This document shows, in pieces, positions 1 to 31,594 of a stretch of 31,594 nt of DNA. This stretch comes from a virus, in the IMG/VR virus record IMGVR_UViG_3300035034_000510, positions 1 through 31,594 of that record; one strand, 5' to 3'. Under the pieces are notes generated by a model. That model did no database searches. It had not been told where the DNA came from and worked only from the letters and a program-made list of their open reading frames with translations. The position numbers and the translations under genes were made by a program. Numbering within the stretch: the first letter of the stretch is position 1; every line of letters starts with the position of its first letter.

Positions 1-378
1 ACCTTGTAATAAGTCTATAATTCCCATAGACATATCAGAAGAACTTGTTTCGTCAATGGTAACAATAGTATTTTCAAAACTAACTTCACTATCATTAGTA
101 TTCCAACTCTGGTCAGAAGTCAAAATAGCAAATTTAGCACTCGCATCATCTGAAACAAGAGTAACCGTTTGGGCTACAGAATCTTGAACTATAGAATCCC
201 ATGTGCTAATTGTTTGATCGAACGACATAAAAGCGCAGAAAGCCTCCACAGGAGCAGCAAATAAAACACCACCTGCAGGACCAAAGGAAGTTGCATCAGC
301 GGGGGAGGGAGCATAGGCAGGACCAAAGGTAGCTGCGTCAGCTGGGTAAGGGAACTGTGCTACGGGGAAATTAGGCAT
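1..378 (-). CDS. Small virion-type protein, C-terminus cut by window edge
   Basis: An open reading frame starts at the ATG on 376-378 and stays open for 126 codons to the left edge, so only the N-terminal part is visible. A good ribosome binding site (AGGAGAT, about 6 bases before ATG) supports the start. The N-terminus is Pro/Ala/Phe rich and carries two copies of a short PADA-x-x-FGPA motif (about residues 12-21 and 25-34). The rest is Ser/Thr/Asp rich with alternating hydrophobic residues, as in beta-rich phage surface proteins. It is the last gene of the late block seen here, about 11 bases after the 121-residue gene, and shares its MP(N/Y)F beginning. No family is recognised; decoration, fibre or tail-tip function is an inference from position only. 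Confidence 0.75.
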   Translation of the reverse strand, partial: MPNFPVAQFPYPADAATFGPAYAPSPADATSFGPAGGVLFAAPVEAFCAFMSFDQTISTWDSIVQDSVAQTVTLVSDDASAKFAILTSDQSWNTNDSEVSFENTIVTIDETSSSDMSMGIIDLLQG

Positions 379-389
379 AGAAATATCTC

Positions 390-755
390 CTATGTACGCA
401 AGATTTTAACTCGTGCATGAGTTGCAGTAGTGACACCAACAGTCTCTTCTACTTTCAGAAATTGTGCACCACCTCCCCAATTGGGGCGATCATATGCAGT
501 CGCAACAGAGACAACACCATTAGGTATGCTGCCATAAGAACCCAGTGCTGAGTTGTCGCTCTCAGTGAGAGTCATGGTAAGTTCACCCGCCCCCGGCGTC
601 ACTATGTTAGCAGCCAGATTTTCTTCGGGGTTATCATCGAAGAATTCTACTGATACGTAGCCATTAGAAAACTTACGCCCCATCTTTGGGGAGTAGAATG
701 GGCCGCCACCTAGGGCAATTACAAAATCATATTCTCGGGGTTCAAAATAAGGCAT
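390..755 (-). CDS. Hypothetical small structural-type protein
   Basis: A 121-residue protein of no recognised family. The ATG is preceded by AGAGGATAT at suitable spacing, which fixes the start. It is rich in Gly, aromatic residues and short beta-like segments, with no membrane segment or signal peptide. It lies between the giant virion protein and the truncated left-edge gene, all on the same strand with gaps of 11-44 bases, so it is probably co-transcribed with late virion genes. A virion component is inferred from context; nothing in the sequence proves it. Confidence 0.8.
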   Translation of the reverse strand: MPYFEPREYDFVIALGGGPFYSPKMGRKFSNGYVSVEFFDDNPEENLAANIVTPGAGELTMTLTESDNSALGSYGSIPNGVVSVATAYDRPNWGGGAQFLKVEETVGVTTATHARVKILRT

Positions 756-799
756 TGTTTATATCCTCTGGTTATGGTTAGTGTGCGTTGAGTATAAGG

Positions 800-3700
800 C
801 TATTCATCGTCAAAGCCATACACTTTCATCAATAAATCCACCATGTCTCTGTTACCAGCTGGCACGGTTTTGCGGAATCTTTCTGCAGTTCCAAGTCTCG
901 CCATCTTATAGGACTTGTTAGAATTACTCACGAAGTTACGTATCTCTAATCCCGTACCCTTAGCAACGTCGTTCCAACCTTTGACCATCTCGATGACTTC
1001 ACGTCTCGCATCATCATCGCCCGACATCTTAGCTGCTATGTATCGAGCCTTGTAAGCAGAGGTCATCTCCTTAGTATAATCAGCTACACGTTGGGAAACT
1101 CGCACAACATCATTGTTCCGTGTTGCATCTGCAGGGTAGAACCCGAGTGCTCGACCGATGTATGTTGCTGCTGATAGATCGTGAGATACTACTTTGCCTT
1201 GGCTATTAACGATTGCATCCACATGATTGTAAGCTGCCATATCACCGAAGGCTCTTGCCATAGTGAATGGAGACTCCCGCATGATGTCCGTTAATGTAGT
1301 GGTATCGTCTCTCAGGCCTACAGTCTCAGCCGCGTACTTACCTATGTTGCCAGTAGTAACGATAGAATTCTGGATGAACGACGCAATAGGACCTGCTACT
1401 TCCATTAAGCTTCGACCCATATCAGAACCAGCTAGTCCGATGTCAGTGCCCGGAATTATATCACCTACTGAAGTTCTGTCCGATACGTTGATACCCATGA
1501 AAGTGTTGGCTAATCCACGCATAGCTAATGGAGATAAGCTTGGGTGAATCGCATGTACTGCTTCTGCAATTGTACGTTCCGCACTACCTTTCCAGAATGC
1601 ATTAGGTTTCATACCCAAGCCCTGAAGAATGGTGTCGATCATATCCATCATGTCTTCTGCAAAAGGTAAACCCTTCACACCACTTAATATCAACAACGCA
1701 CCAACGAACAAGAGCTGGCCTTTCCTAGACATCTGAGATGCTAACATAATAGATACAAGTGGGAACATCTTATACATGAATATGAACTGGCGAACATCAC
1801 CACGCCAGAAAGCTGGACGGTTAAACATCGCGTACTCACCAAGCGTCTGATCAATTATGTCAGTAGCAAAGTCCTTCGACCTATCCTGTAGAACCTTGAG
1901 TTCATCAGCAGGTATTTTAGATTCATCAGTCAGCTTGTTGTCCTTCATATACTCTTGCTTAGCCCGAGCGTAGTGAAGTCTGAATGCTGTAAGGCCAGTA
2001 CCACGACGTGATGCTTGCTCAGTGTAAGAGAACATTGACATCCAAGCTTGCATAGATTGTTGTGCCGCACCAGAAGTAATCTTACCCATAGACGATCCCA
2101 TCAATGCGTTTATTAATGCTGCCGCCATCGTACCTTCACGAACCTCGTCATACATGAACTGGACTTCTGCATCTGTAAACCCTGCAGCTCTCGCTTTCTC
2201 TGCGGCCTCAGCATTTTGCTTAGCAGTCTTCTCCTCACCATCAACCCGCATGTCATCCCAATATGAAGCTTCCGATTGACCGGGTGCCTTCACTTGGTTC
2301 ATTGCATGTAATAATTCCTGCTGAGCTTTCATCAATCCAAAACCACCACCGAAGTTAGTGTGCGGATTATAAGAAGCCAATACTGGAACCACGTTAGTCT
2401 GTAATGCAAGTATGTTTAGGACACCTGTAGCTACTGATCCACCCAACTGAGCAAACGTAGTCCACATACGAAGTTGTGCACCAGGTCCTGCAGATGCAAA
2501 ATCTGAGAACTCCACACTATTCTGTGCTTGTAGGAATGCTAAGTCCCGTGATGCCATGTCTAAGTATCGACGGCCTTTGTGCTTAGAATCTTTTACTACA
2601 TAGGTATAGTGCTGGCGATCGAATGCGCGCTTCAACATCTGCTTCACTTCACTCGCAACACTCGGATCAGCCTCAGCATATTTCCATGCATCACGTACAG
2701 CATTGTAAGTTGTCTCACTACCCAACCATAAGTCTCGTGATGCTTGATTGTTAAGGTTAGTTAGCTCAGCTACGTCTTCACGGTATTCTTTACGTGCAAC
2801 AGTAGATGCTATGCCTTCAAGCTTCTGAGATAGGAACCTCACCATGTCAGCATTCTCACCCGGAGCACCTACACGTTGAAGGTGATTCCTTGCACGAGCG
2901 TTCTGCTCCGTAAGACCTTTAACTAAACGCTCACGAGCATTCGGATGTAGCTGCACACTGTATCGCTGTAATGTAGATAACACTTCATTAAGGTTCGCTC
3001 CTGCAGGGTCAGGCATATTCTTCTGTGCGACTTCTGCAGTAGGAACTAATAATACTTTTCTATTACGGTACACTTTCTGAGTGCCACCTGAAGTACCATT
3101 AGGAAGAACAATGTCTTCATTAACCTCGACCATTATATTGTAAAGCGTATCAGCACTCTCATCGAACTTATCTTTATCCGTGTAAGCATCCTCCTCCTTA
3201 GTCTGAGAATATCGCCCTACGTTTATTGATTGATTCAATCGCTCGGCCATACGCTGAGCTTCCGACATACTTTCGGTACGCATGTAGGCGAACTGATTCC
3301 TGAACTCTTCATGGACTCGGTATATCTGACCAGTCTCTGGATCCTTAGCTTGGATATATACCTGCCATCCACCCTCACGACCTAACGGCATGTGGCCATT
3401 AGCTATAGATGACTTAGCAAACTTATCAGCACCTGTTACTGATGCATGCAATGCGCCCTCAGTCTGGATAATGTGCTGGATGTTGTATCGTAAGCCTTCA
3501 TTCTCGTTGCCCGGAAGTATAGAACCTGTACGTAGTTCCTTAATACCCTGCTCAATACGTGCACCATCTTTTGTAATCCACTCTGTTACGAACGGTTCAA
3601 TACGATCGGTGTCTTTACCAATCAAAGCCATGTTGAAAGCCTTAATGAATTCCAAAGCGTTTTCTTCTCTCTTAGCAACATCCACTTCTTGAATCTCAGC

Positions 3701-6700
3701 GTAACGCTCAGTAATCATACGTAGGAAATCGCGATCACGAGGGTTAAGGTCACGGCCTAATACTTTCTCAATCCGACGGTTACCACTCATTTGCTGCTTG
3801 TAGAATGACGTGATGTTAGCCATCAGTAAATCGGTATCAGCTTCATTCGCAGTATCGTACGCTGCGTTATACCCTGCCCACACAAGCTTAGGTACATTAC
3901 CTTTCCCAACACCCGGCACTTTAGTTTCCACATCCACATAATAGAAACCCGATTCTTCCTGAGCATCAAAGTCTTTATTAATTTGCTCAATCTCTTTCTC
4001 ATCAGTGACATCTTCTAATGCTTTCGCACGGTCAGCAGCGTTAGCTTTCTTAGCCTCAGCAGGATTATCCTCTGCAGACTTCGGTGCACGGTGTGAGTAG
4101 GTGAAACCATCTTCCCATTCCTTGAGTGTTATACGACCCATAGCACCTAGCTTTTCAAGCGTATCTTTGTTGATCACTACACGGCCATCAGTTTTGTATT
4201 CAAATAACTTGTATTTACTCAGTTCCTTATCAGAAACTTTGCCCATGTTCCTTCGTGTAGTGTGACCCAGCATCCCATTAACTTCTGCATACTCAGCCTT
4301 CTGCATACCACCACCAATCTGAATACCGAAAGGCTCAAACATAGGTCTAAGTAATACGCGCATCTTCTGGTTGTATTTAGTACGTAACGCATTCACACGT
4401 TGTACCATCGAGCGCATCAACTTATAGAACGCCTCGTACCCTAAGTTCTCACGGGCAGAGAAGTTCATTGGCTTAAGTTGACCGATGAACCGGTCATAGT
4501 AATCAGGTATGTCTTTAATCTTATCAGTAACCCGAGTCTGCATACCCGCAGTGTTAGTCATATCCGCAACACCAGCTGCTGCTGCTGCATTACGCTCACC
4601 GAAGTAGGGTTGCGAGATCGAATACATTGATACTGAATCTGGATCAGTCATGGTCTCGTACTTCACCATGTCTCTACCAATCTTGCTACGGATAATATCA
4701 ACCGGTGGCATCTTGCCATTACGTACGTATCGACGAGACCGACTGATTAAGTATCGAGCAAAGTCATCAGGTAATGGTCTACCTAATAGTTTCCTAATAG
4801 TGTCCTTGATAAAATCCCAGAACCTTTTCAGTACATTCGTTGGTAAGTTACCAGCCATATCAGCTAGGTATTCTTCAACCGCTTCACGCTTAGACATCTT
4901 CTGGTCTTTAGCGCGCTGTGATTCCAACGTCATATCAACTGCCGACTTAATATAATCCACTTCGTTGTAGACTTTATCGAGTGCAGCATTCAAAACATTA
5001 GGTGGCACAATACTACGTAAGCCAAAGTGACCTATCGTCTCGTGCATTAGTACAAAGCTTAGCTCACCTGGATCCACCACGTTATCTGAAAAGATTACAA
5101 CCTGGTCCTTATATGAAACACCAACAGCGCGCACTTCACCAAGGTCTTTATTAGGTCGACCGTCGTTGATCAACTTATATAGCGTAGGATTCTTGGCTTG
5201 TAAATCTGCAGCGTTACGTACAAACGTGAACGTCGGCTTGATACGTAGCTTGTTAATAAATGATTGGGCTGCGAGTTTAACTTCTCCCAATGTCATATTA
5301 CCAACAGGCGCATCATCATCGATACGACGGAAGTTAGTACCATCGTCATCGTATGCTGACATTAAATCTTGCTCAGCTAAGTCTGCTTGATCCATCTCTT
5401 CAAGTGACAGGAACTCCGACTCAGCTTTAACATCTGAGTTGTCACGTATCTCAGCTTGGGGTGCAACCGAGTTTACCTGCGACGAAGAGTAACCTAAGTC
5501 TGAGAGTGTCTGGGCTAGGAACTCATTAGGAACCTTGCCCCTTAAATCTTCAAGAGCTTCCTGAATTGACATACGGCTAACAGTAGCATCGTTCTCAATA
5601 CTCACTTCACGAACAGATTGATTCTGCTCCTCAGACATATACACTGGTACAGGAATACCACGCCAGTCTTCATTCAGATCACCATCGGTAAAGTAATCAC
5701 TAATCAAATAACCATTACCCATTGCCATGTCCTGCTGGCCTGCTTCTTCTACCTGCACGTACAGCTTCTCGTAAAGTTCCTTACGACCATTGATGTTCTT
5801 ATCCTTATCGCGAGACTTGCGTTCGGATGTAGTGATGTCGCTGAGGAACTCCATTAGCATCTGAGTATCTTCAGACTTCGGTGCTTTATTAGTCTTAGTA
5901 GTCTTAGTAGTCTTAGTAGTACCTTCTGGGATTACAACTTCTGTCTTAGAAAAATTCACATGCCTTTTAGTGAGGCTCCAGAAGTCAGTATTGTTTCGCT
6001 CATGCTCTTGTAAGAATTGCCCAAGCGGAGAACTAACATCAATATCCTTCTCAACCCTTGATATGACAAGCATGGATTTATGCCAGCTCTGGTCCTTATC
6101 AAGACTCATTGCTGCTTCCCAAGCTTCTAGCGCAACCTGTTTACTTTCTGCATAACCCTGCACAAATGCTCTTACTAATAACTCATGCTGGAGAGATTCA
6201 TATGCATAAGGTTCTACGCTTCGAGTCTCATCCATCAGTTCCACAATCTCGTCGTTACTTACGTTAATGTCCACCAAGGAACTAACGTCTTCATTCATCG
6301 CTGCTTCTTTGAATTTCTCCAACTTCTCCTGACGTTCACCTTCGCGCTCTTCATCAGTTTTCTTTTGGCGACCAGGCTTACGCTTCTCTACTGCTTCAGA
6401 TTCCTGATCCAAGGCATTAGCTAAATCCAATTCAACTTGCTTAACACGAGCAGTCACGTCACCCATTGATTTCTCAAAGGTCTCAACTACTGCACCCATG
6501 GTTGATGCAACGGTCTCCGTTACCTGTTTGATTACACCAGAACTATCTTCCTCTTTCTCAGCTGCCGGCGCTTTAGGTTCTGCTTTCGCAGGTTCCTTGG
6601 GCTCAGTTTTAGCTACGGGTTCTGCTTTATCTTCTGAATCTGGTTTCTTCTCTGCCGCAGGTTTAGTTGCTTTCGCTTCTTTAGCTGCTGTACTTTTCGT

Positions 6701-8986
6701 TTTCACTGCATCGACCAGTTCCTCGTGAGTTTTACCGGGCATGAACGTACCGTCTTCACCCTTATGAAAACCCTTCAAGTTTAATTCTTTAGCTGATGCC
6801 TCGGCCTCGGCCTGAGTATCGAATGAGTACTTAGCTACTGATGTAGGTCTACCACGAGATTGACCTTTAGTCCTTAATGTCTGGAACGTAGCATCAAGAG
6901 AAGCTGGCTCATTAGTATCCGTGATCGCATCACGCCACTCTTGCTGAACCTCTGGCTTGAGCTTATCCCAAGTAGTGTCACCACCACGACCAGTCTTGCG
7001 ACGGGCTTCCCATGCTTTCGCTGCTGCATCCTGAGTACCAGTATCTTGTAGCTGAGCTGCACCAGGTGTAACAACTGACGGTGTGGGTTGTACTGATTGT
7101 CGCAACTGAGCATCACCCGGTGCGACACCCTGTGTCGTAGCCGTTGCAGATACTGGTGCAGGTAATGCAGCAACTCCACCTCTAGGTTTCATCCCACTCT
7201 CAATAGCTGCTTGGTCAAACTCAGCATCACCTGTTAGTTCAAACTCACCCTTGATAATAGTAGATTCAGCATCAATACTATCTTGAATTTTACGTTGCTC
7301 TGCTATTTGTGGACCATTCGTATTGGGTCCTATCAACTCACCTTCTAATGGTTGTGCCTGTGCTTCTAAGCCTGTGTTCTGTGTAGCTAAGTCTGTGCCC
7401 TGTTGTGCAGTAGCAGCGGGTAACTGATCCACACCTGCTTCAAGTGGAGCATTCAAGTTTATGAATGGATTTACTTGGTCTTGCTCCGGACCAGGAGGTG
7501 GAACCTTTGAATTACCATCTCTGCCATGCGTTGCAATTTGCTCTTCTTCATTAACCTCTTCACCCTTGATTGCATCGTAGGGCTTACGGTTAGGTATACT
7601 GGCAACACCACCCATCGCACCACCAACTGCTATACCTGCAGCAGCAGCATTGATGAGACGGTGTATTGCTTCTGATGATGTTAGGTCTTGATCGGTTAAA
7701 CCCATAACGAGTGATTCTTGACCCGCTTCAGTTACACCCTCTAAAGCACCAACCCTACCAATACCCTTCGCTACATCAGCTGCCTTAGCACCTGCCTTAG
7801 CACCTGCCCTACGTAACTTACTAGCACCCTTGGGTAACGCCTTAGCAGCACGGGACGCAGGAGCACCTAACAACCTAGCTGCTGCAACGATTTCTGGTGC
7901 TGCTTCTAAACCTGCATACGGTATAGCACCGAATAGAGCTTTGACTCTGGCATCACCGTTGGTAAATTTCCTATCACCTGCTGCGTTCTTCTGGTCAACA
8001 GCTTCACTAAAAATATCACCAACGCCCATGGTATAACCACTGGCAACATTTGCTACCGTAGCACCAGCAACACTTCCAGCACTCTTAAGTAACTTCCAGT
8101 CTCCTGCGAACTTAGGATCAGCCGCTATCTCACGACGTGTCCATCCAGCTGCCTTACGCTTACGGTATTCACCTGCTGCTTTCTTGACAGACTCTTTAAA
8201 TGCTTTCCTACCAAACAACCCCCACATGAAACCACCAAAGGTTCCAACACCCGGACCTGCTGCGGCCGAACCTGCTACTGCACCAACACCTGCAGCTGCT
8301 ACGGACTCAAGTATTTGTGGACCCTGTGAACCAAGCACTGATACGAACCAGTCAACAGTATCCCCACCATCTTTGATGTCAGTAAATTCACGAATGAACG
8401 GTTGGTAGTACGCAGCTTTTTTATCTGCTTCTTCTGCAATAGCAAAGCCTGTGTCTTCAGCACCGAACGCTGCCAATGCACTACCACCGAGAGACTTAAG
8501 TTGTTCCGTACCCATATCGAAGTTCTTCTCGAACAACTCCCCATGGGTTGGGTTCTTAATCTCGTTTATATAGTTAATAAAGTTAGCTGTGGAAACCGTA
8601 CGCCAGTCACCACCATCACCAGGATATACAGGCTTAGATTTAGGGTCTAGTAATCTTGATTCCGAATCCACTGCTGACTGGTAATCTTCTTCTGCAAATC
8701 GCTGACCCGCAACAGAGAACTCCTTAGTAGCAGCATTGTAGAGTACCGGTGATTTCCTACCACGACGTAAGCCTAGGTCTCCCGATGGTGCAGCTTGACC
8801 TGATGGTGCTCTTAAACTACCTAGGTCTAGGTTCGATTCTGGGCCACCACCTTTTACAATCGCGTCCAGTCTACCCTCGAACCCTGATGTCGCAGTCCGT
8901 AAGGAGTTCGCGCCTGTTATATCTATGGCATCGTTTTCTGGAAGTGAAGATCCGTGAGGTTCAAAACTACTATCAACTTCGGACAT
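800..8986 (-). CDS. Giant internal virion protein with zincin-like motif (2728 aa)
   Basis: A single uninterrupted frame of 2728 codons, over a quarter of the window. The N-terminal part (about residues 210-465) has several Gly/Ala-rich hydrophobic stretches. A long disordered Ala/Pro/Glu/Lys-rich linker follows (about 530-880, densest at 763-813), and a Thr-Lys tract encoded by 9-bp repeats lies at 1023-1034. The motif HETIGHFGLR begins at H1315, with E1316 and H1320, and an EEYLAD segment at E1371-E1372 supplies a possible third ligand. This resembles the HExxGHxGLR zincin seen in large phage 'polyvalent' proteins. The C-terminal half is helical, with hydrophobic segments near 2169-2206 and 2399-2458. 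By analogy with other podovirus giants it is probably packaged in the head and injected with DNA; protease activity is inferred. The start has only a weak GAGAT site. Confidence 0.85.
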   Translation of the reverse strand: MSEVDSSFEPHGSSLPENDAIDITGANSLRTATSGFEGRLDAIVKGGGPESNLDLGSLRAPSGQAAPSGDLGLRRGRKSPVLYNAATKEFSVAGQRFAEEDYQSAVDSESRLLDPKSKPVYPGDGGDWRTVSTANFINYINEIKNPTHGELFEKNFDMGTEQLKSLGGSALAAFGAEDTGFAIAEEADKKAAYYQPFIREFTDIKDGGDTVDWFVSVLGSQGPQILESVAAAGVGAVAGSAAAGPGVGTFGGFMWGLFGRKAFKESVKKAAGEYRKRKAAGWTRREIAADPKFAGDWKLLKSAGSVAGATVANVASGYTMGVGDIFSEAVDQKNAAGDRKFTNGDARVKALFGAIPYAGLEAAPEIVAAARLLGAPASRAAKALPKGASKLRRAGAKAGAKAADVAKGIGRVGALEGVTEAGQESLVMGLTDQDLTSSEAIHRLINAAAAGIAVGGAMGGVASIPNRKPYDAIKGEEVNEEEQIATHGRDGNSKVPPPGPEQDQVNPFINLNAPLEAGVDQLPAATAQQGTDLATQNTGLEAQAQPLEGELIGPNTNGPQIAEQRKIQDSIDAESTIIKGEFELTGDAEFDQAAIESGMKPRGGVAALPAPVSATATTQGVAPGDAQLRQSVQPTPSVVTPGAAQLQDTGTQDAAAKAWEARRKTGRGGDTTWDKLKPEVQQEWRDAITDTNEPASLDATFQTLRTKGQSRGRPTSVAKYSFDTQAEAEASAKELNLKGFHKGEDGTFMPGKTHEELVDAVKTKSTAAKEAKATKPAAEKKPDSEDKAEPVAKTEPKEPAKAEPKAPAAEKEEDSSGVIKQVTETVASTMGAVVETFEKSMGDVTARVKQVELDLANALDQESEAVEKRKPGRQKKTDEEREGERQEKLEKFKEAAMNEDVSSLVDINVSNDEIVELMDETRSVEPYAYESLQHELLVRAFVQGYAESKQVALEAWEAAMSLDKDQSWHKSMLVISRVEKDIDVSSPLGQFLQEHERNNTDFWSLTKRHVNFSKTEVVIPEGTTKTTKTTKTNKAPKSEDTQMLMEFLSDITTSERKSRDKDKNINGRKELYEKLYVQVEEAGQQDMAMGNGYLISDYFTDGDLNEDWRGIPVPVYMSEEQNQSVREVSIENDATVSRMSIQEALEDLRGKVPNEFLAQTLSDLGYSSSQVNSVAPQAEIRDNSDVKAESEFLSLEEMDQADLAEQDLMSAYDDDGTNFRRIDDDAPVGNMTLGEVKLAAQSFINKLRIKPTFTFVRNAADLQAKNPTLYKLINDGRPNKDLGEVRAVGVSYKDQVVIFSDNVVDPGELSFVLMHETIGHFGLRSIVPPNVLNAALDKVYNEVDYIKSAVDMTLESQRAKDQKMSKREAVEEYLADMAGNLPTNVLKRFWDFIKDTIRKLLGRPLPDDFARYLISRSRRYVRNGKMPPVDIIRSKIGRDMVKYETMTDPDSVSMYSISQPYFGERNAAAAAGVADMTNTAGMQTRVTDKIKDIPDYYDRFIGQLKPMNFSARENLGYEAFYKLMRSMVQRVNALRTKYNQKMRVLLRPMFEPFGIQIGGGMQKAEYAEVNGMLGHTTRRNMGKVSDKELSKYKLFEYKTDGRVVINKDTLEKLGAMGRITLKEWEDGFTYSHRAPKSAEDNPAEAKKANAADRAKALEDVTDEKEIEQINKDFDAQEESGFYYVDVETKVPGVGKGNVPKLVWAGYNAAYDTANEADTDLLMANITSFYKQQMSGNRRIEKVLGRDLNPRDRDFLRMITERYAEIQEVDVAKREENALEFIKAFNMALIGKDTDRIEPFVTEWITKDGARIEQGIKELRTGSILPGNENEGLRYNIQHIIQTEGALHASVTGADKFAKSSIANGHMPLGREGGWQVYIQAKDPETGQIYRVHEEFRNQFAYMRTESMSEAQRMAERLNQSINVGRYSQTKEEDAYTDKDKFDESADTLYNIMVEVNEDIVLPNGTSGGTQKVYRNRKVLLVPTAEVAQKNMPDPAGANLNEVLSTLQRYSVQLHPNARERLVKGLTEQNARARNHLQRVGAPGENADMVRFLSQKLEGIASTVARKEYREDVAELTNLNNQASRDLWLGSETTYNAVRDAWKYAEADPSVASEVKQMLKRAFDRQHYTYVVKDSKHKGRRYLDMASRDLAFLQAQNSVEFSDFASAGPGAQLRMWTTFAQLGGSVATGVLNILALQTNVVPVLASYNPHTNFGGGFGLMKAQQELLHAMNQVKAPGQSEASYWDDMRVDGEEKTAKQNAEAAEKARAAGFTDAEVQFMYDEVREGTMAAALINALMGSSMGKITSGAAQQSMQAWMSMFSYTEQASRRGTGLTAFRLHYARAKQEYMKDNKLTDESKIPADELKVLQDRSKDFATDIIDQTLGEYAMFNRPAFWRGDVRQFIFMYKMFPLVSIMLASQMSRKGQLLFVGALLILSGVKGLPFAEDMMDMIDTILQGLGMKPNAFWKGSAERTIAEAVHAIHPSLSPLAMRGLANTFMGINVSDRTSVGDIIPGTDIGLAGSDMGRSLMEVAGPIASFIQNSIVTTGNIGKYAAETVGLRDDTTTLTDIMRESPFTMARAFGDMAAYNHVDAIVNSQGKVVSHDLSAATYIGRALGFYPADATRNNDVVRVSQRVADYTKEMTSAYKARYIAAKMSGDDDARREVIEMVKGWNDVAKGTGLEIRNFVSNSNKSYKMARLGTAERFRKTVPAGNRDMVDLLMKVYGFDDE
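5892..5918. repeat. 9-bp tandem repeat (x3) in giant gene
   Basis: Three perfect copies of GTCTTAGTA on the plus strand encode a Thr-Thr-Lys tract (about residues 1023-1034) in a disordered linker of the giant virion protein. Copy-number changes here would stay in frame. Confidence 0.9.
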
Positions 8987-8999
8987 GCGTTATCTCTTT

Positions 9000-10661
9000 T
9001 TAAAATGGTGGATCTATTTCAGTCATCCCCGGTGATGTTTCACCAGCTTTAGTTTTCGTAGGCGGGGTAACCATAAAGTATCTGGAACCCTTACGCACTA
9101 CAAACTGATCATCGCCATCAATCTTAGCATTAATCCACGCAACATCCTCACCCTTCGCCGAGGCAACTTGTGCTTCAAGGAATGCTTTAGCTTGGTCACG
9201 CTGCATACCCATCTTATTTTTGAAATACTCTAGGGATTTCTCAAAGGTGAGTTCCATTTCTAACTCAGATTGTTTTGCTACGATGTCTTGGTAAGCTTTC
9301 GCATAGGCCTTATCGTTCGCAGCTCTATGACTTGCAAGTAGACTGTCTCTGGACTGGTCCTCATGGACAGGTACTAACTCACCAGTCTCCGCATCGGTTG
9401 CAAGTATGTTGTAATTCCCATTATCCAGTTCTTGTATATCAACTTTAGACCCGAGTTTCTTCTCCATCAAACCCTGCATCATTCGAGTATCACCGGCTAC
9501 CTGAAAATCCTGTGTACCCTGCACACCTAGCGCATGCTTATAGGCTTCCTTAAGTACCGCCATCTCCTTACGAATTGCCCCAATGTTCTTAGCACTGTTA
9601 TCATCTCCCACCCAGATTTCTTCCTGCATCTGTGTAGCTAACTCCTCATACGCAGTCTTCAGCTCGAGAGCTTCACCACGAGGCGCACCACGATCTCCCT
9701 CGAGTTTAGCAGTACGTCGTTTGGATGGTTTCTTATCCTCAATAGCAGACGTTGCAGGTAGGCCTGCTTTCTTTTTAGCTGCCTTAACATCATCTGCCGC
9801 TGTTGACGCTGTTGCTTCAGCCTCTTTAGTTAAGCCCGAATCTTTATCAGTATTACCATCGATTTCACCCATGATGGCCTTGAATGTTTGTACCTGCTCA
9901 GCTATAGGTAACTTTTGGAACTGAAGGATCGCACCCGGACGCTTACCAAACCATTGGTGTATCTCTTCCTTCAACCTATCCCTATCAGAATTAAACTTAT
10001 TTACTTCTTCCTTAGTCTTGAATCCTGCTTTTTTCATATCTGCAGGTGTTCCAGAGAACGTATTTATCTCACTAACTTTTTGGCGGAACGGTGATGTACC
10101 ACTACCAGAATCCTGAAGGCCAGGTCCGAGCCCCCCTTTAGCATCGGCTGTACCTATAGCGGTCTGAACTTTCTCTGAAAGGTTACTCAAGAAATTACGG
10201 ACACCAAACTTAATATTAGTTTCGTTCTCACCCTGAGCAAGATCATCCTTCTCGAAGGTCATATCTTTGAACACTAGCATATCCTTCGGGAGTTCTACCC
10301 CACCGAAACTACTAGATTCTTTACCTTCACCCTCAGTCTTCAAGCCAGCTTTGCTCGTTGTCGTTGTACCTGCTGACTTACCAGTAGCTGTACCCGTAGT
10401 AGATGCAGGTGCTGATGTATCCAACCCTGCTTTAGCTTTCGGTGCGATACCTGGTTCTACTGTATCCCGAGTATCAATACCCCCTAGTTCTTTACCAGCC
10501 CTATCAATCCGACGCTGGCGTAAAGTGTCATCTGCACGACGGTTCCGCGCTTCGATGTCAAGCTGCTTGTCCTGAATATCAATTAACTTTTTTTCGTGGT
10601 CACGACGAGCGCCAGCTACTACACCGGCACTACTAACTAACTGACTTGTATTTAAACCCAT
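9000..10661 (-). CDS. Probable internal virion protein (553 aa, charged, coiled coil)
   Basis: A 553-residue, very charged protein without a recognised family. An N-terminal helical segment (about residues 18-57) is dense in Arg, Lys, Asp and Glu and should form a coiled coil. It is followed by a Thr/Gly/Ala/Ser low-complexity region (about 70-115). The remainder is mainly Lys/Glu/Asp/Ala-rich helix with a short more ordered C-terminus. The start has a good site (AGAGGTG before ATG). It lies 13 bases upstream of the giant gene and 9 bases downstream of the 346-residue gene. In podoviruses this position, next to the last large virion gene, usually holds internal (ejected) proteins, and the composition fits that; the assignment is by context. 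Confidence 0.8.
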   Translation of the reverse strand: MGLNTSQLVSSAGVVAGARRDHEKKLIDIQDKQLDIEARNRRADDTLRQRRIDRAGKELGGIDTRDTVEPGIAPKAKAGLDTSAPASTTGTATGKSAGTTTTSKAGLKTEGEGKESSSFGGVELPKDMLVFKDMTFEKDDLAQGENETNIKFGVRNFLSNLSEKVQTAIGTADAKGGLGPGLQDSGSGTSPFRQKVSEINTFSGTPADMKKAGFKTKEEVNKFNSDRDRLKEEIHQWFGKRPGAILQFQKLPIAEQVQTFKAIMGEIDGNTDKDSGLTKEAEATASTAADDVKAAKKKAGLPATSAIEDKKPSKRRTAKLEGDRGAPRGEALELKTAYEELATQMQEEIWVGDDNSAKNIGAIRKEMAVLKEAYKHALGVQGTQDFQVAGDTRMMQGLMEKKLGSKVDIQELDNGNYNILATDAETGELVPVHEDQSRDSLLASHRAANDKAYAKAYQDIVAKQSELEMELTFEKSLEYFKNKMGMQRDQAKAFLEAQVASAKGEDVAWINAKIDGDDQFVVRKGSRYFMVTPPTKTKAGETSPGMTEIDPPF

Positions 10662-10670
10662 CTCACACCT

Positions 10671-11711
10671 CTAGGATATTGCATTTGTTAGCAGCTCTTT
10701 CCCTTTATCTACCGCGGCCTCTTTTATATCCAGCCCCCCTGTTGACTTGGCTTTGTCTTGACCTAACGTATCTTGTATAAACGTACCCGCATCTGCGGCC
10801 GCTGTTCTACGACGTTCTTCCTGCGTATCCATCCGACCCGCTATATCTAATCCTGCGTTCAACGCACCCGTTGGTGCACTACCCGGTAACAGTGCCGCAC
10901 CAGCTGCCAGAGTTTTCGTCTTCTTGTCTTGACCTGACTCTAAACCTTGGAGGTATGCTGACTGCGCATCACTCGTAATCTCTAAACCTGCACGGCGCCT
11001 ATCAGCAGCAGACAAACCTCGACCGCCTTCACGCATTTTTGCTTCCCTATCAGCGCCACGCATCTGAACGCCACCTGCTATTTGCACATCACGCTGAGCT
11101 TTCAAACCTACTTGTTCTGGATCAACAGCGCGCCCTGACTGAATAACTTCCTGAGCCAAGGTCATCTTCTGATCGAATAGTTTAGCATCGTTTGATCGGA
11201 GGTTATCCAAATCACCCGACAGTGCTTCCATCAGTTTCCGCTCCTCATCAGAGAGGCCATCACCCGCCATAGCTGCACCACCTAAGTGGGAGCCTGCGCG
11301 CATTATTAGATTCGCTATGTACTTGGGGTCTTTCATTTTGGCTGTGATGTCACCCGTCATACCACTCGCATAACCCTTAGCTTTTTCCACAATCGAATCA
11401 AAAAAACCCGCACCTTCCTCCGCTGTTGGACCACCAGGTTGGCCACCGGTAAACATTGACATAATGCCACCGCCAACTTTCGACAATCCCGCCTTACCGG
11501 CGGCACCTATTGTCTTAGCCCCCGTTGCCACGGTGTTAAAGAAACCGCCACCTGCTGCACCCGACATGCCCATTGCCCCGACTGCATATGGCGCTGCAAA
11601 TAAAGCTGCTGCCTTCCATACGTCAGGGTTCTTAACTGCACGTTCCGCCTCATTGGCTATACTCTTACGTGTATCGTTTAAATCCGATGCCTGTTTTCTT
11701 ACGAAACCCAT
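10671..11711 (-). CDS. Probable internal virion protein with Gly/Ala hydrophobic N-terminus
   Basis: A 346-residue protein. After a short charged start, residues about 35-92 are Gly/Ala/Met/Phe rich and hydrophobic, enough for membrane insertion; most of the rest is helical and charged, with an Arg-rich patch around 225-245. The N-terminus overlaps the end of the oxygenase/GNAT gene by 13 bases, indicating translational coupling rather than an independent strong ribosome site. Together with the 553- and 2728-residue neighbours it looks like a set of ejected proteins that could build a channel through the host envelope, as T7-type core proteins do. No sequence-level family match is claimed. 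Confidence 0.8.
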   Translation of the reverse strand: MGFVRKQASDLNDTRKSIANEAERAVKNPDVWKAAALFAAPYAVGAMGMSGAAGGGFFNTVATGAKTIGAAGKAGLSKVGGGIMSMFTGGQPGGPTAEEGAGFFDSIVEKAKGYASGMTGDITAKMKDPKYIANLIMRAGSHLGGAAMAGDGLSDEERKLMEALSGDLDNLRSNDAKLFDQKMTLAQEVIQSGRAVDPEQVGLKAQRDVQIAGGVQMRGADREAKMREGGRGLSAADRRRAGLEITSDAQSAYLQGLESGQDKKTKTLAAGAALLPGSAPTGALNAGLDIAGRMDTQEERRRTAAADAGTFIQDTLGQDKAKSTGGLDIKEAAVDKGKELLTNAIS

Positions 11712-12640
11712 TGCTCATACCCCATTGCCATTTTATGCTCACCACCAACAAACTCTGTCTCTTCCATACCACACTTCAGTGAGAACCCAAATACATTCTC
11801 ATACTCTTTCGGTATCGAAGCAATAACTCTATTGGCACCTAGGATATCAAATGCATACCCTAATGCTTCCATCGCTAACTCATATGCAATATGCCTGAAC
11901 TCTGGAACTATGTTCACATGAATCTCCCAGTCATCACCTTCAGGATGTAATATTATTACAGCCCCTTGGTTAATCAGGTAGTGGTGGTCATCATCAATAG
12001 GCAATTTAAAACTACCATCTTTACCACCAATACTCTCCCATATTGCAGGATGTTCAAGTACATGCATGATTGCTTCTGCGTCTGTTGTACGTTGTAACAG
12101 TGATGGATCAAAGAAACATATTAATAGTTCCCTAGCATCTTCACCCTTACCGTGACCCATAATAGGTTCACCCCTATGCATAAGAGATGCGTCATACACT
12201 ACAGCTTTGTTCGGTCGAAGTGCCTCGAAATGATATATGTCCCAAGCTTTGTAATCGTTCTTATCTCTATCCCACTCGGCTGCATATAATGGATCGTTTG
12301 CAATCATACCCGTTTCTGCATGGCGTACAAAAGAAGTACCACCCTTGCCTTGCTTGTACACGATACAAGTGAAAGCACCCATATTCATATCTGTATGTGC
12401 TTGGTAGGGCTCAACATTACCCTCCTCAAACCTACGTAAAAGTGTTTTGTTTGGGGCAATCGTGAAACCAACTTGTTCCATAATTGCACGATACAAATCA
12501 CTCTTAACTTCCCTAGGTAGGTCATCGCATACTGCTGGGTACACAGCACCATCTAGGTTCTCCACTTCACTGAAGTTACCTCGGAACGCTTGTAACGCAC
12601 CAAAGTCCTTCAGGAAGTTTTCTGCCACTATTACACTCAT
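11699..12640 (-). CDS. 2OG-Fe(II) oxygenase fused to GNAT-like domain
   Basis: A 313-residue two-domain protein. Residues about 1-185 look like a 2-oxoglutarate/Fe(II) dioxygenase of prolyl-4-hydroxylase type: iron ligands H82 and D84 in an AHTDMN motif, the distal H155 in SLMHRGEP, and R170 in ARELLICFF as the 2OG-binding arginine at the usual spacing after H155. Residues about 222-300 resemble a GNAT acyltransferase core: a beta strand into VPEFR, a helix, a strand ANRVIASIP and the terminal helix leading to KCGMEE. The acetyl-CoA loop (normally R/Q-x-x-G-x-G/A) reads RHIAYE, so this half may be degenerate. The gene overlaps the upstream virion gene by 4 bases (ATGA) and the downstream one by 13. 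Substrate is unknown; a virion protein or a host component is possible. Confidence 0.8.
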   Translation of the reverse strand: MSVIVAENFLKDFGALQAFRGNFSEVENLDGAVYPAVCDDLPREVKSDLYRAIMEQVGFTIAPNKTLLRRFEEGNVEPYQAHTDMNMGAFTCIVYKQGKGGTSFVRHAETGMIANDPLYAAEWDRDKNDYKAWDIYHFEALRPNKAVVYDASLMHRGEPIMGHGKGEDARELLICFFDPSLLQRTTDAEAIMHVLEHPAIWESIGGKDGSFKLPIDDDHHYLINQGAVIILHPEGDDWEIHVNIVPEFRHIAYELAMEALGYAFDILGANRVIASIPKEYENVFGFSLKCGMEETEFVGGEHKMAMGYEQWVS

Positions 12641-13464
12641 GCTTGACGGTCTGGATCATATTTACTAATCATGTTGTCAAAGAACTCTTTGCCCTTCGAC
12701 TTCACAATATGCGCTGGGATTACGTACTCACCTCGCGACACATTGATCGGGATGCTATCGCTAGTACCTGTGCCCGGTCCCACTACATGACCACCCTCTG
12801 CAGCATTGTCCATGGGTTTAACATAACCACCTTTAGCAAAATCCTGTATCTGGTCTTCCACAGGAGCACCGCCTGCAGCTGCTGGTTCCGCACTACCTGA
12901 CCTTATCTTGTCCTTATCCTGCCACGCTAGGTAAAGCACGATAGCTGTGAATATAAATTCTGGATCATACTCTGGAGGTAAATCACTGGCACCCATTGCT
13001 GTTAGCCGCTGTAACATTTTCGGATACATATCAGGGTTACGTGCAACGACGATCGCCATCTTGCCACCCTGCATTAACATCTCTTCCGTCATCTCACCCA
13101 TTTCAAGAGCGTCTTCTGCGGCCTTCAACATCTTCTCTGCCATGGCGGGTTGCTCACGAATCATACGCTTAGCCTCACCCTCTAAATCTTCACCACTCAC
13201 AGGTGCTTGAGGTTGACCACCGGGTACCGCTAAACCTGCACCACCTTCAGGGCCGAGACCTGCATCTACCTCTGGAACTCCACCTGCTGCGGGGTCTACT
13301 ATCCCACCCTCAGCAAAACCTGCGACGGCTTGTGTATCTAGTCCACCTTGTTGTGGTGCCGCTGGAGCTGCCGCTGGAGCTGCCGCTGGAGCTGGTGCAT
13401 CCTCAAATGCAAAATCAAATAAACTATCAATGGATCCTGGTAAATCTTCAGATGGAGTTTTCAT
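12637..13464 (-). CDS. Virion structural protein with GPGTGTSDSIP motif
   Basis: A 275-residue protein. The N-terminus (about residues 22-40) is an Ala/Pro tract from a 12-bp repeat. A helical Met/Glu-rich middle follows (about 95-190). The C-terminus carries FAKGGYV (209-215), GPGTGTSDSIP (229-239) and GEYVIPAHIV (245-254); a second FAEGGIV copy lies at 50-56. The combination of a GGxV turn, a GPGTGTSDSIP stretch and GEYVIPA is familiar from phage virion proteins and from tape-measure C-termini, but its role is not settled. AGAGGAAT precedes the ATG. It is the first gene of a coupled set with the oxygenase/GNAT gene. A minor head or tail component is the best reading. Confidence 0.8.
   Translation of the reverse strand: MKTPSEDLPGSIDSLFDFAFEDAPAPAAAPAAAPAAPQQGGLDTQAVAGFAEGGIVDPAAGGVPEVDAGLGPEGGAGLAVPGGQPQAPVSGEDLEGEAKRMIREQPAMAEKMLKAAEDALEMGEMTEEMLMQGGKMAIVVARNPDMYPKMLQRLTAMGASDLPPEYDPEFIFTAIVLYLAWQDKDKIRSGSAEPAAAGGAPVEDQIQDFAKGGYVKPMDNAAEGGHVVGPGTGTSDSIPINVSRGEYVIPAHIVKSKGKEFFDNMISKYDPDRQA
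13358..13393. repeat. 12-bp tandem repeat (x3)
   Basis: Three perfect copies of GCCGCTGGAGCT (plus-strand orientation) encode the Ala/Pro tract at about residues 24-36 of the 275-residue virion protein. Slippage would change tract length in frame. Confidence 0.9.
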
Positions 13465-13465
13465 G

Positions 13466-13834
13466 TTATTCCTCTCGTGCCTTTAGCTGTAAAATCAGCG
13501 AGTTCAGATAGGTTAATAATACTGTGTTATCTGCGCGTAATATATCAACATCTTCCTGCAGTTCTTTAAAATCAGCTAGTGTGGGTACAGTTACATCCCC
13601 ACTTGCTAGTACAGTCGATGCACTTAAAATCCCTACACCTTCCTGACCTCTCTTTAATGCTGATAGTTTAGGTTCTGGTGCCTTTAGTAATCTAATATCT
13701 GAACGTAATATAGCAGCATCACCTTGTCGCTGCCCCATTAGAATTTCTAAATTGTACTTTACTTTTTCAAACCAGTCTAAGTCCTCTACTGCTTTACTTG
13801 CGGGAGGACCTGGTATGTTACGGAACTTACTCAT
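13466..13834 (-). CDS. Small coiled-coil protein, probable virion or assembly factor
   Basis: A 122-residue protein of unknown family. Its last third (about residues 85-120) is a leucine-rich heptad-like helix, and an earlier helix (about 18-55) contains regularly spaced Leu/Ile. No membrane segment or Cys cluster. Its start overlaps the stop of the 789-residue tail gene (ATGA), so it is translationally coupled to it, and it ends one base before the next gene's start. An oligomeric accessory of the tail or of the neighbouring virion protein is an inference from position. Confidence 0.75.
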   Translation of the reverse strand: MSKFRNIPGPPASKAVEDLDWFEKVKYNLEILMGQRQGDAAILRSDIRLLKAPEPKLSALKRGQEGVGILSASTVLASGDVTVPTLADFKELQEDVDILRADNTVLLTYLNSLILQLKAREE

Positions 13835-16200
13835 ATCTGTCTAAGACCTATTGGTGTTTCTGCTAAGTGGATGGCGCGCACTCGTATGGAACCTGTTACG
13901 GATACTTCATACGTATCAGTACGGTAACCTGTTGGCAACCTGAATATTTCGCTGTCCGTTAGTATCCTCTCGAAAACTAATTCCTTGTTTGCCCATAACC
14001 TAAATATAACCTGGGTTGTTAATCCGCCATTAGCCGATTGGTATAAGAAATCTAAGTATGGATCCCCTGCCCACATGCCACCGTTAAACAAGTACGTATT
14101 GTAACCCCCTAGCGATGTGTTTATATCGGGGACAATACCTATTGCATTTAGTTCCGCAATGGTGGCCGCGTTGCCAGCTATAATATCATCGTTGTAATCA
14201 TCAAATGCATCACCAAATTCGGTGCTGTCATAGTCAGCTACAACTCGAGCTGCACCAAGATTTATATAGGTTGGGATTATGAATACTTTTGATTTCCAAT
14301 CCATAACTCCAAACGGGTAATCATTACTATCCCACTCAAAGATTGTCTGTGAGTTCTTGCCTATGATGTATGCTGAGTTGTCTAGCTTGTCCACCCATAT
14401 TGAATCGAAGGATGTAGGCACATCAACGTAGACACCTTCTGTATCATCAGAGCGTTCATAAATAAACGCACCTGTTCTGTATGAAGCTAGGTATCTATTC
14501 TGGTACGAATCAGCCACGATCCTAGTATAGTCAACCTCGTTCTCCCATGTATCCCAGTCATGGATTAACTTCGTTATTGTATGTATCCCAGTATTAGGTG
14601 AATACATTACCAGACCACTATGGCTGGCATACACAACTCCGTAATCCATTGCTACTACTGATCGCTTCGATACGCATGGGAATAAAGCATCTATGCGACT
14701 ATGTGACATAGCGTCTGGGAATCCACCATCAACTCGGTAGGGGTATGACTCCGTGAGTACAATGATCGTACCCATCACAACAGCGACGGCAACAATATCA
14801 TACTCAAATGTAATGCGGTTTCTCTCGGGCCATGCATGCAGTTCCATGGGTTCTGATAGCAAAAGCTGATTACCTATGAAACCACAAGCAATGTTATTTG
14901 GCCCCATTACTAATCCACGCATGCCATCTGGTGGCGCATCGTACTCGGCACTCGATAATGTAAATAATAAGTTACGGCTCTCGAAGTCATCAATGAAGTC
15001 GTAGTTAACATCACCCCAGTATCGAGCTGGTTCCGTTAGGAGTTCCGCAACATCATGGTACAAAGTACCTGTAACATCTGCAGTATCAGCTACATCTACC
15101 CCTGCGTTAGCGTACTTAAATGTATACCGGTCAATAACCTCAGTAACAATCCCACCCGTAATATCGAACGTAGCAATAGTACATCCTGCTAACTTAAATC
15201 TATCATCAGTAATTAAATTGTGGGGGTCTATTGTCTGAACCCTAGCTATACCCGCTGTCCTACTAACCACTGACGATGTGCTCGGGAAATATAAATCCTT
15301 AAGCCTGAAATAATCAGAACCGTTTGCAGTTACTACTGAGCGGTATAAACGTATACCCGCAACGAAGTAATCTACGCCTGGTCCTGCTGAGGGTAAACCC
15401 CCAACAGTAACTGTCTGACCCTCACGCATGTAGTCATCATCAGAAGCTAACGATGGAACTGACTCTTCACCGAATGCCGATACCCAAGTGTATACGTATG
15501 AACGTATAGTATTCCCACCTGCTAAATTAACCTTACCATTTCCGTTTGCTGCGAATGTTATTGCATCGCCACGACTGAAATAATTTATCTCGTCGGGACC
15601 TAGTACAGTGATTTCCATGTTCTCTGTATTGAGCCCTGCTGCTGCTCCTATGAAACCCGTTACTGATACGATGTTACCATCACGTAAATTATGGTTAGCA
15701 CTAAATCTTAGCCGAGCCTCACTAGCACCATCGCGCCCTGCGAATGTTGTCGTTAGTTCCGAGAAGGGTGTGATATTCGTAGTAGGCTTAAGTGTAGGTA
15801 GTGGCAGACCTAATCGATAGGAATTACTCGGGTATGGCTCAGCACCACTGACAGCTAACTCCAACCAACTCTGGCGGGGGTACTCATCACCAGTGTAGAA
15901 AAACCTACGATCCAGGGTGAACGCTGAATTTTTATCATCAATGTCCGACCGGAGTACCACATCAACATCAACTCCCCACGACAACCAGTAGAACGATCCA
16001 CTCGCGTCGCGCATGCCAAATATAGTCTCAACCGTGATAGGTGAACCGACAGTGTATTCTGCTCTGGGTATTCTGTAGGGGACTAAATCACCTGAGTATA
16101 GTTTCAGGTTATTAGCTACCTGTGCTTTTGACTCGGGCAATAATTCCGGGGACGTACGTGGAGTCTTCCCTTGGAATTTATCTATCTTAATAGCAGCCAT
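13831..16200 (-). CDS. Large beta-rich tail protein (nozzle-like)
   Basis: A 789-residue protein. The N-terminus has a pattern AQVANNLKLYSGDLVPYR (about residues 27-44), an 'x-N-x-x-L-x-x-G-x-L-x-P' arrangement typical of large podovirus tail proteins such as tail-tubular/nozzle proteins. The rest is predominantly short beta strands with many Asp, Gly, Tyr and Thr, as in beta-propeller or OB-fold nozzle proteins, and has no membrane segment. AGGAGTAGCT precedes the ATG. It follows the endolysin gene by 12 bases. Role: probably the distal tail tube or nozzle. A baseplate-like structural protein is the alternative. The class is likely; the exact homologue is not claimed. Confidence 0.75.
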   Translation of the reverse strand: MAAIKIDKFQGKTPRTSPELLPESKAQVANNLKLYSGDLVPYRIPRAEYTVGSPITVETIFGMRDASGSFYWLSWGVDVDVVLRSDIDDKNSAFTLDRRFFYTGDEYPRQSWLELAVSGAEPYPSNSYRLGLPLPTLKPTTNITPFSELTTTFAGRDGASEARLRFSANHNLRDGNIVSVTGFIGAAAGLNTENMEITVLGPDEINYFSRGDAITFAANGNGKVNLAGGNTIRSYVYTWVSAFGEESVPSLASDDDYMREGQTVTVGGLPSAGPGVDYFVAGIRLYRSVVTANGSDYFRLKDLYFPSTSSVVSRTAGIARVQTIDPHNLITDDRFKLAGCTIATFDITGGIVTEVIDRYTFKYANAGVDVADTADVTGTLYHDVAELLTEPARYWGDVNYDFIDDFESRNLLFTLSSAEYDAPPDGMRGLVMGPNNIACGFIGNQLLLSEPMELHAWPERNRITFEYDIVAVAVVMGTIIVLTESYPYRVDGGFPDAMSHSRIDALFPCVSKRSVVAMDYGVVYASHSGLVMYSPNTGIHTITKLIHDWDTWENEVDYTRIVADSYQNRYLASYRTGAFIYERSDDTEGVYVDVPTSFDSIWVDKLDNSAYIIGKNSQTIFEWDSNDYPFGVMDWKSKVFIIPTYINLGAARVVADYDSTEFGDAFDDYNDDIIAGNAATIAELNAIGIVPDINTSLGGYNTYLFNGGMWAGDPYLDFLYQSANGGLTTQVIFRLWANKELVFERILTDSEIFRLPTGYRTDTYEVSVTGSIRVRAIHLAETPIGLRQI

Positions 16201-16212
16201 AGCTACTCCTGA

Positions 16213-16593
16213 TTAGTAGCTCCAGACGTTAGGGCGAGGTGATGCCCGGACTGTATCTAAATGCACGAACCTATTCTTAACGGCACCTTTCATATTCACA
16301 CCAATACCAGTGAATCCCATAGCAAACGCAAGCTTCATAATCGCGTGTGCCGATTGGCCAGTGGCGTGTATATCCGATGCGTAACCTGATGCGTGAGAAC
16401 CCGGCTTCGATTTTTTTGCCTCAATCGGATGGTTAGGGCAACGATACCCTGAAGTAACTGTCATCGACTTGCCATATGCAGTACGCAAAGCTTGTAGTTT
16501 ATCCATGAACGATTTCTTCACACCTGTTTTACCACAGCATGAACACTTGAACTCGGACTCAGAAAAATTAGGGTAGTCATTCCAATTAAGCAT
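16213..16593 (-). CDS. Endolysin, M15-type D-Ala-D-Ala carboxypeptidase
   Basis: A 126-residue protein with the zinc-peptidase M15 signature: SHASGYASD gives H67 and D74, and FVHLD gives H111, the three usual zinc ligands. The region TSGYRCPNHP (about 47-56) is the conserved substrate-groove segment. Length matches single-domain phage M15 endolysins that cut peptidoglycan cross-links. A Cys cluster near the N-terminus (C17, C19, C20) is also common in this family. No signal peptide or membrane segment, so export should depend on the holin. The ATG overlaps the stop of the upstream holin-like gene (TAATG), which couples the lysis genes. Confidence 0.93.
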   Translation of the reverse strand: MLNWNDYPNFSESEFKCSCCGKTGVKKSFMDKLQALRTAYGKSMTVTSGYRCPNHPIEAKKSKPGSHASGYASDIHATGQSAHAIMKLAFAMGFTGIGVNMKGAVKNRFVHLDTVRASPRPNVWSY

Positions 16594-16844
16594 TATAGGT
16601 TCTCCAATTTCTTACGTCGTCGATCAATTTCTAGGTTATCTAATTCTGTTTTGCGAATCTCAGCACGTATGTTCACAACGATTAGTGTTACAGACAAAAC
16701 TATACCAACTAGGATACCCACGTTACCAATGTTCTGGGGGATCCAATCAAACACTGTTGCCAAGCTAGTGGCTACTGTACCGGCTGCTGCTACAGCTCCT
16801 GTTCGATCATCATGCATTACTTGTACTACCTGCTGCTTAACCAT
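16593..16844 (-). CDS. Small holin-like membrane protein
   Basis: An 83-residue protein with one clear membrane segment (about residues 39-59, NVGILVGIVLSVTLIVV), a weaker Ala-rich hydrophobic stretch (15-32) and a strongly charged C-terminal tail (60-83). This layout is that of small class II-type holins. The gene sits directly before the endolysin (1-base overlap) and overlaps the end of the upstream holin-family gene by 8 bases. It probably forms the membrane lesion that releases the endolysin. An antiholin role is also possible because a second holin-like gene is adjacent. Confidence 0.8.
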   Translation of the reverse strand: MVKQQVVQVMHDDRTGAVAAAGTVATSLATVFDWIPQNIGNVGILVGIVLSVTLIVVNIRAEIRKTELDNLEIDRRRKKLENL

Positions 16845-17172
16845 GAATAATACCTATCCCCAAGTAATGGGTACAATTTTTATAAATAATGCCCACGAAT
16901 GTAAGCATGGTCACTGGCCGCCAGTTCTTGGCGATGATGGACTCGCTTTTGGCCTCTGCTGTGATGACGGATGACTGCGCTTCCAGCAGTTGCTTTTCCA
17001 AGTCCATTTGTTTGCCGAGCAGGCCAATATGTCCCTTGGTCACCTCATTCTGCATCGATACCAGAGCGTTCTTGAGTTGCAGCTTTTCCTCTGTTGAGGT
17101 GTGCACATCATCAATGAGCTTGGTGGCTGGTTCAAAGATACCGGATACAAATTCCATGGCTTGAGCGAACAT
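16837..17172 (-). CDS. Holin of 3TM type, apparently C-terminally truncated
   Basis: A 111-residue protein. Residues about 50-95 match the typical run of the 3TM holin family: a charged helix, a VITAEAKSES segment and the NWRPVTMLTF core (N83-P86). Family members normally continue through further membrane helices; here the protein ends about 19 residues after the core in an unusual segment (YKNCTHYLGIGIIHG). A very strong ribosome site (AAGGAGG) precedes the ATG. Codon use in its first 85 codons is GC-rich with many CTG codons, unlike the late genes around it; the last codons return to local style. It may be a truncated or hybrid holin whose pore function has passed to the next gene, or an antiholin. 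Confidence 0.8.
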   Translation of the reverse strand: MFAQAMEFVSGIFEPATKLIDDVHTSTEEKLQLKNALVSMQNEVTKGHIGLLGKQMDLEKQLLEAQSSVITAEAKSESIIAKNWRPVTMLTFVGIIYKNCTHYLGIGIIHG

Positions 17173-17232
17173 ATTATTGCCTCCTTTTGGGGTGTTTAAA
17201 TTGGTTTTAAAATCAGCTTATGCATTTCTGTA

Positions 17233-18444
17233 TTACAACTTCACAAAAAGTGGGAATCGATTGTTTCTTGGGCGACCCTCGGAACCATCGTTTGGAATAC
17301 CGTGCGCGTGTATACCATCGTAATAGCCGGTCTCGTGCACAGGTGGCCTGCCAGTTCCAGGGTCTGCAGTCAAATTGCCAATCGCTCCATCTTGCGAAGG
17401 GTCATAAAATAGTCGGTTGCCAAAAGCTGCGGTTAGCCCAGTTACACCCCCGTGATTGTGTGCTTTGTTTTGATCGTCTTGATATTCACCCAAGTTGACT
17501 GGGTCAGAATTCTCCATTGCGCGCAGAAAACGATTTACTGCTGGCATGCGTATGGTCTTGCCTGAATCCCAATCGGCCTCGGCACTGGCTCCACGTACAC
17601 CGCCACTGATTTCAGCAACCGTGTTTTCCATCACCCATAAAAGCCCGTACAAGTCTCTGTAGGTACCACCTTCGTGAGTCGCGCTGCTGTCTTCTCCGCC
17701 CAGATAGTAAGAGTGGTCCACGCGCAGCCAACCAAAGGGTTCATCCAGCCGCATCATAAATTGCAGTGAACCAGGTGGTGGGCCGGTGCCAGAGGGATTT
17801 ACGAGTACCCACTTATCAAGTAACTCAGAGAAGGCAAATATCTTCTTCGCATTACCACCACCTGTATCACCGGCTACCAACAACTGGTCGTCGTTCTTAA
17901 CAATGTCTTTAACCGGGAGTCCATCAACCTGAAGCGTTGGAGTATCTATGTCATTTGCATCATGGGATACTTCTACAATAATTACTAAGTCCTTTGTTAA
18001 GGAGCCGAAGGGAGGTACTGAGTTAACAACGAGTACGTTCTTAGTGCTCGACGCATGCACAACTGCACTTCTGATATTGCTACTTACGGCGATTGACGCT
18101 GACGCTAATGCATTAGCTTCTGACGCTGCTGCGTTCACTGAGTTTTCTAAATATAAATCTACAACAGTAGCTGCAGTAACACGCTGCTCAATTCTGTCTG
18201 TACTCGTGTAGGGTCTAGCTGTAGTACCCTCGGCACCACGCTCAACTGTAAGATCATTAATAGCAATAGATGTAACCTTAACAATCTCAATAAGGTTACT
18301 CGAGTTAACAAGAGTGCCATAAAAATAATCACCCACTCCTAGGGTCGGGAATAGCGACGCATCTAATACTGATATTGTTGTATCAACATCAGAAATACTA
18401 CCTGATAACTGACCCCAAGCTTGGTTGTTTATCTTGATTCCCAT
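17233..18444 (-). CDS. Tail fibre with collar-type C-terminal domain
   Basis: A 403-residue fibre. The N-terminal part (about 1-200) has beta and Val/Thr/Ala-rich stretches typical of an attachment region and shaft. From about residue 222 (PPPGSLQ) the protein looks like phage tail-collar fibres: GSLQFMM, GGTYRDLYGLLW, TIRMPAVNRFLRAME and a closing His-rich HNHGG / HAHGIPNDG region, which can bind metal in related tips. It should be a receptor-binding fibre. The ATG directly follows the stop of the upstream 150-residue gene (TAA-GT-ATG). GC content rises near residue 210 to the end of the gene, which suggests that the receptor-binding half was acquired by recombination. Confidence 0.85.
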   Translation of the reverse strand: MGIKINNQAWGQLSGSISDVDTTISVLDASLFPTLGVGDYFYGTLVNSSNLIEIVKVTSIAINDLTVERGAEGTTARPYTSTDRIEQRVTAATVVDLYLENSVNAAASEANALASASIAVSSNIRSAVVHASSTKNVLVVNSVPPFGSLTKDLVIIVEVSHDANDIDTPTLQVDGLPVKDIVKNDDQLLVAGDTGGGNAKKIFAFSELLDKWVLVNPSGTGPPPGSLQFMMRLDEPFGWLRVDHSYYLGGEDSSATHEGGTYRDLYGLLWVMENTVAEISGGVRGASAEADWDSGKTIRMPAVNRFLRAMENSDPVNLGEYQDDQNKAHNHGGVTGLTAAFGNRLFYDPSQDGAIGNLTADPGTGRPPVHETGYYDGIHAHGIPNDGSEGRPRNNRFPLFVKL

Positions 18445-18446
18445 AC

Positions 18447-18899
18447 TTATACACCGTCGTCTTCAAACGTAACAATCCACGTAACTTCTACTGTATCCAA
18501 CGCGCCTTTGTTAATCACAGGGAATACTAACCTGTTCAGTAACGTACCTGCTACACCTGCGTTTAGTATACCTGATTCCGTAATTGCCCCTGTCCCTATA
18601 CCCGGGCCAAACGAAGCTTCGTAAGTAACATCATTAGCAACCGCTGCGACTGAACTCAATGCTTCCCGAGCCAACTCGTTATCTAATGCTACATCCGCAG
18701 GAACTACTGCAGTGGCACCACTACCTATTGCTATATGAGACATCACCGGATCAGCAGCACCGACTGCACGAGAAGCAAGGAAGGCTAACCCTGTGTCAAC
18801 AATATCGTTCTTCTGGATAAATGAAAGTATTACCTCACCAAGATGATCTCTTAGCACAAGGCGAAATATACCCGTTATTTTTAGTTTCTGCTTATTCAT
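18447..18899 (-). CDS. Probable fibre or baseplate-associated protein
   Basis: A 150-residue protein. It has an IAIGSGATAVVPADVALDNE segment (about residues 57-76) and a GAITESGI segment (about 101-110); this 'GSGTTA-x-x-x-D-x-x-L' then 'TE-G-I-F/L' arrangement is common in tail-fibre-associated phage proteins. The rest is beta-rich, without membrane segments. The ATG is preceded by AGGAGATAGAG, a strong site, and the gene runs directly into the collar-type fibre gene. A fibre attachment, shaft or chaperone role is inferred. Confidence 0.75.
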   Translation of the reverse strand: MNKQKLKITGIFRLVLRDHLGEVILSFIQKNDIVDTGLAFLASRAVGAADPVMSHIAIGSGATAVVPADVALDNELAREALSSVAAVANDVTYEASFGPGIGTGAITESGILNAGVAGTLLNRLVFPVINKGALDTVEVTWIVTFEDDGV

Positions 18900-18955
18900 A
18901 ATACTCTATCTCCTAATGGCGTTAGCATAATTCTCATACAACTAAAACGCAACGA

Positions 18956-19030
18956 CTAGAACGTACCGTCTAATGCTGCAATCATTTCGTCACGTATCGT
19001 AATCGCATCTGCTAATGGTAACTTTGCCAT
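18956..19030 (-). CDS. Possible 24-codon small ORF, ends in amber
   Basis: ATG at 19028-19030 opens a 24-residue frame (MAKLPLADAITIRDEMIAAL and four more residues) ended by TAG at 18956-18958. Only a weak AGGTAAGAG site precedes it. The same frame continues past the TAG for 19 sense codons and then stops in a TGA that overlaps the ATG of the next gene (ATGA). It could be a tiny coupled gene, a gene broken by an amber codon, or chance. It occupies an otherwise empty 165-bp gap in a densely packed operon, which is the only support. Confidence 0.3.
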   Translation of the reverse strand: MAKLPLADAITIRDEMIAALDGTF

Positions 19031-19063
19031 GTCTCTTACCTAGTTAAATGTCTTACCAAATGT

Positions 19064-19657
19064 TTAATCGAATATACCAAGTCCTATAATCTCGACACCT
19101 GATACTGTATCCACCAATGTTATCCGTATTACTTTACCCAACGACTCAGTTATTTCAATACCTTCTTCACGGCTCTGGCGTACTACTGTAGATAATGTTT
19201 CTGTAACCCCGAACCCATCTGCGTTGACTTTACCTACTACTGATTCAATCCCATCTGAAATACTTGGGGTATCAATTAGGCGCTTACCTACGGTACTAAA
19301 AATCCCATCCGAAATACTTGGGGTATCAATTAGGCGCTTACCTACGGTACTAAAAATCCCATCCGAAATACTCGGGGTATCCCCTATTACTTTCTGTATT
19401 AACTTACTCGCCCGGTCAGTGATGCTGGAACTATCACCTAAAACTTTCCCAATTAACTTAGCAGCTAAATCTAATAGCGTTACCCCGTCAATCTGAACTG
19501 GAATCCCTACTAATATACCTGCCGATGCTACTGCTCTGTTTGTGTATCCAACATCTGCTGTTACGTCGATGTACGCAATATCAACTACTGGGTTCGCACG
19601 ACTTATACTAGCCGAAACTACGGGGGACGCCACTACGCTAATACGTATATTAGCCAT
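19064..19657 (-). CDS. Fibre-like protein of six 18-residue repeats
   Basis: A 197-residue protein. After a 74-residue N-terminal part, residues 75-182 form six consecutive 18-residue units of the type D-x-x-S-I-[ST]-D/E-x-[IL]-x-[SK]-x-[VI]-x-K-x-x-x; units two and three (93-110 and 111-128) are identical. Such acidic-start, Ser/Ile-rich repeats are typical of trimeric fibre shafts and other extended phage surface proteins. No membrane segment. The gene lies between a small adaptor-type gene and the fibre genes, beginning just after the upstream stop (TAG-T-ATG). Variation in repeat number would lengthen or shorten the protein in frame. The fibre role is inferred from the repeats and position. 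Confidence 0.8.
   Translation of the reverse strand: MANIRISVVASPVVSASISRANPVVDIAYIDVTADVGYTNRAVASAGILVGIPVQIDGVTLLDLAAKLIGKVLGDSSSITDRASKLIQKVIGDTPSISDGIFSTVGKRLIDTPSISDGIFSTVGKRLIDTPSISDGIESVVGKVNADGFGVTETLSTVVRQSREEGIEITESLGKVIRITLVDTVSGVEIIGLGIFD
19248..19380. repeat. 54-bp tandem repeat, two full copies plus partial third
   Basis: Unit 19248-19301 and unit 19302-19355 are nearly identical (differing at one base near the start), and a third begins at 19356 and diverges after about 25 bases. Each encodes one 18-residue unit of the fibre-like protein. Near identity at DNA level implies recent duplication, while outer units have diverged. Confidence 0.9.
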
Positions 19658-19658
19658 A

Positions 19659-19994
19659 CTATGTCACCAGAAAATTCTGTCTCACCCGAAAGTTAATGAC
19701 ATCATAAATAGTTTGGATCTCACTACCTTCGTCAATGACAATCTCACCTTCATAATGCCCAGTATCAATCCCGTCAAGAACTCCGCTGGTAAAATCAAAT
19801 TGGGCTTGATTCGCAGCAGGACCTAATGCACATGGGATAGTAGCAATCAATACATCATCGATGCCTTTCTTCCTGAATCGAACCGTCACCACTGAGGAGG
19901 ATACGTCGTATGTGTTCTGTGTAACATCATCGGTAAATGTGATTGTAACTGTAGGGCGATCATCACCAACTACTAGATTAATAACGTCTGTCAT
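19659..19994 (-). CDS. Small tail or head-completion-type protein (111 aa)
   Basis: A beta-rich 111-residue protein starting MTDVINLVVGDDRPTV and ending in a VINFRVRQ segment. The chosen start is the ATG at 19992-19994, because AGGGGG lies at ideal spacing before it; a longer frame begins only at a TTG (20010-20012) inside the previous gene. The pattern, an Asp-Asp-Arg-Pro start followed by Ig-like strands with a YEGEIVI segment near the end, resembles small phage proteins at the base of fibres and in baseplates. No family name is claimed. It sits between the second head-tail protein and the repeat fibre protein. Confidence 0.8.
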   Translation of the reverse strand: MTDVINLVVGDDRPTVTITFTDDVTQNTYDVSSSVVTVRFRKKGIDDVLIATIPCALGPAANQAQFDFTSGVLDGIDTGHYEGEIVIDEGSEIQTIYDVINFRVRQNFLVT

Positions 19995-20002
19995 TTTTCC
20001 CC

Positions 20003-20656
20003 CTACACCCAAGGCCGTGGTCTGACAGCCACTGAAGCTCGACCGTTACCTAGATTCTGCCTAGCCCTGCGACCAGCATTACGGTAACTAAACTGTCTTT
20101 TGTGGAACTCAGCTAGTTTCATATCTGTCCAGCTTTTATCAGGGAGCATGTATAGATACCCCAAGGCACCATCCATTACTGCATTCTCTATCTCATCAAA
20201 AACAGACTCATCCATACCTGCTGCTGTGCGGAGAGGCTTCAATGCGACCATCATACTAAGGTCGTAATTCTCTTCGTCATCAGGTACAGGTGCCATACCA
20301 AACTGGTCGGCATCAAGATGGACTATAAACTGTGGTCTGGATAAATGTTCGGGGTCGTGGTTAGGCCAATCAGGATATTGGTCGTAGATATCCTCGAAAG
20401 TACATGGGATTATTTTGGTCCCATTAAGAGCAACATGAATAAATGCATGCACCTCTGCGTTATTAGGTGGCTCGTACGGGTAGTTATGTAGACCCGGAGT
20501 CAAACGTATAGGGGGTTGCTGATACTTCCATGCTAGGGTCTCCTCACACACTTCAATCGCCGCGTCGCGTATATACTTCTCAATGACTGGGAACGGACAT
20601 CCCGGTACATTAGTTACTAATCGCTGTACGAGCGTATCAAAATTACGTGTTGGCAT
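20003..20656 (-). CDS. Head-tail connector/adaptor-type protein
   Basis: A 217-residue protein with Trp/Tyr/Pro-rich segments (for example TPGLHNYPYEPP and DQYPDWPNHDPEH) and an Arg-rich C-terminus. The N-terminal helix pattern (FDTLVQRLV...IEKYIRDAAIEVCEETLAW) is typical of podovirus adaptor and connector proteins that follow the portal-capsid genes. The ATG overlaps the stop of the preceding 225-residue adaptor (TAATG), and the gene ends 8 bases before the next ATG. Both proteins are probably stacked under the portal to hold the tail. The specific ring position is inferred. Confidence 0.75.
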   Translation of the reverse strand: MPTRNFDTLVQRLVTNVPGCPFPVIEKYIRDAAIEVCEETLAWKYQQPPIRLTPGLHNYPYEPPNNAEVHAFIHVALNGTKIIPCTFEDIYDQYPDWPNHDPEHLSRPQFIVHLDADQFGMAPVPDDEENYDLSMMVALKPLRTAAGMDESVFDEIENAVMDGALGYLYMLPDKSWTDMKLAEFHKRQFSYRNAGRRARQNLGNGRASVAVRPRPWV

Positions 20657-21333
20657 TAGGTTGGAACCTCGGCTTTTCTATTCCCATCTTCCTCGTCTGA
20701 AATCTCACGAGACTCAAGACCTGCATTCAATGCTTGGAAGAACATCTTCTGTGAAGCTGCTGCTCGACCAGAACTGACGTGCTCATTGTCGATAGACTCC
20801 GCTAAATATATCACGCCTTCTATGATAATAGGTAGGTATGCATCCTGAAGATCATCGATAGTTCCACCATTGGGGATCGGTGTTACGTCGTTTAAATCTA
20901 CTTCAGTGTAAGTGCGAGGTTGCCGAGAATACTCGATGAAAAGTTGCACACCTGTAGATGGGGGTGGGTAAAGAAAATATCGGTTAGGGTTCCGGACATG
21001 CCGCATCCAATTTACTGGTGGGGCCGATGGGTCTGATTTCCACTGAGGGTACGATTCATCCATACTCTCACGTTCTACTTCGGTGATACCATTGCCCCCA
21101 ACGACATTGAATACCTCCATGATCCGTACGGAATTCGCCGGTGCGGTCTGAACTGCTGCACCCACTATCGGGGTGATGTCAGCCATAAATGCGAATAAAT
21201 CTGGGCGTACAACAACCATAAGCCGAAGGGCTCGGTTAATGAGGCCTACAAGAACTTCGTCACTATAACGATAAGGAACTCGCTCATCCTGTATAGATAA
21301 GCGAACCCCACTTAGAACCTCACTTAATTGCAT
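20656..21333 (-). CDS. Head-tail adaptor (gp4/DUF6682-like)
   Basis: A 225-residue protein. It begins MQLSEVLSGVRLSIQDERV and has the pattern of the podovirus adaptor family: short N-terminal helix, a VLVGLINRALRLMVVVRPDLF helix (about residues 27-47), a beta portion with RYFLYPPP (about 117-124) and a C-terminal helical part. In this family the protein forms a ring below the portal and closes the head after packaging. It is directly coupled to the next adaptor gene by a one-base overlap and follows the KA-rich gene by a few bases. Function by family resemblance, likely. Confidence 0.78.
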   Translation of the reverse strand: MQLSEVLSGVRLSIQDERVPYRYSDEVLVGLINRALRLMVVVRPDLFAFMADITPIVGAAVQTAPANSVRIMEVFNVVGGNGITEVERESMDESYPQWKSDPSAPPVNWMRHVRNPNRYFLYPPPSTGVQLFIEYSRQPRTYTEVDLNDVTPIPNGGTIDDLQDAYLPIIIEGVIYLAESIDNEHVSSGRAAASQKMFFQALNAGLESREISDEEDGNRKAEVPT

Positions 21334-21335
21334 TA

Positions 21336-21737
21336 TTACAACCCTTTAGATGCATCCTCGCTAAGTGCTTGGTCAATCTCACTACTTAGATTATCTTCAG
21401 ATAAAATCTCCTCTGGATCAGCAGGAATATTCTCTGTCAATAAATCTAAACCAGGCTTCTTAACACTTACTTTTTTTTGTGGTGCTTTTGTGGCAACCGT
21501 TTTCTTGGCATTAGCTTTCTTAGCTGTTGCTGGCTTTGCTGCTGCGGGTGCCTTTTTAGCAGGTGCTTTCTTAGCAGCTACCTTCTTCTTAACATGGTCT
21601 GGCATACACTTCTCAGGGTACGCTACCTCGAATGGTATCTTTTCTAACTCAGCCTCATTCTCTAAATGTGGGCTAAATCCAAATATACGGCCGTTGATAC
21701 GGTGGCGCATTACAAACCCTGGTTGCTGCTTGCTCAT
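21336..21737 (-). CDS. Small protein with histone-H1-like Lys/Ala tail
   Basis: A 133-residue protein (MSKQQPGFVMRHR...). The ATG at 21735-21737 is preceded by GGAG at good spacing; an upstream TTG-initiated extension contains that GGAG and is not favoured. Residues about 8-50 are a small globular-looking part. Residues about 52-95 are repeated Lys/Ala/Pro (VAAKKAPAKKAPAAAKP type), closely like the tails of histone H1 and bacterial histone-like proteins. An acidic end follows (LTENIPADPEEILSEDNLSS). A DNA-binding role in the capsid or during packaging is a plausible inference; an adaptor or disordered linker role is also possible. Position: between small head protein and adaptors. Confidence 0.8.
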   Translation of the reverse strand: MSKQQPGFVMRHRINGRIFGFSPHLENEAELEKIPFEVAYPEKCMPDHVKKKVAAKKAPAKKAPAAAKPATAKKANAKKTVATKAPQKKVSVKKPGLDLLTENIPADPEEILSEDNLSSEIDQALSEDASKGL

Positions 21738-21764
21738 ATGAATCTCCAATTTTTACGGGGGGTT

Positions 21765-21797
21765 AAAAAAAGGCAGGGTCATAACTCCCCACCTTTT
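21765..21797 (-). terminator. Intrinsic terminator after small head gene
   Basis: On the minus strand the arms AAAGG and GGG pair with CCC and CCTTT around an AGTTATGA-type loop, followed by a run of seven T. It lies 21 bases after the stop of the 162-residue head gene and before the KA-rich gene. Confidence 0.6.
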
Positions 21798-21800
21798 GTA

Positions 21801-21820
21801 CTTACTTACTTACTTACTTA
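21801..21820. repeat. ACTT/TAAG tetranucleotide tract
   Basis: Five copies of a four-base unit (CTTA on plus strand). The tract contains the stop codon of the 162-residue head gene (TAA, 21818-21820); the repeat supplies further stops in this frame, so slippage should have little effect on the protein. Confidence 0.9.
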
Positions 21821-22306
21821 GGTTCCTGGTGAAGTGCTTACCGGGATTGGGCCAGCTCCGTCAACTACCTTCGCCCAAACACGAATGTTACCCGTGGTAG
21901 GTATAGCGCCTTCAAGAAGCACGTCGATAGTGTTAGCAGCTGAATAATACTTACCTGCTGCAAAAGCAGCGAGAGTTCCTACAGAGCAAACATTACTAGG
22001 TGCATCAGCTGCGGTAGCCGCAACAAAACCAGCTGTATCAACATCATCACCGATAGCTGCAGTAAGGCCTGCGTCACCAGCTCCGTCAAATTCTACGCCT
22101 ATGGCAAGAACTAAACATTGAGCCGGAAGCTTAATAGCCTCAAGAACATCGCCGATCGCTAATGCTGTTGCGCTGGCTGCTGCCCGTGCTGATGCAATCG
22201 CTGCGATATCCAAGGTGACTTCCATAATCCCTTCGCGGGTATGAGTATGTGCAGGGTAAGCCGCACTGTTAAGGTTGTATCCATGTCCATCATTATAAGT
22301 TGGCAT
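21818..22306 (-). CDS. Small head protein, probable capsid decoration
   Basis: A 162-residue protein beginning MPTYNDGHGYN. Ala/Gly/Val/Thr-rich beta segments with few charges, no membrane segment. AGGAGAACAATC precedes the ATG. It follows the coat gene by about 90 bases (with a hairpin between them) and is followed by a terminator, an isolated two-gene head block. In podoviruses a small abundant protein of this type after the coat gene is commonly a decoration or head-stabilising protein; this role is inferred from position. Confidence 0.75.
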   Translation of the reverse strand: MPTYNDGHGYNLNSAAYPAHTHTREGIMEVTLDIAAIASARAAASATALAIGDVLEAIKLPAQCLVLAIGVEFDGAGDAGLTAAIGDDVDTAGFVAATAADAPSNVCSVGTLAAFAAGKYYSAANTIDVLLEGAIPTTGNIRVWAKVVDGAGPIPVSTSPGT

Positions 22307-22353
22307 GATTGTTCTCCTGTTTTCCTGATTAAAATAAACTAACTAAAATGTTA

Positions 22354-22385
22354 AAGCCCAACCTATATGTAATCAGATTGGGCTT
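22354..22385 (-). terminator. Hairpin after coat gene (terminator or attenuator)
   Basis: Perfect eight-base arms AAGCCCAA and TTGGGCTT with a 16-base spacer lie 12 bases beyond the coat stop. The following T tract is weak and interrupted (TTTAACATTTTAG), so it may attenuate rather than fully stop transcription, or act as a 3' stability element for coat mRNA. Confidence 0.55.
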
Positions 22386-22397
22386 GCTGTGTAGGGA

Positions 22398-23342
22398 TTA
22401 ACCTATACGAATAACACCTGTTGTTAGGGCTTCAGGCTTAACAGTTTTATAACCGTATACCTGCAGACCACGGACGATATCACCGAAAGTATTCTGGGCT
22501 CGAAGAGTCTCCATCTCGGTCATCTGAGATGCAAACGTCATACCTTTCTTGTGGCCAGCAATAATGTTATGACCACCCACACCCGCTGGGATCCCATCGG
22601 AATCATTCAACAAGTTATGGCTCATAAAGATTTCAAAGCGATCAACCATACCAACACGACCATTACGCATAATGGAAGTACCGTCGCCTGAAAGAGACGC
22701 ATCTTTCAACTCTGATTTCTTGATCAGTGCTATAGCTTTCGCTGGAAGGACTAAGAAACGTTCACCCTCAGGGACATTAGCTTCATCTAACACTGTGCCC
22801 AAATCAACGATATAATCGGTGATGGACGTACCACTAACACCATCCTTTGTAACTATGAGTGGAGTGCCGAAAGAACCAAGGTCAATATCACCTGAGATAC
22901 GGCCTGCGTTATTACCCGCGTTTAACGGATCCACAGTCGTAACGATATAAGGGAGAACCCGAGTATCGATTTTGATTTTCATCTTCTCAGATGCATCTTT
23001 AGACCACTGGTCCATCATCTTAATATCAGACTGCACCTTATCGATGTCGTCTTCAACACACGCAAAATACTCACCCTTATCGATAAGCAACTGAATCTTG
23101 GGCTTATCAGGGTTTTCTACAGTAAGGACTTGGCCCTTAACATAGTCACGTATAGTGATGTCTGGAGTAGTACGGATATTAACCGCGTCTCCATGATTTT
23201 TGATCTCGCCTTCATAATCGGTATTAGCGATTGCGGCAAGAACCGTTGCATCGTAAAAATTTTCAATTAATTTTCCACTCCAAATTTCTGGAATGAAGTT
23301 ACCGCTATAATTAGGACGGCCACCTGCTGTTGGGTAAGGCAT
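22398..23342 (-). CDS. Major capsid protein (HK97 fold, P22-like)
   Basis: A 314-residue protein starting MPYPTAGGRPNYSGNFIPEIW with strong site AAGAGGGAAATATT before the ATG. The layout is that of phage coat proteins: a short N-arm, an extended strand region (KLIENFYDATVLAAI at about 24-38; TPDITIRDYVKGQ), a helical spine (KIDTRVLPYIVTTV), and a C-terminal beta domain with FEIFMSHNLL and QVYGYKTVKPEAL. It is directly preceded by a scaffold-type gene and followed by a hairpin and a small head gene, the usual head order. It should form the icosahedral shell. The assignment is strong by context and pattern. Confidence 0.85.
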   Translation of the reverse strand: MPYPTAGGRPNYSGNFIPEIWSGKLIENFYDATVLAAIANTDYEGEIKNHGDAVNIRTTPDITIRDYVKGQVLTVENPDKPKIQLLIDKGEYFACVEDDIDKVQSDIKMMDQWSKDASEKMKIKIDTRVLPYIVTTVDPLNAGNNAGRISGDIDLGSFGTPLIVTKDGVSGTSITDYIVDLGTVLDEANVPEGERFLVLPAKAIALIKKSELKDASLSGDGTSIMRNGRVGMVDRFEIFMSHNLLNDSDGIPAGVGGHNIIAGHKKGMTFASQMTEMETLRAQNTFGDIVRGLQVYGYKTVKPEALTTGVIRIG

Positions 23343-23364
23343 AATATTTCCCTCTTAATTTAAT

Positions 23365-24402
23365 TCACACAACCCGACCTTCTTTCTGTGCTAGAAAAAT
23401 GTCGGCCTCAATTTTATCTCGCTCTGCAGCACGTCCCTTGAACTTACCCATCGCAACATCGTTATAGAATGCACGAATTTCTAGCCCAGTGAAAGAAGGT
23501 TTTTCGCCCTCTTCTCTAAGCTCTGCTCCGTGACCTGCTCGTGGTGCGATCTGGTTGTTAAGTTCTGCGTTTGCGTCTGTACGAGTGGTACTGTCTGTTT
23601 TAGAGTTCGCTGTTACGTAACCAGTCTCCGCAATCCAAGCTTTGAAAAATGTAATAACACGTTGCGCATCACCTTTCTTTTGCGCACCTTCCAAAAGATC
23701 CTGCCTAATAACTCCAGACATTGGGTCAGGCATAAACAACCATGTGGAGAAATCTTCATTTCTGTTGATCTCTGCCCAGTTAGGAACTGCTGTTTCCACC
23801 GTATCCCAGAACTGTTGCGTTGCTGTCCGTGCTTGATTATTTACAACACTGTCTACTTTCGGCATGACTTCCGTAGTCATTGTATTTACAGTTGAACTGA
23901 TAGCTTTTAGCTGACTCATTATAGGCGCCATCTCTTCACGAGATACCCGTCGCATCATATCAATAGAATCACCGTAGTTATCGATGTCTTCTTTTGTCAC
24001 AACACTTCCGAGTTTAACTTCTGATACCACAACTGGTTCGTCTGTGCCCATACCTGCAATTAATTTTTCCAGGTTATTGACCTTAGATATAAGGTCTTGG
24101 TTCTCGTTCCGCAGTTTTGGTACTTGGGTATTATGCATGCCCTGTAGAGTCTTATACTTCTGCTCCCAGTCTTCATTTTCTTTTTTGGATTTCCCTGCAT
24201 CCTTATTATCTTTCGGTGCAGAGGGAGAAGCATCATCAGGTTTCTTTGCGTCAGCTTTCGGCGAGTCACTCTTGGCTGGATCTTCTACGATCGGATCCGA
24301 ACCTGGTAGTACATCGTCATCACCCAGCTCCATATCTTGGTATAGTGCTTGGACTGCTGCTGACTGCTTTCTAAGTTGCTCTGGTAGATTTTGCTTACTC
24401 AT
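23365..24402 (-). CDS. Scaffolding protein
   Basis: A 345-residue acidic, helical protein directly before the coat gene. The N-terminal third (about 30-75) is Asp/Lys/Pro/Ala/Ser low complexity; a coiled coil with heptad Leu/Val positions follows (about 78-115) and the C-terminal part is charged helix ending EADIFLAQKEGRVV. This length, composition and position are those of podovirus internal scaffolding proteins that direct coat assembly and are then released. AGGAGCGTTTT precedes the ATG. No protease motif was seen in it. Confidence 0.8.
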   Translation of the reverse strand: MSKQNLPEQLRKQSAAVQALYQDMELGDDDVLPGSDPIVEDPAKSDSPKADAKKPDDASPSAPKDNKDAGKSKKENEDWEQKYKTLQGMHNTQVPKLRNENQDLISKVNNLEKLIAGMGTDEPVVVSEVKLGSVVTKEDIDNYGDSIDMMRRVSREEMAPIMSQLKAISSTVNTMTTEVMPKVDSVVNNQARTATQQFWDTVETAVPNWAEINRNEDFSTWLFMPDPMSGVIRQDLLEGAQKKGDAQRVITFFKAWIAETGYVTANSKTDSTTRTDANAELNNQIAPRAGHGAELREEGEKPSFTGLEIRAFYNDVAMGKFKGRAAERDKIEADIFLAQKEGRVV

Positions 24403-24431
24403 AAAACGCTCCTATTGGTATGCGTATTTTT

Positions 24432-24464
24432 AAAAAAAGAGGCGAGTCATTATGACTTTGCCTC
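24432..24464 (-). terminator. Strong intrinsic terminator before scaffold gene
   Basis: Minus-strand arms GAGGC/GCCTC enclose a nested AGTCAT/ATGACT pair, followed by seven T. The stop codon of the 74-residue gene lies inside the inner stem. It separates the packaging-portal genes from scaffold and coat. Confidence 0.75.
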
Positions 24465-24674
24465 GGATCTTGGGACTGATTCCTCAAGAAACTTTACGAG
24501 TTCCCCGAGTACCTGACAGCGTCCCTGGCCTACTGCCACGTTTTCTTTTCTTAGTGGGAGATCACGAAGTTCTCGCTCTTCCCACTCATTCAAAAATTCT
24601 ACCAACTTTACACTGCTCTTGGCAACCCTTGATGCTTCGATAATTACATCATTATTTGGTCTTGGCATTGTCAT
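24450..24674 (-). CDS. Small portal-adjacent protein
   Basis: A 74-residue, charged, mostly helical protein of unknown family; its helix at about residues 20-38 is amphipathic (VKLVEFLNEWEERELRDLP). The ATG overlaps the portal stop (TAATG, 1 base), and its stop lies inside a terminator. A second ATG two codons later is possible. It might be an assembly accessory for portal or scaffold; nothing decides this. Confidence 0.7.
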   Translation of the reverse strand: MTMPRPNNDVIIEASRVAKSSVKLVEFLNEWEERELRDLPLRKENVAVGQGRCQVLGELVKFLEESVPRSEAKS

Positions 24675-26731
24675 TAAGCTTGTCCTGTATCTTGGTTGCT
24701 AACCACGTTGCCAGCTTGACCACCTTTTTGATCACCAGCAGGGTCAGTTGGAGCAGGCGCTGCTGCAGCTGCTTTTTGCTGACTACGGACAATAACCCCT
24801 TCCTTCTCGCGTGTAGGTATAAGGTCTCCGACTGGCATTTTAAGACCCTTAGCAACTTCACGAAGTAATGATGCGCGCCCTTCCAATCCGAGAATCTGCA
24901 TATCATGTTCATTACCCGTCGCATTAAGGAATTCCAACCTGCGTGTATCGGTCGTTTCACGAACTGCGAGGTAAGTAGCACCACGAGCCACAATTTCCAC
25001 ATCGCCCTTGATCGACTCATCTTCATCGTACCTCATGTTATGTATGAACTGCCGTTGGACAACAGGCTTAACGATATCAGAATCTATGTGCGACACAACT
25101 TGTCGTATACCCTTACCCGCTGCACCCATAAGCATTGATAGTCCAGAAGACGTACGGCCTGCACCTGAAACATCTACGTTCCCATGTATGTATGCAGGAA
25201 TCCCCGAGTGCTCATCGGCAAGCCCAGAGAACCGATCGAAAATTCCCATCAACTCTTGGACGTTACTATCGGGCTGGAAGAAACTTACTGCCTTTGAACT
25301 TGAGCCCATAGGGTCAGTAGTCGTCTGCCATATTTTCCATGGATACATAGCCGTAATATCTTCATTCGATGGTATGCGGTCTATGTTAACCTCAACCTGT
25401 GGTCCCGAAGCAATACCCATGTTATTCGCTAGAGCACGAGACGCTGCATTACACATAGCCTGCACATCTTCAATCATCTCTGGGATACTTCTTCCCCAGA
25501 ATGAACCGGGGGTTTTTATAAACGATGTCTTGTGGTAAGGCTTCTTACCCAATGGGTCATAATTTAAAACGGCCTTGATAACGTAGTTACCTACAACCCA
25601 TGCATTTGTATCATACATCTTGGCCTGATCAGGTACTTGCTCTGCAGTTAGACCCCACTCACGTAGCAACCTACCACTGATTTTCCCCCAAAATTCTAGG
25701 GCATCATACATCTCCGTCGGCTTATCAAACGGTATGTGATTACCCTCAACCTCTTCTTTCTCACGCTCAACACCTTGGTCAACAAACCACGTTACGCCAG
25801 CGCCTTGCATCATTACCTTTCGGATAGCTTGTTCATCATAAGCCGGCACACCTATCAACTCTGATAAGTCTGCTTCCGATAATCTGTGGTGCTCAAATAA
25901 ATACCCATCATCGAGTCTCGAAATACCTGGCTCGGGGTAAATCCTAAATGGGTCAACACGCTCATACTCGGGGGCTAATCGTTCACCCACCTCTGCTTTA
26001 GTAGCACCGTCGACCATTACCCACTCGAGCATACGTTGGCGCCGAATAACCGGTCCCTTGATAAATGCCGATGGGAACGTAGCTAAATCTGTAACAAAAT
26101 CGTTGAATGCACTAGGCCATCCACCTTGCTTAAACTGATCATCGATCTTGCGGCGCATGCCTTTTGCACGATTCAACGCTTCCTGCATAATCTCAGTACG
26201 CATCTCATCAGCCGCTATTTCCCGCAACTCTTTAATAACTTGCTGGTCAGGGGATGGGCCTTCACCATCAATCATCGTCATAACCCTTTCGGCTACACGA
26301 GCTTCAATTTCTTCTTTAGCTTTAGGAGGTATTTCTGGAACAGGTGTGGGAGTAATATCCCAAGGTGGGCCTGAATCTTCTTCAAGCATTATGTCCCGCA
26401 ACCAAGATTCTGCTGCACGACACTTTGTTTCGGTGACCATCATAAAAATATCTGATCCACCGAACTCCTTAATACTACGCATTTTATCGGGTTCGTATTC
26501 ACCATTACGCTGGCGAAGAGATGTCAACATACGTCGCTCGATAGGACGTTTCGACCGACGCGCTGCATCGAACGCAGTTTTTAGATGAGCTGTTAGCCCA
26601 ACTAAAAGGGGTTGGTTTTGGCGTTCCCGTAGTTCCCTATCAGCAGCAAGTTGTTCGTCCTCTTGCTCTTTAAGTTTATCGTTAGAAACAACGCGGAGTA
26701 TTGATAACCCGCCTCTTTGCCCTTCAGCCAT
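24674..26731 (-). CDS. Portal protein
   Basis: A 685-residue protein, large as in podovirus portals. The N-terminal part is helical (RRSKRPIERRMLTSLRQRNGEY near residues 57-78), followed by a segment TETKCRAAESWLRDIML (about 98-114), typical of the region before the portal core in podoviruses. Further on, FNDFVTDLATFPSAFIKGP (about 205-223) and SFIKTPGSFWGRSIPEMIED (about 406-425) resemble conserved portal segments. The C-terminus is Ala/Pro/Gln-rich and disordered. It lies between terminase large and scaffold, and should form the ring at the packaging vertex. A weak AAGAGAG site precedes the ATG. Confidence 0.9.
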   Translation of the reverse strand: MAEGQRGGLSILRVVSNDKLKEQEDEQLAADRELRERQNQPLLVGLTAHLKTAFDAARRSKRPIERRMLTSLRQRNGEYEPDKMRSIKEFGGSDIFMMVTETKCRAAESWLRDIMLEEDSGPPWDITPTPVPEIPPKAKEEIEARVAERVMTMIDGEGPSPDQQVIKELREIAADEMRTEIMQEALNRAKGMRRKIDDQFKQGGWPSAFNDFVTDLATFPSAFIKGPVIRRQRMLEWVMVDGATKAEVGERLAPEYERVDPFRIYPEPGISRLDDGYLFEHHRLSEADLSELIGVPAYDEQAIRKVMMQGAGVTWFVDQGVEREKEEVEGNHIPFDKPTEMYDALEFWGKISGRLLREWGLTAEQVPDQAKMYDTNAWVVGNYVIKAVLNYDPLGKKPYHKTSFIKTPGSFWGRSIPEMIEDVQAMCNAASRALANNMGIASGPQVEVNIDRIPSNEDITAMYPWKIWQTTTDPMGSSSKAVSFFQPDSNVQELMGIFDRFSGLADEHSGIPAYIHGNVDVSGAGRTSSGLSMLMGAAGKGIRQVVSHIDSDIVKPVVQRQFIHNMRYDEDESIKGDVEIVARGATYLAVRETTDTRRLEFLNATGNEHDMQILGLEGRASLLREVAKGLKMPVGDLIPTREKEGVIVRSQQKAAAAAPAPTDPAGDQKGGQAGNVVSNQDTGQA

Positions 26732-26757
26732 ATTGCTCTCTTCACGTTTAGAAATCC

Positions 26758-26798
26758 TACGAGACCCCGAAAGTCTTACAACAAACTGGGCCTCGTAG
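26758..26798 (-). other. Hairpin in terminase-portal gap
   Basis: Arms CTACGAG (26757-26763) and CTCGTAG (26792-26798) with three further G:C pairs after one mismatch give a long stem with a 19-20-base loop in the untranslated leader of the portal gene. There is no T tract. It may be an RNA structure in the leader or a remnant of control. Confidence 0.5.
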
Positions 26799-26810
26799 AA
26801 ACCCCGTTCT

Positions 26811-26857
26811 GACTAACTGGAGATTAGTCCTGCCGAATATATACCACTTGACTAATC
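26811..26857 (-). promoter_or_regulatory. Mutually exclusive hairpin arms in portal leader
   Basis: Three arms: GATTAGTC (minus strand, 26857-26850), GACTAATC (26829-26822) and TTAGTC (26816-26811). The middle arm can pair with either neighbour, but not with both. The first arm overlaps the end of terminase large; the last two lie in the leader. Confidence 0.5.
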
Positions 26858-26865
26858 TATGTCCA
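26836..26865 (-). promoter_or_regulatory. Putative sigma70 promoter for portal operon
   Basis: Minus strand: TGGACA (26860-26865, five of six with TTGACA), 18 bases, then TATATT (26836-26841, five of six with TATAAT). The predicted first base is 26829, the start of the GACTAATC arm. The -35 box lies at the end of terminase large. Confidence 0.45.
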
Positions 26866-28230
26866 CCCTGATGCGTTCTTTCTTCTTATCGGTTTATGTA
26901 CCCTGACTAACTTCCCGTCAACACCGTGTTCAATATGAAGCATCAAATATTGTAACGCTTCTGCAATATGAGAGTGTTTACTTAACTTGTCAAGCTGCCC
27001 GTTATCCTTATATCGATACCCGCCCATCATCGCTGCTTTCAGCGCAGTACATCTTGGGTCAAGTAAAAATGAACTATCGCCGTCAACCTGCCTCATCAAG
27101 TATTCGTCAACGGAATTAATTCTTGCAGTTATCGCATTCGTATGCGCAGGTATTACGGACATCCCCTCGGCCTTGATGATATCGATCGCACTACGCTCAT
27201 CAGTTTGAGCACGTTGAACCCCCGCGGGGTCAGTGATGATATGAACCTTACACTCAGGGAATCTCTCAAATAGGAGCGGTTTAAGCATCGTTCGTATAAA
27301 ACGCTGCACTCCCATATCAATACTCACCGCTTCGGCAAGTATAAGAACGCGCCCTCTGGGGTCCTGCTGGCCAATGACCGCTGCAGGCGTGAGCCCAAGA
27401 TCCATCCCAATGACAAGGGTTCGCCCTCTAAAATAATCCAGATGCCTTTTCGCCATGTGGTAATCTGGTCTGAAGTATTTATACACAGGCAACCCTGCAC
27501 TGGACAAACCGTATTCACCATCGATGAAGACCCGGATATATTCGTCCGACCGACCTTGGGTGTCATAGTACCCGTCTGGCAAATTCTCAATGTTCTCCGC
27601 ATCGGGGCTTCTTCCTGATGGCTGCTTGAATACATCCCACCCGTTATCGTTTGCACTCACCCCATCTTCAGGGCTCAGTTTTTCCATTTGGTAATACCAC
27701 CAAGTGTCCATAGTCGGTGGGTTAGTATCACACCACATTCCATGCCACGTTGGACCCACATCTTTTCGAGATGGGTAACGCCCAACCCGTTTCGACATAG
27801 CGTCAATAATTTCTGGCGCAATATCTCGGCACTCATTAAACCATGCAAACGTCAACTCGAGGGAGTTAAGGTTAGCCACGTCATCAGCATCGTCAAGTGC
27901 CCGAAACATAATCTCGCACTCAATATCACCTAGCGCAAAAAAATACGTCTTAGTTGTTCTCCGGAATACACCACACTGGCCTGGGGGAAACCAATCTAAA
28001 AACGTCTTGATCGTAGTGTCCGATAGCTGACGAACTGTTTCCCGAACGACTGCACATCGCGTTCGACGAATCCCATCAGCACCTGGTTCTTGTTCCGAAG
28101 CGCGCCTAATAATCTCAAAACAACATGTCACTGATTTCCCGCTACCAACCGGTCCCATCAATACACGGGTGTTGGCATCGGAACGCATGAAGGCTGCACT
28201 GGTTGGTGCTGGATCAAAGTTAATGTCCAT
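26857..28230 (-). CDS. terL: Terminase large subunit
   Basis: A 457-residue packaging ATPase-nuclease. The Walker A loop is GPVGSGKS (G26-S33). A Walker B-type segment LELTFAWFNE (about 124-133) provides the acidic pair near E133. The C-terminal RNase H-like nuclease shows the first acidic residue in GMDLGLTPA (D277), a second in TDPAG (D334) and a third region KHSHIAEALQY (around H421/E424). Length is normal for podoviruses. The ATG overlaps the stop of the preceding small gene (TAATG). It cuts concatemers and translocates DNA with the small subunit encoded just upstream. High confidence. Confidence 0.93.
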   Translation of the reverse strand: MDINFDPAPTSAAFMRSDANTRVLMGPVGSGKSVTCCFEIIRRASEQEPGADGIRRTRCAVVRETVRQLSDTTIKTFLDWFPPGQCGVFRRTTKTYFFALGDIECEIMFRALDDADDVANLNSLELTFAWFNECRDIAPEIIDAMSKRVGRYPSRKDVGPTWHGMWCDTNPPTMDTWWYYQMEKLSPEDGVSANDNGWDVFKQPSGRSPDAENIENLPDGYYDTQGRSDEYIRVFIDGEYGLSSAGLPVYKYFRPDYHMAKRHLDYFRGRTLVIGMDLGLTPAAVIGQQDPRGRVLILAEAVSIDMGVQRFIRTMLKPLLFERFPECKVHIITDPAGVQRAQTDERSAIDIIKAEGMSVIPAHTNAITARINSVDEYLMRQVDGDSSFLLDPRCTALKAAMMGGYRYKDNGQLDKLSKHSHIAEALQYLMLHIEHGVDGKLVRVHKPIRRKNASGWT

Positions 28231-28454
28231 TATTCAAGTATCTCGATGGGGGAAGTCATCACAACTTTCCAGTACGCACTCTGGCGTTTAGTCTTCTTAT
28301 GACCTCTGGAAGTGTACTTCGCACCCTTTAAATCTAGGGATACTTTGAAATTGTTGAATTCTGCTCTGTTGTTGAACTGGGCAATGTGGTGGCCGAATTC
28401 ATCCTTGCTGGTAAATCTATCACTAATCTTGAACGTCGATTGCGTCATGTTCAT
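28230..28454 (-). CDS. Small basic protein between terminase subunits
   Basis: A 74-residue protein with basic C-terminal half (KGAKYTSRGHKKTKRQSAYWK, about residues 43-63). GGAGACACGT precedes the first ATG (28452-28454), which favours it over the ATG two codons later. It overlaps the end of terminase small by 32 bases and the start of terminase large by one, so it is made in step with the terminase. No family is recognised. A packaging cofactor or DNA-binding accessory is an inference from location and charge. Confidence 0.7.
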   Translation of the reverse strand: MNMTQSTFKISDRFTSKDEFGHHIAQFNNRAEFNNFKVSLDLKGAKYTSRGHKKTKRQSAYWKVVMTSPIEILE

Positions 28455-29028
28455 ACGTGTCTCCGGCTATGGCGATTTTATCACCTGCCTGTCCTGTACC
28501 TAAGTTTATGTGAATTTGTACTGCACCTGTACCACCACCCATCAATTCTAATGCCTCGGGTTTAACTTCAAGTCCTGCCCACTTCACAGTTGATTTTATA
28601 AGATCCGCTTTCACCGCAGGGGATACGCCCCGGTCGTGAATCATATTCCATGAAGTGGTCAGAAGTTCCTCCGCTTGAACCTTTGCCTTCAGCCTAAATC
28701 CAAGTCCCTCGTCACGTATCTCCTTTCTGAAATTCGCTACACGAGCTTGGAATACTTTATCTGCTGTATACCGCCGAAGGTCTGCACGTCTCATTTTGTA
28801 ATGAGCAAGTACCTCATCCAGTGTGTCGCCCGACCCCTCAAGCACTAATGCTAGGTCTAAAGCCATCCGGTCATTCCACTGCAAATTGCCAAAGGGTACG
28901 ACGTTGCTATTTTTATCCTCGTCACAAAATTGGCATAGGTCTCCTTCCTCGTTGAGCTGAGCTTCTTCAAACTCTCCTCGGCAAGTGTGGCATATAAATA
29001 AATCTGGGCGGGGCTGCAATTCAATCAT
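28423..29028 (-). CDS. terS: Terminase small subunit with N-terminal zinc ribbon
   Basis: A 201-residue protein. Residues 13-35 hold two CxxC pairs (C13, C16 and C32, C35), a zinc-ribbon knuckle. A helical DNA-recognition part follows (about 50-150), with GVSPAVKADLIKSTVKWAGLEVK near 134-157 in the pattern of phage terminase small subunits, and a short beta end with QIHINLGTG. It lies directly before terminase large. The ATG at 29026-29028 has no ribosome site; the nearby promoter suggests leaderless translation. The zinc ribbon begins only 13 residues in, supporting this start. Role: recognises the packaging site. Confidence 0.8.
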   Translation of the reverse strand: MIELQPRPDLFICHTCRGEFEEAQLNEEGDLCQFCDEDKNSNVVPFGNLQWNDRMALDLALVLEGSGDTLDEVLAHYKMRRADLRRYTADKVFQARVANFRKEIRDEGLGFRLKAKVQAEELLTTSWNMIHDRGVSPAVKADLIKSTVKWAGLEVKPEALELMGGGTGAVQIHINLGTGQAGDKIAIAGDTYEHDAIDVQD

Positions 29029-29034
29029 GGGGAC

Positions 29035-29063
29035 TTTATACGATGGAGAGATTAGGCTGTCAA
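29035..29063 (-). promoter_or_regulatory. Near-consensus sigma70 promoter, leaderless terS
   Basis: Minus strand: TTGACA (29058-29063), 17 bases, TATAAA (29035-29040). Six bases separate the -10 from the ATG, so the usual start point is the A of terS ATG. This is the only near-perfect sigma70 promoter I found in the window. Confidence 0.75.
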
Positions 29064-29088
29064 GTATAGTATTGAAACGAAACTATAC
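29064..29088. promoter_or_regulatory. GTATAGT inverted pair beside terS -35 box
   Basis: Perfect seven-base arms GTATAGT (29064-29070) and ACTATAC (29082-29088) with an 11-base spacer, touching the -35 box of the terS promoter. Position suggests an activator or repressor site. Confidence 0.5.
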
Positions 29089-29133
29089 ACGTACCTTTTA
29101 GCAGGTCGTGCTTTATGAGGTTTACTATTATAT

Positions 29134-29170
29134 GGGGGGGCTTCGCCATTCCGATTCCATGTGCCCCCCC
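29134..29170. other. G7C / GC7 hairpin in control region
   Basis: Perfect eight-base arms GGGGGGGC (29134-29141) and GCCCCCCC (29163-29170) around a 21-base loop in AT-rich DNA. No T tract on either side. It could be a bidirectional transcription barrier or a packaging-site element near terS. Confidence 0.6.
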
Positions 29171-29257
29171 TCATGTATCTATCTATCAGCATGTTAGCTT
29201 TTGTTTTTATTTATGACAGCAAGAAGAATGTCAAAATAATTGTAAACTTGCATAAAC

Positions 29258-29265
29258 GTATAGTT
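29258..29265 (+). promoter_or_regulatory. GTATAGTT site
   Basis: An isolated copy of the word shared with 29064, 29081 (reverse), 30514 (reverse), 30721 (reverse) and 31132, in front of the rightward early genes. No -35 box was seen at usual spacing. Confidence 0.4.
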
Positions 29266-29280
29266 ATGTCATGTTGAATT

Positions 29281-29298
29281 TGTCGGCAAAATCCGACA
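29281..29298. promoter_or_regulatory. Perfect palindrome TGTCGG-N6-CCGACA
   Basis: An 18-base hyphenated palindrome with six-base arms, 59 bases before the first rightward gene. It is operator-like in shape. A hairpin role in RNA is also possible. Confidence 0.5.
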
Positions 29299-29308
29299 CC
29301 TACTAGGG

Positions 29309-29325
29309 ATGACCTAGTTGGTCAT
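29309..29325. promoter_or_regulatory. Perfect palindrome ATGACC-N5-GGTCAT
   Basis: A second perfect inverted repeat with six-base arms, 31 bases before the first rightward ATG and 10 bases after the TGTCGG palindrome. It may be an operator or a leader hairpin. Confidence 0.5.
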
Positions 29326-29356
29326 TCTTTAACATTTATATTTTGAGGAGACATTT

Positions 29357-29806
29357 ATGTCTAAGAACCAAACGACTGGTAGCCACGCTACTGATACTAT
29401 CTCTTTTCGCATTAGACAGTTTAAGCCAAAGGGTCAACCTTCGGCGATAGCTTTCAAAATCGTAGAAGAGGAAACACCGGACGCAGCGGACAAGGCTATC
29501 TTTAGTAGTGATGTCTTATCACCTGAGCAGTTCGTTACTGGACTGGTAAACAGGAACGCTGCAACCGTTATTGACCGTAACATAATCTACGCCCCAAACG
29601 TAGATTGGTATGAGAACGCTAAAGCCAAGAAACAACACATCCCTGCTGCAGTAATAAAGCACTGGATGGAAGAGGGCGGAAAGCTAATCTGGAATCGGTC
29701 AAAAATCTTTGGTAAAAAGCCGCAAATGCAAACAGCAGATGCACTGCAACAAACCAAGGATAAGACGGAAAATGCAGAGTTAAGTGCGGATGACTTAATC
29801 TATTAA
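29357..29806 (+). CDS. First rightward (early) protein, unknown family
   Basis: A 149-residue protein preceded by a strong site (GAGGAG, 6 bases before ATG). Residues 15-110 look compact with mixed alpha/beta features (SFRIRQFKPKGQ; NAATVIDRNIIYAP); the C-terminus is polar and disordered. It is the first gene of the divergent rightward block, so early expression is expected. No enzyme motif, membrane segment or DNA-binding signature was recognised. Host takeover or nucleic-acid-associated roles are possible but not supported. Confidence 0.85.
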   Translation: MSKNQTTGSHATDTISFRIRQFKPKGQPSAIAFKIVEEETPDAADKAIFSSDVLSPEQFVTGLVNRNAATVIDRNIIYAPNVDWYENAKAKKQHIPAAVIKHWMEEGGKLIWNRSKIFGKKPQMQTADALQQTKDKTENAELSADDLIY

Positions 29807-29864
29807 TCAACCGAGGCGCGAGGGAAAGGAATCCCTCAACCCTCACAACTTATTGGAGTTCATT

Positions 29865-29906
29865 ATGAGCTATGAAGATTTGTTAGCCATTATCACTAGA
29901 CGATAA
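29865..29906 (+). CDS. Possible 13-residue mini-ORF
   Basis: ATG at 29865 with GGAG eight bases before opens MSYEDLLAIITRR and a TAA. It lies between the 149- and 59-residue genes. It could be a real small peptide, a leader peptide controlling the next gene, or chance. A short GCCCA/TGGGC hairpin follows at about 29925-29938. Confidence 0.35.
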   Translation: MSYEDLLAIITRR

Positions 29907-29968
29907 TGCACCCATAGGAATCAAGCCCAAGGATGGGCAATACCAATCAACTAACTGGAGGGATCAAT

Positions 29969-30148
29969 ATGATCTCATTGAAAGTAAAGCAGTTCCGCGC
30001 ACTCATTAGACAGACTGAGTATGGAACTTTCGCAGTAGTAATCCGCAAGGGTCATGTACGAGTTCAGGTACGTTACTTCTTTACTGAACACACAGCTAAG
30101 CAATGGGCAAGAGATGCAGTCAATGCACCAACACTCAAAGCAGCATAA
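29969..30148 (+). CDS. Small basic early protein (59 aa)
   Basis: The ATG at 29969-29971 is chosen because GGAGGG lies at ideal distance; an in-frame ATG at 29933 has no good site. The protein (MISLKVKQFRALIRQTEYGT...) is basic and forms a compact small alpha/beta fold by pattern, with a helix near the C-terminus (TAKQWARDAVNAP). No family is recognised. The start resembles small phage proteins that bind nucleic acid or host enzymes, but function is open. It is followed by a strong terminator. Confidence 0.8.
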   Translation: MISLKVKQFRALIRQTEYGTFAVVIRKGHVRVQVRYFFTEHTAKQWARDAVNAPTLKAA

Positions 30149-30156
30149 CCAAACCA

Positions 30157-30189
30157 GGGGAGTTCTCGAAAGAGGCTCCCTTTCTTTTT
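30157..30189 (+). terminator. Strong intrinsic terminator
   Basis: GGGAG/CTCCC arms enclose CTC-GAAA-GAG with a stable GNRA loop, followed by TTTCTTTTT. It ends the rightward two-gene early transcript. Confidence 0.85.
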
Positions 30190-30228
30190 GCATGTAACAA
30201 ATGCACCTCCGCGCGACATACTACGTTT

Positions 30229-30250
30229 AAAGCTTGATGCTTTTCTTTTT
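30229..30250 (+). terminator. Weak back-up terminator
   Basis: AAAGC/GCTTT five-base arms with loop TTGAT, followed by TTTCTTTTT-type T-rich DNA. It lies 40 bases past the strong terminator. Confidence 0.4.
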
Positions 30251-30366
30251 GCTATTTTTATATAGCCATACGTCGGGGGCTTATACATCGCGACCGCGTG
30301 ATGAGGGATTCTTCAAACAGCCTAACATCCGCATTGCTTCAGCTTATAGTTCTTCAATCGCCTGAC

Positions 30367-30412
30367 GATGTAAAGTTAGGATTCATCTGGCATGAGGTGA
30401 TGTAAAGTTAGG
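30367..30412. repeat. Two direct repeats GATGTAAAGTTAGG
   Basis: Perfect 14-base copies at 30367-30380 and 30399-30412, 32 bases apart (about three helical turns). A partial copy, GATGTAAAGT, lies at 31000-31009. Confidence 0.8.
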
Positions 30413-30446
30413 TGTTACATGTACGTATATCAGGGGCTGTAGCCAT

Positions 30447-30476
30447 CTTGAGTCACAAACTCTATGCTTGAGTCAC
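30447..30476. repeat. Paired CTTGAGTCAC repeats
   Basis: Two perfect 10-base copies at 30447-30456 and 30467-30476, 20 bases apart. Related words occur at 30709-30717 (reverse) and 30791-30798. Confidence 0.75.
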
Positions 30477-30539
30477 GAATTGAGGTGTAAAACGCCCAAT
30501 TTCATAGACACCTAACTATACACCACTAACCACCTAAGT

Positions 30540-30620
30540 GATTGATTTTATTATATAATCCATAATAATATATTAATATTTAAGTTAAATAAGTTAAATA
30601 AGTTATAAATATTTATTGTC
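30540..30620. repeat. AT-rich core with 9-bp tandem TAAGTTAAA repeats
   Basis: An almost pure A/T segment. TAAGTTAAA is repeated at 30581-30589 and 30590-30598, then TAAGTTATAAA. It would melt easily, as origin unwinding regions do. Confidence 0.65.
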
Positions 30621-31151
30621 CCTTTCCCCGCAAATGTTTAAGCACAACTTTTATAAATCGCCATACATTCTTTAACCTCTTAACTATTTAACTCACTATT
30701 ACTTTTTTGTGACTCAACCAAACTATACATATTTTTCGCCCTTAAAACGCCTAACCTCTTGATAGTATTACCTTTCTTCCTTCAACCACCTTGAGTCAAT
30801 AAGTTATTGCGTCGCGTAATCACATGTATTTGTCGCATAATCTCAGTAAAGTTTGTTAACACACGTCAGAAACAAGACTACTTGGCGCGTTATAACAAGA
30901 TATTATACCCTCTTCGTGAGCCAAACCCCTCTAAGTATACATAATGTAATGTTTCATATTGTTCTTCACTGGTTCAATGCGGGATATCAACACCGTACTG
31001 ATGTAAAGTATTAAGCAAACCATACACTCTTATGCTGCAAAGCTGATTTGCAAATTCCGAAAATTTGGGTCAGGTTGTTTGCAGTGGCGGAAATTCCCGA
31101 CCATGAAAACCTTTAACCAATATAAAACTACGTATAGTAGTGGAGTTACAA

Positions 31152-31594
31152 ATGCCAAATGATAATCTAAGTGTAGCATTAAAGAATGGTCTATCTCAGA
31201 AGTCTAAAGTCGTTGCTGAGGAAACATTAACAGCTGACCCAGTGAATGACCCAGTGCCTAGTACAGATATTGATGCAGTTACTGAAATGATGACAGGTAC
31301 TGACCCTAAAGAAGGTATGATGTCCCCGGAGAAAGCATTGAAGTTCATTGATAGCCTGGTCTTATCAGTAGTGGTGAGTAACAGAGCATGGAACGGTAAT
31401 GTGAATGTTAAAGTCACTCCTACTGGTGCTTTGAAAGTTGACCGTAGTGAAACGAAGACGTTTGACTCAAGTAATCCTGACCGCCTTGTTAAGAACCTTT
31501 TATATAAAGCGTTCACTGAGGGTCGAGGTATAGACAAGTGGTCATTGTATTTGCCAGAGGTTAACCAAGCCACTGACCGAGCTGCCAAGGTGCT
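31152..31594 (+). CDS. Rightward early protein, cut by window edge
   Basis: The frame from ATG 31152 stays open for 147 codons and runs off the right edge. GTGGAG before TTACAA-ATG is a plausible ribosome site. It begins MPNDNLSVALKNGLSQKSK and has an Asp/Glu/Thr/Pro-rich linker (about residues 24-55), then a helix and beta region including FIDSLVLSVVVSNRAW (about 65-80) and DKWSLYLPEVN. A GTATAGTA site lies directly upstream. No family is recognised from this part. Early or replication-associated function is only suggested by position next to the candidate origin. Confidence 0.75.
   Translation, partial: MPNDNLSVALKNGLSQKSKVVAEETLTADPVNDPVPSTDIDAVTEMMTGTDPKEGMMSPEKALKFIDSLVLSVVVSNRAWNGNVNVKVTPTGALKVDRSETKTFDSSNPDRLVKNLLYKAFTEGRGIDKWSLYLPEVNQATDRAAKV

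Follow-up and report, generated by a model that had tools for sequence, protein, structure and literature searches.

2OG-Fe(II) oxygenases and GNATs are both common in phages, where they are filed singly as auxiliary metabolic genes. Published examples have been treated separately, as nitrogen-signalling, DNA-repair or host-metabolism genes (PMC3037559, PMC11288001, PMC6918029), and others are filed under the transferred names 'minor coat protein', 'DNA endonuclease V' and 'head morphogenesis'. A cobavirus GNAT encoded beside internal virion proteins has been likened to T7 gp13, with a suggested role in virion morphogenesis (PMC6775973). T7 gp13 and podophage GNAT genes such as BcepIL02 gp65 adjoin internal virion proteins, as does the GNAT half of the protein described here. 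The likeness is one of gene position, and unlike the present gene they stand alone without an oxygenase.

The window, which is the whole 31.6-kb stretch of DNA analysed, is a linear virus record of an uncultured short-tailed (podovirus-type) phage. One of its genes encodes a fused 2OG-Fe(II) oxygenase/GNAT-fold protein, P0001. The closest system, IMGVR_UViG_3300024519_000035 (L195), has the same oxygenase and a GNAT that likewise lacks the acetyl-CoA loop, 48% identical over residues 5-311 and in the same order, with a DNA-ejection-type gene next. Unlike in the window, its oxygenase and GNAT are two genes. The sequence family of the oxygenase half is DUF6445 (PF20043), which includes cyanophage phrog_1644 proteins; the ACG-2014j member shares the HxD, H and R residues. 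Unlike the window, cyanophage and bacterial DUF6445 members have no adjacent GNAT in the regions read. By fold, the oxygenase half is best matched by vCPH of chlorella virus PBCV-1 (5c5u), but at 14% identity. The SpeG spermidine N-acetyltransferase (8fv1) shares the GNAT fold along the full length of the domain (Z 15.9, rmsd 2.4, 132 residues). SpeG retains a glycine-rich CoA loop while the window protein does not, and nothing suggests polyamines for the latter. In a literature search with most subscription journals outside its scope, no paper was found that links a phage 2OG oxygenase with a GNAT. The gene pair, built of two known families, is apparently undescribed, and the fusion appears to be a variant of a recurrent pair.

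The fused gene and its junction

The minus strand of the window encodes a recognisable terminase, head-tail adaptor/portal, major head protein, virion structural proteins and an internal virion protein. The latter (phrog_511; 13831-16200) was assigned with PHROGs, has relatives at related loci and was used as a synteny anchor. The fused gene, its parts and its two neighbours lie on the same strand. The fused gene (11699-12640, 313 aa) overlaps the preceding gene (12637-13464, 275 aa) by 4 nt and the following gene (10671-11711, 346 aa) by 13 nt, as the first-pass annotation of this DNA had reported. The end part of the 275-aa protein resembles tape-measure proteins. The 346-aa gene is syntenic with an ejection-type gene elsewhere; its product shows no detectable sequence similarity either to ejection proteins from L195-type phages or to those known in PHROGs. 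A structural protein at 20656-21333 recurs at 100% identity in a pair of short contigs from other metagenomes, L097 and L098, so the window phage is present in more than one sample. Both contigs end before the fused gene.

Residues 1-180 of P0001 (12101-12640) form the DUF6445-type oxygenase domain, assigned from a structural model, fold matches and Pfam, and residues 181-313 (11702-12100) form the GNAT-fold domain, assigned from a model with SpeG-type GNATs as fold matches. The window has the only fused member found; every other member is unfused. The DNA of the junction (residues 178-186; 12083-12109) was compared with that of L195 and a second relative, L196. In L195 the oxygenase and GNAT genes lie in different frames with a 7-nt overlap. 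Where the L195 GNAT starts with ATG the window has CTG, and the oxygenase stop codon is gone, with a net deletion of 5 nt. Taken together these differences, read from the single contig that crosses the junction, favour a genuine fusion of the two genes. An error of assembly or sequencing, with two separate genes in the phage, would fit the unfused state of all other members, and a second contig across the junction was looked for in IMG/VR with exact peptides and not found. A base slip, however, would leave the GNAT start codon intact, whereas in the window the start codon has become CTG, the stop codon is lost and 5 nt net are missing. We regard an artefact as very improbable.

Relatives of P0001 surfaced only with alignment-based scans. 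A direct search of 50,697 phage records with the whole protein and an exact-peptide search of IMG/VR each returned no relative. The first tblastn matches, in cyanophages (E 0.6-8), were treated as leads only, and their product names were not accepted as function. A sequence search of solved structures matched only antibody light chains, with E values of at least 0.5, which were taken as chance.

Folds and catalytic residues of the two halves

The two domains were folded separately with AlphaFold2. The oxygenase model (residues 1-188, 11 homologues) reached pLDDT 87.2 and pTM 0.84. The Foldseek matches listed for it were 2OG enzymes (best E 1.4e-05), and the top VIA-align match was a viral collagen prolyl hydroxylase (Z 13.1, rmsd 2.6, 137 residues). 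Many other 2OG enzymes, including AlkB, scored within 1 Z of this match, so the fold comparison does not single out a subtype or establish a prolyl substrate. An oxygenase profile found no match among solved-structure sequences.

The first two iron ligands lie in H82-T-D84 (12389-12397), the third is H155 (12176-12178) and the expected 2-oxoglutarate-binding arginine is R170 (12131-12133). All four residues are identical in 38/38 sequences, although the homologues are only ∼29-48% identical to the window protein; R69, H107, R156 and E158 are likewise invariant (38/38). The predicted double-stranded beta-helix fold, the HxD...H ligands and a basic residue after the distal histidine (R170) are the features of the 2OG-Fe(II) superfamily. 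The N-terminal half is thus a predicted Fe(II)/2-oxoglutarate oxygenase with a complete catalytic residue set. The positions of these residues had been noted in the first-pass annotation, which named non-conserved metal ligands or a missing fold as grounds for rejection; the ligands proved invariant, which excludes a chance arrangement, and the 2OG fold is supported by the model and by comparison with solved structures.

DUF6445 (PF20043) matches the window protein at 25.3 bits, marginally over the cut-off of 24. Among the homologues it scores 47.4 bits in L179, 37.2 in L200 and 35.6 in L195, with others slightly under the cut-off. PHROGs assigns the oxygenase half to phrog_1644, 'minor coat protein', a label that looks misleading because cyanophage members match DUF6445. 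The Sf-FS3 member of phrog_1644 has a DUF6445 match plus weak 2OG-FeII_Oxy matches, and was deposited as a prolyl-4-hydroxylase-type 2OG dioxygenase. Cyanophage proteins named 'minor coat protein' (phrog_1644) or 'DNA endonuclease V' (phrog_274) at L094:2629-3378, L096:1674-2198 and L177:1501-2268 match DUF6445 or, weakly, 2OG-FeII oxygenase families, and these names look to have been transferred in error.

The GNAT model (residues 180-313, 8 homologues) reached pLDDT 93.4 and has a complete GNAT topology (strand-helix-helix-three strands-helix-strand-helix-two strands). Comparison with solved structures supports the fold, the best matches being SpeG-type enzymes (Foldseek 3.2e-07). At the sequence level, a GNAT-family profile also matches diamine acetyltransferases in the PDB (2.5e-05). 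Pfam Acetyltransf_3 scored 19.8 bits, under its cut-off of 25.4, and Pfam by itself is weak support for either half.

The acetyl-CoA loop position is occupied by R249-HIAY-E254 (11879-11896), in which the glycines are lost. The aligned stretches read EFR-HIAYE in the window, ESR-KDAFK in L195 and EYRKEHAKK in L196, and the pyrophosphate loop R/Q-x-x-G-x-G/A is missing from all three. In the profile-PDB alignment SGKGYA of SpeG lies opposite a shorter, glycine-free stretch. Because the stretch lacks glycine, we class the window domain as a GNAT fold rather than as an acetyltransferase; by its sequence it lacks the motif that defines acetyl-CoA use and is probably CoA-incompetent. The RHIAYE reading made earlier was correct. 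The accompanying proposal of two activities in one protein is left without support for its second half, since the loop is absent from the window and its two closest relatives, and the loss fits better with the fallback that the GNAT half has turned into a binding module.

The oxygenase-GNAT pair in other phages

Homologues were found by scans with oxygenase motifs only, the last of which detected the oxygenase in 37 viral contigs. A locus was scored as paired when a GNAT gene lay directly downstream of the oxygenase, overlapping it or ≤14 nt away. By this measure a GNAT directly follows the oxygenase at 33/37 loci, or in 21/25 clusters at 70% identity, with the window not counted. The proposed fusion within a virion gene cluster is therefore backed by homologues and gene neighbourhood as well as by structure prediction, with the pair recurring as separate adjacent genes and the fusion confined to the window. 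The third gene of the paired loci is usually an ejection-type virion gene. A hydrophobic stretch rich in Ala and Gly typically opens its product, which matches the DNA-ejection family phrog_598 in L195 and L242 and, weakly, in L245. At the other paired loci the GNAT loop reads, for example, RKGGAG or RRGGAG, and the GNATs tested from there match Acetyltransf_1. Since most oxygenase-paired GNATs retain a normal CoA loop, the pair may well acylate in phages outside the window's lineage.

The exceptions fall into two arrangements. In L251 the GNAT lies upstream of the oxygenase instead, within the same gene cluster. A 121-aa ORF between the two genes (L251:3555-3920) has an end resembling the final part of a GNAT and no Pfam match. 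In L250, L252 and L253 (around 3400-4980; three clusters) no GNAT was found near the oxygenase, which is preceded by a methyltransferase-like gene and followed by a P22 gp4-like tail accessory gene.

Oxygenase and GNAT identities covary over 11 pairs (Mantel r 0.71, p 0.004), driven mainly by the split between the window, L195 and L196 and the rest. Trees of both proteins set these three apart with full support. Scanning in reverse, from the GNAT half, recovered nine more loci, L209-L217 (several near-copies; L213 incomplete), where a member of this GNAT family has no oxygenase in front of it.

At 73 related loci, which include those of the phages nearest to the window, just a short gene of 144-167 aa occupies the slot between homologues of the 275-aa and 346-aa proteins. 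In BcepIL02, Itty13 and Rhizobium phage RHph_TM3_14A it carries an acyl- or acetyltransferase annotation, and the gene of the last phage scores with Pfam GNAT families. The scanned slot genes of metagenomic relatives gave no Pfam GNAT-family score, and we infer their GNAT nature from the pattern. When the 73 genes were made into a profile, it had no significant match to the GNAT half of the window protein, so sequence does not support a common origin for them. No oxygenase of this subfamily was found at the loci of these relatives; a DUF6445 scan of complete records from 18 syntenic phages was uninformative, as it gave no match while the controls were equally silent. Because the GNAT family occurs without an oxygenase in L209-L217 and a short slot gene is present in the 73 relatives, the GNAT seems to be the core gene, with the oxygenase as an accessory set in front of it.

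The GNAT-type gene lies by synteny in the virion cluster beside internal virion or ejection genes, and in this sense is gp13-like; Pfam scans of the window, slot and paired-locus proteins matched no gp13-type model. As neighbouring virion-cluster genes in ∼20 other phage lineages, the oxygenase and GNAT probably cooperate in building the virion. Tight pairing, joint divergence and fusion suggest, by association, that one oxygenase subfamily and one GNAT subfamily make up a single functional unit in the virion block, and the purpose of these phage enzymes is thereby open to direct test on virions.

Possible roles and distant relatives

Computation supports both folds and shows that the ligands are conserved, that the gene pair recurs, that the loop has been lost and that the junction is in frame. 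For the role of the protein we favour, tentatively and somewhat short of calling it probable, an active oxygenase tethered to a gp13-like, CoA-incompetent GNAT module and modifying an internal (ejection) protein; its activity, substrate, timing and part in ejection are all covered by that qualification. P0001 would be the joined form of a recurrent two-gene phage module. Its GNAT-fold domain would occupy the virion-cluster place where other podophages have a short stand-alone gene, several of these being GNATs likened to T7 gp13. With its acetyl-CoA loop lost, this half would most likely serve as an assembly or docking factor for the internal protein, and docking would bring the oxygenase to that protein for hydroxylation during particle assembly. 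A broader proposal, that the oxygenase hydroxylates an internal virion protein while the GNAT partner acylates or chaperones the product, is in our view rather unlikely. If true, genome delivery would depend on oxygen, iron and 2-oxoglutarate in the producing cell.

The strict adjacency of the two genes, together with the canonical CoA loop and Acetyltransf_1 scores of most unfused partners, could also point to a bifunctional enzyme whose two halves hydroxylate and acylate one and the same virion or host protein, the GNAT half taking up CoA despite its odd loop. Both loop glycines are lost, however, and the stretch is shortened in the window, L195 and L196, which makes this rather unlikely. 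Alternatively, the genes might merely be housed in the virion block and tailor a small molecule, a peptide or a host or phage surface structure, for example to change a receptor. Many fold matches of the oxygenase have small-molecule substrates, and DUF6445 is joined to a glycosyltransferase domain in L181, adjoins a methyltransferase-like gene in L253 and in bacteria lies close to a tryptophan halogenase in L190. The position just before an ejection-type gene is nevertheless retained in ∼20 clusters, which is unusual for a free-standing metabolic gene, and we consider tailoring unlikely. The usual reading of phage 2OG oxygenases and GNATs, as auxiliary metabolic or DNA-repair genes, has been put forward for cyanophage and roseophage genes (PMC3037559, PMC11288001, PMC6918029), and AlkB is among the oxygenase fold matches. 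It is quite improbable here in view of the fixed position in the late virion cluster and the tight coupling to the GNAT gene, and the subfamily shows no link to replication genes.

Distant relatives of the oxygenase occur in other settings. One (L256:3941-4501; 26% identity to L203) is encoded by 66 cultured Flavobacterium elemo phages, where no GNAT accompanies it and a DNA primase/helicase gene lies nearby. A protein of marine virus AG-345-O18 is a distant member outside the virion-cluster pair setting. The bacterial DUF6445 gene noted above lies close to a Pfam Trp_halogenase gene (L190:3602-6645), and L191 is similar. Phage proteins of 865-1172 aa combine a family 2 glycosyltransferase domain with a C-terminal DUF6445 oxygenase domain (L181:3640-6237, L185:2719-6237), a pairing that recalls lysyl hydroxylases.
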